NCBI GenBank assembly: GCA_029210205.1
Contig: JARGOD010000025.1
Span: forward strand, 1 to 53,019
Direction: 5' to 3'
Origin: Verrucomicrobiales bacterium
GTDB lineage: Bacteria; Verrucomicrobiota; Verrucomicrobiia; Verrucomicrobiales; DEV007
Length of the DNA: 53,019 nucleotides
The notes beneath the pieces are model-generated. The model made no database searches. It saw only the letters and a list, made by a program, of their open reading frames with translations, and was not told where the DNA came from. A program made the position numbers and the translations under genes. Positions 1-53,019 of the stretch are shown here, piece after piece (position 1 is the stretch's first letter; every line of letters begins with the position of its first letter).

Positions 1-1331
1 GCCAGATGAACGAGCGCGACACCGAGCAGGTCGCGCAGATGTTCGTCGAACGCGGCTTCACGGTCACTCCAAAAGCAGACGACGCCGATGTCGTGCTCAT
101 GAATACCTGCTCTGTCCGCGATCAGGCCGAGCAAAAGGCACTCGGAAACATGCGTCACCTAGGAAAGCATCGGAAGAAGAACCCGAACATCGTCTACGGC
201 ATGATGGGCTGCATGGCGCAAAGTCGTGGCGATCAGCTCCTCGAAGAAGTCCCTCATCTCGACCTCGTTGCCGGAACCCAAAAGTATCACCGCGTCGTCG
301 ATCATTGCGTCGACCTCATGAAGGCGAAGGAAGAGGCACAGATGGATGACCTTCGCCGTCCTATCATCGATACAGACGAAGAAGAGGATTCTCAGAATAC
401 GATCCGTGACCACGTTTCCAAGAAGCACGGCGTATCCGAGTTCGTAAGCATCATGCAAGGCTGCAACATGAAGTGCACGTTTTGCATCGTGCCTTACACA
501 CGCGGTCCAGAGCGCGCGCGCCCTATTGCTGAGATCGTTGATGAGTGCAAACGCCTCGCCGACCAAGGTGTGCGTGAAGTCACTCTACTCGGGCAAATTG
601 TGAACCTCTATGGCCGCCATGAGTTTCCGAAAGTGGATGAAAAAAGCCCATTTGTGCAACTCCTCGAAGCCGTCCATGAGCTCGATGATATCAAGCGGAT
701 TCGCTTCACTTCCCCTCACCCGATCGGCTACAAGGAAGACGTCATCGAGGCCTTCACCTACCTCCCGAAGCTCGTAGACCATGTTCACTTTCCGATGCAG
801 TCGGGATCGGATCGGATCCTCAAAGCAATGCACCGACCCTACAAGGCCCAGCGCTTCATCGACATCTGCGACAAGATGAAAGAAGCCCGGCCCGGTATCG
901 CAATTTCGACTGATATCATTGTCGGATTTCCAGGCGAAACCGAAGAGGACTATCTTGCGACCCGCAAAGCCGTTGAGCACGTTCAGTTCGATCAGGCCTT
1001 TATCTTCCGCTACTCGAAGCGCAAAGACACGCCTGCCGCCGAGATGGAAGGACAACTGCCCGAGCGCGTTAAGGAGGAAAGAAATCAGGATCTTCTCGCT
1101 CTCGTCAATGAAATCGTCGCGCGTAAGAATGGAGAACTGGTCGGCACGACGCAGGAAGTGCTTTGCGAAGGGCCGAGCCGTTACAACAAAGAGACCCTGA
1201 CCGGCCGCACGCGAACGAATCGTATTGTCATTTTTGACGGCGATGCGGATCGCATGGCTGGCGAGACCTTTAAGGTCAAGATCACTGAGAGCACCGGCTA
1301 CACCCTCTATGGGGATCCGGTCTTGCAATAA
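1..1331 (+). CDS. miaB: tRNA-2-methylthio-N6-dimethylallyladenosine synthase MiaB (5' end outside window)
   Basis: MiaB is a radical-SAM methylthiotransferase that adds a methylthio group to N6-isopentenyladenosine at position 37 of tRNAs reading U-starting codons. The reading frame is open to the window edge and the first visible codons give the end of the family's GCQMNERD block, so a few N-terminal residues, including probably the first cluster cysteine, are missing. Counting from the first visible Met, the N-terminal cluster cysteines are C35 (NTCSVRDQA) and C69 (GCMAQ). The radical-SAM triad is C153, C157 and C160 in CNMKCTFC, followed by YTRGPE. STDIIVGFPGE is the later SAM-binding region, and a TRAM RNA-binding domain starts at about residue 375. 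An acidic stretch near residue 125 links the first two domains. Identification is secure. Confidence 0.95.
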   Translation, partial: QMNERDTEQVAQMFVERGFTVTPKADDADVVLMNTCSVRDQAEQKALGNMRHLGKHRKKNPNIVYGMMGCMAQSRGDQLLEEVPHLDLVAGTQKYHRVVDHCVDLMKAKEEAQMDDLRRPIIDTDEEEDSQNTIRDHVSKKHGVSEFVSIMQGCNMKCTFCIVPYTRGPERARPIAEIVDECKRLADQGVREVTLLGQIVNLYGRHEFPKVDEKSPFVQLLEAVHELDDIKRIRFTSPHPIGYKEDVIEAFTYLPKLVDHVHFPMQSGSDRILKAMHRPYKAQRFIDICDKMKEARPGIAISTDIIVGFPGETEEDYLATRKAVEHVQFDQAFIFRYSKRKDTPAAEMEGQLPERVKEERNQDLLALVNEIVARKNGELVGTTQEVLCEGPSRYNKETLTGRTRTNRIVIFDGDADRMAGETFKVKITESTGYTLYGDPVLQ

Positions 1332-1364
1332 GCGGTTTTTCTCCGAATCTTCCCGACCCCGTTC

Positions 1365-1940
1365 ATGCAGGCCATCTACGATTTTTTATACGAGCCAGGT
1401 ATCCCGCTCAAGGCAATGGGCATCGTTATCGGCCTATGGCTGGTGCTTTCTCATTGCTTCGCTCTTCTAAGGCCCGATCTGGTCAAAGCTCAGCTGAAAG
1501 GTTTCCCGAGAAACGAGAGGATCGGGATCCCTCTTGTCATCATCGGATTCGCCTGGGCTTTTATACTCTGGTCCTGCATGGACCTCGGCGAGTTTTTCAA
1601 AATCGAAAAGCCGGTTCAGATGATCATCGTTGGCGTATGCGTTGGGGTCATCATCTACGTGAAAGAGTTCATCGCGGTGAGAGCACTCGGGTTCCTTATG
1701 ATCCTTGCTGCTGCACCGATTCTCGATTCCGCTTTTCTGAAGGAGCCTCAGTCCCGTCTCCTCTTAGTCGCTTTCGCCTACGCGATCGCCGTGAAAGGGA
1801 TGTTCTGGGTCGGTATGCCCTACCTCATGCGCGACCAGATCAATTGGCTCATCGCCGATAAAAAACGCTATGTCGTCGGTGCCGGCGCCGGCTTAATCTA
1901 CGGAGTGGTCGTGCTGATTTGCGCAATCCTCTGGTGGTAA
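1365..1940 (+). CDS. Polytopic membrane protein of unknown function
   Basis: A 191-residue integral membrane protein with about six hydrophobic segments: roughly residues 17-37, 53-71, 84-100, 104-122, 128-152 and 168-190. The N-terminus is short and cytoplasmic-looking and there is no cleavable signal peptide. I recognise no catalytic motif and cannot assign a family. Conserved-looking charged loops are RPDLVKAQLKGFPRNER after the first segment and MRDQINWLIADKKRY before the last. It lies 33 bases after miaB and 65 bases before the glucuronate isomerase gene on the same strand, so cotranscription with either is possible but not shown. The gap after it holds a weak TCGC/GCGA hairpin without a T-run. 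Confidence 0.7.
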   Translation: MQAIYDFLYEPGIPLKAMGIVIGLWLVLSHCFALLRPDLVKAQLKGFPRNERIGIPLVIIGFAWAFILWSCMDLGEFFKIEKPVQMIIVGVCVGVIIYVKEFIAVRALGFLMILAAAPILDSAFLKEPQSRLLLVAFAYAIAVKGMFWVGMPYLMRDQINWLIADKKRYVVGAGAGLIYGVVVLICAILWW

Positions 1941-2005
1941 GAAGCCCCCTTGAAGAGACAGTCCCCTCTTGAACTCGTCGCATTCTTCGCGACAATTTGA
2001 GCAAT

Positions 2006-3430
2006 ATGTCTCAGCCCTTTATTCATGATGATTTCATGCTGCAATCGATGGCAGCAAAGGAACTCTATCACCATTTCGCGAAGGACGAACCAATCCTCGA
2101 TTTTCACAACCACCTTCCGCCGGACGAAATTTCGGCGAACCGATCCTTCGAGAAACTCTACGACATCTGGCTCGCCGGTGACCACTACAAGTGGCGTGGG
2201 ATGCGTGCCAACGGGATTCCTGAGAACCGCATCACCGGTGATGCCTCCCCACGTGATAAATTCGATGCATGGGCTGAGACGGTTCCCCATACCCTAAGAA
2301 ACGCACTCTACCACTGGACACATCTTGAGCTCTCCCGCTACTTCGGCTTCGACGGTCTCTTCTCTCCGGAAACTGCCGATGAAGTCTGGGAAGCGGGAAA
2401 TGCCAAACTTGCGCAACCCGAATACTCCTGCCGCGGGCTTCTCGAGATGAGTAATGTCCGGGCGCTTTGCACCACAGACGACCCGACCCACACGCTCGAG
2501 CATCACGTCGCGATTGCAAACGACCCAACGATCGATACCCGGGTCTACCCGACCTTCCGCCCTGACCCCGCGCTTTGGGTCGATGACGCCGGACACTTCA
2601 ATTCTTACGCCGATAAACTCGCCGATGTCAGTGGTGGAGACTGCGATACCTTTTCGGGATTTCTCGATGCAATTCGTTCGCGCCACGATTTCTTCCACTC
2701 CGTCGGCGGACGACTGTCCGATCATGGACTCCACCATGTCTTCGATGCCGACTGTTCAGAGAACGAGGCGATGGCGATCTTTAATCAAGTCCGTCAGGGG
2801 AAAGCCGCCGACGCAGGACAGACGGAACGTTTTGGTGCATTTTTGATGCTTTTCTTCGGGCAGCTCAATGCCGAAAAAAACTGGACGATGCAGCTCCACA
2901 TTGGAGCAGAGCGAAACAACAGTCAGCGCCTCTTTGAAAGTCTCGGCCGCGATGTCGGCTGCGATTCCATGGCTGACGTCAACCATGCTGGTGCGGTTCG
3001 CCGCTTTCTCAACACCCTCGATCAGCGGGATATGCTCCCGAAGCTCATGCTTTACAATTTGAATCCGAAGGATAACTACGCGCTTTCGGCGATGCTTGGA
3101 AATTTCCTCGAATCTAAGCCCGGCGATCCTCCATGCCGTCTCCAACTCGGAACCGCCTGGTGGTTCATGGACACGAAGGAAGGCATGGAGTGGCAGATCA
3201 ACACCTTCTCGAACACGAGTCTCCTCTCACGCTTCAACGGTATGCTTACCGACTCGCGGAGCTTTCTCTCCTTCACTCGCCACGAGTATTTCCGCCGTAT
3301 TCTCTGCAACGTCATCGGAACCGACGTCGAGAACGGCGAGATCCCCCGTGACATGGAAATGGTCGGCGACATGGTTCGCCGCATTTGCTTTCAAAATCCC
3401 GCTGAATTCTTCGGTCTCGAGTTACCGTGA
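2006..3430 (+). CDS. uxaC: Glucuronate isomerase (uronate isomerase)
   Basis: Interconverts D-glucuronate and D-fructuronate (and D-galacturonate and D-tagaturonate) in hexuronate catabolism; amidohydrolase superfamily. The protein is 474 residues from ATG 2006, the usual family length; a TTG three codons upstream is less likely. The diagnostic N-terminal DFHNHLPP carries the H-x-H metal motif. Other family blocks include YHWTHLELSRYFG, TTDDP, STFRPD-like YPTFRPDPAL, and a C-terminal SFLSFTRHEYFRR. Its stop overlaps the GTG of the next gene, implying translational coupling to the FAD oxidoreductase. No other hexuronate genes (uxaA, uxaB, uxuA, kdgK) are visible, so the rest of the route must be elsewhere or differ here. 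Confidence 0.95.
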   Translation: MSQPFIHDDFMLQSMAAKELYHHFAKDEPILDFHNHLPPDEISANRSFEKLYDIWLAGDHYKWRGMRANGIPENRITGDASPRDKFDAWAETVPHTLRNALYHWTHLELSRYFGFDGLFSPETADEVWEAGNAKLAQPEYSCRGLLEMSNVRALCTTDDPTHTLEHHVAIANDPTIDTRVYPTFRPDPALWVDDAGHFNSYADKLADVSGGDCDTFSGFLDAIRSRHDFFHSVGGRLSDHGLHHVFDADCSENEAMAIFNQVRQGKAADAGQTERFGAFLMLFFGQLNAEKNWTMQLHIGAERNNSQRLFESLGRDVGCDSMADVNHAGAVRRFLNTLDQRDMLPKLMLYNLNPKDNYALSAMLGNFLESKPGDPPCRLQLGTAWWFMDTKEGMEWQINTFSNTSLLSRFNGMLTDSRSFLSFTRHEYFRRILCNVIGTDVENGEIPRDMEMVGDMVRRICFQNPAEFFGLELP

Positions 3431-4617
3431 ACGAACCACGAACAGCACTCGCCGACACCGTCATCGTTGGCGGAGGGGTCGCTGCGCTCTGGACCGCGAA
3501 TGTCCTGAAAAACGCGGGTCAGTCGGTCGTTGTTTTAACCAACTCGCCTCTCGGCGCAGGGCAGTCACTCGCGGCGCAGGGTGTCATCCATGGCGGCCTC
3601 AAGTATGCGGTCGGGGGAAAGCTCACCGATTCTTCGGAAGAACTCGCGGACATGCCAGAACGCTGGCTCGCGGCGATGCGCGGCGAAGGCCCCGTCGACC
3701 TTCGTGGAGCAGATCTTCTCTGCGATCATCAGCTCATGTGGAGCCTCCCGAACGTGATCAGTAAAACGGTCGGTTTCTTCGGGAGCAAAGCAGTCCGTGG
3801 ACGGTCCGGAAGCGTCCCCCGTGAAGATTACCCGCCGATCTTTGATACCGCGGAGTACAAAGGGAAACTTTTCCGCATCGATGAACCAGTCGTTGATCCC
3901 GTCTCGATCATTCGCGAGCTTGCCAAGGGCGTTGCCGACGAAACCTGGCTCGTCGACTGGAATCAAAATGCCGCGCTCAAGGTTGATGGCGAAAACATCT
4001 CCGCTATCCAGTTAACCCAACCCGATGGGAGTAACGTGCGCTTGGAGGCGGGGCAATTCCTTCTCGCAGCCGGAGCCGGCAATGGCGAACTTCTTTCACA
4101 AATTGGCATCACCGAGCCTTCAATGCAGCGGCGCCCTCTACATCAGCTCATTGTCCGGAAAAAGGGTCTGCCGAATCTTTACTCCGTCTGCGTCGGAACA
4201 GGCCCAAAACCGCCCATGGTCACGACGACTCATCATGACAGCGAAGGCCGCACCGTCTGGTATATCGGCGGAGATATCGCCGAGCAGGCGGGCGTCGCGC
4301 GAAGTGAAGCGGAGCAAATTGAGGCTGGTAAAGCGATCTTCGCGAAACTTCTTCCCTGGGTCGATCTCGAAGGAGCCGACTGGTTCACGTGGCGAGGAGA
4401 CCGCGCCGAACCCCACACCGGAACTGGAGACCGCCCGCCAGGTGCCTATTTGAAGCGTGTTGGAAACGTCCTTATCGCATGGCCCACGAAGCTGGCACTG
4501 GCACCCAATCTCGCCGATCAGGTTTTGCGAGACACGGAAGGCGGTGACTCAGTCGAGACAATCCAGTTCGACCTACCGCGCCCCGATTTGGGAGCAGCCC
4601 CTTGGGATTTACCATGA
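3427..4617 (+). CDS. FAD-dependent oxidoreductase, DAO-like
   Basis: A 396-residue flavoprotein with an N-terminal Rossmann motif VIVGGGVAALWTA (residues 9-21), followed by LGAGQSLAAQGVIHGG, the pattern of D-amino-acid-oxidase/glycerol-3-phosphate-dehydrogenase-type FAD enzymes. A second nucleotide-contact block LLAAGAGNGELL is near residue 213. There is no signal peptide. The start is GTG at 3427, sharing the GTGA overlap with the uxaC stop; its own stop shares an ATGA overlap with the aldo/keto reductase. The three therefore look translationally coupled. The substrate cannot be read from the sequence; a hydroxy acid or sugar acid is an inference from the neighbours only. Confidence 0.8.
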   Translation: MNEPRTALADTVIVGGGVAALWTANVLKNAGQSVVVLTNSPLGAGQSLAAQGVIHGGLKYAVGGKLTDSSEELADMPERWLAAMRGEGPVDLRGADLLCDHQLMWSLPNVISKTVGFFGSKAVRGRSGSVPREDYPPIFDTAEYKGKLFRIDEPVVDPVSIIRELAKGVADETWLVDWNQNAALKVDGENISAIQLTQPDGSNVRLEAGQFLLAAGAGNGELLSQIGITEPSMQRRPLHQLIVRKKGLPNLYSVCVGTGPKPPMVTTTHHDSEGRTVWYIGGDIAEQAGVARSEAEQIEAGKAIFAKLLPWVDLEGADWFTWRGDRAEPHTGTGDRPPGAYLKRVGNVLIAWPTKLALAPNLADQVLRDTEGGDSVETIQFDLPRPDLGAAPWDLP

Positions 4618-5408
4618 AACGCCGACTCATTGATTCCACCGACATTGCGGTGTCTTCTCTTGGACTCGGCACCGTCAAGTTCGGCCGCAACCAACAGGTG
4701 AAGTATCCGACAGGATTTGAGCTCCCTTCCGATGAAGAAATCCTCGCCCTGCTCGATCTCGCACAGGAAATGGGGATCAACTTCATCGATACGGCTCCCG
4801 CCTACGGAGTCAGCGAAGAGCGCCTCGGCAAACTGTTAGGCTCGCGCCGAGATGAGTGGGTGATCATGTCAAAAGCAGGGGAAGACTTTGTCGACGGGGC
4901 GTCTCATTTTGACTTTTCGCCATGCGCGATCAATGAAAGTGTCGAGCGAACCCTGTTACGCCTTCAAACAGACAGGGTTGAGTCGCTCCTCCTCCATTCG
5001 GATGGAAATGACCTCGACATTCTCGACCATTCGGGAGCGATCGAAGCTCTCCAGAAGCTAAAAGAACAGGGCCTAATTCGGTCCTACGGAATCTCGACTA
5101 AGACGGTCGCGGGCGGACTTCGTGCCATCGAGTTAGGACTCGATATCGTCATGGTGACCTATAATCCCTGGCACACGGACGAAGAACCGGTTCTCGATTC
5201 AGCGTTGGAAAGTGGCACCTCGATCTTTCTCAAAAAAGCGCTCGGGAGTGGATGGTTTGGCGCGAAAGACTCCCCCGAAGATCCCATCAGTGAAGCATTT
5301 CGCTTCGTCTTTTCCCATCCCGCAACGACTTCAGCAATTGTCGGAACGATCAATCCGAAGCATCTTCGCGAGAATTGCGAAGCGCTTTCGACGATTGAAA
5401 AAGATTGA
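4614..5408 (+). CDS. Aldo/keto reductase
   Basis: A 264-residue NAD(P)H-dependent oxidoreductase of the aldo/keto reductase superfamily. The catalytic tetrad is complete: Asp in NFIDTAPAYG, Tyr in AYG, Lys in IMSKAG and His in LLLHSDG. SAIVGTINPKHLREN near the C-terminus is the family's cofactor-binding region. It is slightly shorter than typical members (about 300 residues). ATG 4614 overlaps the preceding stop by four bases, which fixes the start better than the upstream in-frame TTG at 4602. A stop 52 bases before the PHP gene leaves no obvious terminator. With uxaC and the FAD enzyme it may form a small sugar-acid module; the substrate is unknown. Confidence 0.88.
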   Translation: MKRRLIDSTDIAVSSLGLGTVKFGRNQQVKYPTGFELPSDEEILALLDLAQEMGINFIDTAPAYGVSEERLGKLLGSRRDEWVIMSKAGEDFVDGASHFDFSPCAINESVERTLLRLQTDRVESLLLHSDGNDLDILDHSGAIEALQKLKEQGLIRSYGISTKTVAGGLRAIELGLDIVMVTYNPWHTDEEPVLDSALESGTSIFLKKALGSGWFGAKDSPEDPISEAFRFVFSHPATTSAIVGTINPKHLRENCEALSTIEKD

Positions 5409-5460
5409 GTGAAAAAGCGGTTGGCCTGTCTCAGGACTAAGGCACCTTTACTCACATTCT

Positions 5461-6303
5461 ATGCCCGACTCGACACCGATTTTCTTCGACAGCCACATGC
5501 ACACACCCCTCTGCAAGCATGCAGAGGGTCACCCCATCGAATACATGGAGCGCGGCGTCGAACAGGGACTGGCCGGGATTATCATGACCTGCCACAGTCC
5601 GATGCCGAACCATTTTTCGCATCGGGTTAGGATGTCCCCGGATCAATTTAATGAATACGTTTCGATCGTTAAGGAGGCCAGCGACGCCGCGCCAGAACAT
5701 TTCGAAGTCCGCCTTGGCATGGAGAGCGACTACTTCCCGGGCAAAGAAAAGTGGCTTAGCGAGCTGCATAAGAAAGCAGACTTTCACTACGTTCTCGGCT
5801 CCGTACACTGGCATATCCCTGAGTATCTCGATGCCTTTTGGCGCGGCGATCCGATGGCTTTTCGCCGTCAGTATTTCGAGCACCTCGCCGACTCCGCCGA
5901 ATCAGGTCTCTTTGATTCCCTCGCACACCCTGACCTCGTCAAGAACGCGAGTCCCGATGACTGGGACTTTGAAGTCATGCGCCCGTTCGTCGCCAAAGCC
6001 CTCGATCGAATTGCGAATGCTGGAGTAGCGATGGAGCTTAATACTTCGGGCCTCAACAAAGTGTATCCGGAGATGAATCCGGGCCCGAAAATGCTCGCGA
6101 TGATGGCGGAACGCGATATTCCCGTTGTGATCGGTTCCGACTCGCACACTCCCCGGCGGGTCGCTGATCAATTTCCTCGTGCGCTGGAGAATCTGCAGAA
6201 AGCCGGTTTCGAGACGGTCAGTGTTTTCCGCGAACGGCGGAGGACTGATTTTCCAATCAAGTTGGTTCAGGAGAATCTGGCGATTCCGAAATCGGCGTTT
6301 TAG
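5461..6303 (+). CDS. PHP-domain phosphatase, histidinol-phosphatase (HisJ-type) family
   Basis: A 280-residue PHP-superfamily metal phosphoesterase. The metal-binding blocks are all present in order: DSHMHTPLC near the N-terminus, TCHSPMP, GMESDYFP, LGSVHWH, LAHPDLV, and IGSDSHTP near the C-terminus. This set matches the HisJ/HisK type of histidinol-phosphate phosphatase. No other his genes are adjacent, so a role in histidine synthesis is an assignment by family, not context. It is convergent with the next gene on the other strand and overlaps it by four bases, leaving no room for separate terminators. Confidence 0.85.
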   Translation: MPDSTPIFFDSHMHTPLCKHAEGHPIEYMERGVEQGLAGIIMTCHSPMPNHFSHRVRMSPDQFNEYVSIVKEASDAAPEHFEVRLGMESDYFPGKEKWLSELHKKADFHYVLGSVHWHIPEYLDAFWRGDPMAFRRQYFEHLADSAESGLFDSLAHPDLVKNASPDDWDFEVMRPFVAKALDRIANAGVAMELNTSGLNKVYPEMNPGPKMLAMMAERDIPVVIGSDSHTPRRVADQFPRALENLQKAGFETVSVFRERRRTDFPIKLVQENLAIPKSAF

Positions 6304-7205
6304 TCGAGTCGGGCTTCGATTTCACCGATTTGCCTCGCGAGGGCGGTCATCTTTTGAACTTCGTACCGATAACCGATTTCGTTGTTCTGGAGATAGAACT
6401 CGTCCCGACGGATTCGGCACTCAGCCATCTCCCGTCTGAGACTTTCGAGGTCTCCCAAGGTGGGGAGGCTCGTCGCCGGAGGCTCAGGAATTGCCGTAAA
6501 ATCGATCAATGAATCAACTTTCGGAGGAGCCGCGGCTGAAATTACGGGCGCGCGACCTGCCAGTTCCAGCTCCTGAACCGGAGTTTCAAGGAGCTCATTT
6601 CCGGAGCGGCGTTCTGCAGGAGCTTTCGAATCCTGATAAAAATACCGCTCGATTGAAGAGTAAACCAAATTCACCGGAGGCTCCAAAATAGGAGCTGCAA
6701 TGTAAGCAATTCGGAGCACAGCGAGCGAAACAAGAATAATCGCTGAAATCTTAAGGGCGTTCCTCTGCCAATCATTGTCGCCCCCCAGACTTTCCTTCAC
6801 CGAATCATTCACGCGCGCAGCAACACCTCTGTGATGAGCTACTGGGTTAATTTGAGTGAGGGGAACAGTTTCGACTTTTTCGTCCGCTACCAGCTCGAAA
6901 ATCGAATCACACTCGCAGAGGACCAAGTTTTCGTCATAGAGCCACTGATAAAAATTTGTCAGCCCAACCGCAGAAAACTCACCCTGAAATTGGCCATAAA
7001 TCTCTTTAGCAATTTCTTCGAAAGTACGTTCCCCATCGAAACGGCGCATCATTTCGTACTGCCATGGTTTGAGGACGTAACGCTGCCCATCGGCTATCTT
7101 CTCAGCGAGGACCTCATCTTTGCCATGCGCAAAGCGCATCTCCTGCCGCGGCCGAAGCCGGAGCGGAAATATCTCTGACAAATGAGCTGGAGATACATTG
7201 TTCAC
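6300..7205 (-). CDS. PqqD-like domain protein with one membrane segment and a C-terminal coiled coil
   Basis: A 301-residue protein starting with GTG. Residues about 35-98 read like a PqqD-type winged-helix domain: RYVLKPWQYEMMRRFDGERT, then an EEIAKEIYG helix and LYDENLVLCE. Such domains occur alone in RiPP pathways and at the N-terminus of some HlyD- and M50-type export proteins. One transmembrane helix follows at about 151-171, then a Pro/Ala-rich linker and a charged C-terminal helix (252-301) likely to form a coiled coil. The orientation would place the PqqD-like part in the cytoplasm. I see no HlyD barrel-sandwich repeat, so it is not an ordinary adaptor. It is the last gene of a four-gene group and has its own promoter (7232-7260). 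Confidence 0.6.
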   Translation of the reverse strand: MNNVSPAHLSEIFPLRLRPRQEMRFAHGKDEVLAEKIADGQRYVLKPWQYEMMRRFDGERTFEEIAKEIYGQFQGEFSAVGLTNFYQWLYDENLVLCECDSIFELVADEKVETVPLTQINPVAHHRGVAARVNDSVKESLGGDNDWQRNALKISAIILVSLAVLRIAYIAAPILEPPVNLVYSSIERYFYQDSKAPAERRSGNELLETPVQELELAGRAPVISAAAPPKVDSLIDFTAIPEPPATSLPTLGDLESLRREMAECRIRRDEFYLQNNEIGYRYEVQKMTALARQIGEIEARLD

Positions 7206-7231
7206 GAAAATTGATTGTTAAGTCTACGGAA

Positions 7232-7260
7232 ATTATAGATTTATTCCATAATTAGTCCAA
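7232..7260 (-). promoter_or_regulatory. Sigma-70-type promoter for the PqqD-like gene
   Basis: On the minus strand TTGGAC (7260-7255) is followed after exactly 17 bases by a perfect TATAAT (7237-7232). The predicted start of transcription is about 20 bases before the GTG codon at 7205. It lies in the 94-base gap after the protease gene, so the last gene can be expressed apart from the rest of the group. Predicted from sequence only. Confidence 0.6.
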
Positions 7261-7299
7261 CACTTTCCAGAAAGAATTTTCCGGTAGTCGAAACAAAAA

Positions 7300-8070
7300 T
7301 CAGCGAGCTGAGGCTAAAATACTTAGGAGCGGCTTGATGAGCGACGGCTCCATTTCAGGAAATGCCGAAAGGAGCCTCGCAATGCGTCCCGTGACGAGAG
7401 GTGCAGCATAGCTGCTTCCAGTCTCGGTTTTCATTTCGCCATCAAGCCAGGGAACCTCAACCCGTTCTCCGCGCGCGAAGAATGAAACCATCTCTCCCCG
7501 CTTTGAAAAAAGCTCTTCGGGCTGACAATCGATTCCCTGCACACTGATAACTGAGGGAAAATAGGCCGGCCACTCGCGAATCGAGGAGTTAACATTACTG
7601 CATGCAGCCACAACCTGGACTCCGGCAAGGAATGCTTCATCGACCCACTCTTTGTAATCCATGACGTAGCGCGCCAAACCCCGGCAACCAAAACTGCAGT
7701 TGATGACCTGATACCCGCGCGCGATGGCCTGACTGACACACTCAGCAATGACAAAACTCCGCGCCTGATTCGTACTGTCGAGCGCTCTAAAACTCCCGAA
7801 TATGGCGGCGGGAGCTTCATTTGAAATTAAGCTCGCCACCGCTGTACCGTGTCCGTAAACATCGGTCCCCTGGTTTTCTCCGATATGCAGATTCACCCCG
7901 TCGCACGAAATGACGATATCGTCCTGCAACTCCATACCATGCAATGCCGGATGAGTAGGGTCGACACCGGAATCGATCACAGCAACTTTAACGCCTGATC
8001 CATCCCCGGAACGAAGCGCCTCCGATGCTTTGGCCAAATCAGGCCATCTCGGATCTTCACTAGCTGACAT
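7300..8070 (-). CDS. Compact subtilisin-like serine protease (S8) without signal peptide
   Basis: A 256-residue peptidase of the S8 family. Numbering from ATG 8070, the catalytic triad is Asp33 (AVIDSGVD), His74 (YGHGTAVAS) and Ser220 (ETGSSYAAP), and the oxyanion Asn is in AACSN at 159. The usual GN of that block is SN and the usual GTSMAAP is GSSYAAP, both tolerated in the family. There is no signal peptide, propeptide or C-terminal extension, so the enzyme is probably cytoplasmic, which is unusual for subtilases. Its start lies inside the end of the GAF gene (11-base overlap; 14 if the adjacent GTG is used), indicating translational coupling. Its target is not known; the small first protein of the operon is one candidate. 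Confidence 0.85.
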   Translation of the reverse strand: MSASEDPRWPDLAKASEALRSGDGSGVKVAVIDSGVDPTHPALHGMELQDDIVISCDGVNLHIGENQGTDVYGHGTAVASLISNEAPAAIFGSFRALDSTNQARSFVIAECVSQAIARGYQVINCSFGCRGLARYVMDYKEWVDEAFLAGVQVVAACSNVNSSIREWPAYFPSVISVQGIDCQPEELFSKRGEMVSFFARGERVEVPWLDGEMKTETGSSYAAPLVTGRIARLLSAFPEMEPSLIKPLLSILASAR

Positions 8071-8662
8071 CACTTAACCCCATGGCCGAGGACAAAAGCG
8101 TTTCGTTCACGAGCCTCTCCACCACATTGGAAACCAGAGCAAGCGCCTCAATGTCCGCCGAGCTGAATCCTTCATTTCCCTCGCCGCTATCGACTTCCTC
8201 AAGTTGAACGCATGAGATGACACCACGAAGACCGAATGCAAAATAGAGAGGAACAGCGAGCAATGCAGTCGTGTGTTTCGACATCTTTCGATCAAGCGTG
8301 TCGTCATGGCCGCTGCTAGCTTGAATATTATTTTCGCAATAGGGCTGCTGCTGTGAGAAAACCATTGAGATGATGCCTGAGCCGATCGGCTGTTCGAAGC
8401 CGATTAAAGAACCGGCCTCATCACCAGAGTTGTAGGACGCCACGAGAAACTTCTCTTCACTGTCAGCGAGCCAAATAGTCCCTTCGCATCCGCCAACGTG
8501 GTTGAATGCTTCGCGCAAAAGCGAAATTGCGACCTCATCGAAGAGTCCGATGAGATCTGTCGGAGTCCCTTTGCTTATCCAGGACTCCAAGTGTTCGATC
8601 AAATCGCCACCAAGGCGATTGAATTCAGCGTTTCTAAGAAGTCGGGTCCTGGCTCCGATCAT
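8060..8662 (-). CDS. GAF-domain protein, likely sensor
   Basis: A 200-residue soluble protein. After an N-terminal helical part (residues 1-40), residues about 40-190 have the GAF pattern: AISLLREAFNHVGGCEGTIW, LIGFEQPIGSGIISMVF, a TTALLAVPL strand and FGLRGVISCVQL, ending in a helix DIEALALVSNVVERLVN. GAF domains bind small ligands such as cyclic nucleotides, haem or aromatic acids, but no ligand can be named here. There is no attached kinase, cyclase or phosphodiesterase domain, so any output must act through a partner. The start ATG overlaps the preceding stop as TAATG and the end overlaps the protease gene, which argues that sensor and protease are made together. Confidence 0.75.
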   Translation of the reverse strand: MIGARTRLLRNAEFNRLGGDLIEHLESWISKGTPTDLIGLFDEVAISLLREAFNHVGGCEGTIWLADSEEKFLVASYNSGDEAGSLIGFEQPIGSGIISMVFSQQQPYCENNIQASSGHDDTLDRKMSKHTTALLAVPLYFAFGLRGVISCVQLEEVDSGEGNEGFSSADIEALALVSNVVERLVNETLLSSAMGLSDVS

Positions 8663-8883
8663 TAGGATTCTGCTTCAAGCTTACTTACCAAAGTGTGAAG
8701 CGCTGTCTCGTTCCCTAGAATCTCAGGAAGCAAACCTTCCCTCTCGGCGTCAGTAAGCTTGCCCTGGGCGAATCTTTTTATCAGTTCGACCTGACCATCA
8801 GAGAGAGGATTCGAGGAATGACCGGAAACTTCAGGACCGAGGTTTTCAAGGAATTGAGCGAGGATTGAGAAATCGTTATTCAT
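8662..8883 (-). CDS. Small acidic helical protein, first gene of the GAF/protease operon
   Basis: A 73-residue protein that I cannot assign to a family. It is soluble, has no cysteines, and looks fully helical after a short Ser/Gly/Pro-containing stretch at about residues 18-27. The segment LSDGQVELIKRFAQGKLTDA followed by a helix resembles the first helices of small anti-sigma-like or regulatory proteins, but no zinc-binding residues are present. Its TAA stop overlaps the ATG of the GAF gene, so expression is coupled. Context suggests substrate, inhibitor or adaptor of the subtilase; a peptide precursor recognised by the PqqD-like protein is another possibility. Both are inference. Confidence 0.55.
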   Translation of the reverse strand: MNNDFSILAQFLENLGPEVSGHSSNPLSDGQVELIKRFAQGKLTDAEREGLLPEILGNETALHTLVSKLEAES

Positions 8884-9039
8884 GTCAGTTAATCAGGGGA
8901 GAGTTTAATCTTGTTCACAGGATCGACGCTCCGAGAACCACCCTTATGCAAAAGGAATGATATTTTCTGAAAATACTTATCCCTTCCAAGCCTCCTTGCC
9001 AATTAAAACTTATTAATTACTGATATTATGGTTTTTATA

Positions 9040-9068
9040 TTGACTGTCAGTTCCCCTCCTGATATTTT
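9040..9068 (+). promoter_or_regulatory. Sigma-70-type promoter in the non-coding region
   Basis: TTGACT (9040-9045), 17 bases, then TATTTT (9063-9068). No protein gene follows before a strong terminator, so it points to a short non-coding transcript. The surrounding sequence is AT-rich compared with the genes. Confidence 0.5.
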
Positions 9069-9073
9069 TTGCG

Positions 9074-9160
9074 AGGAACAAGTGACATAAGGTCACTTGT
9101 TTTGTGTTGAGGGGTTACAGGCGGCATCAAGCGGGAACGCTTGGTGCCGCCTTTCTTCTA
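9074..9160 (+). ncRNA. Candidate small RNA of two hairpins ending in a terminator
   Basis: From the predicted transcription start near 9075, the first element is a perfect 10-bp stem AACAAGTGAC (9077-9086) with GTCACTTGTT (9092-9101) and a five-base loop. A short linker leads to a second stem of 15 pairs with one G-U pair (9119-9133 with 9138-9152), loop GGAA, followed by a TTCTTCT tract. No open reading frame of note lies inside. The arrangement of promoter, structured body and intrinsic terminator is that of a bacterial small RNA of about 85 nucleotides. No known RNA family was recognised. Confidence 0.4.
9119..9157 (+). terminator. Rho-independent terminator
   Basis: A GC-rich 15-pair stem with GNRA-type loop GGAA and a T-rich tail (TTCTTCT) on the plus strand. 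The minus strand lacks a T-run on the other side, so it acts in the plus direction only. It would end the transcript from the promoter at 9040. Confidence 0.6.
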
Positions 9161-9569
9161 TAGCGCATGGCCTCTCAGGGTTGGCCCCGAAGATGCTTTA
9201 AGACGGCCTAAGCAACGAGTTCACCAATGAGGCTCCCTGAATAATGGAAAACGGCCCGGCACTCGGACTTTCATCCGCTGCACCGGGCCGCCCCGTTCCG
9301 CACAAAGTTTAAGAGGTCTCAGAAAAACCAGCTTCTTCGTTCTTTCGGCAGAAAGAAGCAGCGTTCCTACTCTAAATCCTAACGTATCTCCCATTTCTGG
9401 GGGCGCAATAAAAAAAAGCGTATTTCTTCAATATTGCCACTTAGTTTTAAAAACTTACGCAGATTTGCGATTCAACAGGAGTAAAAAAGAATTCCCTGAA
9501 TTCAACGGTCCATCCCAATTTTTACTCGACACCATTCCAGAACGGCTCAATATAAAGGAAGGTTTATCA
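9161..9569. other. Non-coding stretch between accessory operon and smc
   Basis: Apart from the minus-strand terminator at 9248-9290, I find no gene here. A Thr/Phe-rich reading frame over 9465-9653 overlaps the smc start in another frame and looks like chance. An inverted repeat GCTTCTT/AAGAAGC spans 9331-9359 with an alternative inner pairing TTCTTTC/GAAAGAA, and there is an A8 run near 9411. A possible -10 TATAAA is at 9551-9556 for smc, with only a poor -35 (TCGACA, 19-base spacing). Confidence 0.4.
9248..9290 (-). terminator. Hairpin with T-run, minus-strand terminator
   Basis: CGGCCCGG (minus, from 9290) pairs with CCGGGCCG (to 9252), with an inner CGGA/TCCG pairing, and TTTT follows on the minus strand (9251-9248). 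There is no minus-strand gene upstream between here and smc, so it would end an unannotated transcript that begins between about 9300 and 9600. It could also protect the small accessory operon from antisense read-through. Confidence 0.5.
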
Positions 9570-9594
9570 TTTCTGAGAATTAAATTCTTAGAAA
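9570..9594. promoter_or_regulatory. Near-perfect palindrome before smc, candidate operator
   Basis: TTTCTGAGAATT (9570-9581), one central base, AATTCTTAGAAA (9583-9594): 12-base arms with a single mismatch. It sits about 14 bases after a TATAAA box and 24 bases before the smc ATG, so it would overlap the transcription start. Such symmetry without a following T-run fits a dimeric repressor site rather than a terminator. The cognate regulator is unknown. Confidence 0.45.
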
Positions 9595-9618
9595 TGAGAT
9601 ATTTACACTCTCCCCACC

Positions 9619-12600
9619 ATGCGCCTGAAGTCTTTAGAGATCCACGGATTTAAATCTTTTGCTGACAAGACAAAGTTAGAATTTCATGAAGGCGTGACCG
9701 GAATTGTCGGCCCGAACGGTTGCGGAAAATCTAATATTGTCGACTCGATGCGTTGGGTCCTCGGAGAGACTTCTGCAAAAGCCTTGCGGGGTGGAGAGAT
9801 GGCTGACGTGATATTCAATGGCACCGATAAGCGCTCTCCTCTTGGAATGGCCGAAGTGACCCTGACACTGTCTGATTGCGCTGGGGCCTTGAAGACTGAC
9901 TATGACGAAGTCGCACTTGGTCGCCGCGTCTATCGTGATGGAAAGAGTGAATACCTCATCAACAAGCAACCCTGTCGTCTCAAGGATATTCACGGCCTTT
10001 TGATGGACACCGGTATCGGCAGGTCAAGTTACTCCATCATGGAGCAGGGAAAAATCGACATGCTTCTCAGCTCAAAACCTGAGGATAGGCGAGCTGTTTT
10101 TGAGGAAGCGGCCGGGATCACAAAGTATAAATCACAAAAGAAGGAAGCACTGAGAAAACTGGACTACACGGAAGCTAATCTGATTCGTATCCGGGACGTC
10201 ATTGCTGAAAACGAAAGACAAATTCGCTCCCTCTCCCGTCAGGCGTCCAAGGCGAAACGCTATCAGGGTCTCTTCGACGACGTGAAGACGCTTGAACTTC
10301 ATCTCAGTCACAAGCAATGGCGGGAACTTCGGGCGGGGAAGTCCGAACTCAACACATCGATCAATGCACTGCGGCTTCAGCAGGACAATCTCGAAGACGA
10401 TATCGAAAAGCGTCAGGCTCAGATGGCGGCAGCCCGCGTTGAATATCAACAAATTGAAAATCGACTCAGCGAGCTGCAGGCGGAACTCGCTCGACTCGAG
10501 AATGAAATCGGCACGGCGAATAATCGAATCGAATTCAACGGCGAGCGGACACACGAGTTGAGTGTTCTCATCAAGCGCAATGAAGAGAACATCGCGGAAG
10601 CAACGGGCAAAAAAGAGCGACAGGAGTCCGATATTGAAGCAGCAAATCGTCAACTTGCTGAAGTGCAGGAGCGAATTACGAAAGAAGGAGCGAGGGTTGA
10701 ATCTCTGGAGCTCAAAACTAAAGAGGCTCGCTCTAGCCGCGAGGCGGTGAATCAGCGATTGCGCGAACTCGAGGAAGAAAGAAGCCAGCTGAAAAGCCGA
10801 ATCGGGAGTCTTGATGCCACGATAGAAACCAACGAAAGTCAGCTCGATTCCGATCAACAGCGATCCCGCCAGCTTTCCGACGAAATCGGCCGTCTCCGCA
10901 AAGACGAAGAAGCAAGACGAAGCGATGCAACGGATTTCAAGGAGCGCATTTCAAGTCATCAACAATCCATCGAGGAGTTCGAAGAAAACCTCGCGGAGAT
11001 GGATCAAAAATATCATCAGGCAAAGCGAGCTTCGGTAGCAATGCAGGAAGACCTCTCGGCGCTCCATCAACTCCACGCTGAGAAGCGTTCGCGCCTTGAT
11101 GTGCTTGAGCAACTCCTCGCTGAAGGAGAGGGATTCGAAAAAGGAACTCAAAACGTCCTCAAAGGAGTTGATGAATCGGGCCGATTCGACGGCAAGATAC
11201 TCGGCCCCCTCTCCAACTCCATCGAAGTGGACCTCAAATACGCAGAAGCGATTGAGGCAGCCCTGGGTCGGCGTCTACAGACTGTTCTCATTTCCGACCT
11301 CGAAGCGACCGAAAAAATAATTACAGCCTTACGTGAGGAGCATCTGGGACAGGCCTCTTTGATCGCTAAAACAGATCTCGAATCGATGAGCGGAAAGAGT
11401 TCGACGCAGGCACCCCTCGGAGCGCTTGGGTGGGCCATTGACAAGGTAAAAGTCGAATCGCGATTTGAGGATCTCCTTTCATCTCTCCTCGGAGGCATTC
11501 TCCTTGCGGAAGACCTCAACACAGCGCTGAGACTTCGTGAAAAACATCCAGATCTTGGAGTCGCTTCGCTCGATGGAACTTTCGTCACGAAAGAGGGCAT
11601 CGTCCAAGGTGGCCGCAGCGGCGATGATTCCATTTCCGCCCTTAAGATGCAGAGTGAGATCAGCGAACTCCGCAGTATATCTGACTCGTTGAAAGAAGAG
11701 GTAACCTCTCGTCAAACGCGGCGGGATGATCTCAACGCCCGCGTTGACCAACTGGAAGAGACCCTTCAAGTCGCCCGCGAGCGGCTTCAGCAGAAACGCG
11801 TCGCCTCATCTACTCTCGAGGGCAAGCTTGCGCTGATTGAACGAGACTTGAATCAATTTCGAAACAAAATTGAAAGTCTTGAATGGGAACAAAAGGACGT
11901 CGCCGAGCGCGAGGCAAAGGTTTCCTCTGATCGGGACGCCAATGTCATCGAGCGGGACGATGCCGTTTCACGAGTCGATGCTCTTAGCGAGGAATCAACG
12001 ACACTCGCAGAACAACTTCAATCCGCACAGAAGGAGGAGGAAGCTCTCACCGAAGAAGTAACCGAAGCAAGAACCTGTCTCGCCGTCGAACAGGGTACGC
12101 GCCAGAATCTCGACGAACAACGCGCTCCGATGATCTCCCGACTACGGGAGCTTGAAGAGTTGATCCATCGTGCCAGCGAGGAGATCGAAAACTACCGCGG
12201 GCGAATCACACGTGCCGGCGAAGAAACTGAACAGCTCCAGAATCAGATCACTGACTGGAAGATGAACGCTGAGGCATCAACCGAAGAGCGGGCTGCTATC
12301 ATCATCGAAAAAAGCGGCTATTCCTCCAAGATCGAAGAAGGCGAAGAAGAGCTCACTCGTAAACGGAGAGCGGTTCAGGAAGTAGCGAGTCAGCGGGGCA
12401 AAGAGGAAGTCAAGACCGCCCAACTTGATCTGGGTCTGGAAAACCTTGAGCGCACTTGTCGTGACCGCTATCGCACTGAGTTGGAATTCTTTGAACCTGA
12501 CAGCCACGCACTGCTCCTCGCGATTGAAGAAAGACGGAAGAACGGAGCCGCCCGTCCGACCCCGATCCCGGAGAACTCCGAGTTAGAACCCGGCGAAGCG

Positions 12601-13338
12601 TCAGCGGAAGAGGAAACAAGTCTTGAAGATCCTGCTGAGCCCGACTGGGAATTCGTGGTTGAAGTGGTGACACAGTTGCGGACAAAACTCGACTCGATGG
12701 GCCCGGTCAATATCGACGCGATCGAAGAATTCGATGAGCTGGAAGAACACTACCGCTTCAACGTAAATCAGCTCGAAGACCTCGAAAATTCAAAAGAAGA
12801 GCTGCTTCGCATGATCGCAAGGATTAACAGGGACACTCGAAAGATGTTCTCGGAGACCTTTGAAAAAATCAGGAAGAATTTCCGCGATATGTTCAAAGAG
12901 CTCTTCGGCGAAAAAGCAAAAGCTGACCTGCTCCTCATGGATGATTCCGACCCCCTTGAGTGCGGAATTGATATCATTGCCAAGCCTCCCGGTAAGAAGC
13001 TTCAATCGATCAGCCTGATGTCAGGTGGTGAACGATCTATGACTGCTGTTGCGCTTCTCTTTGGTATCTACATGGTGAAACCGTCTCCTTTCTGCGTCCT
13101 TGATGAGTTGGACGCTCCTCTCGACGAAGCAAACATCAGCCGTTTCATCCGTGTCCTTGATCGATTCATCGGGGGCAGTCAGTTCGTGATTGTGACTCAC
13201 AGTAAGAGAACCATGTCGCGGGCTGACGTTATGTATGGCGTCTCGATGGAAGAGTTCGGTGTCTCGAAGACGGTTGGGGTGACTTTCTCGAAGGCCGATG
13301 AAGCAAAGGGATTGAAGACCGCCGGAATTGGCGGATAA
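9619..13338 (+). CDS. smc: Chromosome segregation ATPase SMC
   Basis: A full-length 1239-residue SMC protein that organises and separates chromosomes together with ScpA and ScpB. The N-terminal ATPase half opens with MRLKSLEIHGFKSFADKT and has Walker A GPNGCGKSN (about 32-40). Long coiled coils, rich in Glu, Arg, Gln and Leu, run on both sides of a hinge at about residues 515-650, which includes LGPLSNSIEVDLKYAEAIEA. The C-terminal half has the signature LMSGGERSMTAVALLFG and Walker B FCVLDELDAPLDEAN. An acidic Pro/Glu-rich insertion at about 985-1010 (SELEPGEASAEEETSLEDPA) lies before the C-terminal coil end. scpA and scpB are not in the window. Confidence 0.97.
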   Translation: MRLKSLEIHGFKSFADKTKLEFHEGVTGIVGPNGCGKSNIVDSMRWVLGETSAKALRGGEMADVIFNGTDKRSPLGMAEVTLTLSDCAGALKTDYDEVALGRRVYRDGKSEYLINKQPCRLKDIHGLLMDTGIGRSSYSIMEQGKIDMLLSSKPEDRRAVFEEAAGITKYKSQKKEALRKLDYTEANLIRIRDVIAENERQIRSLSRQASKAKRYQGLFDDVKTLELHLSHKQWRELRAGKSELNTSINALRLQQDNLEDDIEKRQAQMAAARVEYQQIENRLSELQAELARLENEIGTANNRIEFNGERTHELSVLIKRNEENIAEATGKKERQESDIEAANRQLAEVQERITKEGARVESLELKTKEARSSREAVNQRLRELEEERSQLKSRIGSLDATIETNESQLDSDQQRSRQLSDEIGRLRKDEEARRSDATDFKERISSHQQSIEEFEENLAEMDQKYHQAKRASVAMQEDLSALHQLHAEKRSRLDVLEQLLAEGEGFEKGTQNVLKGVDESGRFDGKILGPLSNSIEVDLKYAEAIEAALGRRLQTVLISDLEATEKIITALREEHLGQASLIAKTDLESMSGKSSTQAPLGALGWAIDKVKVESRFEDLLSSLLGGILLAEDLNTALRLREKHPDLGVASLDGTFVTKEGIVQGGRSGDDSISALKMQSEISELRSISDSLKEEVTSRQTRRDDLNARVDQLEETLQVARERLQQKRVASSTLEGKLALIERDLNQFRNKIESLEWEQKDVAEREAKVSSDRDANVIERDDAVSRVDALSEESTTLAEQLQSAQKEEEALTEEVTEARTCLAVEQGTRQNLDEQRAPMISRLRELEELIHRASEEIENYRGRITRAGEETEQLQNQITDWKMNAEASTEERAAIIIEKSGYSSKIEEGEEELTRKRRAVQEVASQRGKEEVKTAQLDLGLENLERTCRDRYRTELEFFEPDSHALLLAIEERRKNGAARPTPIPENSELEPGEASAEEETSLEDPAEPDWEFVVEVVTQLRTKLDSMGPVNIDAIEEFDELEEHYRFNVNQLEDLENSKEELLRMIARINRDTRKMFSETFEKIRKNFRDMFKELFGEKAKADLLLMDDSDPLECGIDIIAKPPGKKLQSISLMSGGERSMTAVALLFGIYMVKPSPFCVLDELDAPLDEANISRFIRVLDRFIGGSQFVIVTHSKRTMSRADVMYGVSMEEFGVSKTVGVTFSKADEAKGLKTAGIGG

Positions 13339-13392
13339 CCCAATTTCGAAAAGCAGTTGAGGGATCCCACCTCTTTGTGGGATAGTGAACCT

Positions 13393-14286
13393 GTGATTCG
13401 ACTGATTCCAGCTCTCTCTCTCTTTCTCATCCCGATCCTTTTGTTTCTGAGCGACGGGATCATTGCGGCGCAGCCTTATTCCGGTCCGGGCATTCGTTCG
13501 ATGGAACTGCTGTCTGCTTCTCATGCGATTGTTCCCGGCGAGGATCTGCACCTTGGGCTGCTCATTGCTCCGGAACCGGAACATCACACTTACTGGAAAG
13601 GCCCCGGCATTGTCGGAGTTGCTACATCCATCACCTGGGACTTACCCGAGGGGTTCGAAGCCGGCCCGCTTCGATGGCCTGCTCCTGAAAAAGTCGACAT
13701 GGTGGGAATCACCGCAAACGGCTACCGTGGAACAACCTTGCTTCTCAGCACGATCAAAGTTCCCGACTCGCTACCGGAAGGTGTCTACCATTTAAAAGCA
13801 AAAGTCGCCTGGATGGCATGCGCAACGTCCTGCAACCCGGGCGTGACTGATTTCACTTTGACCCTGCCATGCGCCCCCGCGAAGTTTCCGGAGCCCGGGA
13901 ACAGTTCAATCTTGAAACTTTTTCAATCGACAGAGCAATCAATCCCGTCTTCTGCGCCGGCCTTCTGGAAAAGCATCGTCACCTTAACTGACAAGAACAC
14001 CATCACGCTGAGACTGTCCATTCCGGGGATGAATCAGAAGCTCGCAGAAGATATCGAGTTCTTCTGCGACGACATGCAAGTCAACTCTGACAAACCCACT
14101 AAGATGACTTGGATTAACGATGAAACCGGGACTTTCCAACTTCAGTTTTCCCGCCCTGACTTTGCTCCAAAAGATCCGCCCCGGTTCTCCGGAGTGATTC
14201 GCAATTTAATGGGCTGGCCATCAACAGAGTCCCTGACTTACGAAATATCCATTCCATGGCCGGAGGGCACTTTCTCGAATGAGTAA
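13393..14286 (+). CDS. Secreted DsbD N-terminal-like protein
   Basis: An exported protein of 297 residues. The best start is GTG 13393, which gives a clean signal peptide (IRLIPALSLFLIPILLFL, cleavage near AAQ); TTG 13357 would add 12 polar residues. The mature part resembles the periplasmic N-terminal domain of the thiol-disulfide reductase DsbD: LIAPEPEHHTYWKGPG, WPAPEKVDM and the cysteine block WMACATSCNPG, which carries the two conserved cysteines. The membrane and thioredoxin domains of full DsbD are absent, so it is a stand-alone domain with unknown partner. An ATCCCAC/GTGGGAT hairpin (13367-13384) lies just before the start. It overlaps the SET gene by eight bases. Confidence 0.75.
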   Translation: MIRLIPALSLFLIPILLFLSDGIIAAQPYSGPGIRSMELLSASHAIVPGEDLHLGLLIAPEPEHHTYWKGPGIVGVATSITWDLPEGFEAGPLRWPAPEKVDMVGITANGYRGTTLLLSTIKVPDSLPEGVYHLKAKVAWMACATSCNPGVTDFTLTLPCAPAKFPEPGNSSILKLFQSTEQSIPSSAPAFWKSIVTLTDKNTITLRLSIPGMNQKLAEDIEFFCDDMQVNSDKPTKMTWINDETGTFQLQFSRPDFAPKDPPRFSGVIRNLMGWPSTESLTYEISIPWPEGTFSNE

Positions 14287-14848
14287 GAAAACCAGTGCCC
14301 TCCTCAAAGGAGAACGCTGCGACTCGAGTTGGTGCGAAGTCCGACAATCCGGCATACATGGGCGCGGACTCTTTGCAAAGAGGAAAATACCGCAAGGCAC
14401 TTACATCATCGAATATCTCGGTGAGCGAATCGACAAAGATGAGTCAAACGAGCGCGGGTGGGCGCAAATGGATCATGCAAAAGAGACAGGAGATGCTGCT
14501 GTCTACATCTTCACCCTCGACGACGACTGGGATATTGACGGAAACGTTCCTGAAAATGCCGCCCGTCTCATGAACCACAGTTGCGATCCCAACTGCGAGG
14601 CGTTCATCGAAGATGATGCCATCTGGATCGCCGCATTGAGGGATATCCCAAAGGATGACGAACTCTTTTTCAACTATGGATTCGACCTCGAAAATTACAA
14701 GGATCACCCCTGTGGGTGCGGATCAAGGAAGTGCGTCGGCTACATCGCCGGAGAGGAATACTGGAGCACGTTGAAGCGCAAACTTGCAGCCCGCAAAGCT
14801 TGGAAAAAACGCAAGAAGAAGGCGAAAAAAGAGAACGGGAAATCCTGA
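14279..14848 (+). CDS. SET-domain lysine methyltransferase-like protein
   Basis: A 189-residue SET-domain protein; SET enzymes methylate protein lysines with S-adenosylmethionine. Visible motifs are HGRGLFAKRKIPQGTYIIEYLGE (split here as HGRGLFA and IIEYLGE, residues 27-49), NHSCDPNC (99-106), ELFFNYGFD (128-136) and a post-SET zinc cluster Cys145-x-Cys147-x4-Cys152. These are the full cofactor and catalytic set, including the Tyr of NYGF. The last 27 residues are strongly basic (KKRKKKAKK), which could bind DNA or be a self-methylation site. The gene overlaps the upstream DsbD-like gene by eight bases and follows smc. The substrate is unknown; bacterial members modify ribosomal or DNA-binding proteins in some cases. 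Confidence 0.9.
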   Translation: MSKKTSALLKGERCDSSWCEVRQSGIHGRGLFAKRKIPQGTYIIEYLGERIDKDESNERGWAQMDHAKETGDAAVYIFTLDDDWDIDGNVPENAARLMNHSCDPNCEAFIEDDAIWIAALRDIPKDDELFFNYGFDLENYKDHPCGCGSRKCVGYIAGEEYWSTLKRKLAARKAWKKRKKKAKKENGKS

Positions 14849-14854
14849 CCACTG

Positions 14855-15925
14855 TCAAAATGGACGCGGCGGACGACCTCCCGGTGGCCGTCCTTGAGGA
14901 GGTCCTCCCCTCCCGGGAATCCCCTCCGGCCCTCCGGCTCCCCCCGGCGGCTTCAATGCTACAGGCGTTCCACGAAAAGCGCGTGGCACGACCGGCCACT
15001 CACGAGTTAGAAAGTAAGCATAGGTTCCATCCGGATAGTCCGGCGTGATGCAGAACCGCCCGTTGCATTCATCGAGATCCCCGGAGCCGGGTATAAACTC
15101 ATAATCTTCAAAAAAGGCACCGTCATATCCTCCCGAAGGCGCATTACTTCCTCCCGGACGACTTCCCTCTTTCAAGGCAAAACTACTCTTCAGTTCGACC
15201 ACCTCAGAAAGAGGGTCATTCCCACTCTTGTATCCATAAAGAGAGTAGACGGGGAACCCGTCCGCGGCCCAACCGATCAAAGGTGAATGTTTACCGGCCT
15301 CATGCCCCAGACGATTCATGAGACCGGTCGGAAGACCGTGGTAGTGATAGTTTCCATCAGGCTGAACGTGCCCATAGTTTGCATCGAGGCCAAGGGGAAC
15401 CGCTCCACCGAGGGCTTCATAATTCCAGCCGTTCTCACGCCGCCCCATCCAGAACTCAGCTGTGCCCGGTTCAAGAAAGACACCATCCAGCGTGACGCCG
15501 AAAACGCGCAGATGTCGATTTGAAGAATCACCCTGCATTCTCGTCACAAAAGACGCTTCTTCAGGGTCTGCGGGAAAAACGATATCGTAATCCTGTTCTC
15601 TTACTTCGTTGGGATTCCCGGGGTTGGGAAATTCTCCGATCAAATGATCCGGCATTCCGTTCGACTGAATGGAAACCTCATCGCTCCGCTCCCGGATCTT
15701 CACTTTGTTTCGCGCAGGCGGCCTTTCATCTGCGGGCAAAAGCTGAAGCAATCCAGCTTCTGTTGCCGTATGCTCCCTTCCCCCTGGTCCGCCTCTCCCT
15801 CCCAATCCGGGTGGTTCACCTTGGCGGTGCGGAGGCGGACCAGGGGGTCGGAGACCCGGCCCCTGTGCAACAAGAGTCAGTGAGAACCCAACAAGAAAAG
15901 TGAAAAGGAGTAAACCGAGTTTCAT
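14855..15925 (-). CDS. Secreted YHYH-domain protein with Gly/Pro/Arg-rich ends
   Basis: A 356-residue exported protein of the YHYH family (function unknown), named for the motif seen here as GNYHYHGLP. ATG 15925 is preceded by TTGGAG at a good distance and begins the signal peptide MKLGLLLFTFLVGFSLTLVAQ; an upstream in-frame ATG is less likely. Family blocks include LGLDANYGHVQPDGNYHY, LIGWAADGFPVYSLYGY, DECNGRFCITPDYPDGTYAY and YFLTREWPVVPRAF. Low-complexity Gly/Pro/Arg segments flank the domain: residues about 22-52 and the last 35, which end in PPGGRPPRPF. It is convergent with the SET gene, only six bases apart. Confidence 0.85.
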   Translation of the reverse strand: MKLGLLLFTFLVGFSLTLVAQGPGLRPPGPPPHRQGEPPGLGGRGGPGGREHTATEAGLLQLLPADERPPARNKVKIRERSDEVSIQSNGMPDHLIGEFPNPGNPNEVREQDYDIVFPADPEEASFVTRMQGDSSNRHLRVFGVTLDGVFLEPGTAEFWMGRRENGWNYEALGGAVPLGLDANYGHVQPDGNYHYHGLPTGLMNRLGHEAGKHSPLIGWAADGFPVYSLYGYKSGNDPLSEVVELKSSFALKEGSRPGGSNAPSGGYDGAFFEDYEFIPGSGDLDECNGRFCITPDYPDGTYAYFLTREWPVVPRAFRGTPVALKPPGGAGGPEGIPGRGGPPQGRPPGGRPPRPF

Positions 15926-16008
15926 GGCTCCAATTTTTTCACAGTAAGGTGACAGAAAACGGAACTTCATCATGACAACTTTGTCATGATCGCCAATGCT
16001 TTTGCCCC

Positions 16009-16560
16009 CTAAGGCAACCGCAGCGATTGCCCTGTTCGAATATTGTTGCTGGTCAAGCCATTCGCATTCTTCAAGGCATCTACCGAAGTGCCATAACGTT
16101 GTGAAAGAGAGTAGAGTGTGTCTCCGGAAACGACTTTGTGGTAATTGGCGGAAACAGGGGCAGGAACACTGGGGGAAACGGCAGCTACTTCCATCGCTTC
16201 ATTGGATGCCACTTCGCCGGCATCGGCCGGACCGTAGTAACCGGCCGAGGATCCTGTCGACGGTGGTGATAAATTCGTCGAGGCGATCTCATTCTCCGGG
16301 AGTTTCGAAGCACTTCTCGTTTTGCCGGTCGACTTATTTCTCACCCACTCTTTGCGATACTTCCCCTCGTCATCAAAAGGATACTCCTTTTTCTCCATGC
16401 CATGGCCTGAGGGAGTTTTCAGGGTTGAAGGATCATATTCGATGTCCTGATAGCTTCCGCCCGTCGATTTACATTGAGTCAGAAGCAGCGGAAGTAAGAG
16501 GCCTGCCGCAAACAGGCAAAGCGTCCTCACCATTGGAAAAAAATTGAAGTAGGATTTCAT
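16009..16560 (-). CDS. LysM-domain lipoprotein
   Basis: A 183-residue envelope protein. The N-terminus has a hydrophobic signal ending in lipobox LLTQC, predicting lipid attachment. A Ser/Thr/Pro-rich linker follows, and the last 44 residues form one LysM peptidoglycan-binding domain: YHKVVSGDTLYSLSQRYGTS, ALKNANGL and IRTGQSLRLP. It probably tethers the outer membrane or an envelope complex to peptidoglycan. ATG 16560 was chosen; a second ATG at 16533 would also leave a lipoprotein signal. A CATCCA/TGGATG hairpin lies just upstream. Confidence 0.85.
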   Translation of the reverse strand: MKSYFNFFPMVRTLCLFAAGLLLPLLLTQCKSTGGSYQDIEYDPSTLKTPSGHGMEKKEYPFDDEGKYRKEWVRNKSTGKTRSASKLPENEIASTNLSPPSTGSSAGYYGPADAGEVASNEAMEVAAVSPSVPAPVSANYHKVVSGDTLYSLSQRYGTSVDALKNANGLTSNNIRTGQSLRLP

Positions 16561-16644
16561 GATACTAATCAACATGGAACCACCTCATCCAATTCTGGAT
16601 GGGCTACTCATAATTTACCTCATTTTTCTTAAATTTAAAGAAAT

Positions 16645-17574
16645 CTATGGTTCTTCGGACTCTTGGCTCGATTTTTCCGACTTCAGTTCATCCAACTGGC
16701 GTTGCGCTTCCTGACCGTAGCCTGAATCAACATCGATCTCTACCACTCGCAGAAGACTCTCAATTCGGCCTCTCAAAGAGCCCATCTGAGCCTGAACGGA
16801 AGATTTATTTAACAGAGCCTTCTGCAACATCCCACCCTCCAACTTTCGCTCACTGATGTAGGAGTCAGTGAGCTCGATCATTTTGTCCCACTGGGAATCT
16901 TTCGCGAGCAGTTGCATTGCCTTGCTGTATTGCACGTCGTCCATCATTTCGACGAACTCATTTGCCTTTCCAAACGTGTTCTCAGGATCTGCAGCCAAAA
17001 TCCTCTTCATTTCCTCGCCGAAGTAGCGGGCCGCCATATTTCCGGGCAGTTCGGGGATTCCTTCGATCAAAGCCTCAACCATCTCAGCCCCTTCAAGTTC
17101 ATCAGCCGCTTCGCGGGAGGCCTGCTTTTGCTCGCCAATCTCGTTCATATCAAGAATCTGTTGAGTAAAAACCTCCGGTGTTACCGGTTGAAAACCATTG
17201 AGCCCGAATGGCTTACCATCAGAATGAGTCAGGACAATCGCTGGAAATCCACGAATCCGATAAGCATCCTTAAGCAATTGATTTTGTGACGCCAAGTTCT
17301 TTGGCAGCTGATTATCCTCGGGGAAATTTAATCGCACGAGGACAAAGTGTTCCGACACATTCTCAAGAAAATGCTCCGTGTTCAGGATGTCGCTGTCGAA
17401 CTTCTGGCAGAGCGGAATCCAGTCTCCTGTGAAGAGTAGAAAGAGCGATTTCTGCTGTTGCTTTGCCTCTTCAACCGCGACGGCATAATCTTCAGTCCAT
17501 GCCGCCTTCTCCTGTCCAGGAGAAGACAACGAAAGGGAAAAAACGAGGAAGATTATTAGCGGCAAAGGTTTCAT
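16645..17574 (-). CDS. Exported thioredoxin-fold protein with one active-site cysteine missing
   Basis: A 309-residue exported protein; signal peptide MKPLPLIIFLVFSLSLSS from ATG 17574 (ATG 17601 adds nine residues). Residues about 24-135 are a thioredoxin fold with TGDWIPLCQKFDSD in the position of the usual W-C-x-x-C: the first cysteine is Ile53 and only Cys56 remains. The cis-proline loop is kept in RGFPAIVLTHSDGKP. The C-terminal 170 residues are helical, with acidic and Gln-rich stretches and a TPR-like look, ending in a charged tail. With a single Cys it is unlikely to be a normal disulfide oxidoreductase; isomerase, peroxiredoxin-like or binding functions are possible. Confidence 0.75.
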   Translation of the reverse strand: MKPLPLIIFLVFSLSLSSPGQEKAAWTEDYAVAVEEAKQQQKSLFLLFTGDWIPLCQKFDSDILNTEHFLENVSEHFVLVRLNFPEDNQLPKNLASQNQLLKDAYRIRGFPAIVLTHSDGKPFGLNGFQPVTPEVFTQQILDMNEIGEQKQASREAADELEGAEMVEALIEGIPELPGNMAARYFGEEMKRILAADPENTFGKANEFVEMMDDVQYSKAMQLLAKDSQWDKMIELTDSYISERKLEGGMLQKALLNKSSVQAQMGSLRGRIESLLRVVEIDVDSGYGQEAQRQLDELKSEKSSQESEEP

Positions 17575-17791
17575 CAGTAAAAAAACAGAAGTGGCGCTCA
17601 TCTAGTCTATGCGATGAGCCCTCATGATTCTTTGTCATGTAGTGATAACAAAGCGACACAAATCCGGAAAAAACACAATGTTCCGATATCTCGTTTTTTC
17701 AGCCGAAGAACGCAATCGGGCTATCCGACCGCGCCGTTATCGCTTTGACGTTATCTCCGATCTCTCATACCCTCAGCCCCTTCCCACGAGA

Positions 17792-19435
17792 ATGAAAACG
17801 AAATACCTCCTCCTCCTTGTTGCCGCAATCCCTCTGAGCAGCCTTGCTCAGGAAGACAAGATCCTTGAGTTGGGAAAACTCACTTTTCAATCCTGCGTGG
17901 CTTGTCACGGCCCCGACGGCAAAGGAGTGAAAGCCGGTGACTTACAAATGGCCCCGACTCTTCATGGGTCCGCGTTCGTGAAAGATGATAACGCCGATTT
18001 ACTGACTGCCATTATCCTCAAAGGTATTCTGAAAGAGGACAACCAATACATCCAGGCGATGCTCGCTCTCGAGGCGGCGCTCAATGATGAACAAATCGCT
18101 GCACTAATTGCCTACACCACCGCGGAATTTGGAGGAAAACGCCAGTCCCCGACTGCCAATGATGTCGCAAAGTGGAGAAAAGAATACGCTGACCGGACAA
18201 GCCCCTGGAAGCGCGAGCAGCTGCAGGAGCTGATCGATGCCGCGAGCGAACCTCGTCTCCTCTCCGACCTCAGATATTCTATCTACAAAGGAAAGTGGGA
18301 AGAACTACCCGACTTTTCCAAGCTGGAACCAATTAAGACCGGTACTCTCGATAATGGGCTCATCAGTCTTGATCCAGCGAAGGGCATCAAAGGCGGATTC
18401 GGCATGGTCTTCGAAGGGACCCTCACGGCAGAAAAGTCGGGAAAGGTGGTTTTCTCGATCACCTCAGATGATGGTTCGGCTATTGCGCTGGATGGGGAAA
18501 CCCTTGTTGGCAACGATGGAATCCATCCTGCGAAAGAAGCCCGCATGCCGCACGAGCTGGAAGAAGGAAGCCACACCTACAAGGTCCTCTATTTTGACGG
18601 CGGTGGTCAACGCTACCTCTCCGCTTCAGTGCGGATGGGTAAGGAGACGATCTGGCTTTCGCAGGAGCGAGGAAGTGGAAAATCCAAGAAGAATCAAAGC
18701 TACGATCCGATTCTCCTCACTGCGCACAAACCCGGGGAAGCGATCGTCCACCGCGCCTTCCTTCCTGACGCGAAGCCACGTGCCATCGGCGTCGGCTACC
18801 CCGAAGCAGTAAATCTCGTCTGGGATGCCGACACCCTGAACCTCGCCTACGTTTACCGCGGCGCCTTCATGGATGCTGCTTCCCACTGGAACGGTCGCGG
18901 ATCGGGGAGCACTCCACTCGGTCAAGATCGTGTCAAAACCGCGCAGGGCCTCCCCTTTCAGATTCTCGAAAGTCTCGACGAGCCGTGGCAACCCTACTCT
19001 GAGGCGACGATTAAGTACGAGCGAGACACTGAAAAGCCGGAAAAAGAGATCACCTTTGACGTGAAGCACCCCGACTATCAGTTTCGCGGATACCGTCTCG
19101 ACGAAAAACGATTCCCGACCTTCAACTATGACTATCAGGATCTCACCATCACCGACCGCTTCGATCCTTCAGAAGTTGACGGCGTGACCTCAATCGTGAG
19201 AACGCTCAATATCGATGGCGACGCCGGAGAAAATCTCTACCTTAGACTCGCCGACACCGGCTCCCAGGAAGTGGCCGGTGACTGGCTTGATGTGGGTGGG
19301 AATTTGAAACTGAAAGTCGAGGGCGCCGACCTCGTTCATCGGCAGATCGAGGGTAAAAAGGAAACCCTCGTCGAGATCGCGGGCGACTCCACGCTTACCG
19401 TGACCTACCGCTGGAACGCACCGCTGAAGCCCTGA
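17792..19435 (+). CDS. Secreted cytochrome c with PA14-like sensor domain
   Basis: A 547-residue exported protein from ATG 17792, which starts the signal peptide MKTKYLLLLVAAIPLSSLAQ; the reading frame is open farther upstream but without export signal. A class I cytochrome c domain has haem motif C35-x-x-C38-H39 (CVACHGPDGKG) and a likely axial Met in the QMAPTLHG region. A PA14-like beta domain follows at about 130-300, with the recognisable VVFSITSDDGSAIALDG and NDGIHPAKEA. The C-terminal part (RAIGVGYPEAVNLVWDAD, GRGSGSTPLGQD) is a domain I recall from PVC cytochromes but cannot name securely. It is followed 53 bases later by a secreted propeller, and the two probably act together in periplasmic redox or sugar metabolism. 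Confidence 0.8.
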   Translation: MKTKYLLLLVAAIPLSSLAQEDKILELGKLTFQSCVACHGPDGKGVKAGDLQMAPTLHGSAFVKDDNADLLTAIILKGILKEDNQYIQAMLALEAALNDEQIAALIAYTTAEFGGKRQSPTANDVAKWRKEYADRTSPWKREQLQELIDAASEPRLLSDLRYSIYKGKWEELPDFSKLEPIKTGTLDNGLISLDPAKGIKGGFGMVFEGTLTAEKSGKVVFSITSDDGSAIALDGETLVGNDGIHPAKEARMPHELEEGSHTYKVLYFDGGGQRYLSASVRMGKETIWLSQERGSGKSKKNQSYDPILLTAHKPGEAIVHRAFLPDAKPRAIGVGYPEAVNLVWDADTLNLAYVYRGAFMDAASHWNGRGSGSTPLGQDRVKTAQGLPFQILESLDEPWQPYSEATIKYERDTEKPEKEITFDVKHPDYQFRGYRLDEKRFPTFNYDYQDLTITDRFDPSEVDGVTSIVRTLNIDGDAGENLYLRLADTGSQEVAGDWLDVGGNLKLKVEGADLVHRQIEGKKETLVEIAGDSTLTVTYRWNAPLKP

Positions 19436-19488
19436 GATCTCGCCCCGACCTAACCCTCTTTACCCATCAACCCAACCCTGTTTGGTCC

Positions 19489-20973
19489 ATGACTCAACCC
19501 TCTTTACTCCTCCACTCAGCCCTGTTGACTGTTGCCTTCTTCTGCGCGCCTTCGTTCGCCGAAGAACCGTCCCAGGCCGACTACTACACGATCACCCCGA
19601 TTCCGGCACCGGACGGCGCGGTCATCGAAGGCGGCTCGATCGAACTACTCCCCGGCGGAAAAATTGCGGTCTGCACTCGTCGCGGCCAGATCTGGACCTT
19701 GGAGAATGGCTTTACCTATCCTGACAAAAACGCCAAGTGGACACTCTTTGCGGAATACCTTCACGAGCCACTTGGGCTTGCCTGGAAAGATGGATGGCTC
19801 TACGCCGTGCAACGTCCCGAAGTCACCCGGATGAAAGACGAAGACGGCGACGGGCGCGCCGACATTTTTGAAACGGTGAGCGACGCCTGGGGCATCAACG
19901 GCAACTACCACGAATACACTTTTGGCTCACGCTTTGATAAGGACGGAAATATCTGGGCCCCCCTGTGCCTCACCGGTTCTTTTACCGCGAGTTCGCTTTA
20001 TCGCGGATGGGTTCTCCGCATCAATGAAGATGGCGAGATGACTCCTACCGCGAGCGGTGTTCGCTCCCCGGGTGGCATCGGCTTCAATGCCGAAGGAGAT
20101 GTATTTTACACTGACAACCAGGGTGCCTGGAATGGGTCCAGTTCTCTCAAGTGGGTCAAACCGGAATCTTTTCAAGGCAATCCGAACGGAAATATTTGGT
20201 ATGATTACGCCGACGGTGCTGCCGGGGAACGCCCCGTCGATCCTCCCTACACAGATGACGGCAGCCGCACCGTGACCGAGCGGGAAAACATTCCCGAGCT
20301 GATCCCGCCAGCCGTTATTTTTCCCCACCAAAAAGTCGGCAACTCCCCTACTGTCGTTGAAGCAGACATGAGCGGGGGAAAATTTGGTCCCTTTGACGGG
20401 CAGACTTTTGTCGGTGAGCAAACCCATTCAAAGATCCACCGTGTTTTTCTTGAGAAAGTGAACGGGATCTATCAGGGAGCGATGTTTCCTTTCCTCGAAG
20501 GATTTCAGTCAGGCAATATCGGGCTCCGGATCTCGGAAGATGGAAAGCTTTTCACAAGCGGGTCCAACCGTGGATGGGGTGCTCGCGGCGGGAAAACCTT
20601 TGCCTTTGAGCGCGTCGACTGGACCGGTGAAGTGCCCTTTGAAATTCATGAGATGCGCGCCCTCTCCGGGGGATTTGAGCTGACCTTCACAAAGCCCATC
20701 GATCCCACCTCAGCAACGGATGCTTCGTTTAAGATGGAAGCCTACACCTACATCTATCAAAAAGCCTACGGTAGCCCGGAGGTTGATCAGGTCACTCCGA
20801 CTGTCACGGTTACTTCCGTCGCTGAAGATGGCCTCAGTCTGAAACTCAAAGTTGAACCTCTCACAAAAGGCCACGTTCACGAGCTTCACGCTGAAGGGCT
20901 GACAGAAGAAGGGGCCGGAAATGGTCTTCTTCACACCGCCGCCTATTACACGCTCAACGAAATCCCGGAGTAA
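19489..20973 (+). CDS. Secreted beta-propeller protein, sugar-dehydrogenase-like
   Basis: A 494-residue exported protein; signal peptide about residues 1-24 (SALLTVAFFCAPSFAEE). The first 370 residues have six-bladed propeller repeats like the PVC membrane-bound dehydrogenase/sorbosone-type domain: IELLPGGKIAVCTRRGQIWTL, LGLAWKDGWLYAVQRPEVTR, DEDGDGRADIFETV (a calcium-type loop), SPGGIGFNAEGDVFYTDNQG and NIGLRISEDGKLFTSGSNRG. The last 120 residues form beta-rich Ig-like sequence. In related proteins this propeller and a cytochrome c lie in one chain; here they are two adjacent genes. Cofactor and substrate cannot be stated from sequence. Confidence 0.75.
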   Translation: MTQPSLLLHSALLTVAFFCAPSFAEEPSQADYYTITPIPAPDGAVIEGGSIELLPGGKIAVCTRRGQIWTLENGFTYPDKNAKWTLFAEYLHEPLGLAWKDGWLYAVQRPEVTRMKDEDGDGRADIFETVSDAWGINGNYHEYTFGSRFDKDGNIWAPLCLTGSFTASSLYRGWVLRINEDGEMTPTASGVRSPGGIGFNAEGDVFYTDNQGAWNGSSSLKWVKPESFQGNPNGNIWYDYADGAAGERPVDPPYTDDGSRTVTERENIPELIPPAVIFPHQKVGNSPTVVEADMSGGKFGPFDGQTFVGEQTHSKIHRVFLEKVNGIYQGAMFPFLEGFQSGNIGLRISEDGKLFTSGSNRGWGARGGKTFAFERVDWTGEVPFEIHEMRALSGGFELTFTKPIDPTSATDASFKMEAYTYIYQKAYGSPEVDQVTPTVTVTSVAEDGLSLKLKVEPLTKGHVHELHAEGLTEEGAGNGLLHTAAYYTLNEIPE

Positions 20974-20990
20974 GGGCAAAAGCCCTCTTT
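20973..20990 (+). terminator. Short hairpin after the propeller gene
   Basis: AGGGC, loop AAAA, GCCCT, then CTTTC just after the stop codon. The stem is only five pairs and the T-run is short, so termination would be weak. Confidence 0.35.
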
Positions 20991-21228
20991 CCCGGACTGC
21001 CCGCTCGCAGCCACCCAAGCTTGCGAAGCAGCAAGAGCGGCCCTGTATCCTCATGAGTTTTTGATCTCAGGATCATCTCTCGCGGTTGGCTTCAGGGCAC
21101 ATACCCCCCTTTGCTCAAGTCTCTACGACGTTGCTAACGACCCCCAGTCATCGACCCATCATACCACTACTTTTTCCAATTTGATATAATTTCAATAACT
21201 GCGATATTTAACATGAATTGAAAGCCTT

Positions 21229-22644
21229 TTGAAGACCGACTCCCAACCGCTTGATGCGACCTCACATCGCGACCGTTCGATTCGATTGGCCGTGATCACT
21301 TCTCTGGTGTCAAAACTAGGGACAATTGTGTTGCGTCTTGTCTCAATCCCGATCGCCATTCGATTGCTCGGGATAGATCAGTTCGGTGTCTACACTGCGA
21401 TCACGATGGCGGTGGGACTGATCGACATGATGCAAATAGGCATCGGCCCCGCTCTTACCCGGGAACTTTCCCGCGCGGTTGCGAAAGGGGATCGAGAAAA
21501 AGAAAAGACTATTTTTGCGACATCCATTTTGCTGAGTTCAGGGCTCACTCTTTTGCTGTCTTTTGTGGCTGCTTTCCTTCTCTACAAAATCCCGATTCCC
21601 TCGCTCTTTGGTGCAGAATTTGAGTCCGTCAAAGAAGTCATGTATCGCGCCGCATGGCTCGGACTCATCATCATTCTCATTGAAATGCTATGTGTGACTT
21701 TTGAGATGGCTCGCGACGGCTATCTTGAAACTCGATTTTCAAACGCCTGGGGAGCAGCCGGAAATATCGTTGGTGCTGCAACTCTGCTCATCGGCATCTG
21801 GTTTTTCCCCACGATTGAGTTTCTGATTCTTGCAGTGAACGGTTCCATTGCTCTCGCGAAACTCGGAAACACGATTCACCTCCTGATTCAGCGGCCCTAC
21901 CTTTTCCCCAGGTTTTCCCTCTTCCGAACTAAGCTTGTCCCTCCACTTGCGAAGGATAGCATTCGCTTTTCGGTCACCTACATCCTTGCGGCAGCTGTCG
22001 AATATAACGTCATGGCCTTCCTCATCGGTCGTCATGTCGGACCCGAGGCTATCGGAGTCTACAACGTGATGATAACGATTCATTTCTCGCTTGCAGGAAT
22101 CGTTAGCATGATCACACGCCCCTATTGGCCGGCCTTGATGGATGCGGTCGAACGCGAAGACCATTCGTGGATTGTCCGCTCTTCAAAACGGCTTCTCAGA
22201 GCCGGATTAGGATTCGGAGTGATCTCCGGGATCGGGCTCGTCGCCGCCGGCCCCTTTGTTTTTCCTTTGTGGGTTGGCGAAGGCTTGAATGAAGTCGTCG
22301 AAGGTTTTCAAATCGACCGGGCTGCGTTGGCTGCATTTTCCGCCTACTTCCTTCTGCACCTCTGGCGTCATATGAATCAAATTCTCGTTCTCGGCATGGG
22401 ACTGATCAATCAGGTTGTCTGCGTAGTTATCGCTGAGGCACTTGTCCTAGTCTCCTTAACTGTCTTCATCTTAAATAGAACCGGCGACCTAACTCTGATC
22501 TACCTCACCATGGGAGGCTCTATTCTTCTCTTCACCGGCTGGATGCTGCCAATGCTTTTCCTCTCTGGACTTCGCAGCTCAAAATCCAAAGAAGTCATCG
22601 AAAACGCTGAAGAGCTGGATCCAGTTTCAAAAGTTATTGTTTAA
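21229..22644 (+). CDS. Polysaccharide flippase (Wzx/MATE-like)
   Basis: A 471-residue integral membrane protein of the oligosaccharide flippase group, which moves lipid-linked glycans across the inner membrane. The N-terminus ITSLVSKLGTIVLRLVSIPI followed by IRLLGIDQFGVYTAITMAVG is typical. About 12 hydrophobic segments are visible, and a conserved N-terminal-half block reads GPALTRELSRAVAKGD. The start is assigned to TTG 21229, since the only nearby ATG (21213) runs into a stop after two codons. A TATAAT lies at 21185-21190 without a good -35 box. No other glycan genes are adjacent; the glycosyltransferase at 26558 is the nearest. It overlaps the convergent pseudouridine synthase gene by 11 bases. 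Confidence 0.85.
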   Translation: MKTDSQPLDATSHRDRSIRLAVITSLVSKLGTIVLRLVSIPIAIRLLGIDQFGVYTAITMAVGLIDMMQIGIGPALTRELSRAVAKGDREKEKTIFATSILLSSGLTLLLSFVAAFLLYKIPIPSLFGAEFESVKEVMYRAAWLGLIIILIEMLCVTFEMARDGYLETRFSNAWGAAGNIVGAATLLIGIWFFPTIEFLILAVNGSIALAKLGNTIHLLIQRPYLFPRFSLFRTKLVPPLAKDSIRFSVTYILAAAVEYNVMAFLIGRHVGPEAIGVYNVMITIHFSLAGIVSMITRPYWPALMDAVEREDHSWIVRSSKRLLRAGLGFGVISGIGLVAAGPFVFPLWVGEGLNEVVEGFQIDRAALAAFSAYFLLHLWRHMNQILVLGMGLINQVVCVVIAEALVLVSLTVFILNRTGDLTLIYLTMGGSILLFTGWMLPMLFLSGLRSSKSKEVIENAEELDPVSKVIV

Positions 22645-23566
22645 ACCGCTGAAATGACTCTGGTATTGGAGCCTCAAACGACATTCGCACTCCGGAGGGA
22701 TGAGTGAATGACAGCTTCCAGGCGTGAAGCATCAAGCGGGTTGACTCAATGACTTGCCTTTTTGGCTGCCCGTATATCACATCTCCAAGAATCGGGCAAT
22801 GAAGCCCCTCTTTCAGGTGTACTCTGATCTGATGCGTACGCCCCGTATGAATTACACAGGAAAGCAGCGCCCACTTTGCGGCTTCATCAGCATGCAGTAT
22901 CCGATAATCGGTGACTGCTTCTTTTCCCGCCGGCGCTTCCAGAATCGCCATTTTTTGACGGTTCACCGGGTGCCTTCCAATCTGAGTCTTGAGCGTCCCG
23001 CTCTGTGAGGTTGGAACTCCCTGAGTCACTGCGAGGTATTCCTTTCCGGTCTCGCGACCTGAAAACTGGGCGACCAATGACTCGTATGCCCGATCACTCT
23101 TGGCTGCGACGATGCATCCTGAGGTATCCTTATCGAGCCGATGGACAATTCCCGGCCGATCTGAATCAGCCAACTTCGACAAATTTCCACCGGTGTGATG
23201 AATGAGCGCATTCACAAGCGTCCCATCCGCATTTCCGGAGGCAGGATGAACCACCATGCCGGGATCTTTATTGATGACAATGACGTCATCATCCTCAAAT
23301 AGAACTTCCAGATCAATCATTTCACCGGCAAGCTCGGCTGGCTTTTCGTCAGGCAGAATCACTTCGATCAGATCCCCCGTCGAAACAGCGTGTCGTGGTT
23401 TGACACCGAGCTCATTGACGCTCACTCCGCCACTTTTGATCCAATCCTGGATTACCGCTCTCGAAATTGATACGCCCTCTTTCTCCAACATACCCGGAAG
23501 AACCCGGTCGAGGCGTTGTCCAAGAGATGCCCCTTCGACAACAAACTGAAAAACTTTCTGAGACAT
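22634..23566 (-). CDS. rluD: RluA-family 23S rRNA pseudouridine synthase (RluD-like)
   Basis: A 310-residue enzyme that converts uridines in 23S rRNA (RluD: positions 1911, 1915, 1917 in E. coli numbering) to pseudouridine. An S4 RNA-binding domain at about 15-75 (RLDRVLP, SISRAVIQDWIKSGGVSVN) precedes the catalytic domain. The catalytic Asp145 is in HRLDKDTSG. Other family blocks are VINKDPGMVVHPASGN, GKEYLAVTQG, and HTGRTHQIRVHL. The S4 domain and HPASGN block favour RluD over RluA or RluC, but the precise target sites cannot be read from sequence. Confidence 0.92.
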   Translation of the reverse strand: MSQKVFQFVVEGASLGQRLDRVLPGMLEKEGVSISRAVIQDWIKSGGVSVNELGVKPRHAVSTGDLIEVILPDEKPAELAGEMIDLEVLFEDDDVIVINKDPGMVVHPASGNADGTLVNALIHHTGGNLSKLADSDRPGIVHRLDKDTSGCIVAAKSDRAYESLVAQFSGRETGKEYLAVTQGVPTSQSGTLKTQIGRHPVNRQKMAILEAPAGKEAVTDYRILHADEAAKWALLSCVIHTGRTHQIRVHLKEGLHCPILGDVIYGQPKRQVIESTRLMLHAWKLSFTHPSGVRMSFEAPIPESFQRFKQ

Positions 23567-23619
23567 GGAATTGCCTAATCTCGGCTGTGACGAGCGCTTG
23601 TCAGGCTGTTTTCCCGACC

Positions 23620-24777
23620 CTAGTCCAGCTTTGGCGTATAGATTGGCAGCTCGAGATTCATCCGCAACTGGTCCACCATCTCCCAGGTCGAAAGCGTCTT
23701 GTATTTGCTAAGAGGAACAACCCGCATTGCTATGCTGGTCCCGATCTCGCGTGTCGCAGCCCCCGTGTATTTTCTCCCAAATACGATTCCATGGGCAACC
23801 CTGATCTTGTCGTAAGGATAGTTACCCAGCCTGTCGTCGATCACTTCATACTCATACAGGCCGAGAGCGTTCGAATACGGGAGTTCGTTGAGATTTTGAA
23901 GCTCGGACTTTTCGACCAACTTGAGAACTAAGTCGAGCTCATCCGGCTGTGAAGATGAAGCTTTGTTAGTCTTCATCGAACTGTACCCAACCGAGGAAGA
24001 GGATTGAGGTGTCTGAATTGGCAAGGCACGCACGATCGCCGGAACGGAACGTAAGGGCGAGACTTTCATGAAATCATTGAAATCCAGAGAGACTTTCTGC
24101 GCCCAGCCCCGCGCATCTTCAGGACCGTAGTGAATTCCATCGGTTGCGGGATACGGATCATCAAAGCGGGTCACCTTTTGACTCTCGAAAACCTTTCCTT
24201 CATAGCGATCGACAACATTCCGCATGATCGAAGACAACTCATCCTGAAGGGATTTTGGATAACGCTGCTCGTGAGAATGGGGAGGAAGCACCCAGTATGA
24301 TACCGCTCCTGATTTCGCAATGGAGTAGCACATCTGCTCAATGAGAGAGGTTACCTCGCTGATATTCTCCGCCTTAGTGCGGCGTTTTGATCGAAGAGTG
24401 GCATACAGGTTTATTCCTGTTTGAACGACAACGACACTCGGCCCGTGTGAATCAAGAAGATCTTCCAGTTTAGGGACCGCACGGACGTAGCCTACTCTCC
24501 TTTCGCTTTGGGGAGATTTCTCCCAAAAGCCAATCGTGCAGGGAAGAGACTGATAGCTCTTCAACCAATAGTAAGGGCTTGCTCCACCGGCAACAACAGT
24601 ATGAACCTCAAAGCCCGAGGAGCGCATTGATTGGTCAAAAGTTTGTCCGAAAGCCCCAATACTGAGAGAATCGCCAAGGTAGAGAATTCGAGGCGCTCTC
24701 GCCGCCTCAACGAGAGGAACTGAAACGAAAAACCCGCCCGCAACAAGGGCGATCAGTAACAAGGAAACCCGATTCAT
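23620..24777 (-). CDS. Secreted SGNH/GDSL hydrolase
   Basis: A 385-residue exported protein; signal peptide about 1-25 (LLIALVAGGFFVSVPLVEA). SGNH blocks are all present: GDSLS (catalytic Ser near 37), a Gly in VAGGASPYYW, Asn in QTGINLY, and Asp/His in DGIHYGPED. These give a lipase/acyl-esterase-type active site, possibly a peptidoglycan or polysaccharide O-acetyl esterase. The last 120 residues, after a Pro/Ser linker, form a separate domain with VLKLVEKSELQNLNELPYS and beta-rich sequence; I do not recognise it. It lies 92 bases after the sigma factor gene on the same strand. Confidence 0.82.
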   Translation of the reverse strand: MNRVSLLLIALVAGGFFVSVPLVEAARAPRILYLGDSLSIGAFGQTFDQSMRSSGFEVHTVVAGGASPYYWLKSYQSLPCTIGFWEKSPQSERRVGYVRAVPKLEDLLDSHGPSVVVVQTGINLYATLRSKRRTKAENISEVTSLIEQMCYSIAKSGAVSYWVLPPHSHEQRYPKSLQDELSSIMRNVVDRYEGKVFESQKVTRFDDPYPATDGIHYGPEDARGWAQKVSLDFNDFMKVSPLRSVPAIVRALPIQTPQSSSSVGYSSMKTNKASSSQPDELDLVLKLVEKSELQNLNELPYSNALGLYEYEVIDDRLGNYPYDKIRVAHGIVFGRKYTGAATREIGTSIAMRVVPLSKYKTLSTWEMVDQLRMNLELPIYTPKLD

Positions 24778-24869
24778 GGCCGGATCCTACACGCATTTCC
24801 CCCCGAATTCCAAACAGAAAGACTGCGTTTTTGATAATTTTCGCAATTAAGCGAACGACAAGTGCGGAT

Positions 24870-25574
24870 TTACAGGTCCAATCCCGCAGCACAAAGTCGC
24901 TGAAAATCATCCCACTCAATAGAAAGATCTGCGTCCTGTTGCTGGATGAAGCCCATCGTCTCTGTCGCAATTTGGGCGCGCGCCGAGGTCAGGGAGCGGC
25001 TCACCCGAGTCTGGTCACACTGCCACATCCTTGCGATGAGCGTCTGACTGATACCGTGAAGGTAGGAAAGCTTCAGCATAAGGAGCGTGTCAGGTTCAAG
25101 TGAGTCAAACGCATGTTTGATCGCCCGTCCCATCAAATCGCTGAGATCTTCATCAAGGAGAGACTCATCTTCCGCTCCCGCAACTCGATCAAACCGGTCA
25201 CCTGAACGCTCGTCATCATCTTCGTAGGCAGGAAGCTCTCCGCGAAATTTGTCACGACGCTTGAGATCAAGCCAGCGGTTCCAGGTGATGCGAATCATCC
25301 AGGTGGAAAGAGAAGACCGACCCTCAAATTTTTCAAGAAGCGGGCGCGTCTGTCCTTTTTTACCGGCTCCAAAACACTCAGCGATAATGTCCGCAACGAG
25401 ATCCTGCGCCTGGGTTCGCTCGACACCTCTCGACATCATGACTCGCTCCAGCATCGGCTGATACTCTTCCTGAAATGCCCTGACCGCTAAATCGTCTCCC
25501 GCTACTGCTCTATCGACCAGATCGAGATCCTCGGCGTGTTTTAGCGGTTTAGTTTCAGAAGATGATTCGCTCAT
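24870..25574 (-). CDS. ECF-type RNA polymerase sigma factor
   Basis: A 234-residue sigma-70 family factor. Region 2 is at about 15-100: DLVDRAVAGDDLAVRAFQEE, then LVADIIAECFG, and SLSTWMIRITWNRWLDLKRR (region 2.3-2.4). An acidic, Asp-rich linker (AYEDDDERSGDRFD) follows. Region 4 is near the C-terminus: LEPDTLLMLKLSYLHGISQT and RMWQCDQTRVSRSLTSARAQ, a helix-turn-helix. The start ATG 25574 excludes 20 extra residues that an upstream TTG would add. No clear anti-sigma gene is adjacent. It precedes the SGNH hydrolase gene, which it may or may not control. Confidence 0.85.
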   Translation of the reverse strand: MSESSSETKPLKHAEDLDLVDRAVAGDDLAVRAFQEEYQPMLERVMMSRGVERTQAQDLVADIIAECFGAGKKGQTRPLLEKFEGRSSLSTWMIRITWNRWLDLKRRDKFRGELPAYEDDDERSGDRFDRVAGAEDESLLDEDLSDLMGRAIKHAFDSLEPDTLLMLKLSYLHGISQTLIARMWQCDQTRVSRSLTSARAQIATETMGFIQQQDADLSIEWDDFQRLCAAGLDL

Positions 25575-25788
25575 GAGGTGGGATATCCTGACAAGAAGAC
25601 TCGGTACAACATTTTGAGGAGTCTCGCAATTCAAGAATCAAACAGCAAGCTCTGAGTTTTAGAAGCAATATTCGCGCTGCGTTAGGAGGTCGAAAAAGGA
25701 CTTAGAAAACAAATCTAACATCGGCCACCGATTTGGTGATCGCGAAAAACATGAGTGGCTTTGTTTTCAGCGAGATATCAGCATTTCC

Positions 25789-26496
25789 CTATGTTGGACT
25801 GCCGACCTCAACCGGAGACCGTTCGTCCGAAACAATCACGCCATCCTGCAAGTGCACCCGGCGATCAACGCGATCTAGCAATCGGTCATCATGAGTGGAG
25901 AACAAAAAGGCAGCGCCCTTATCCTGATTGATTCGGCGCATCAAATCGATAATCAAATTAGCGTTGTAGGTATCAAGGTTGGCTGTGGGTTCGTCGGCAA
26001 GAACAAGAAGTGGATCAGTGACCAGAGCCCTCGCGATGGCAACCCGCTGCTGTTGCCCACCACTGAGCTTCTGTGGCCGATGCCCCTTGCGGTCCTTTAA
26101 TTCGACTTCATCGAGGAGGGATTCAGCCTTTTCTCTCGCGAGTTCCTTGCTGACCCCGTTAATCTGCAAAGGGAGCATCACATTCTCAAGAGCAGTGAGA
26201 ACCGGGATTAAGTTGAAGTTTTGGAACACAAATCCAATCGAAGTATTTCGAAGTTCGCTTCTTTTCGCATCGGAAAGGCCTTCTGCGGAGTGACCATTGA
26301 TGATCACTTCACCTTCAGAAGGAGCGTCGAGAAGGCCTATCAAGTTACAAAGAGTCGATTTCCCTGATCCCGATGGCCCCCACACCGCAATGAACTCTCT
26401 TTCCTCAATATCGAGCGATACTTCATCCAGCGCTGTCACTTCAGTGTCACCAAAATGATAAGTTTTCTTGAGTTTTCGGGTTTCAACAACTTTCAT
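25789..26496 (-). CDS. ABC transporter ATPase, LolD/MacB type
   Basis: A 235-residue ATPase of the LolD/MacB group. Walker A is [10 protein letters not shown]-loop [17 protein letters not shown] (characteristic of this group), signature [15 protein letters not shown], Walker [12 protein letters not shown] and H-loop STHDD. There is no permease, adaptor or lipoprotein gene next to it: the sigma factor is upstream in the other direction of reading order and a glycosyltransferase is divergent. It is therefore an orphan ATPase; the permease pair at 30109-32413 already has its own ATPase. Confidence 0.9.
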
Positions 26497-26557
26497 CGTT
26501 ACGAATCTGCGTTAATACTTGCAGTCTAGTCACCCATCTTCAATTTGCACGGGGTAA

Positions 26558-28570
26558 ATGATCGAACGCGTTCTCTTAATATTCTGGGTTTTCTGGCTCC
26601 TTCTCGTGTTGTTCGCCGCCTTCCGCGTCTTTGCCTTTTCGTTTGCCCGCCGTCGACAAGATAAGCGATGGGGTGATGGCTCCATAGATCAAAAGCCCGC
26701 TGTTGTCGTCGTTGCGGTGAAAGGTTTCGATCTGCAGTCGAGCCCTAAATTTTTCGACACTCTCTTTGCGCAAGTTTACGACAACTATCGGGTCATTGTT
26801 GCCTTTGAATCCTGGAGCGATCCTGTCGCCGTCTGGCTCAAGGATGAACTGGAAGTCTCAAAAGAAGATCCTCACTGGACTCATCCTGAATCCGACAAAT
26901 CACTTAAGGAGATTACCTTGGTTTGTGCCGGAACGTCTGAGGCAGAAGGGCAAAAAGTTCACAACCAGCGAGCAGCCTTTGAGCAACTCACCACCGCTGA
27001 CGAGGTAGTCGTATTTGTCGACGCAGACATCGTGTTCAAATCGGACTGGCTCGCCAAAATTGCGGCCCCAATCAATCAGAAAACTCATCCTCTCGCGACA
27101 ACTTATCGCTGGCTGATTCCGAAACGTCCGACACTTCCCAACCAGGTTGCGAGCGTCATCAATGGATCAATCACAACACAGGGTGGCTGGGAATCCACGA
27201 CCGTGCTTTGGGGTGGCTCCATGGCGATTGCGCGCAGCGTCTTCGACAAACTGGATGTTCCGACCCTTCTGAAGGGATCCCTGAATGACGACCTCCGACT
27301 TTCGAAGGCGGCCCGGGCTGCCGGACACAGGATTGCGTTTATTCGTTCTCTCATCGTCCCGACCATGATCGACTTTAACTGGCGGTCCTTCTTCGAATTC
27401 GCGAAGCGTCAATACACGCAGGTCAAATTCTTCAGTCCTATTTTATACACCGGAACGAATATTGTTCTCGGTTTCTATGCTCTAGGGGCTCTCTCTATCG
27501 TCATTGCCTTGGTATACGGCTACTTTTTCGCCTGGGTCCCGGTGGCGGCGGCCTACGTGATCGATCAATTCCGCAGCCTCGCCCGTCAGCAGGTCTATCT
27601 TTCTCTCTTTCCGGAAAATGGAATTCAGCGAAAACTTTTCTCGGCAAGTTGGTTGGAACACATGCTGACTCCATTTTGGATGGTGCTGCACTGGCTCCTA
27701 CTCATCAGTACCTGGACACAGAGCCGCATCACCTGGGCCGGAATTACCTATCGCATCATTGCCATAGACAAGACACGGATTCTAAACCGCCCTGTCGTCG
27801 CAGAAGCGCTTCCCGTCGGTGTTCCGGGACTGGCTCTCATCGCAAACTTGAACGATCGTAAACGGGGAAGCTATACGCAGCCAATCCGTCCAATCTCGAC
27901 GGGACCAATTACTCCGATCACTTCGCCAATTACCCTCCCCGTCGAGGAAACAGCTACACCAGTCGAATTGCCTGAAACGGCGGCGGAGCCACCTAGGGAA
28001 GAAGCCGTCGCAATCACAGAACCTGCAGCTCCCGCGACGAGCAAACCAACATCACCGGAACCGCGACAATCCCCTATCGCCCATCCGGGAGTATCGGCTT
28101 TCGTCACACCTCTGACTGCCCTCGCACTTCTGCCGCTAAGGCGCCGAAGTCTCACCCATAGCACTGGCCCGAAGACTTTTCTTAGCTCGTCTCCCGCGGC
28201 CAGAAGGCGCAGGCCTGCTATCGAAGAAGACCAGCCGGCAATTCATCTCATGCCGGTGAAATTTTATCCAACCAATCCGGCTCTTGCTCAGTCGAGTCCA
28301 CCCTCCGAAACTTTACCCGCCTCCTCACAGGAGTTTGAAGAAAAAACTTCGCCGCCGGAATCACCCGGAGAAGTTTTCGAGAAAACCCCCGAGCCACTTT
28401 TCGAAGGAGGAGGTTCTGCTGCGCACCGTCCTCATCCGAGAAGTCGGCGGGTAGGTGTGGTCGGACGACGTTCCGCGAAGTCCTCTCGCGTCAATGCTCT
28501 GGGCTCATCTTTTCTTACTGGACGAGTCTTCCGTCCCGTAAGCCGCGGAGCAGCTGGACGTTCCGCTTAA
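26558..28570 (+). CDS. Membrane glycosyltransferase (GT2/GT21-like) with long disordered tail
   Basis: A 670-residue protein. Residues 1-25 are a membrane helix, followed by a GT-A catalytic domain: VVVVAVKGFDLQSSP, VFVDADIVFKSDW (DxD metal site), LWGGSMAIARSVFDKLD and LNDDLRLSKAARAAGH. A FAKRQYTQVKFF block takes the place of the Q-x-x-R-W motif and differs from it. Four or so membrane helices follow (about 300-400), as in ceramide glucosyltransferases, which use lipid acceptors. From about 430 to 670 the chain is Pro/Thr/Ser-rich and probably disordered, with repeats of the PITPITSPIT kind, and ends in a basic Arg/Ser-rich segment (GRRSAKSSR, GRVFRP). The tail is not part of the usual family. 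Confidence 0.82.
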   Translation: MIERVLLIFWVFWLLLVLFAAFRVFAFSFARRRQDKRWGDGSIDQKPAVVVVAVKGFDLQSSPKFFDTLFAQVYDNYRVIVAFESWSDPVAVWLKDELEVSKEDPHWTHPESDKSLKEITLVCAGTSEAEGQKVHNQRAAFEQLTTADEVVVFVDADIVFKSDWLAKIAAPINQKTHPLATTYRWLIPKRPTLPNQVASVINGSITTQGGWESTTVLWGGSMAIARSVFDKLDVPTLLKGSLNDDLRLSKAARAAGHRIAFIRSLIVPTMIDFNWRSFFEFAKRQYTQVKFFSPILYTGTNIVLGFYALGALSIVIALVYGYFFAWVPVAAAYVIDQFRSLARQQVYLSLFPENGIQRKLFSASWLEHMLTPFWMVLHWLLLISTWTQSRITWAGITYRIIAIDKTRILNRPVVAEALPVGVPGLALIANLNDRKRGSYTQPIRPISTGPITPITSPITLPVEETATPVELPETAAEPPREEAVAITEPAAPATSKPTSPEPRQSPIAHPGVSAFVTPLTALALLPLRRRSLTHSTGPKTFLSSSPAARRRRPAIEEDQPAIHLMPVKFYPTNPALAQSSPPSETLPASSQEFEEKTSPPESPGEVFEKTPEPLFEGGGSAAHRPHPRSRRVGVVGRRSAKSSRVNALGSSFLTGRVFRPVSRGAAGRSA

Positions 28571-28611
28571 TTCGCTTCCCTTTTGGGAATCCGGAAACTA
28601 GCGTCGTGTCC

Positions 28612-29538
28612 ATGACCTCCCTCAAGCACTTGCTTCTAGCCTCCGCACTTGTCCTCGGCCTCACGCATTCGCATGCTGACAGCCCAAGAACCTGGACCTC
28701 ATCAGAAGGCAAATCGTTTGAGGGATCTCTTCAATCAGCGACCGAAACCACCGCGAGCGTACGGCGCTCTGATGGCCGGGTTTTTGATATTCCTCTCACT
28801 AACTTATCTCCGGATGATCAGACCTTCGTGCAACAGGTCTTGAACGATATGAATCGAGAGGAAGGACTCAGTTCGGGGCCTTTTGCGGAATTAATCAGCG
28901 ATGAGTGGATTCAGGTGCCGAGGGAAACCTATGGGATTCTCTTCCAGATTTACGGCACCTCGAAACTCAAGCGTCTCAAAGAACCCTTTCCACTTTTTAT
29001 CCACCTTCATGGCGCCGGAAGTCGCGCCGACGAGGTCGAAACCGGCAAAGTCGAAATCGCTCCTAAGATGCTTGCTGGCGAGGAACTCTACGACGACTTT
29101 CCCTGTCTCATTATTGTCCCGACCTGCCCTGCAGAGTCAAATTGGAGTGAGCAGGCTGGAGCCCTCGAATCACTCATCGACGCCCTGACAAATTCCCTTC
29201 CCATCGATCGGAAGCGCATCTACCTCTCAGGCTACAGCATGGGATCCCGCGGAATCGGAACTCTGATCGAACGCCGTCCCGAATTCTACGCTGCGGGACT
29301 TCTTGCTGATGGCGAAGCGAAAATGAACTGGGTCGATCAAACCGACACAGCCCTCTGGCTCACCTTTTCAGGGGAACGTGATCTTGAAGGCGCCAAGGCT
29401 TTTGCCGAAGCCTACACCGCAGCCGGAAAAACCGCTCACTTCGAAGGTTTCCCGGACCACATTCACAACCAGATCCACTGGACTCTTGCAAAGACTGATG
29501 GAGTCTTTGCCTGGTGCTTTTCACAAGCGCGAAAGTAG
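28612..29538 (+). CDS. Exported alpha/beta hydrolase (esterase/depolymerase-like) with SHD1-type domain
   Basis: A 308-residue exported enzyme; signal peptide about 1-22 (LKHLLLASALVLGLTHSHA). Residues about 25-70 match the SHD1-type small domain common in PVC secreted proteins: RTWTSSEGKSFEGSLQSA and VRRSDGRVFDIPLTNLSPDD. The hydrolase part has IHLHGAGSRADE (oxyanion loop), the nucleophile Ser in LSGYSMGSRG and a His near the end in FPDHIHNQIHW. It resembles phospholipase/feruloyl-esterase/PHB-depolymerase-type enzymes; the substrate is not known. ATG 28612 is preferred over GTG 28606. It is convergent with a lipoprotein gene 12 bases away. Confidence 0.82.
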   Translation: MTSLKHLLLASALVLGLTHSHADSPRTWTSSEGKSFEGSLQSATETTASVRRSDGRVFDIPLTNLSPDDQTFVQQVLNDMNREEGLSSGPFAELISDEWIQVPRETYGILFQIYGTSKLKRLKEPFPLFIHLHGAGSRADEVETGKVEIAPKMLAGEELYDDFPCLIIVPTCPAESNWSEQAGALESLIDALTNSLPIDRKRIYLSGYSMGSRGIGTLIERRPEFYAAGLLADGEAKMNWVDQTDTALWLTFSGERDLEGAKAFAEAYTAAGKTAHFEGFPDHIHNQIHWTLAKTDGVFAWCFSQARK

Positions 29539-29550
29539 CGGGCGAACGGC

Positions 29551-30084
29551 TTACTTTTGATAAATGCCGTTCAAATCAAGAATGAGATTCTCTCCGGTAG
29601 AGTTCTCATTTACGGTCCCGGTGACTAGGAGGGCGTCCATTTCCGCGAGCCCGTTGACTCCCTTCAGACTTTCAGCAACCGGAAGTCCATTTTCGCCCGG
29701 AACCTGGATCGTGATTCTCTGAGCTTTCAATTCCTCCGGCGCGACGCAGCAAGCATCCCAGGGCGTGGGACACTCGTCTCCCGGAATGAGATCGCAGGTT
29801 TGCAGAGACTCATCTGCAAGTACGAGCGACGCATAACCTTCGGTGAACGGATTCATGACTCCTGCGATCTTACCTGCCACGATGAGAGATTCTCCGGGAA
29901 CAGCGGCAGATCGAGCTTCGACCACCGTGATTGCATCGCCCGGAGCTTCACTGAGAAAAACGGTAGCGAGGTGATCGGAGCTCGAAGGAACAGATTCCGA
30001 ATTTTCGACTTCTGTTTTTTCCCCGGAGCAGGAAAGCAGCAAAAAAGAAGCGAGAGCGAGAATGATGATGGTTGGTTTTTTCAT
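29551..30084 (-). CDS. Lipoprotein of the exporter operon
   Basis: A 177-residue lipoprotein: signal MKKPTIIILALASFLLLSC with lipobox LLSC at Cys19, then a Ser/Glu-rich linker. The mature domain (about 45-177) looks like a small beta barrel: ESLIVAGKIAGVMNPFTEG, CDLIPGDECPTPWDACC, LLVTGTVNENSTGENL. The cysteine block C-x7-C-x6-CC is distinctive and could hold disulfides or a metal. It resembles, from memory only, short PVC lipoproteins with a WDxCC block. It is the last gene of the exporter group, 24 bases after the second permease, and may be its outer-membrane or periplasmic partner. Confidence 0.65.
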   Translation of the reverse strand: MKKPTIIILALASFLLLSCSGEKTEVENSESVPSSSDHLATVFLSEAPGDAITVVEARSAAVPGESLIVAGKIAGVMNPFTEGYASLVLADESLQTCDLIPGDECPTPWDACCVAPEELKAQRITIQVPGENGLPVAESLKGVNGLAEMDALLVTGTVNENSTGENLILDLNGIYQK

Positions 30085-30108
30085 GGATTTTTTTTGTTGG
30101 ATTGAAAG

Positions 30109-31260
30109 CTAAGAAGATCGCAGAGCGACGGGCAGAGGGGCCCGAAGACAGCGCCAGGCCGGGGGGAGCGCCCCGGAGAATCCGAGCATCAAGCCGGTCC
30201 CGAGCCCCATCAAAATGACCGTCGCTGAGAGTGAAAGTTCAAAAGTGCCCACTGAAAAAGGAACCTTCACCCCCTCAAGAAGAATGACCGCGAGGAAGGC
30301 CGCAAGCAGTGTTCCCAGCAGGGTCGCGAGGAGGCTTTCCTGAATCAGCGACCACAATATCGCAAGGCGCGAGAAGCCAAGCGCCTGTAGGGTCGCCATC
30401 TCCACAATCCTCGACGCGAATGAGGCATAGAGCAGATTCAGACCTCCGAAGATTGCACCGGCCGCAACGAGAGCCGCCGTGACCCAGGTCATCGCCCGGA
30501 TCGGTCCGTAAAATTGAGCAAGCTTCCGGTAGTAATCGGACTCCCGGATTGCGACAAGTTCGAGATCAAGCCGCTGTTTCGTGAAAAGGTCAGCCTGCGG
30601 AAAATCCTCCACCGAATTGAGCCGGATCACGACACAGGACAAGGTATCGCGCTGCACTAAAGTCATGAGGTCGTTTCGATCCATCCAGATCTCTGATTCC
30701 ATCACCGTGCCCGGTGCTTCGAAAACTCCGGAGACCGCAAAGGTCTGACCTTCGAAACGCAGCGTTGCGCCGGGCTTGAGCTCAGATTCATCTACCCCGA
30801 GCGTGTGTGGCGCGACCCTCCCTACCATGACCTCCCCGGAATTTGGGTAGCGCCCTTCGAGAACTCTTACCTCGCGATGCACCTCGAATGCTTCCGGCAA
30901 AATTCCGCGCAAGAGCGCCTGAGAACTTGTTCGCGAATCCAGAAACACATTCCCCATGTAGTGGACCTCTCCGCTCACCGCCGCGACTCCAAGCCGCTTT
31001 TCGATTCCACGAATCCCGGCCGCAGCTTGCTCTCCTGCCTGGACCTGAACCTCGCTGCGCTCGACCGACTCCTCGGAACCCGCTCCTAACAGAATTACAT
31101 TCTTTTCACTTCCGCTCGCACGGAGAACCTGTTTCATCCCTTCGTTGAAGGAAGAGGCTGAAAATATAAGAAAAACGACGAGCGCGCCTCCACCTACTTT
31201 CTGGAGGAGCTTCACCGGATCGCGAAAAAGATTCCGCACCGCATAGGAAAAAGGTAGCAT
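30109..31260 (-). CDS. FtsX-type ABC permease (second of pair)
   Basis: A 383-residue permease with the four-helix MacB/FtsX plan: a first helix at about 25-45 (GGGALVVFLIFSASSF), a large periplasmic domain (about 50-260), then three helices (WVTAALVAAGAIFGGLNLLY, ILWSLIQESLLATLLGTLLA, ATVILMGLGTGLMLGF). The conserved coupling stretch SRIVEMATLQALGFSRLAIL faces the ATPase. ATG 31260 follows the upstream stop by one base (TGA-T-ATG) and gives the usual MLPFSYAVRNLFRDP beginning; upstream TTG is not needed. It pairs with the permease at 31262. Confidence 0.88.
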   Translation of the reverse strand: MLPFSYAVRNLFRDPVKLLQKVGGGALVVFLIFSASSFNEGMKQVLRASGSEKNVILLGAGSEESVERSEVQVQAGEQAAAGIRGIEKRLGVAAVSGEVHYMGNVFLDSRTSSQALLRGILPEAFEVHREVRVLEGRYPNSGEVMVGRVAPHTLGVDESELKPGATLRFEGQTFAVSGVFEAPGTVMESEIWMDRNDLMTLVQRDTLSCVVIRLNSVEDFPQADLFTKQRLDLELVAIRESDYYRKLAQFYGPIRAMTWVTAALVAAGAIFGGLNLLYASFASRIVEMATLQALGFSRLAILWSLIQESLLATLLGTLLAAFLAVILLEGVKVPFSVGTFELSLSATVILMGLGTGLMLGFSGALPPAWRCLRAPLPVALRSS

Positions 31261-31261
31261 A

Positions 31262-32413
31262 TCAAGTCGCGCGAAGAGATTCCACAATCGGCTTCCGCGA
31301 TGCCACGATCGCAGGCCAGACTGAAGCCCCCAACCCTAACAATACCGCGATTAAGAGACCGTAGACAGTGATGAGAAAGTCAGGCTGTAACGCAAGGGTG
31401 AGCCCCTCATTGCCGAGCGTAAACTGCTTCCAACGGAAGAAGCCCGTCGCCGCAAAACAACCGGTAACTCCCCCGGCAAGCCCAAGCATTGAACCCTCCC
31501 AAAGAACAAGACCCCCCACCGCTTTTCTCGAGTATCCCAGAGTCTGCAAAATTGCATTCTCTTTCTCCCCGCCCCGCACCACGAGGAGAAGAGAGTTTGC
31601 CACGAGCGCAAGAACCGCAACCACCGCCCCATAGGCGAGCCAACGGGTAAAGTGGATCATTTCAATCATGTCCTTTGCTGTCTGTGCAAAAAATGCTTTC
31701 TCCGGTCGCGTGTCGGTCGGTGCAGCATCAGAGGCAAATAAGGCATCGATCTTCGTCGCAACCTCTTCGAGCCGGTCAGGGGAATCGACCCTGACATTAA
31801 ACTGCGTCACGTTCCCCAGGCCAACGCGGGATGCTTGCTGAAGAAATGGGAGGTGGACATAAGCGACATTATTGTCCTGTGCCTCCTCTGAGCGAATAAT
31901 TCCCGAAACAAAGACTCGAACCCCGACCGCCTCGAACTGATCACCCGGCTTCAGACTGCGCCGCTTTGCAAAATGCTCTCCGAGCAACGCCCCGTCACTA
32001 CGATTGGCCCAGGCCTCGAATGAACCTTCGAGAATTTCGAGCTGAGGATTGAATCGTTTCAACTCCTCAGGCGGGACCCCGCGAAACGCGATCACATCGA
32101 GGCTTGCCCCACAGTTATTCACCACAATCTGGATAGGGATAGCTTCGACCACACCGCTGATTCGCTCAATGTCAGGCTGATAGTGTTCAGGTATTCGGGA
32201 AGTCGCGGGGCAAAACCGATTCTCACGGTAGACAACGAGAGTGGTGTCGCGGGCCTGAGCTTCAGTGGCATTACTGAGCGATTGCTGCATCGTCTCAACG
32301 GCAGAATAAAGAAACATGCCAGCAGCCACTCCCGCAATCGTAAGGAGGCTGCGCACCCGATGTCGCGTCATTTGCTTCCAGGCTAGATTACCAAGATGAA
32401 AGAGGGTTCTCAT
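31262..32413 (-). CDS. FtsX-type ABC permease (first of pair)
   Basis: A 383-residue permease of the MacB/FtsX group. The N-terminus LAWKQMTRHRVRSLLTIAGV leads into the first helix; a periplasmic domain (about 45-250) is followed by three C-terminal helices. KENAILQTLGYSRKAVGGLV is the cytoplasmic coupling helix and WPAIVASRKPIVESL the C-terminal end. Its ATG overlaps the stop of the ATPase gene as ATGA. Two different permeases next to one ATPase suggest a heterodimer, unlike the homodimer of MacB and as in LolCDE. Confidence 0.88.
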   Translation of the reverse strand: MRTLFHLGNLAWKQMTRHRVRSLLTIAGVAAGMFLYSAVETMQQSLSNATEAQARDTTLVVYRENRFCPATSRIPEHYQPDIERISGVVEAIPIQIVVNNCGASLDVIAFRGVPPEELKRFNPQLEILEGSFEAWANRSDGALLGEHFAKRRSLKPGDQFEAVGVRVFVSGIIRSEEAQDNNVAYVHLPFLQQASRVGLGNVTQFNVRVDSPDRLEEVATKIDALFASDAAPTDTRPEKAFFAQTAKDMIEMIHFTRWLAYGAVVAVLALVANSLLLVVRGGEKENAILQTLGYSRKAVGGLVLWEGSMLGLAGGVTGCFAATGFFRWKQFTLGNEGLTLALQPDFLITVYGLLIAVLLGLGASVWPAIVASRKPIVESLRAT

Positions 32414-33114
32414 TTCCCGCCCCCCTCAAGTGACTCAACAAGCTGTCCTTTTTCGAGATGCAGCGTGCGAGATGCAGCAGCTGCCGCTTTGGCATCATGA
32501 GTGACCATGACGATTGTTTTTCCGTGCTCTCCAGTCAAATCCCTAAGCAGACTGAGAATCGAATCGGCGCTCTCCCGATCAAGATCCCCGGTCGGTTCAT
32601 CCGCGACAAGAAGAGAAGGGTCGCCCACAAGGGCGCGTGCAATCGCGACCCGCTGCTCCTGCCCCCCGGAAAGTTCCGCTGGACGATGATCTCCGCGATC
32701 TGAGAGCCCGACTATATCCAGCGCCGCCTCGATTTTCATGCGGCGTTCCGCCTTCGATAAATCTTTGCGCAACAGCAAAGGGAGTTCGACATTCTCATAA
32801 GCCGAAAGAATCGGAACAAGGTGGTAGAGCTGGAAAATGTAGCCACATTCGGTGGCCCGCCAGCGAGTGAGCTGGGCGCGAGACATTCCACTGATTTCCT
32901 CTTCCCCGATCCATAGCTCCCCGGAGGTCGGGCGATCGATTCCGGCAATGAGGTTCAGGAGCGTCGTCTTCCCGGAACCCGATGGTCCCATCAGGGCGAG
33001 GAACTCGCCTTGTGGAACATCGAGGGATAGATCCTTCAGCGGAACCACTTCGATTCGGCCTTTCCGGTAAACTTTGGTTAGCTTGCGACAACGGATGAGA
33101 GCTTCCTTATTCAT
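32410..33114 (-). CDS. ABC transporter ATPase of the exporter operon
   Basis: A 234-residue LolD/MacB-type ATPase. Walker [11 protein letters not shown]-loop [17 protein letters not shown], signature [15 protein letters not shown] (E for the more common Q), Walker [12 protein letters not shown] and H-loop [11 protein letters not shown] 33114 overlaps the end of the adaptor gene by eight bases, and the frame upstream of it is just a shadow of that gene. It powers the permease pair that follows with ATGA coupling. Confidence 0.93.
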
Positions 33115-34558
33115 TCCCTGAATGAGTTGAAGTTTTGAGTCTCTCACCCGCGGCAAGGTCAGAAGGCGGATTGATGAGGACAAACTCTCCAGGGAGAATC
33201 CCTTCTGTGACATGTAGGTGATCGTCGCGTTCATCTTGCCCTAATACGACCTGACGCTTCTCGGCTTTTTTGCCTGATGAATCGAGCGTCCAAAGTGCCG
33301 CGTTTTTTTCATCACGTTCGAAGAGCGCAGATGCCGGGACGTAAACCGAAACGCGATTATACCCAGTCGTCGCTGCCGTCTCCTCGGTCGCAAGCGGTTC
33401 CGACGCCGTCGCGAGAAACTCGGCACGACAAAGCATGTCCGGTCGTAATCTCGGATCCGGCTCGAGCAACTTCACCTTCACTTGCAGCGTGTTTCGCTGC
33501 AAATCCGCTTCCCCAACGATCCGCGTCACCGTGCCCTGAAATGTTTTGTCAGGAAGAAAATTGGAACGCAATCGCACAGCCTGGCCCACACCAAGCTGAG
33601 ACGCTTCTTCCAGCGGGACATCGATTCTGGCCTGAAGGAAGTCAGGGCGATAAATGACAGCAATCGTAGCTGAATCAACATCATCCATGTCCAGCATTCG
33701 CTTCTGGCCGGGTGAAACGAGGAGCCTCAACACAATTCCATCAACCGGCGAACGAATCTCGGTTCGCTCCAGCGCCAGCTCCTTTCTCGCCACTTCAGTT
33801 CCTGCCCTTGCAATCCTTGCCTCAAAATCCACTCTCAGGGCCTCAAGCCTTTTAAGTTCGCTGCGCAATTCTTCCTTCGAAGCCGCGAGCGCAGCGACTT
33901 CCGACTCATGCGTCTGCAACATCAATTCCGCGCTGACTCGCTCACCCTCTGCCACCGCCTCACTCCCTGCATTCGTGAGGCGATCACGACGATCAATTAG
34001 CTCAAGGCAACGCATCTCGCCGGCCTTGATTCTTAATTCGAGCGTCTCTACCTGCGCTAGAACTGCTTCAATTTCAGCTTCGTGTGCCTCGTAGAGCCCC
34101 TCCAACGAAACCAGTTCAGCAGCAGCAGTCTCAAGGTCCAGTTCGAAATCCTCCCGAATCAAAGTCGCGAGCGCTTGACCTCTTGTTACTGTTTCTCCTT
34201 CCAGCACAGAAACCGTTTCAACGACGCCATTCACGAGTGCCGTCGCTTTAATCGGCAGGGGATCAGGCTCAACCCAACCGGATGCCTGAAACAGGGTCAC
34301 CCCCGCCCAGGGGTTACTTTCAGGACCCTCAGCAGCAGCCGTGAGAAGGGTCGATGAAGTCGCCCTGACCGTGACCACTTTCTCGATTTCAACAGCGCGG
34401 GCAGGGAGAAGTTGTTCTCCGAAAAGAAGAAGACTCAATCCCACAAATCCAAGAATCAAAATCCAGGGGAAGAGGGTAACAAGTTTAAACCGCCCCCGGC
34501 GCGGCAGGCGCGACGAAGAGGGATTGGAAAGGAGATTGGAGAGTGAAGAAGCTTTCAA
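33107..34558 (-). CDS. HlyD/MacA-type periplasmic adaptor protein
   Basis: A 483-residue membrane-fusion protein. One N-terminal membrane anchor at about 26-48 (LVTLFPWILILGFVGLSLLL). The barrel-sandwich (lipoyl-like) half motif is GVVETVSVLEGETVTRGQAL, and a coiled-coil hairpin spans about 140-270. The second half is RSPVDGIVLRLLVSPGQK, followed by beta-barrel and membrane-proximal domains (TASEPLATEETAATTGYNRV region) up to the C-terminus. The start must be TTG 34558: no ATG or GTG precedes the anchor in frame, and an upstream stop lies four codons before. It would link the inner-membrane permeases to the outer membrane, as MacA and DevB do. Confidence 0.9.
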   Translation of the reverse strand: MKASSLSNLLSNPSSSRLPRRGRFKLVTLFPWILILGFVGLSLLLFGEQLLPARAVEIEKVVTVRATSSTLLTAAAEGPESNPWAGVTLFQASGWVEPDPLPIKATALVNGVVETVSVLEGETVTRGQALATLIREDFELDLETAAAELVSLEGLYEAHEAEIEAVLAQVETLELRIKAGEMRCLELIDRRDRLTNAGSEAVAEGERVSAELMLQTHESEVAALAASKEELRSELKRLEALRVDFEARIARAGTEVARKELALERTEIRSPVDGIVLRLLVSPGQKRMLDMDDVDSATIAVIYRPDFLQARIDVPLEEASQLGVGQAVRLRSNFLPDKTFQGTVTRIVGEADLQRNTLQVKVKLLEPDPRLRPDMLCRAEFLATASEPLATEETAATTGYNRVSVYVPASALFERDEKNAALWTLDSSGKKAEKRQVVLGQDERDDHLHVTEGILPGEFVLINPPSDLAAGERLKTSTHSGNE

Positions 34559-34648
34559 TGGATTGATTCATGCAAATTAGAGAATGCCGTAAGCGTACGG
34601 CGAAACGGACCGAAATGGTCAGTTCGGAGTCGGTCTTAAGTAGACGAA

Positions 34649-35023
34649 TCAGATCAATCGAATTTCGAAACGGGCGAGCCGCTCCTGTAACGAAAGTGGC
34701 GGAGGGTCCGGAGTGTCGAACACCTGATCGCAGATTATGAGAGGACGGAGGGAAAGCGCCTCCGAGAACTCCAAATTAAGGGATGCGAGATCCAAATGCA
34801 GAATTCTCTCCGGAGCAAGCACCGCCGCCTCGTCAGATTGGACAACCAAACAACACCTCTCCGGATGCGTATCACAGCAATCACAAGTGCCAAGAGCGAC
34901 TGGCGAAGAATCGCAACAGGTATCGAGTGTGAGGACACAAACGCGCGTCGACATTGCTGTCGAGCCCAGACACATCCCCAGCGTCAACGCCAGGAGAAGA
35001 GTCACTCGCATCCGGTTTACCAT
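34649..35023 (-). CDS. Cysteine-rich exported protein before the exporter operon
   Basis: A 124-residue protein with signal peptide (RVTLLLALTLGMCLGSTAMS). The mature part starts with nine cysteines in 80 residues: RVC, TCCDSS, TCDCCDTHPERCC and a later IICDQ. The pattern suggests several disulfides or metal binding. The rest is acidic and helical, ending FEIRLI. I recognise no family. It lies between the kinase (63 bases upstream) and the adaptor (90 bases downstream) on the same strand, so it probably belongs to the export operon as cargo or accessory factor. The start is uncertain between ATG 35023 and 35011. Confidence 0.6.
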   Translation of the reverse strand: MVNRMRVTLLLALTLGMCLGSTAMSTRVCVLTLDTCCDSSPVALGTCDCCDTHPERCCLVVQSDEAAVLAPERILHLDLASLNLEFSEALSLRPLIICDQVFDTPDPPPLSLQERLARFEIRLI

Positions 35024-35086
35024 GCTTAAAGATACTCCCGGCAACCCTGCCGTGTCAATAGTGGTCTCTTTGAGGAGGTTCTGAGA

Positions 35087-37132
35087 TTACTTAAAATAAA
35101 ATTCAGAAAGACGTCTCGCCGTGTCCTTGATTTCTTCAGCAGTGAGAAGCCTATCATATAAAACCATCTCAAAAATCCAGGTGGCATAGTCGCCATCCGG
35201 CTCTGCCGATTGATCGTTTTGCCCGATGAACAATCGTTGAAAAGAGGACGGAGTCCTGGCGTAGTTTCCCCTCTCAAACGAAACCTCAGTCGCCGAAACA
35301 GGGAGAGCCGCTAAATGATGCCGCCCAACCTCCGGCGAACTTCCGTAGGCAATCACTCCGACATTTGAATCGTCCCACGGGACCTTAAGCGAGGACTCTT
35401 GCATGGAGGCACCAACGCGGGTTGACCCAACCACATTTCCGCTGAAATCAATTTTTAATCCGGCCATCTCCCCGCCCTTAGAGCTGGACTCGACTCTCAC
35501 CTGCCGCCCGGATCCCGGGTCAATTTTCCCAACAAAGAATAAGGTGAACCCTTTCTCAAGGTTGAGGAGCCCGGCCCGAAGGACCAGCGATGAACGCGCA
35601 TTCAAGCCTGCTGCCGTGACAGGAAACTTCAAAGCAGGAACCTGTTGATCAGTTAGTATTTTTGAAACAGGTGTGAACTCGGCAAATTCATCATTGCCGA
35701 GAGGAAAGAGCGATTGCCGCCTGCTTCTTGTCTTCAGATTCATCCACACGGTGATGGGCTCTGCATCCGCCGAAACCGGAGAGAAATCACTCTTCATCAT
35801 TCCTTCTGCCGTCGCAAAGCGCTGCACGTAGGAAGGGTCGGCTGGCAAGACTGCAAGCGATTTCGCCGGCCCGTTGAGTTTAAGCACATTTGGTATCTCG
35901 AACTTATTTTTACCCAAGGCAGCCTCTGATTCAACGGCACTCTTCACGAGCTCTGAAGCGTCAGGAACCGCAACCTTCTCTTCAACTTCACTACTTCCGC
36001 CAAAGAGGTGATAGAACAGTAATCCGAGCAAAACCAATCCACCCGCCGCGAGGATGAAGGGATTCCTCAATCCGTCGGCCAATACGAAAGGCGTTGCTGC
36101 ATTCGGGAGTTCAGCCTTCCTTTTTACCTCACGATTTGGACGCGGTATTTGAGGTGAGGTATTCAAAACCGGACGTTTGACCGGCTCAGATGCCGGAGCA
36201 GGTGGTATATCCCCCGGCGGAAGAACATCACCTGTCGCCGCCTCCACCGAGGTAAAACTTGATGTCATTTCTTCGGTCAGAGCATCCGGAGCAGGCTCCG
36301 TGCCCTGCCCTTCTTCAGCGAGACGAAACTGCTCAAGAGCCTCAAGCGCGTTGCGGGGCCGCGCGTTCGGATCTCTTGAGATCATGCGCATAAGCCAGTC
36401 GGCAATGGGTTTCGGTATATCAGGCCGAAGTGATGCGAGAGGAACGACCACGTGATTCAAATGGTTCATCGTTGTTTCCGCCGGATTATCTCCCGTGAAC
36501 GGTGCCCGCTGGGCGAGCGCATAATAGAAAACACACCCTAACGAATACAGATCCGTCCGCTGATCTAAGGGCATCAACTCCAGCTGTTCGGGTGCAATGT
36601 AGTCGATTGACCCCAAAAAAGACCCCGCCTGGTCGAGGGTCTGTGTCGACGGCTGCTGGCTGAACTTGGCGAGGCCGAAATCAAGAATCTTCACGAGAAA
36701 TCGCTCAGAAGGAGTCATCGTTAGCATGATGTTCCCCGGCTTGATGTCGCGATGCATCAAGTTCAACTCTGACGCGCTGACGAGTGGCTCGAGGCACTGC
36801 ACGGCAATGTCCAAAAAATCTTCAAGTGATAGTGCCCCGGCTTGAAGAACGTGATGAAGATCTTCTCCATCGACCAGCTCCATGACTACATAAGGACCAT
36901 CACTGTCCGTTTCAAATGCATAAACAGTGACAATATTAGGGTGCTGAAATCTTGCCAGCGCGGCGGCTTCACTGGCGAGGACATCTCCAGCGTCCTCATT
37001 CAAATTTGTTTCCTCCAAAGGAAGAAGCCGTTTGATCGCGACTTCGCGACCCATCACGGAATCGAAAGCGCGGTAAACCGCACTCATTCCGCCTTTTCCC
37101 AGCTTTCCTTTTATTTCGTATCTCTCCGACAT
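35087..37132 (-). CDS. Membrane Ser/Thr protein kinase with LamG-like C-terminal domain
   Basis: A 681-residue Hanks-type kinase, numbered from ATG 37132. N-lobe: LGKGGMSAVYRA glycine loop (about 11-22) and VAIKRLL catalytic Lys. C-lobe: HRDIKPGNI, DFGLAKF, APEQ and RTDLYSLGCVFY, ending near 275. A Pro-rich juxtamembrane linker precedes a single membrane helix at about 358-376 (FILAAGGLVLLGLLFYHLF). The outer part, about 480-681, has LamG/concanavalin-like strands: LVLRAGLLNLEKGFTLFFVG, GLKIDFSGNVVGS, WIFEMVLYDRLLTAEEI. That last block is the LamG-like C-terminus common in PVC proteins. It may sense glycans outside and signal inside. An upstream ATG (37153) is possible. Confidence 0.88.
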   Translation of the reverse strand: MSERYEIKGKLGKGGMSAVYRAFDSVMGREVAIKRLLPLEETNLNEDAGDVLASEAAALARFQHPNIVTVYAFETDSDGPYVVMELVDGEDLHHVLQAGALSLEDFLDIAVQCLEPLVSASELNLMHRDIKPGNIMLTMTPSERFLVKILDFGLAKFSQQPSTQTLDQAGSFLGSIDYIAPEQLELMPLDQRTDLYSLGCVFYYALAQRAPFTGDNPAETTMNHLNHVVVPLASLRPDIPKPIADWLMRMISRDPNARPRNALEALEQFRLAEEGQGTEPAPDALTEEMTSSFTSVEAATGDVLPPGDIPPAPASEPVKRPVLNTSPQIPRPNREVKRKAELPNAATPFVLADGLRNPFILAAGGLVLLGLLFYHLFGGSSEVEEKVAVPDASELVKSAVESEAALGKNKFEIPNVLKLNGPAKSLAVLPADPSYVQRFATAEGMMKSDFSPVSADAEPITVWMNLKTRSRRQSLFPLGNDEFAEFTPVSKILTDQQVPALKFPVTAAGLNARSSLVLRAGLLNLEKGFTLFFVGKIDPGSGRQVRVESSSKGGEMAGLKIDFSGNVVGSTRVGASMQESSLKVPWDDSNVGVIAYGSSPEVGRHHLAALPVSATEVSFERGNYARTPSSFQRLFIGQNDQSAEPDGDYATWIFEMVLYDRLLTAEEIKDTARRLSEFYFK

Positions 37133-37273
37133 AGCCACAATTGAAACCGGCATCACGAGACGACGACTTTCCCAATCTCCTCACGATCCGACAAAAAGAT
37201 CAACCCCGTAGAACCGCGATAAGGGATAAAATTCGCCTTTCGAATGCTTTGTCGCTCCGCCATAGAATCGGAA

Positions 37274-37909
37274 ATGATGAAAAGCCTCCTTCTCACCCTC
37301 GTTGTCATCCCCTGCCTCTCAGTGGCTCAGGCCTTTGAACCGCCTCCTAACAGCAAGCTTCTTTTGGTGGAGGACTTTTCCGACGAATCCCTGCCGAAAG
37401 GCTGGTCGGTCCAAACCGGAACCTGGGAAGCAAGAGAAGGCGTTCTTCATGGGATAGAAATAACAGCCGAGAATCACGCCGCTGCTGCGCGCCGTCTCGT
37501 CGAAACTAAAGACGCTGTCTACGATTTCAAATTCCGGCTCAGCGAGGGCACGAAAGGATTCCACTTCGGCTTTGATCCTGCCCGTGGAGAACTGGAAAAA
37601 CGAGGCCACCTCTTTTCAATTATTGTCACTCCCACTGACTGGCGCATTCTCAAGCACGTCGACAAGGACAAACCAAAAGAAGACCCAAACGAAATTCTTG
37701 CGACGGCTAAACATGATTTTGAGGCGGGGAGATGGTATCACCTCCGGGTCACGACATGGGGAACGACCGTGAAAGCCCAGATCGAAGGGCTCGATCCATT
37801 GACCGCAATGCATCCCACTTTTGCAGTCCGGAAGCCAACGCTCGTATTTCGTGTTTCCGGTAGCGGAGTCGATATCGATGACGTCCGGGTCTGGGAACCT
37901 GCTGAGTAA
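37274..37909 (+). CDS. Exported beta-sandwich protein, DUF1080/LamG-like
   Basis: A 211-residue exported protein; signal peptide about 1-20 (KSLLLTLVVIPCLSVAQA), with two adjacent ATG codons at 37274 and 37277. The mature part has VEDFSDESLPKGWSVQTGTW, EAREGVLHGIEI, FKFRLSEGTKGFHFGFD and VSGSGVDIDDVRVWEP, the strand pattern of DUF1080-type (glycoside-hydrolase-16-like) beta-sandwiches found in PVC secretomes. No glycosidase catalytic residues were identified, so binding of carbohydrate is as likely as hydrolysis. Divergent from the kinase gene with 141 bases between starts. Confidence 0.7.
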   Translation: MMKSLLLTLVVIPCLSVAQAFEPPPNSKLLLVEDFSDESLPKGWSVQTGTWEAREGVLHGIEITAENHAAAARRLVETKDAVYDFKFRLSEGTKGFHFGFDPARGELEKRGHLFSIIVTPTDWRILKHVDKDKPKEDPNEILATAKHDFEAGRWYHLRVTTWGTTVKAQIEGLDPLTAMHPTFAVRKPTLVFRVSGSGVDIDDVRVWEPAE

Positions 37910-37943
37910 GATTCAACAGGGTTGGATCGATGACCTAAGAGGG

Positions 37944-38924
37944 TCAAGTCGCGACACTCCCTAACTGAGACCTGACTTCGTGCATGAGTTCGGCAAGTCG
38001 GATGCTATCCTCATGAGTGTGCCCCGGGCACTCAATCAATCCTTCGTCGAGAGCATCCATGACCGCTTCGATCTCCGCGGCGACCATTCCTATTTCGTGA
38101 TCTTCGAAGACCTCAATCACTTCACCCCCCTGCTTCAGGATTGCTTTCTTTGCTGCATGGAACAGGGGAATTTCTATCATTCCCGAAGTCCCGAAAATCG
38201 AAGCTGACATTGCTTCCTCAGTTCGGAAAGAACAAGTCATCGCCGACGAAGCTCCGGAAACATGGCGGCTCACTATCGCAGTAGAATCCTCCACTCCCGT
38301 TTCTGCGAGGGTTCCTTTTGCCGCGAGACTCTCGATCTCACCGAGAAGCATTCGAGTCAGGTGAAGTGGATAAATGCCGACGTCGAGAACGGCACCTCCA
38401 CCAAGTTCCGGGTTCATGAGTCGATCACTTGGGTCTGTGGGACCGGAAAAACAAAAGTCTGCCTGCGCAAGCCTGAGGTCACCGATGCGCCCCTCATCGA
38501 TCCATGCCTTTGCTTTTTGTATGGCAGGCAGAAATCCCGTCTTCATTGCTTCCATTAAGAAGACGCCTCGCTCCTTTGCGAGACATGAAAGTTCCCTTGT
38601 CGTTTCAGGCCCCGGAGTGAGTGGCTTTTCGCAGAGAACTGCTTTGCCGGCGAGAATTGCCTCCTTCGCAATCTCCGCATGAAATACATGCGGAACGACA
38701 ATATAAACGATGTCGACAGCTTGATCGGCAAAAAGCTCTTCGTATGATCCATGGGCTTTTTCGAAGCCAAACCGGGAAGCAAAGTCTTGCGCTTTTCCGA
38801 GGTCACGTGACGCCACGGCGACGGGTCCTGCCCGTTCGGTTGCAACCAACTCCTGAGCAAATTCCTGAGCAAATCGTCCCGGCCCAATCAATCCCCAACC
38901 GATCCTCTGTGTGCCATTTCGCAT
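37944..38924 (-). CDS. Gfo/Idh/MocA-family oxidoreductase
   Basis: A 326-residue NAD(P)-dependent sugar dehydrogenase-like protein. Rossmann motif GLIGPGRFAQEFAQ near the N-terminus, the conserved CEKPLTPGPE (Lys of the EKP block), and GGGAVLDVGIYPLHL with the family's D-x-G-x-Y/H pattern. The substrate cannot be told from sequence. It is divergent from the sucrose operon across 156 bases, so shared control is possible but not shown; no clear promoter boxes were found between them. Confidence 0.9.
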   Translation of the reverse strand: MRNGTQRIGWGLIGPGRFAQEFAQELVATERAGPVAVASRDLGKAQDFASRFGFEKAHGSYEELFADQAVDIVYIVVPHVFHAEIAKEAILAGKAVLCEKPLTPGPETTRELSCLAKERGVFLMEAMKTGFLPAIQKAKAWIDEGRIGDLRLAQADFCFSGPTDPSDRLMNPELGGGAVLDVGIYPLHLTRMLLGEIESLAAKGTLAETGVEDSTAIVSRHVSGASSAMTCSFRTEEAMSASIFGTSGMIEIPLFHAAKKAILKQGGEVIEVFEDHEIGMVAAEIEAVMDALDEGLIECPGHTHEDSIRLAELMHEVRSQLGSVAT

Positions 38925-39080
38925 GAAATTTTAATCGTCGAAAACACTTACCTACTCAAGGCCTATTGGCCCGGCAACAAGGTTTGACGGTTTCTTCGCT
39001 GGAAATCTTTGAACCTCCTGATACGTTGAAGAAGAGGTGATCGTAACGGTCCACGCAGAAGTTTACGCTCGCCTCCTCCT

Positions 39081-39854
39081 ATGCTTTTATTTTCTACCGA
39101 CATCGACGGAACGATTTTTGACGGGCCTGAAACGGCCGAAATCTTCGCCAACTTCTGGCAAAATCTACAGGAACTGCCCAAGCAGCCACTTCTCGTTTAT
39201 AACACAGGGCGATCACTCGATGACGTGCGCGCACTAATCAGAGAGACGGCTCTTCCATCCCCCGACTTCATCATTGCCGGAGTTGGAACCGAGATGTTCG
39301 AACAAGCGAAAGGGAAAGTTATTGATGAGTGGAACGCCGAACTCTCCGGCCATTGGGATTTTGAAACCGTCCATCGCCTTGTCTCCGCGCAGATCGAAGA
39401 CATTGAAGCTCAGCCGGACGAGTGCCAGAACGAGTTCAAGTGCAGTTGGTTTTACTACGATAAATCGAGAGATGATCTCGACCGCATCGGCGAATTGATT
39501 GAATCTGCCGGGCTCGAAGCTCAAGTGATCTACTCTTCGAATCGGGATCTCGATATTCTGCCAAGACAAGCCAATAAAGGAAACGCCCTTCGCTGGCTCG
39601 CAGCGTGGAAGGAGATCCCGCTGAGCCGGGTTGCTGTTGCAGGCGACTCCGGTAACGATTCCTCTATGTTTCTGGTCGACGACACCTTTGGCGTGGTCGT
39701 TTCTAATGCCGAGGACGCACTCGTCAGCGCGGTGGCAGGAGGAAACGCCTACCTTTCTGAAGAATCCTGCGCCCGCGGCGTGATTGAAGGTCTAAGCCGA
39801 CATCTAGGGCTCGATACTCAATCGCTTAGTAATGAAACTCACGCTCAGGGATGA
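39081..39854 (+). CDS. spp: Sucrose-6-phosphate phosphatase
   Basis: A 257-residue HAD-superfamily phosphatase that releases sucrose from sucrose-6-phosphate. Motif I is STDIDGTIF (Asp nucleophile and acid/base), motif II NTGRS, the sugar-facing GVGTEMF block, and motifs III/IV GNALRWLAAWK and AGDSGNDSSMF. All catalytic residues are kept, unlike in the HAD-like tail of the next protein. It is the first gene of a four-gene operon; the next start overlaps its stop as ATGA. The sequence CCTCCTCCT precedes the ATG and is not a Shine-Dalgarno. Confidence 0.9.
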   Translation: MLLFSTDIDGTIFDGPETAEIFANFWQNLQELPKQPLLVYNTGRSLDDVRALIRETALPSPDFIIAGVGTEMFEQAKGKVIDEWNAELSGHWDFETVHRLVSAQIEDIEAQPDECQNEFKCSWFYYDKSRDDLDRIGELIESAGLEAQVIYSSNRDLDILPRQANKGNALRWLAAWKEIPLSRVAVAGDSGNDSSMFLVDDTFGVVVSNAEDALVSAVAGGNAYLSEESCARGVIEGLSRHLGLDTQSLSNETHAQG

Positions 39855-42088
39855 AAACACCGAAAGATCTCTATATCGTTCATCTCTCGATCCACGGGCT
39901 CATTCGCGGGACTGATCTCGAGCTCGGTCGCGACGCTGACACCGGAGGTCAGTGCAAATACGTGGTCGAGCTCGTCAAAGCACTCGCCGAGAACGATTCC
40001 GTCGGGCAAGTCGATTTGTTCACTCGGCTCATCTCAGATCCTAAAGTCAGTACTGACTATGCAAGGCCGGTCGAAGATCTTGGAAATGGGGCCTACATCC
40101 GGCGTATCACCGCAGGGCCAAAGCGTTACCTGAGAAAGGAATCGCTCTGGCGCTATCTCGATGCCTTCCTCGATCATTCGCTGGCACTTTTCCGCGAAAA
40201 CAAGCGAATCCCCGACGTAATTCACGCGCATTATTCGGACGCCGGATACGTAGGCAGCCGACTCGCCTCTCTGCTCGGCTGTCCCTTCATTTTTACCGGT
40301 CATTCCCTCGGACGCACGAAGCTGGAGTCGTTGCTCGATAAGGGAATGGATCGCGCCAGGGTGGAACGCCGATACAATCTTCCTGCCCGGATCGAAGCTG
40401 AAGAGCTGGCTCTCGACAGCGCGGCCCTCGTTTGCACGAGCACCAACCAGGAAGTCGAGCAACAGTATTCCGTCTACGAACTCTATGCCCCGGATCGCAT
40501 GCGAGTGATCCCCCCCGGAGTTGACATCTCCCGTTTTGCTCCGCCGAGCGAAAAGCCAATTCCAGGCCACGTTTTTGAAAATATCGAACGGTTTCTAGAC
40601 CACCCCGAACGTCCCGCCATTCTTTCCATCGCACGGGCAGACGAGAAGAAGAATCTCAGCACTCTCGTAAAAGCGTTTGGCGAAAGCAAGACCCTACGAA
40701 AAGAGGCTAACCTTGTTCTCGTCGCCGGAAATCGTGACCGAATCAGCGAGCTGAATCCCGGAGCACGCAAAGTCTGGACCGAGCTGCTTCAACTCATTGA
40801 TGACTACGATCTCTACGGTTGCGTTTCGATTCCGAAGCATCATAAACCAGATGATATTCCTGCCTTCTATCGTTATGCCGCCGCAAAGAAAGGCCTTTTC
40901 GTTAATCCCGCATTAAATGAGCCTTTCGGACTCACCGTAATCGAGGCGGCAGCTTCAGGTCTCCCCGTCCTCGCAACGAATGATGGAGGGCCCCGCGACA
41001 TTCTTGGCAACTGCAAGAACGGTGAACTGATTGATCCAACTGATGTTCCCGCGCTGACCGACGCCCTTGAACGTTCTATCTCTGATGCGGAACAATGGGA
41101 ATCGTGGGCCGCCGGAGGTCTCAGCGGTGTCCGTGAATACTACACCTGGAAAGGTCATGTCGATCACTACCTCGATGAAGCAAGCGAGTTGCTCGATGCG
41201 ATCACGCAACCTCATCTCATCACCGAGAAAATCCGGACCACACTTCCTCTCGCCAACCGAATCGTTTTCACCGGTCTCGAAGACGATTTACTCGACACAG
41301 ATCCGGAAGCGATCGATCAACTCCGCGAGTTCTGCAATGCAAACCAGCCCAAACTGGGATTCGGCATTGCCACCGGACGGAGCCTGAAAATGGCTCGTGA
41401 GCTGATCGAAAAACACAAGCTTCCCGAACCCGACATTTACATCACCCAACTAGGCGCGGAAATTCACTATGGAAAGCGGCAGGTCATTGATCTGAGTTGG
41501 GAAAAACACCTCAACCACCGGTGGGAGCCTGAAACGATCATGGAGGTTCTCGAAGTGGTTTCCGGGATTCATCTTCAGGATGGACCGGGCCGTCAGCATC
41601 GCTTCAAAATTTCTTACGACTATGAAAAGGGTGTTGCCCCAAGGCGGCGCGAAATTCAGAAAACACTTCGCGAACATCAGTTGCCGGCAAAAGTCATTCT
41701 TTCGCAGGGCAAATTTCTCGACGTCGTTCCGCTTCGCTCTGGAAAAGGTCAGGCAATTCGATATGTCACGATGCGCTGGGGTATTCCCGCAGACAACGTT
41801 CTTTTCTACGCGCGACGGGGCAGTGATTATGAAGCTCTGTCTGGCCAGTTTCTAGCTGTTCTAGGCTCCGACCACAGCCTTGAGTTGCAATCAACGGCCT
41901 CTCTGCCAAGGGTTTACCTCGCTTCGACGCCTAATTTTGCCGGGCTCGTCGAAGGGATTAACGCTTATCAGTTTGGAGGTGGGATAAAAATCCCTAAAAG
42001 TGCTCAGGGTTTCGACCCTGAACACTCCGAAGACAAAGAAGCCGTTCTAGCCCCTGACATGGAAGTTCATTTAAGTGATGGAGACTGA
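39851..42088 (+). CDS. sps: Sucrose-phosphate synthase with inactive-looking HAD tail
   Basis: A 745-residue enzyme that makes sucrose-6-phosphate from UDP-glucose and fructose-6-phosphate. The GT4 GT-B part (1-460) has DTGGQCKYVVEL near the N-terminus, HAHYSDAGYVG, GHSLGRTK, the nucleotide-binding IARADEKKNLSTLVKAFG and the E-x7-E motif EPFGLTVIEAA. The tail (about 465-720) is a sucrose-phosphatase-like HAD domain in which motif I reads TGLEDDLLD (nucleophile Asp lost) and the GDSGND motif reads ARRGSDYEAL, so it is probably catalytically dead. Known SPS proteins of cyanobacteria and plants have such a tail. It overlaps the fructokinase gene by 11 bases. Confidence 0.93.
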   Translation: MKTPKDLYIVHLSIHGLIRGTDLELGRDADTGGQCKYVVELVKALAENDSVGQVDLFTRLISDPKVSTDYARPVEDLGNGAYIRRITAGPKRYLRKESLWRYLDAFLDHSLALFRENKRIPDVIHAHYSDAGYVGSRLASLLGCPFIFTGHSLGRTKLESLLDKGMDRARVERRYNLPARIEAEELALDSAALVCTSTNQEVEQQYSVYELYAPDRMRVIPPGVDISRFAPPSEKPIPGHVFENIERFLDHPERPAILSIARADEKKNLSTLVKAFGESKTLRKEANLVLVAGNRDRISELNPGARKVWTELLQLIDDYDLYGCVSIPKHHKPDDIPAFYRYAAAKKGLFVNPALNEPFGLTVIEAAASGLPVLATNDGGPRDILGNCKNGELIDPTDVPALTDALERSISDAEQWESWAAGGLSGVREYYTWKGHVDHYLDEASELLDAITQPHLITEKIRTTLPLANRIVFTGLEDDLLDTDPEAIDQLREFCNANQPKLGFGIATGRSLKMARELIEKHKLPEPDIYITQLGAEIHYGKRQVIDLSWEKHLNHRWEPETIMEVLEVVSGIHLQDGPGRQHRFKISYDYEKGVAPRRREIQKTLREHQLPAKVILSQGKFLDVVPLRSGKGQAIRYVTMRWGIPADNVLFYARRGSDYEALSGQFLAVLGSDHSLELQSTASLPRVYLASTPNFAGLVEGINAYQFGGGIKIPKSAQGFDPEHSEDKEAVLAPDMEVHLSDGD

Positions 42089-43001
42089 TATCCCAAACGA
42101 CATACAATCAGAAAAGCCACTGCTCGGAGGCATCGAAGCCGGCGGGACAAAGTATGTGTGCGCCGTGGCAACGAATCCCGATGAGCCTTTGCTGGAAACG
42201 CGTTTCCCAACCGGTGAACCCGAGGCAACGATTGAACAGGCCGTGGCTTTCTTTAAAGAGGCGGCCAAAAGTTACGGCCCGATCAGCTCGATAGGCATAG
42301 GCACTTTTGGCCCGGCAGATATCCACCCCAAATCACCCGGATACGGATCAATTCTGACGACTCCAAAGCGCGGCTGGGCTGGATTTAACGTCGTGAATGC
42401 CGTTCGCGAAGGACTCGGAGCGCCGGTTCCGATTATTTTTGATACCGATGTGAACGCCGCTGTATTCGGCGAAGCCGAGTATGGCGCAGCGAAAAACCAT
42501 CGCTTTGTCGCCTACGTGACTGTCGGCACTGGTATCGGAGCGGCATTTTTGCACGATGGCCAACTCATTCACGGCAGGATGCATCCTGAAGTCGGCCATA
42601 TGGTGATGCCTGATTTTGATTCGGCTCTCGGAAAAAACACTAATGTCTGCCCGTTTCATGAATCATGTTTCGAGGGGCGGGCCGCTGGACCTGCTCTTGA
42701 AGCGCGATGGGGAGTTCCCGGACATGAATTGCCTGAAGATCACGAAGCCTGGGACCTTCACGCTGCCTATCTCGCCGCCGGCTGCATCAACCTAACTGCC
42801 GCATGGTCTCCAGATCTCATCATACTCGGAGGGGGCGTTTTCCAAAAAGCCGGCCTCATTGATCGTGTTCGCCGTGAGTTTGAAAAACAATCTGGTGGAT
42901 ACTGGAGTCTTCCCCCTCTCGACCTTTACCTCCAGACGCCTGCCCTCGATCAACAGGCAGGAATTGTCGGCGCATTGTCACTGGCACAGCGCCTGCTCTA
43001 A
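42078..43001 (+). CDS. fruK: ROK-family fructokinase
   Basis: A 308-residue sugar kinase; ATP-dependent phosphorylation of fructose is the likely reaction. GGIEAGGTKYVCAV is the phosphate loop, FDTDVNAAVFGEAEYG holds the catalytic Asp and TVGTGIGAAFLHDG the second ATP loop. The zinc-site region reads GHMVMPDFD then CPFHESCFEGRAAGPALEARWG (split as CPFHESCFEG and AAGPALEARWG), the form seen in ROK fructokinases. Its place between sucrose-phosphate synthase and amylosucrase supports fructose as substrate: amylosucrase releases fructose, which this enzyme returns to the synthase. ATG 42078 is preferred to GTG 42075. Confidence 0.88.
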   Translation: METDIPNDIQSEKPLLGGIEAGGTKYVCAVATNPDEPLLETRFPTGEPEATIEQAVAFFKEAAKSYGPISSIGIGTFGPADIHPKSPGYGSILTTPKRGWAGFNVVNAVREGLGAPVPIIFDTDVNAAVFGEAEYGAAKNHRFVAYVTVGTGIGAAFLHDGQLIHGRMHPEVGHMVMPDFDSALGKNTNVCPFHESCFEGRAAGPALEARWGVPGHELPEDHEAWDLHAAYLAAGCINLTAAWSPDLIILGGGVFQKAGLIDRVRREFEKQSGGYWSLPPLDLYLQTPALDQQAGIVGALSLAQRLL

Positions 43002-43050
43002 GCCAGTCTATCCCTGAGAGACTTTTTCAGCACTCAGGACCCTCCGCCCT

Positions 43051-45006
43051 ATGAGCGTAGTTATTTCAGAACATCAATCGAAACGAACCTTTGCGAGGCT
43101 CAAAGTGCTTCTCGAAAAGAAGTATCCTCATGCGATCGGCTCTCCGGAGTGGGAAGGATTTCAATACCGCCTCGAAGAAAATTTTCCGGATCTGCTTGCC
43201 CACCTCATCGAGCTCTACGGGCACCACTTCGATTTCTACTACCACCTCGAGCGTCTCCTTGAGATCATGGCGGAAGCCTGGCTCGAGCGCCCACCGGAAT
43301 GGAAAAGTACTGATGCGATGCGGGAAGCCGACCGCGCCTGGTATCAGTCAGGCCATCTCATCGGAGCAATGGCATATGTCGATCTTTTCGCCGATGACCT
43401 GAAAGGATTTCAGGAACAGATTCCCTACCTGAAAGAACTTGGGATCACCTACCTTCATCTCATGCCGCTCTACAAGAGTCCGGATGGAGATGACGACGGT
43501 GGCTATGCTGTATCAAGCTACCGGGAGATCGATCCGGCCCTCGGGACGATGGAAGATCTCCGTCTCCTTGCCGAAGAACTGCGTCGTCAGGGCATCAGCC
43601 TCGTTCTCGACTTCGTCTTTAACCACACCTCGGACGAACACGAGTGGGCGATCGAAGCTCGACAGGGACGGGAGGAGTTTCAGGACTTCTATCTCATGTT
43701 CGATTCAAGGCAGGAAACCGAGGAATACCAGCAAAACCTCCGCGCCATTTTCCCTGATGAAAGGCCTGGAAATTTCACCTATATCAACCGGATCAAAAAA
43801 TGGGTTTGGACCACCTTTCACAATTACCAGTGGGATCTGAATTATCGAAATCCTGAAGTCTTCAATGCCATGGCTGGTGAGATGCTTTTTCTCGCCAACG
43901 TTGGAGTTGAGGTTCTTCGCATGGACGCTGTTCCCTTCGTGTGGAAGCAAAAAGGCACCGGGTGCGAAAATCTCCCCGAAGCGCACACCCTTATCAAAGC
44001 GTTCAGTGCGATCGCAAAAATTGTCACTCCCAGTACGTTATTCAAATCGGAAGCAATCGTTGCTCCGGACGAAATCAAGGAATACATCGGCATCGACCAG
44101 TGCCCTATCTCCTACAACCCCCTCATGATGGCTCTGATGTGGGAGAGCCTTGCGACCCGAAATGCAAGACTGCTCCGTCTTTCGATGGAAAAGCGTTTCG
44201 ACATCCCTTCGAATTGCGCCTGGGTGAATTATGTCCGCTCACATGACGACATCGGCTGGGGATTCGATAACGGTGATGCTGAGGCCCTCGGCATCAATTC
44301 ACACGATCATCGTCTTTTCCTAACCAACTTCTATGTTGGTCGTCATCCCTCTTCCTTCGCGGAAGGTGAACCTTTTCAGGAAGACCCCAACACCGGAGAC
44401 GCCAGAGTGTGTGGTACTTCCGCTTCGCTCTGCGGCCTTGGGAAGGCGATCTCAGCAAATGATGAAACGGAAATCGACCTGGCGATTCGTCGTATTCTTC
44501 TGCTCCATGGCGTAAGCTTTACAATTGGTGGAATTCCTTTGATTTACCTCGGAGAGGAACTCGGCGTGCTGAACGACCATTCCTACAAAGAAGACTTTGA
44601 AAAGGAAGGAGACGAAAGATGGCTCCACCGTCCCCGCTTTGATTGGGAAAAAGCTGAGCGGCGCACGGAAGTTGGCACGATCGAACACACGCTCCACGAA
44701 GGATTCCTCAAGCTATCCCGGCTCCGCGCAAACAATGCCGCGATCGCACGCGGAGAGACGGAAATTATCGATTCGGGTAATGACTCCGTTTTCGCCTTCT
44801 TCCGGACGACTGAAGAACAAAGCATTCTAATCCTCGCCAATTTCAGTGACCAGTCACAGTCAGTTCCAGCGCCAAGATTGAGACAGCTTGGTTTGAAAAA
44901 AGTTCTCACTGACATTATCGCCGGCCAAACGGTGATCGCCGCCAAGGTCCTCGAGATGGAAGCCTATCAATTTATGGTCCTGCTGCGCCAGGGCAGCGGA
45001 GAATGA
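43051..45006 (+). CDS. ams: Amylosucrase (GH13)
   Basis: A 651-residue GH13 enzyme that transfers glucose from sucrose onto an alpha-1,4-glucan and releases fructose. Length matches the well-studied Neisseria polysaccharea enzyme. The catalytic residues are Asp292 (EVLRMDAVPF, nucleophile), Glu334 (LFKSEAIVAP, acid/base) and Asp399 (RSHDDIGW, stabiliser), each six positions after Asp286, Glu328 and Asp393 of that enzyme. Other family blocks: YLHLMPLYKSPDGDDDGGYA and LVLDFVFNHTSDEH. A perfect AGCCGC/GCGGCT hairpin overlaps the stop (45006-45021) but has no T-run. It ends the sucrose operon. Confidence 0.95.
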   Translation: MSVVISEHQSKRTFARLKVLLEKKYPHAIGSPEWEGFQYRLEENFPDLLAHLIELYGHHFDFYYHLERLLEIMAEAWLERPPEWKSTDAMREADRAWYQSGHLIGAMAYVDLFADDLKGFQEQIPYLKELGITYLHLMPLYKSPDGDDDGGYAVSSYREIDPALGTMEDLRLLAEELRRQGISLVLDFVFNHTSDEHEWAIEARQGREEFQDFYLMFDSRQETEEYQQNLRAIFPDERPGNFTYINRIKKWVWTTFHNYQWDLNYRNPEVFNAMAGEMLFLANVGVEVLRMDAVPFVWKQKGTGCENLPEAHTLIKAFSAIAKIVTPSTLFKSEAIVAPDEIKEYIGIDQCPISYNPLMMALMWESLATRNARLLRLSMEKRFDIPSNCAWVNYVRSHDDIGWGFDNGDAEALGINSHDHRLFLTNFYVGRHPSSFAEGEPFQEDPNTGDARVCGTSASLCGLGKAISANDETEIDLAIRRILLLHGVSFTIGGIPLIYLGEELGVLNDHSYKEDFEKEGDERWLHRPRFDWEKAERRTEVGTIEHTLHEGFLKLSRLRANNAAIARGETEIIDSGNDSVFAFFRTTEEQSILILANFSDQSQSVPAPRLRQLGLKKVLTDIIAGQTVIAAKVLEMEAYQFMVLLRQGSGE

Positions 45007-45084
45007 GCCGCAGTCGCGGCTAACGTAACTCCGGATTGGTCATCGACACGAATCGGCTGATACTGGCATGCTTCCGGTTCTCCG

Positions 45085-47076
45085 ATGAAATCTATCTCTG
45101 CACTTCTCTCTCTTCTCTTCGCATTTAGCGCATTCGCAGCGGAGCGACCCAATGTGGTTGTCATCATGGTGGATGACCTCGGCTACTCTGATCTCGGATC
45201 CTACGGAGGCGAAATCGAAACACCAAACTTAGATGCACTCGCTGCTGACGGGCTCAGATTCTCCCAGTTCTACAACACCGCGAAATGCCACTCGTCACGC
45301 GTTTCGCTCCTGACAGGACAATACTGCATTGCCGCCGGGGACGTAGCCCTCTCTCATGCCGTCACTTCCGCCGAAGTTCTCACGGATGCCGGATACTTCA
45401 CCGCCATGACCGGAAAGTGGCATCTCGATAAAGAACCAACCGATTTCGGATTTCAGCGATACTTTGGACACCTCAGCGGAGCATGCAATTTTTTCCAGGG
45501 AGATCAGACTTTTCGCCTCAATGGCGAAAAGTGGGAGGTGCCGCCATCCGACTTCTACACCACTGTCGCGAAAGTTGACTTCGCGCTCGACTTTCTCACC
45601 GAGGCACGCAAAACAGAAAAACCGTTTTACCTATACGTTGCCTTCAATGCTCCCCATGCCCCACTTCATGCCCTGCCCGAAGACTACGCGAAATACAAGG
45701 GGCGATACGATGCCGGGTGGGACATTGTTCGCGACGCTCGAATTCAAAAACAGAAGGACTTAGGTCTGCTCCCGAACGACCTCAAGCCCAGCCCGCGACC
45801 TCCTCATGTCCGAGCCTGGAAAGACATTGTTCCCTGGCAGCAAGACTATGAGATCAATCGCATGGTCACCCTTGCGGCGATGATCGACCGAGTCGATCAG
45901 GAAGTTGGTCGCATTGTTGAAGACCTCCGCTCAAACGGCGAACTCGACAACACGATGATTCTTTTCGTCTCGGACAACGGAGCCTGCCCTTATGATCGAA
46001 AGCAGCCCCTGCTCAACGTCGAACCAACCACGGGAGACATTGCTCTCGCTGACTCCACCGGTTGGTCCTGGGCGAGAAACGCACCTTTCCGCTTCTACAA
46101 ACAAAACCAGTTCGAGGGTGGCATCAGCTCCCCGGGAATCGTGCACTGGCCCGCTGGACTGAAAACAGAGGCTGGTCAGATTGTTGAAACACCGGTTCAT
46201 CTCATCGATGTCCTTCCGACTCTGGCCGATCTCGCGGAAACCGAGATCGCAACCGGGCATCCAACAAGAGAACTGCGCCCCGTCTCAGGTGTTTCCCTGC
46301 GCCCCATTTTTGAGGGCGATGACTTCCAACGCAAAGAGCCAATTCACTTTCAGTTTTCATCCGACTACGCCTTGCGCGACGGCGACTGGAAACTCGTCAG
46401 CTTCAAGGGCGAGGAGTGGGAACTCTACAACATCGCCAATGATCGGACCGAGTTGAACGATCTCGCGGCCTCGGAACCGGATCGGGTCGCCACAATGGCC
46501 GCCAAGTGGGATGACATGACGGTCAACGTGCTCCATTCCGAACGCATCGCGACTTCTTCACGCCCTCTCAAACCTGCGGAATTTCCGCGCAAAAACCGTG
46601 AATGGACCACCTACAGTGACTCGCTCAAGCCCTCGTTCCCACCGCCCCGAAAGAAATCGCCGTCCGGAATTCGCGCTCGTAAAAACACATCGATGACACG
46701 GGCTCCCGGCATTATGGAATTAAAATTTACCGGCGACGATCCGGGCATCGCAATGGACCTCAGGGGAATAAGAGATCTTCCCGCAGGCCCATACGTTCTT
46801 TCCTTCAAATTAGAGAACGCACCAGAGGGAACTGGAGAAGTATTCTACACGATTGATAAGAAGACGACTCTTCCAAACGGGCTTAGAATCGAATTCCCCG
46901 TCCTCGGCACCAACGAAAGCAATGATGTCCGGATCGCTCTTTCCACCGAAAAACTGATCAATCAAATTCGGCTCGATGTTTCTGAAGGCCCTGGATCGGC
47001 AACGATTCAGAATCTGCGCCTCCTCGATTCAGACGGAAAGATGCTCAAAGATTGGACGCCCGGAAAGCGGGAGTGA
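45085..47076 (+). CDS. Secreted sulfatase
   Basis: A 663-residue exported type I sulfatase; signal peptide about 1-19. VVIMVDDLGYSDLGSYGG is the N-terminal metal site (Asp30, Asp31). The cysteine converted to formylglycine is Cys68 in AKCHSSRVSLLTGQY; the consensus has Pro or Ala where Ser70 stands, which PVC sulfatases often allow. MTGKWHLDKE, FNAPHAPLH and LFVSDNGACP are further active-site blocks. About 150 extra residues follow the catalytic part (from about 510), ending in a beta-rich region with GPYVLSFKLENAPEGTGEVF, perhaps a carbohydrate-binding module. The substrate is probably a sulfated polysaccharide, which is inference. Confidence 0.9.
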   Translation: MKSISALLSLLFAFSAFAAERPNVVVIMVDDLGYSDLGSYGGEIETPNLDALAADGLRFSQFYNTAKCHSSRVSLLTGQYCIAAGDVALSHAVTSAEVLTDAGYFTAMTGKWHLDKEPTDFGFQRYFGHLSGACNFFQGDQTFRLNGEKWEVPPSDFYTTVAKVDFALDFLTEARKTEKPFYLYVAFNAPHAPLHALPEDYAKYKGRYDAGWDIVRDARIQKQKDLGLLPNDLKPSPRPPHVRAWKDIVPWQQDYEINRMVTLAAMIDRVDQEVGRIVEDLRSNGELDNTMILFVSDNGACPYDRKQPLLNVEPTTGDIALADSTGWSWARNAPFRFYKQNQFEGGISSPGIVHWPAGLKTEAGQIVETPVHLIDVLPTLADLAETEIATGHPTRELRPVSGVSLRPIFEGDDFQRKEPIHFQFSSDYALRDGDWKLVSFKGEEWELYNIANDRTELNDLAASEPDRVATMAAKWDDMTVNVLHSERIATSSRPLKPAEFPRKNREWTTYSDSLKPSFPPPRKKSPSGIRARKNTSMTRAPGIMELKFTGDDPGIAMDLRGIRDLPAGPYVLSFKLENAPEGTGEVFYTIDKKTTLPNGLRIEFPVLGTNESNDVRIALSTEKLINQIRLDVSEGPGSATIQNLRLLDSDGKMLKDWTPGKRE

Positions 47077-47118
47077 TCAGTTTTCAGTAACGGGTCGTTG
47101 CCGGGAAATGAAATCCAA

Positions 47119-48483
47119 TCAAGACAGCACGCTAAGACGGTCCGTCGAGTCACCGAAGCGTTCCTCCTGCAAGCCAACACGATCCAACATGCTGAGGAAG
47201 AGATTACTCATCGGGGTGTCCTGTCCCAGATGGGTATGAACACCAGTTTTGATTGTTCCCCCACCCTGACCGGCAACGATGATCGGCAGTTCATTGTGCC
47301 GGTGTCGATCAGGATCAGCGAGGCCGCTGCCCCAGACTATCTGAGAGTTATGCAGAAGACTCTTCCCGTCTGCATCCTCAACTGACTTCAGGCGCTCGAT
47401 GAAGTAGGCAAACTGTTGACTGTAGAAGAGGTCAATTTTAGCAAGTTTCGCCAATGCGACAGGGTCCTGACGGTGGTGGGAAATCGTATGATGCCCATCA
47501 GGAACTCCAATTTCCTTGAAGCTCCGGTTACTCCCGTCATGGGCAAGCAGGAACGAGGCAACCCGGGTCGAATCAGACTCGAAAGCCAGCACCAGCATGT
47601 CCATCATGATACGAACATGTTCCTCATAGCTGCTCGGAACACCATCCGGCATCTCAACGCCGGGATCCTCAGGAAGACCAAACTTTTCCGCCTTTTCGAT
47701 ACGGCGCTCGATCTCGCGGATGCCGGTCATGTATTCGTCGAGCTTCACTTGATCATTTCGACCGAGCTGCTTGTTCAGCAACTTGGCGTCTTCCATCACA
47801 AAATCCAGAATGGAACGTTGAAGCTGATTTCTCGCCTGGAATCCCTCCTCCCGCTCTTCCTTCGAACCAGATCCAAATAGCCTCTCAAAGACGTGTCGAG
47901 GATTGGCCTCAGGAGTCATGGGCGTCGTGTCCGATCTCCACGACAAATTAAATTGATAGGCACAGGAATAACCGGAATCACAAACTCCGCTCTTCCGGAC
48001 TCCATCACAGGAAAGCTCAAGCGATGAGAAACGAGTTTGATCGCCTACTGCATTCGCAATGACCTGATCAACCGAGACTCCGAGCTTGATATCAGCGCCT
48101 GCGGTTTTGCGGGGTCGAACCCCCGTGAGGAAGGAAGCGTTCGCGCGAGCGTGATCCCCACCTCCATCACCGCCGGAAGTTCCGTTTTCATGCTCAAGCA
48201 TGCTGATGATGTGAAGGTCTTTCTTATACTTTGCGTATGGCTCGTGAGTCTCATTAAACTGAAAATCTCTACCAGTGCCCGTGAGCTTCCACTTCTCCAC
48301 ATTCACTCCATTAGGCTTGTAAAGAAACGCGGTCCGAAGCGGCATTCCAGTCTCAGTCGTTCCCAGCGCGCGGACGCCCTCGTTCGCTTTCAGATTACCC
48401 GGAAGAAAAGTCTCGAAAGTGGGAAGTGCAATGCCCGCGCCCAGTCCCCGTAAAAAGTGTCGTCGATTCAGTTGCGTGCTCAT
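47119..48483 (-). CDS. Tat-exported DUF1552-family protein
   Basis: A 454-residue protein of the DUF1552 family, function unknown. The N-terminus has a twin-arginine signal, NRRHFLRGLGAGIALPTF. Family blocks include FLYKPNGVNVEKW, GGDGGGDHARANASFLTGVR, LSCDGVR, a helical middle (LQRSILDFVMEDAKLLNKQLG), MMDMLVLAFESDSTRVASFL, and a C-terminal IIVAGQGGGTIKTGVH. In PVC genomes this family usually stands beside a large DUF1592/DUF1588 cytochrome; here only a diheme cytochrome c is nearby, downstream of a separate start. It resembles a formylglycine-free sulfatase-like fold, but no catalytic site is clear. Confidence 0.9.
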   Translation of the reverse strand: MSTQLNRRHFLRGLGAGIALPTFETFLPGNLKANEGVRALGTTETGMPLRTAFLYKPNGVNVEKWKLTGTGRDFQFNETHEPYAKYKKDLHIISMLEHENGTSGGDGGGDHARANASFLTGVRPRKTAGADIKLGVSVDQVIANAVGDQTRFSSLELSCDGVRKSGVCDSGYSCAYQFNLSWRSDTTPMTPEANPRHVFERLFGSGSKEEREEGFQARNQLQRSILDFVMEDAKLLNKQLGRNDQVKLDEYMTGIREIERRIEKAEKFGLPEDPGVEMPDGVPSSYEEHVRIMMDMLVLAFESDSTRVASFLLAHDGSNRSFKEIGVPDGHHTISHHRQDPVALAKLAKIDLFYSQQFAYFIERLKSVEDADGKSLLHNSQIVWGSGLADPDRHRHNELPIIVAGQGGGTIKTGVHTHLGQDTPMSNLFLSMLDRVGLQEERFGDSTDRLSVLS

Positions 48484-48572
48484 GGAAAAACGAAGGATGT
48501 GAGTAATCTCCTATGCGAAGTTACGTTTCAGAGCTTCATCAGCAACGCACGCATTTAAGCAGTTCGAGATGG

Positions 48573-49361
48573 CTACTTTCGCGTCACCTCATCAGTTTTC
48601 GAAAGACTTTGGATAAAACTCACGAGATTCCAAATATCACCTTCCTCCAAAAGCTCCACGTAGCCAATCATCGGAGTCCCGTTCAAGCCAGTCGCAATGC
48701 TTCGATAGAGATCAGCCGGGGCATCTCCTGATTTGTGATGTGCCGCCGAAAGCTGAGCGGGTTTTGAGACCTCCTCCCAAATGTCGACGAGGCCAACCGC
48801 GCCCGGACCATCACCGTCTCCTTTGGACCCGTGGCAAACGGCGCAATGCATCGCGAAAGTCTCCGCGCCCCTCTCATTATGCCTTCTCGTCGCCTCGATA
48901 TCATGAAACCAGCCCGGAACTGCCGGGAGATCGAGTGGTTCTGCCCGCAGTTCATCTTTTTTCCAGTTCCGGGACATACTTTGGATGAAGACAACGAGAG
49001 CGTCGACATCGTCATCAGAAAAATCTTTGAAAAAGGGCATCGCAGTGCCGGAAATCCCGCTCCGTATTGTTCTCCGAAGGTCATCCTCCGTCGGGAGCGT
49101 GCCAAAGGGTGTCGTCCGAAACTTAAACACACCTGTCCGGAAATTGCGTGGCTTATCCGAAAGCTCCGCCGCCCACGGGCCATCTCCTCTCCCCGTCGCT
49201 CCGTGACAGATCGTGCATTGTTTCTGGAACAAATAGCGCCCCTTCAGATATTGATGAATTTCGCGACGCTGCGCCTCTTCATCACTTTCCGCATTGACCA
49301 GATGATGTCCGATCAGAACGAAACTGAACGCGATCAGAAAACAGGTGGTCCTGAATGGCAT
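48573..49361 (-). CDS. Exported diheme cytochrome c
   Basis: A 262-residue exported cytochrome from ATG 49361, which is preceded by GAGGAG, one of the few clear ribosome-binding sites here; upstream in-frame codons are rejected for that reason. Signal peptide about 1-25. Two class I cytochrome c domains: first haem motif CTICHGATGRGDG with axial-Met region GTAMPFF, and second CAVCHGSKGDGDG with GTPMIGY. The pair carries electrons in the periplasm. It may serve the neighbouring DUF1552 protein or the terminal respiratory chain. Confidence 0.9.
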   Translation of the reverse strand: MPFRTTCFLIAFSFVLIGHHLVNAESDEEAQRREIHQYLKGRYLFQKQCTICHGATGRGDGPWAAELSDKPRNFRTGVFKFRTTPFGTLPTEDDLRRTIRSGISGTAMPFFKDFSDDDVDALVVFIQSMSRNWKKDELRAEPLDLPAVPGWFHDIEATRRHNERGAETFAMHCAVCHGSKGDGDGPGAVGLVDIWEEVSKPAQLSAAHHKSGDAPADLYRSIATGLNGTPMIGYVELLEEGDIWNLVSFIQSLSKTDEVTRK

Positions 49362-49628
49362 AAAACTCCTCATCAAAGAGAGACTCTCTCTCGGAAGGAG
49401 CCTTCACACCCCGCATCATTTGCGATTCAATGAGCTAATATTCCCGTCACCCACTCTCTGGAAACGGTTTCTCCGTAGAACTTGGATTCACCGTGATTTT
49501 GAAATTCCATCCCGGCCCCGGCTCCGGGGTGAGCGAGACAATTATGGTCACTCCCTTTAGATTCCAGCCAGCCTTTCAGTTTGCGGAAAAGAGTGACGCA
49601 GGTATGTAGGGACAACCTTTCTAAGAAT

Positions 49629-51236
49629 ATGCTCTCGATCCGGAAACTTAAAAAATCCTATGGCGGCCAAACGCTCTTCGAAGATGCCGACCTGCAAGTC
49701 AACTACGGCGAACGCGTTGCGCTGGTTGGACCAAACGGCGCCGGAAAATCGACCATCTTCCGCATTATTCTAGGCGAGGAAGAAGCTGACAAAGGAGAGG
49801 TCGACCGTGACGAATACACGCTCGTCGGATTCCTTCCGCAGGAGAGCGAAGACGTCGGCGACTACACCGTCATCGAAATCGCGACGGGCCGCGCCGGAAT
49901 GATTGCCGATCTTGAGGCAACCCTCAAAGAATTGGAGGATGCTGGAACGGTCGATGTCCCGCAGTACTATGAAGCACAGGGCAAATTCGATGCTCTGAAC
50001 GATCCCAAGGTCGAAGCCAAGGCCAAAGAAATGCTGCGGGGCCTTGGCTACAGTCACGACGACTTTGATCGCCCGGCAAAAGAAATGAGCGGTGGCTGGA
50101 TCATGCGGGCACACCTTGCCCGCCTTCTTGTCATCGAGCCCGATCTCCTCATGCTCGATGAGCCAACGAACCACCTCGACCTCATGTCGCTTCTGTGGTT
50201 TCAGAATTACCTTAAAAACTACTCCGGTGCGATCCTCATGATTTCGCACGACCGGGAATTCATGGACGAACTCGTCGAGTCAGTTCACGACATCGAACAC
50301 AGCAAGCTGATTCACTACACCGGCAATTACAGTGACTTTGTCGAGCAGCGCCATGCTGCCTACGAGCAGAAGAACAACGCCTACAAAAATCAGCAAAAGC
50401 AGATCAAAGAGCTCCAGGAGTTCGCCAACAAGTTCAGGTCCGTCTCCTCGAAAGCGTCTCAAGCACAGTCCAAGCTCAAAGAGATCGAGCGAATGGATAA
50501 GATCGAGAAGCCAATGGCTCCAAAGAAGCCTTTCCGATTCCAGATCCCCGAGCCTCCCCGTGGCGGACAGAAAGCGATCGATTTGATCGACATGGACTTT
50601 GCCTATGGAAAGCACAAAGTCTACGAAGGACTGAATCTAACGATTGAACGCGGTGAGCGCACCGTCCTTGTGGGCCCAAATGGTTCCGGAAAATCGACCC
50701 TGCTCAAATTGCTCGCCGAAGAACTTGAGCCCCAGAAAGGTGAGCGAAAAGCAGGTCACAACGCAAAGATTGGATATTTCTCGCAGCATCGAGCCGCAAC
50801 CTTATCTCCGAACAACACTGTCGTGAGCGAGGTCCTGGAAGCAGCTCCGACCCTTCGCGAAGATGAGGCACGGGGAATCCTGGGGTCCTTCATGTTCCGC
50901 AAAGAAGAAGTCTACAAAATGACAAAGGTCCTCAGCGGAGGAGAAAAATCGCGACTCAATCTCGTGAAGTTCCTCGTTGATCCTCCTAACATTCTTCTCA
51001 TGGACGAGCCAACGACTCACCTCGACATCCTCACGGTCGAGTCACTGATCATCGCGCTGGAAAACTATCAGGGCACCCTCGTCTTCATCTCGCACGACGT
51101 TCACTTCATCAAGAAACTCGCGAAAGACGTCATCCACGTTGCCAACGGCGAAGCGAAGCGATTCCACGGAGACTGGGACTATTTCATCGAGAAATCCGGC
51201 GCAGGGGACGAACGTGCTGCACTGACCGCGGAGTGA
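49629..51236 (+). CDS. ABC-F family ATPase
   Basis: A 535-residue soluble protein with two ATPase domains and no membrane segment, typical of ribosome-associated ABC-F factors. First domain: Walker A GPNGAGKST, signature MSGGWIMRAHLARLL and Walker B LLMLDEPTNHLD. Second domain: GPNGSGKST, LSGGEKSRLNLVKFL and ILLMDEPTTHLD. The linker between them (about 250-310) is the charged helical P-site-tRNA interaction motif: YEQKNNAYKNQQKQIKELQE. The short linker and lack of C-terminal coil favour EttA/YbiT-like types over Uup. Start ATG 49629 matches the family N-terminus; the frame is open for 16 more codons upstream. Confidence 0.93.
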   Translation: MLSIRKLKKSYGGQTLFEDADLQVNYGERVALVGPNGAGKSTIFRIILGEEEADKGEVDRDEYTLVGFLPQESEDVGDYTVIEIATGRAGMIADLEATLKELEDAGTVDVPQYYEAQGKFDALNDPKVEAKAKEMLRGLGYSHDDFDRPAKEMSGGWIMRAHLARLLVIEPDLLMLDEPTNHLDLMSLLWFQNYLKNYSGAILMISHDREFMDELVESVHDIEHSKLIHYTGNYSDFVEQRHAAYEQKNNAYKNQQKQIKELQEFANKFRSVSSKASQAQSKLKEIERMDKIEKPMAPKKPFRFQIPEPPRGGQKAIDLIDMDFAYGKHKVYEGLNLTIERGERTVLVGPNGSGKSTLLKLLAEELEPQKGERKAGHNAKIGYFSQHRAATLSPNNTVVSEVLEAAPTLREDEARGILGSFMFRKEEVYKMTKVLSGGEKSRLNLVKFLVDPPNILLMDEPTTHLDILTVESLIIALENYQGTLVFISHDVHFIKKLAKDVIHVANGEAKRFHGDWDYFIEKSGAGDERAALTAE

Positions 51237-51317
51237 TTGTCTCCAGCTAGAGTGGAAACGGCAGGCGACACGCATTGCGCCATTGTCAGCGACGTGTCGC
51301 TTTCATAGCTTCGCTTC

Positions 51318-52655
51318 ATGCGCATCATTCGCTTCGCCCCTTTCCTCCTTTCATGGTGCACCATTTTCGCAGATGAGCCCCCCCGGGCCTCCTCCCAAAT
51401 TGAAGGCCTCGCCACTCTCCCGGACAGAACGGAAGAACTCGTCACTGCCCTCGAAACAGCGAACGGCTCGCTGAACCTCACTGCCGGCAACTATCGGATC
51501 ACGAGGCCACTTGAAATCCGCCTGCATCAAAAGCGGCGAACTCATATCCGCTCCTCCGACGGGCCTGTCACGATTATCATGGACGGCCCCGGTCCCGCAT
51601 TTCGTATTCTCGGTTCCCACGAAGGCACAGCTTCCCCTCACACTTTTGAACCAGCAACCTGGAACGAAAGCTTCGCTCTCATCGAGGGAATCGAGATTCT
51701 CGGCAACCACCCCGAAGCCGACGGAATTGAATTGATCCGCTGCGTCCAGCCCACTATATCCAGAGTTGCGATCCGCTGGTGTCGTCATGCCGTTCGCATC
51801 GCTGAGCGCAACCGAAACGTCCTGATCTCAGACGTCCACCTTTACGAAAACTCCGGGGTCGGAATCTTTCTCGACGATGTGAATCTTCACCAGATCAACA
51901 TCTCAAACTCTCACATCAGCTATAATCGTGAAGGCGGCATTGTCGTCCGTGATGGTAATGTCAGGAACCTTCAAATCGCCAACTGTGATATTGAGGGCAA
52001 TATGCCCGGAGACGACACACCGACGACCGCCGCCAATGTCCTCATTGATATTTCGAAAGCCGCGACTTCACCGCAAATCTCCATCGCCGAGATCGCCATC
52101 ACCGGCTGCACCATCCAGCATTCCTCTAACTATGGAGGCAGCAAATACGACGAAGTCGCGCCGGGAGGTGCCAACATCCGTATCCTCGGTAACAAAGAAA
52201 CCCTCATCGACTCCGTCACCATTCACGGAAACGTTGTCAGTGACACCTCCGTCCTCGTTGAAGTCCAGCATGCCATGGATGTAAATTTCACCGGGAACGC
52301 CTTCTTCGCGCCGAATCCTGACTTTTTTCACGTGAAAGACAGCGAAAGAGTCATTCTCAACGGAAACACTTTCAACCCACGCCAGTTCGAAAGACCGGGA
52401 CGCATTGAATTTATTCGCAGCCGGCAGTGCATCATGACAGCAAACACGCTTCGTGGTCTCGCGACGACGGATCATGCGATCCTCATCAGTCAGTGCAAGG
52501 ACATGAGCATGACCAATAACCTGATTTCAGAATCATCTGGCGGCATACGGGTGGAGAATTCGACCGGAATCAGGGTCAAAGACTGGACTGTTTCCAACAT
52601 GCTCAGAGAAACCCCTTTCTTGATCCTCGATGAGGAGTCAGAGGTCATTGAATGA
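51318..52655 (+). CDS. Secreted right-handed parallel beta-helix protein
   Basis: A 445-residue exported protein; signal peptide about 1-18 (RIIRFAPFLLSWCTIFA). The body is parallel beta-helix sequence, with coils like ISRVAIRWCRHAVRIAERNR, NISNSHISYNREGGIVVRDG, LQIANCDIEGN and ILISQCKDMSMTNNLISESS. Each turn has Asn-rich bends and short hydrophobic strands, as in pectate-lyase and alginate-lyase-like folds. A catalytic Arg/Asp/Lys set is not recognisable, so enzyme activity is not claimed. A carbohydrate ligand is likely by family. Confidence 0.82.
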   Translation: MRIIRFAPFLLSWCTIFADEPPRASSQIEGLATLPDRTEELVTALETANGSLNLTAGNYRITRPLEIRLHQKRRTHIRSSDGPVTIIMDGPGPAFRILGSHEGTASPHTFEPATWNESFALIEGIEILGNHPEADGIELIRCVQPTISRVAIRWCRHAVRIAERNRNVLISDVHLYENSGVGIFLDDVNLHQINISNSHISYNREGGIVVRDGNVRNLQIANCDIEGNMPGDDTPTTAANVLIDISKAATSPQISIAEIAITGCTIQHSSNYGGSKYDEVAPGGANIRILGNKETLIDSVTIHGNVVSDTSVLVEVQHAMDVNFTGNAFFAPNPDFFHVKDSERVILNGNTFNPRQFERPGRIEFIRSRQCIMTANTLRGLATTDHAILISQCKDMSMTNNLISESSGGIRVENSTGIRVKDWTVSNMLRETPFLILDEESEVIE

Positions 52656-52705
52656 GCTAGTGAAACTTGATTGATCCTCATCCACGACCGTGTAAGAATA
52701 GATTG

Positions 52706-52888
52706 ATGAAAATGATTCTTTCCCGACTGTTTCTTACCGCAATTGCCGCGAGCGCTCTTTTCGCCCTATCTTCCTGCACGCCCTCTAACAAGAACAGCGG
52801 GACGAATACAGGTTTCTACGGCCCCAGCACGGAGAACACTTCAAACTACACTGATCAGTTGCGAAGTGAATTTCGTAATAACTGGTAG
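52706..52888 (+). CDS. Small lipoprotein
   Basis: A 60-residue lipoprotein: MKMILSRLFLTAIAASALFALSSC (signal and lipobox, Cys near 24; split as MKMILSRLFL and LFALSSC) then a short polar tail with NTGFYGPSTEN and RSEFRNNW. There are no other features. It lies 50 bases after the beta-helix gene. The reading frame is open 13 codons upstream but those residues precede the signal and are probably untranslated. Confidence 0.6.
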   Translation: MKMILSRLFLTAIAASALFALSSCTPSNKNSGTNTGFYGPSTENTSNYTDQLRSEFRNNW

Positions 52889-52990
52889 TCGAGCGTCCAG
52901 AGTCTCAGCCTTTCGCCAGAAGCGTTTCTTCAATCCCTGCTGAAGGGAATCGCACACAGAAAAGTGGGCTCTTCATCAACAAATGGGGAC

Positions 52991-53019
52991 ATGAGCAACT
53001 TTGAACAAGAGTTTGTGCA
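52991..53019 (+). CDS. Start of a further gene, cut by the window end
   Basis: An ATG at 52991 preceded by GGGGAC and followed by nine open codons reading MSNFEQEFV. It fits the beginning of a gene, but the sequence is too short to identify it or to be certain that it is coding. Confidence 0.3.

Follow-up and report, generated by a model that had tools for sequence, protein, structure and literature searches.

The window, a stretch of 53,019 nucleotides, contains a row of four minus-strand open reading frames at 6300-8883, in agreement with the first-pass annotation, which had described them as a compact operon of a small protein, a GAF sensor, a cytoplasmic subtilase and a PqqD-like membrane protein. 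The features of the row, together with a sigma factor gene elsewhere in the window, are as follows:

8925-8950, minus strand: ECF-type promoter TGCATAA-N15-CGTC before the small gene, with the -35-like element at 8944-8950 and the -10-like element at 8925-8928
8662-8883, minus strand: small protein of 73 residues with four predicted helices, a candidate zinc-less anti-sigma factor (structure model, linkage to sigma)
8060-8662, minus strand: single-domain GAF protein of 200 amino acids (Pfam GAF_2; gene overlaps the S8 gene)
7300-8070, minus strand: compact cytosolic subtilase, S8 (Pfam Peptidase_S8, 8.9e-25; D34, H75, N160, S221)
7232-7260, minus strand: conserved sigma70-type promoter TTGGAC-N17-TATAAT of the PqqD-like gene (upstream sequences)
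6300-7205, minus strand: probable bitopic membrane protein with an N-terminal RRE/PqqD-fold domain, a TM-like helix and a C-terminal helical pair (model, fold search, alignment)
24870-25574, minus strand: ECF-type sigma factor gene, alternative start TTG 25634, ortholog of the sigma gene preceding the small gene in other genera

The small and GAF genes share a single base at 8662 in a TAATG junction, and the GAF gene overlaps the S8 gene by 11 bases with the S8 start at ATG 8070, or by 14 bases with GTG 8073. The 11-base overlap recurred in 19 of 29 loci in the genus, with start codons as chosen automatically. These 29 window-type loci came from 29 of the 33 genomes of the window's genus, and in every one the small, GAF and S8 genes were found together and overlapping. 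The association exceeds chance, since the three-gene unit is also present in other families and with its genes rearranged. In a class-wide scan, the small gene was present in 24 of 385 genomes, including two genomes of the window's genus. Outside the genus there were 23 loci, three of which were matches inside long open reading frames, leaving 20 credible loci; GAF and S8 genes were near the small gene in 13 of these. (Many of the G loci and the loci from the contig search come from the same assemblies, and the two sets were not summed.) In five G loci (G290, G331, G432, G191 and G364), the sigma and small genes lie on the opposite strand from the GAF and S8 genes, and in L070 the S8 gene alone is inverted, which argues that the linkage is not mere synteny. 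The first-pass annotation had staked its grouping on co-occurrence of the gene families elsewhere, and the genes were indeed found together in other genomes.

The fourth gene, however, does not belong to the unit. A gap of 94 bp separates the PqqD-like gene from the unit upstream, a sigma70-type promoter of its own precedes it, and an ECF-type promoter was found before it in none of 24 loci; it was present in 24 of the 29 genus loci and not seen in the other five, among them one locus truncated at a contig edge. The single four-gene operon was therefore abandoned in favor of three genes plus a separate, loosely linked transcription unit. In the other genera fetched, the PqqD-like gene was not beside the unit, while the GAF-S8 pair was retained. 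The suggested role of the membrane protein in handling the protease product is likewise unsupported, because of the separate promoter and the five loci in which the gene was not seen. For the protein itself, sequence models stayed below cut-off (PaaA_N, E 0.05, 13.5 of 27 bits; ScmD, E 0.02, 15.1 of 100 bits). In the structure model, residues 11-100 had a mean pLDDT of 85-96 per block of 10. A Foldseek search with this N-terminal domain returned the RRE of TbiB1 first (E 2.7e-3, prob 1.00), with no match at or below 0.001, and among the best 21 matches, ThcOx, sactipeptide-maturase and PqqD entries were mixed with non-RRE proteins (GdmN, Rv2067c). As modeled, residues 11-100 have the RRE winged-helix fold. 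A long predicted helix at 145-173 was read as transmembrane, and a helical pair was predicted at 250-300. The first-pass description of a PqqD-like, TM and coiled-coil protein thus holds for the modeled fold, TM-like helix and helical pair, but not at the level of sequence-model cut-offs.

The GAF protein consists of a lone domain (Pfam GAF_2, 9.4e-8, 32.8 bits, cut-off 28.6), and the S8 protease has the full triad expected of it; Asp34, His75, Asn160 and Ser221 (numbering from GTG 8073) were invariant across 17 aligned S8 sequences. The stretch before Asp34 is too short for a signal peptide and propeptide, as had been noted, and the compact relatives have no room for an overlooked export signal either. 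By comparison, the catalytic Asp of seven long secreted subtilases of the family is located 195-273 residues into the open frame. Among the loci fetched, a GAF gene adjoins 68 of 75 compact subtilases versus none of eight secreted ones (L039 and L077 were reassigned by hand in this sorting). The GAF-controlled cytosolic protease proposed in the first-pass annotation thus stands as a genomic pairing only. Against NCBIfam, the S8 sequence matched mycosin first (1.8e-30), followed by QhpE (6.7e-27) and PatA (1.5e-10), and fell below the cut-offs of QhpE NF049966 (94.3 of 165 bits) and PatA/PatG TIGR03895 (40.5 of 421 bits).

The sigma factor and the ECF-type promoter had been overlooked in the first reading of the window, and both change what the unit is about. 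ECF sigma factors are short sigma factors that contain regions 2 and 4 and lack region 3. The product of 24870-25574 matched Pfam Sigma70_r2 (7.9e-7, 29.2 bits, cut-off 24), with no Pfam match for region 4. Its ortholog in L071, to which it is 67% identical, passed TIGR02937 with 62.1 bits (cut-off 42.9) and had a sub-threshold match to region 4. Judged by its sequence, the window protein is an ECF sigma factor. In the window, the sigma and small genes are 16 kb apart. In other genera, an ECF sigma gene is located directly upstream of the small gene, and sigma lies within 1.5 kb of it in 18 of the 20 credible loci outside the genus. The small gene was found in 47 of 74 family genomes: 43 genomes had both genes, 26 had neither, one had sigma only and four had small only, with sigma scored as present at E ≤ 1e-15 (Fisher p 1e-14, kinship between genomes ignored).

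The model of the small protein has four helices (pLDDT 71.5). Foldseek matched it to DdvA (8rlz, prob 0.44) and ChrR (2z2s, prob 0.20), both weak and non-significant, with E > 1. No anti-sigma family appeared among the Pfam hits of 28 members, and profile searches pointed to no plausible family in Pfam or the PDB, where the highest-ranking matches were short stretches of unrelated chains. In five loci (G439, G450, G108, G289 and the second G203 locus), the small gene is beside sigma with no such GAF or S8 gene within 13-14 kb, a pattern more in keeping with a direct partner of sigma than with an adaptor for the protease. Most likely, the small protein restrains sigma as an anti-sigma factor.

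The ECF-type promoter, with fixed spacing, preceded the small gene in 28 of the 29 genus loci at a score ≥15 (training sites included) and in 13 of 20 small loci outside the training set, compared to a background of 0.7% of random 250-bp stretches. The other seven of the 20, including the three of genus g18, had no such promoter. In genus g2, the promoter precedes sigma itself (4/4 genomes), suggesting that this sigma is the likely reader; in the window's own genus this was the case in none of 23. Four genomes (G004, G008, G016 and G056; 77-92% complete) have the small gene without sigma, all with the promoter before small. These could be incomplete MAGs, or another sigma could read the promoter. 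The strict form of the promoter occurred four times genome-wide versus once for the reversed control, and 78 versus 50 times in the 33 genus genomes. Strict matches outside operon promoters are thus largely chance, and a wide regulon read from the strict motif was rejected; other targets rest on upstream tests. By these, the promoter is common to two kinds of GAF-S8 pair and was found upstream of a RiPP operon of radical-SAM/MNIO type that encodes a second subtilase (class C) in nine of 10 cases, counted without L056, which is truncated by the end of its contig, and without L066 and L067, where the only rSAM gene is distant and on the other strand. It was partial for FecR genes (7/21 at ≥15 and 12/21 at ≥11; of 27 matches, 21 were used, the remainder being edge fragments or weak) and lay upstream of FIST genes in four of 10. 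The negative sets at ≥15 gave 0/24 for the PqqD-like gene and 0/15 for the GAF genes of a further group of pairs, class B, which reached 3/15 at ≥11.

Membership of the three-gene unit in a sigma circuit appears supported by this linkage and promoter pattern. We propose that the small, GAF and S8 proteins serve as the control module of an ECF sigma-factor circuit in which the protease frees sigma from the small protein, a reading that we consider about evenly poised between right and wrong. Sigma would transcribe the unit from the promoter at 8925-8950 and be restrained by the small protein. The GAF protein would bind a small ligand, presumably switching on the coupled cytosolic subtilase, whose putative substrate is the small protein; its cleavage would release sigma. 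Free sigma would then renew the unit and activate a small regulon, which would include envelope genes (FecR/TPS) and the RiPP operon that carries its own subtilase. A CHASE2-cyclase gene adjoins the unit in G027 and shares a cluster with it in Puniceicoccaceae K14; a cyclic nucleotide from this neighboring cyclase is only a candidate for the GAF ligand. Only tentatively do we extend the proposal to soluble, one-step regulated proteolysis, in which a second messenger, possibly a cyclic nucleotide, would act through GAF on the subtilase, which would destroy a soluble anti-sigma factor and let sigma activate an operon that encodes a modified peptide and a paralogous subtilase. If so, one regulon would use the same protease design for signaling and for peptide maturation.

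We considered the possibility that the subtilase degrades sigma itself, keeping the circuit off as proposed for ECF54, with the small protein as an adaptor or protease cofactor. In ECF54 neighborhoods, the presence of carboxypeptidase, subtilase and CHAT genes has been taken to point to control by proteolysis with no anti-sigma factor involved (PMC8999054, in part), and in L166 a GAF-S8 pair, a CHAT protein, a CHASE2-cyclase and sigma form one cluster. The five loci in which the small gene is beside sigma without GAF or S8 argue against this explanation, which we regard as unlikely.

Class B (15 loci) has the GAF-S8 pair without the small gene, that sigma or, at ≥15, the ECF-type promoter; the opposite strand of L045 carries a distant sigma-like gene. 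Thus, the subtilase cannot act on the small protein only. A YkuD-type protein follows the pair in 13 of the 15 loci, and of the two exceptions, L041 is truncated by the end of its contig. The L033 copy combines an N-terminal part of ~200 residues with a YkuD domain and, as judged by eye, a single membrane-like segment, and the PqqD-like protein has a like layout. GAF-S8 might therefore serve as a portable module acting on bitopic membrane proteins, whose cytosolic domain it would trim: the PqqD-like protein in the window and the YkuD protein in class B. However, the promoter of the PqqD-like gene differs and its association with the unit is loose, as described above, which makes such trimming quite unlikely.

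Class C subtilases are found within a GrrM-type rSAM/MNIO cluster (rSAM TIGR04261, 1.8e-136, in L053; MNIO PF05114, 2e-65, in L065), with a GAF gene in seven of 11 clusters. This context, the RRE-like fold of the PqqD-like domain, the NCBIfam neighbors QhpE and PatA, and the cytoplasmic leader cleavage by QhpE (PMC7876137, in part) would be consistent with a RiPP-type maturation system with the subtilase as leader peptidase and the 73-residue protein as its precursor. However, the QhpE and PatA cut-offs are not reached, no modifying enzyme lies beside the small gene, and the small protein, conserved along its whole length with no obvious variable core, stays with sigma without a subtilase; it was rejected as a RiPP precursor. 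RiPP-type maturation is likely for class C and improbable for the small-GAF-S8 unit. A link between the PqqD-like protein and class C is also unsupported, since G027, G060 and G025 have class C genes and no PqqD-like gene beside S8. That GAF-S8 acts downstream of sigma as an effector without feedback, e.g., in stress-related controlled proteolysis, fits the promoter shared by two kinds of pair but leaves unexplained the constant small-GAF-S8 order and the sigma gene heading the same row in other genera, and is very unlikely.

In the best-described ECF circuits, membrane proteases destroy membrane-bound anti-sigma proteins. A soluble circuit with a ligand-linked subtilase would, if true, be another way of wiring sigma factors. 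The literature searched (subscription papers mostly outside its scope) contained no description of a GAF-subtilase-small protein-ECF unit and no worked-out example of such wiring for the phylum. Through the promoter, some of the regulon can be read from sequence, and the proposed circuit is linked to the rSAM/MNIO RiPP cluster, providing a handle on the timing of peptide production. For class C only, GrrM/OscB rSAM and MbnB/TglH/ChrH-type MNIO RiPP clusters are also close, sharing its rSAM and MNIO enzymes; class C differs in uniting the two enzymes and a subtilase within a single cluster under an ECF-type promoter. QhpE performs cytoplasmic, single-turnover leader cleavage (PMC7876137, in part), and the window subtilase, like QhpE and PatA/PatG, is compact and related to peptide-processing enzymes, but it falls below the family cut-offs and is partnered with a GAF protein. 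In the Sigma-E/RseA system (DegS, RseP, ClpXP), an ECF sigma is also freed by anti-sigma proteolysis (PMC8103513, in part); the anti-sigma factor there is membrane-bound, whereas here we have a soluble 73-residue candidate and a dedicated cytosolic subtilase. The class I type of anti-sigma domain (ASDI) adds a fourth helix to a three-helix bundle, includes soluble and zinc-motif-less forms and is encoded beside the ECF gene (PMC7406223, in part). The small gene likewise lies near sigma in most loci outside the genus, and its product is modeled at modest pLDDT with four helices, which may correspond; it has no detectable sequence match, and the fold similarity is weak and not significant. For ECF54, section 3.3 of PMC8999054 already predicts subtilase-linked ECF sigmas under proteolytic control without an anti-sigma factor. 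The likeness is limited to an ECF sigma with a subtilase neighbor, and that section describes no GAF partner, small four-helix protein or RiPP-shared promoter. The unit is thus best read as a variant of these already predicted subtilase-linked ECF circuits.

The four minus-strand reading frames that the first-pass annotation had described at 6300-8883, encoding a 73-residue protein (small), a GAF domain, an S8 subtilase and a PqqD-like protein, were confirmed on the sequence. The first two genes and the promoter before them are as follows:

8925-8950, before small: ECF-type promoter, TGCATAA-N15-CGTC
8662-8883, minus strand: small gene; stop/start junction TAATG, one base shared with the GAF gene
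8060-8662, minus strand: GAF gene; Pfam GAF_2, 9.4e-8

Both overlaps described before, TAATG and 11 bases, were seen, the latter between the GAF and subtilase genes for a subtilase start at ATG 8070; the 11-base overlap recurs in 19/29 loci of the genus, with starts chosen automatically. The GAF domain stands alone, as annotated, and the subtilase (Pfam Peptidase_S8, 8.9e-25) has its full triad: the catalytic Asp34, His75, Asn160 and Ser221, numbered from GTG 8073, show no variation across 17 aligned sequences. The proposed four-gene operon held only in part. The small, GAF and subtilase genes overlap, whereas the PqqD-like gene lies 94 bp beyond the subtilase gene and has a conserved promoter, TTGGAC-N17-TATAAT, to itself. 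Because it is present in only 24/29 genus loci (one of the misses is a contig edge), it is a looser partner of the unit. No sequence model scored above its cut-off for the PqqD-like protein. AlphaFold nevertheless models a winged-helix domain with confidence, then a single TM-like helix and, at the C-terminus, a pair of helices. The best PDB fold match of the domain was the RRE protein TbiB1 (E 2.7e-3), followed by RRE/PqqD entries interspersed with non-RRE proteins (GdmN, Rv2067c), none of the matches reaching E 0.001 or better.

In four other genera (g2, g10, g13 and g18), an ECF-type sigma factor gene is located immediately 5' of small-GAF-S8. The ortholog in the window's own genome (67% identity) lies in the window itself, at 24870-25574 on the minus strand; an ABC transporter ATPase-like gene (25789-26496, named by eye) sits immediately upstream of it on the same strand. 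Among 74 genomes of the family, 43 had both sigma (E <= 1e-15) and small and 26 had neither, while sigma occurred without small in one (G018, 52% complete) and small without sigma in four (G004, G008, G016 and G056), of which G016 holds a sigma fragment at E 2e-14 (Fisher p 1e-14, uncorrected for kinship between genomes). A class-wide draw yielded small in 24/385 genomes, two of the 24 from the window's genus. Outside the genus there were 23 small loci, of which three, being matches within long ORFs, were dropped; sigma lies within 1.5 kb of small in 18 of the 20 kept, and GAF and S8 are near it in 13. In five genomes (G290, G331, G432, G191 and G364), sigma-small and GAF-S8 are on opposite strands, an arrangement that speaks against mere synteny. 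Five sigma-small loci have no GAF or S8 of the window's kind across 13-14 kb, making small the more constant companion of sigma. One genome (G350) has small-GAF without S8, with sigma 4 kb off.

Subtilase matches were found in 64/74 family genomes and divided by identity and gene neighbors into four classes: A, the window type (29/33 genus genomes and some from other genera); B, in which a YkuD membrane protein comes after GAF-S8 in 13/15 loci; C, in which S8, some copies with GAF and others without, mostly lies inside a RiPP-like cluster; and D, secreted subtilases. Kin in named genomes are mainly Verrucomicrobiota (Akkermansiaceae/Verrucomicrobiales MAGs), and the more distant ones include records under the labels Spartobacteria, Puniceicoccaceae, Phycisphaerales, Betaproteobacteria and Akkermansia muciniphila. 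The fetched loci, which do not cover every match in the 74 genomes, contain 83 distinct subtilase ORFs; a GAF neighbor accompanies 68/75 compact but 0/8 secreted enzymes, after L039 was re-sorted by hand as compact and the frame-broken L077 as secreted. Since class B has GAF-S8 without sigma and small, GAF-S8 is a portable module. One class B unit (L033:5492-8139) has no small, sigma or ECF-type promoter; besides GAF and subtilase it encodes a probable bitopic protein whose C-terminal domain is YkuD (L,D-transpeptidase).

The motif TGCAT-N17-CGTC is common to 24/30 genus sequences (110 bp upstream of small), and these 24 sites were used to build a weight matrix. At a score of at least 15, it recognized 28/29 genus loci, training sites included, and 13/20 small loci outside training (9/12 and 4/8 in two sets), compared to 0.7% of random 250-bp stretches. 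None of 24 PqqD-like upstreams or 15 class B GAF upstreams reached 15, yet 3/15 of the latter scored 11 or more. Upstream of sigma itself, the promoter was present in 4/4 g2 genomes and 0/23 of the window's genus. We infer that this sigma factor recognizes the promoter. All four genomes that have small and lack sigma retain it, which incomplete MAGs or a different sigma could account for.

In the own genome, the strict motif has four matches and its reversed control one. The four stand before the small unit, before a FecR-TpsA-TpsB operon, before a class C RiPP operon and, at L276 ~3896 on contig C145, just 5' of a small ORF whose glycine-rich product is lipoprotein-like. Class C clusters combine a subtilase with a GrrM-type rSAM (TIGR04261, 1.8e-136), an MNIO (PF05114, 2e-65) and a candidate precursor; 7/11 of the clusters that have rSAM also encode GAF. 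The stretch upstream of the rSAM, the first gene, scored at least 15 in 8/9 clusters; the sole miss (L065) has a 15.1 site at 349 bp, just beyond the tested stretch, and a tenth cluster (L290), whose upstream DNA was added later, scored 17.6 with a 14-base gap. FIST genes bear the promoter in 4/10 cases, and FecR genes in 7/21 at >= 15 and 12/21 at >= 11. The own-genome operon (contig C3, L052:5991-12464 and L277) also includes GAF, and a FIST gene faces it; in the kin L053 and L061, the candidate precursor has CWRRN-like repeats.

The FecR-TpsA (1947 aa)-TpsB operon is back to back with a CHASE2-adenylyl/guanylyl cyclase gene (L275:2010-12547, contig C157). In G027, cyclase and FecR genes of these kinds adjoin small-GAF-S8, and in Puniceicoccaceae K14 (L166:5312-12765), GAF, subtilase, a TPR-CHAT protein, CHASE2-cyclase and sigma are all on one strand. 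This neighborhood offers the only hint at what the GAF domain might bind.

The small protein is conserved over its full length, but matched neither Pfam nor any anti-sigma family by sequence. Its model has four helices (pLDDT 71.5); the anti-sigma domains DdvA (8rlz) and ChrR (2z2s) were two of its 31 fold matches, none significant. We propose that small would restrain sigma as an anti-sigma factor, and that ligand binding by GAF would lead the coupled subtilase to remove it. The strongest rival is that the subtilase degrades sigma itself, as already proposed for ECF54 (PMC8999054).

ECF sigma factors with a linked subtilase are a kind already predicted. In those parts of the literature searched, we found no pairing with GAF, no soluble small partner, no such promoter and no control shared with a RiPP cluster. 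According to section 3.3 of PMC8999054, the gene context of ECF54 includes carboxypeptidase, subtilase and CHAT genes, with sigma degradation given as a proposal; the likeness lies in the subtilase near an ECF sigma. PMC7406223 describes class I anti-sigma domains as having four helices, ≈44% being without a zinc motif and ≈35% soluble.
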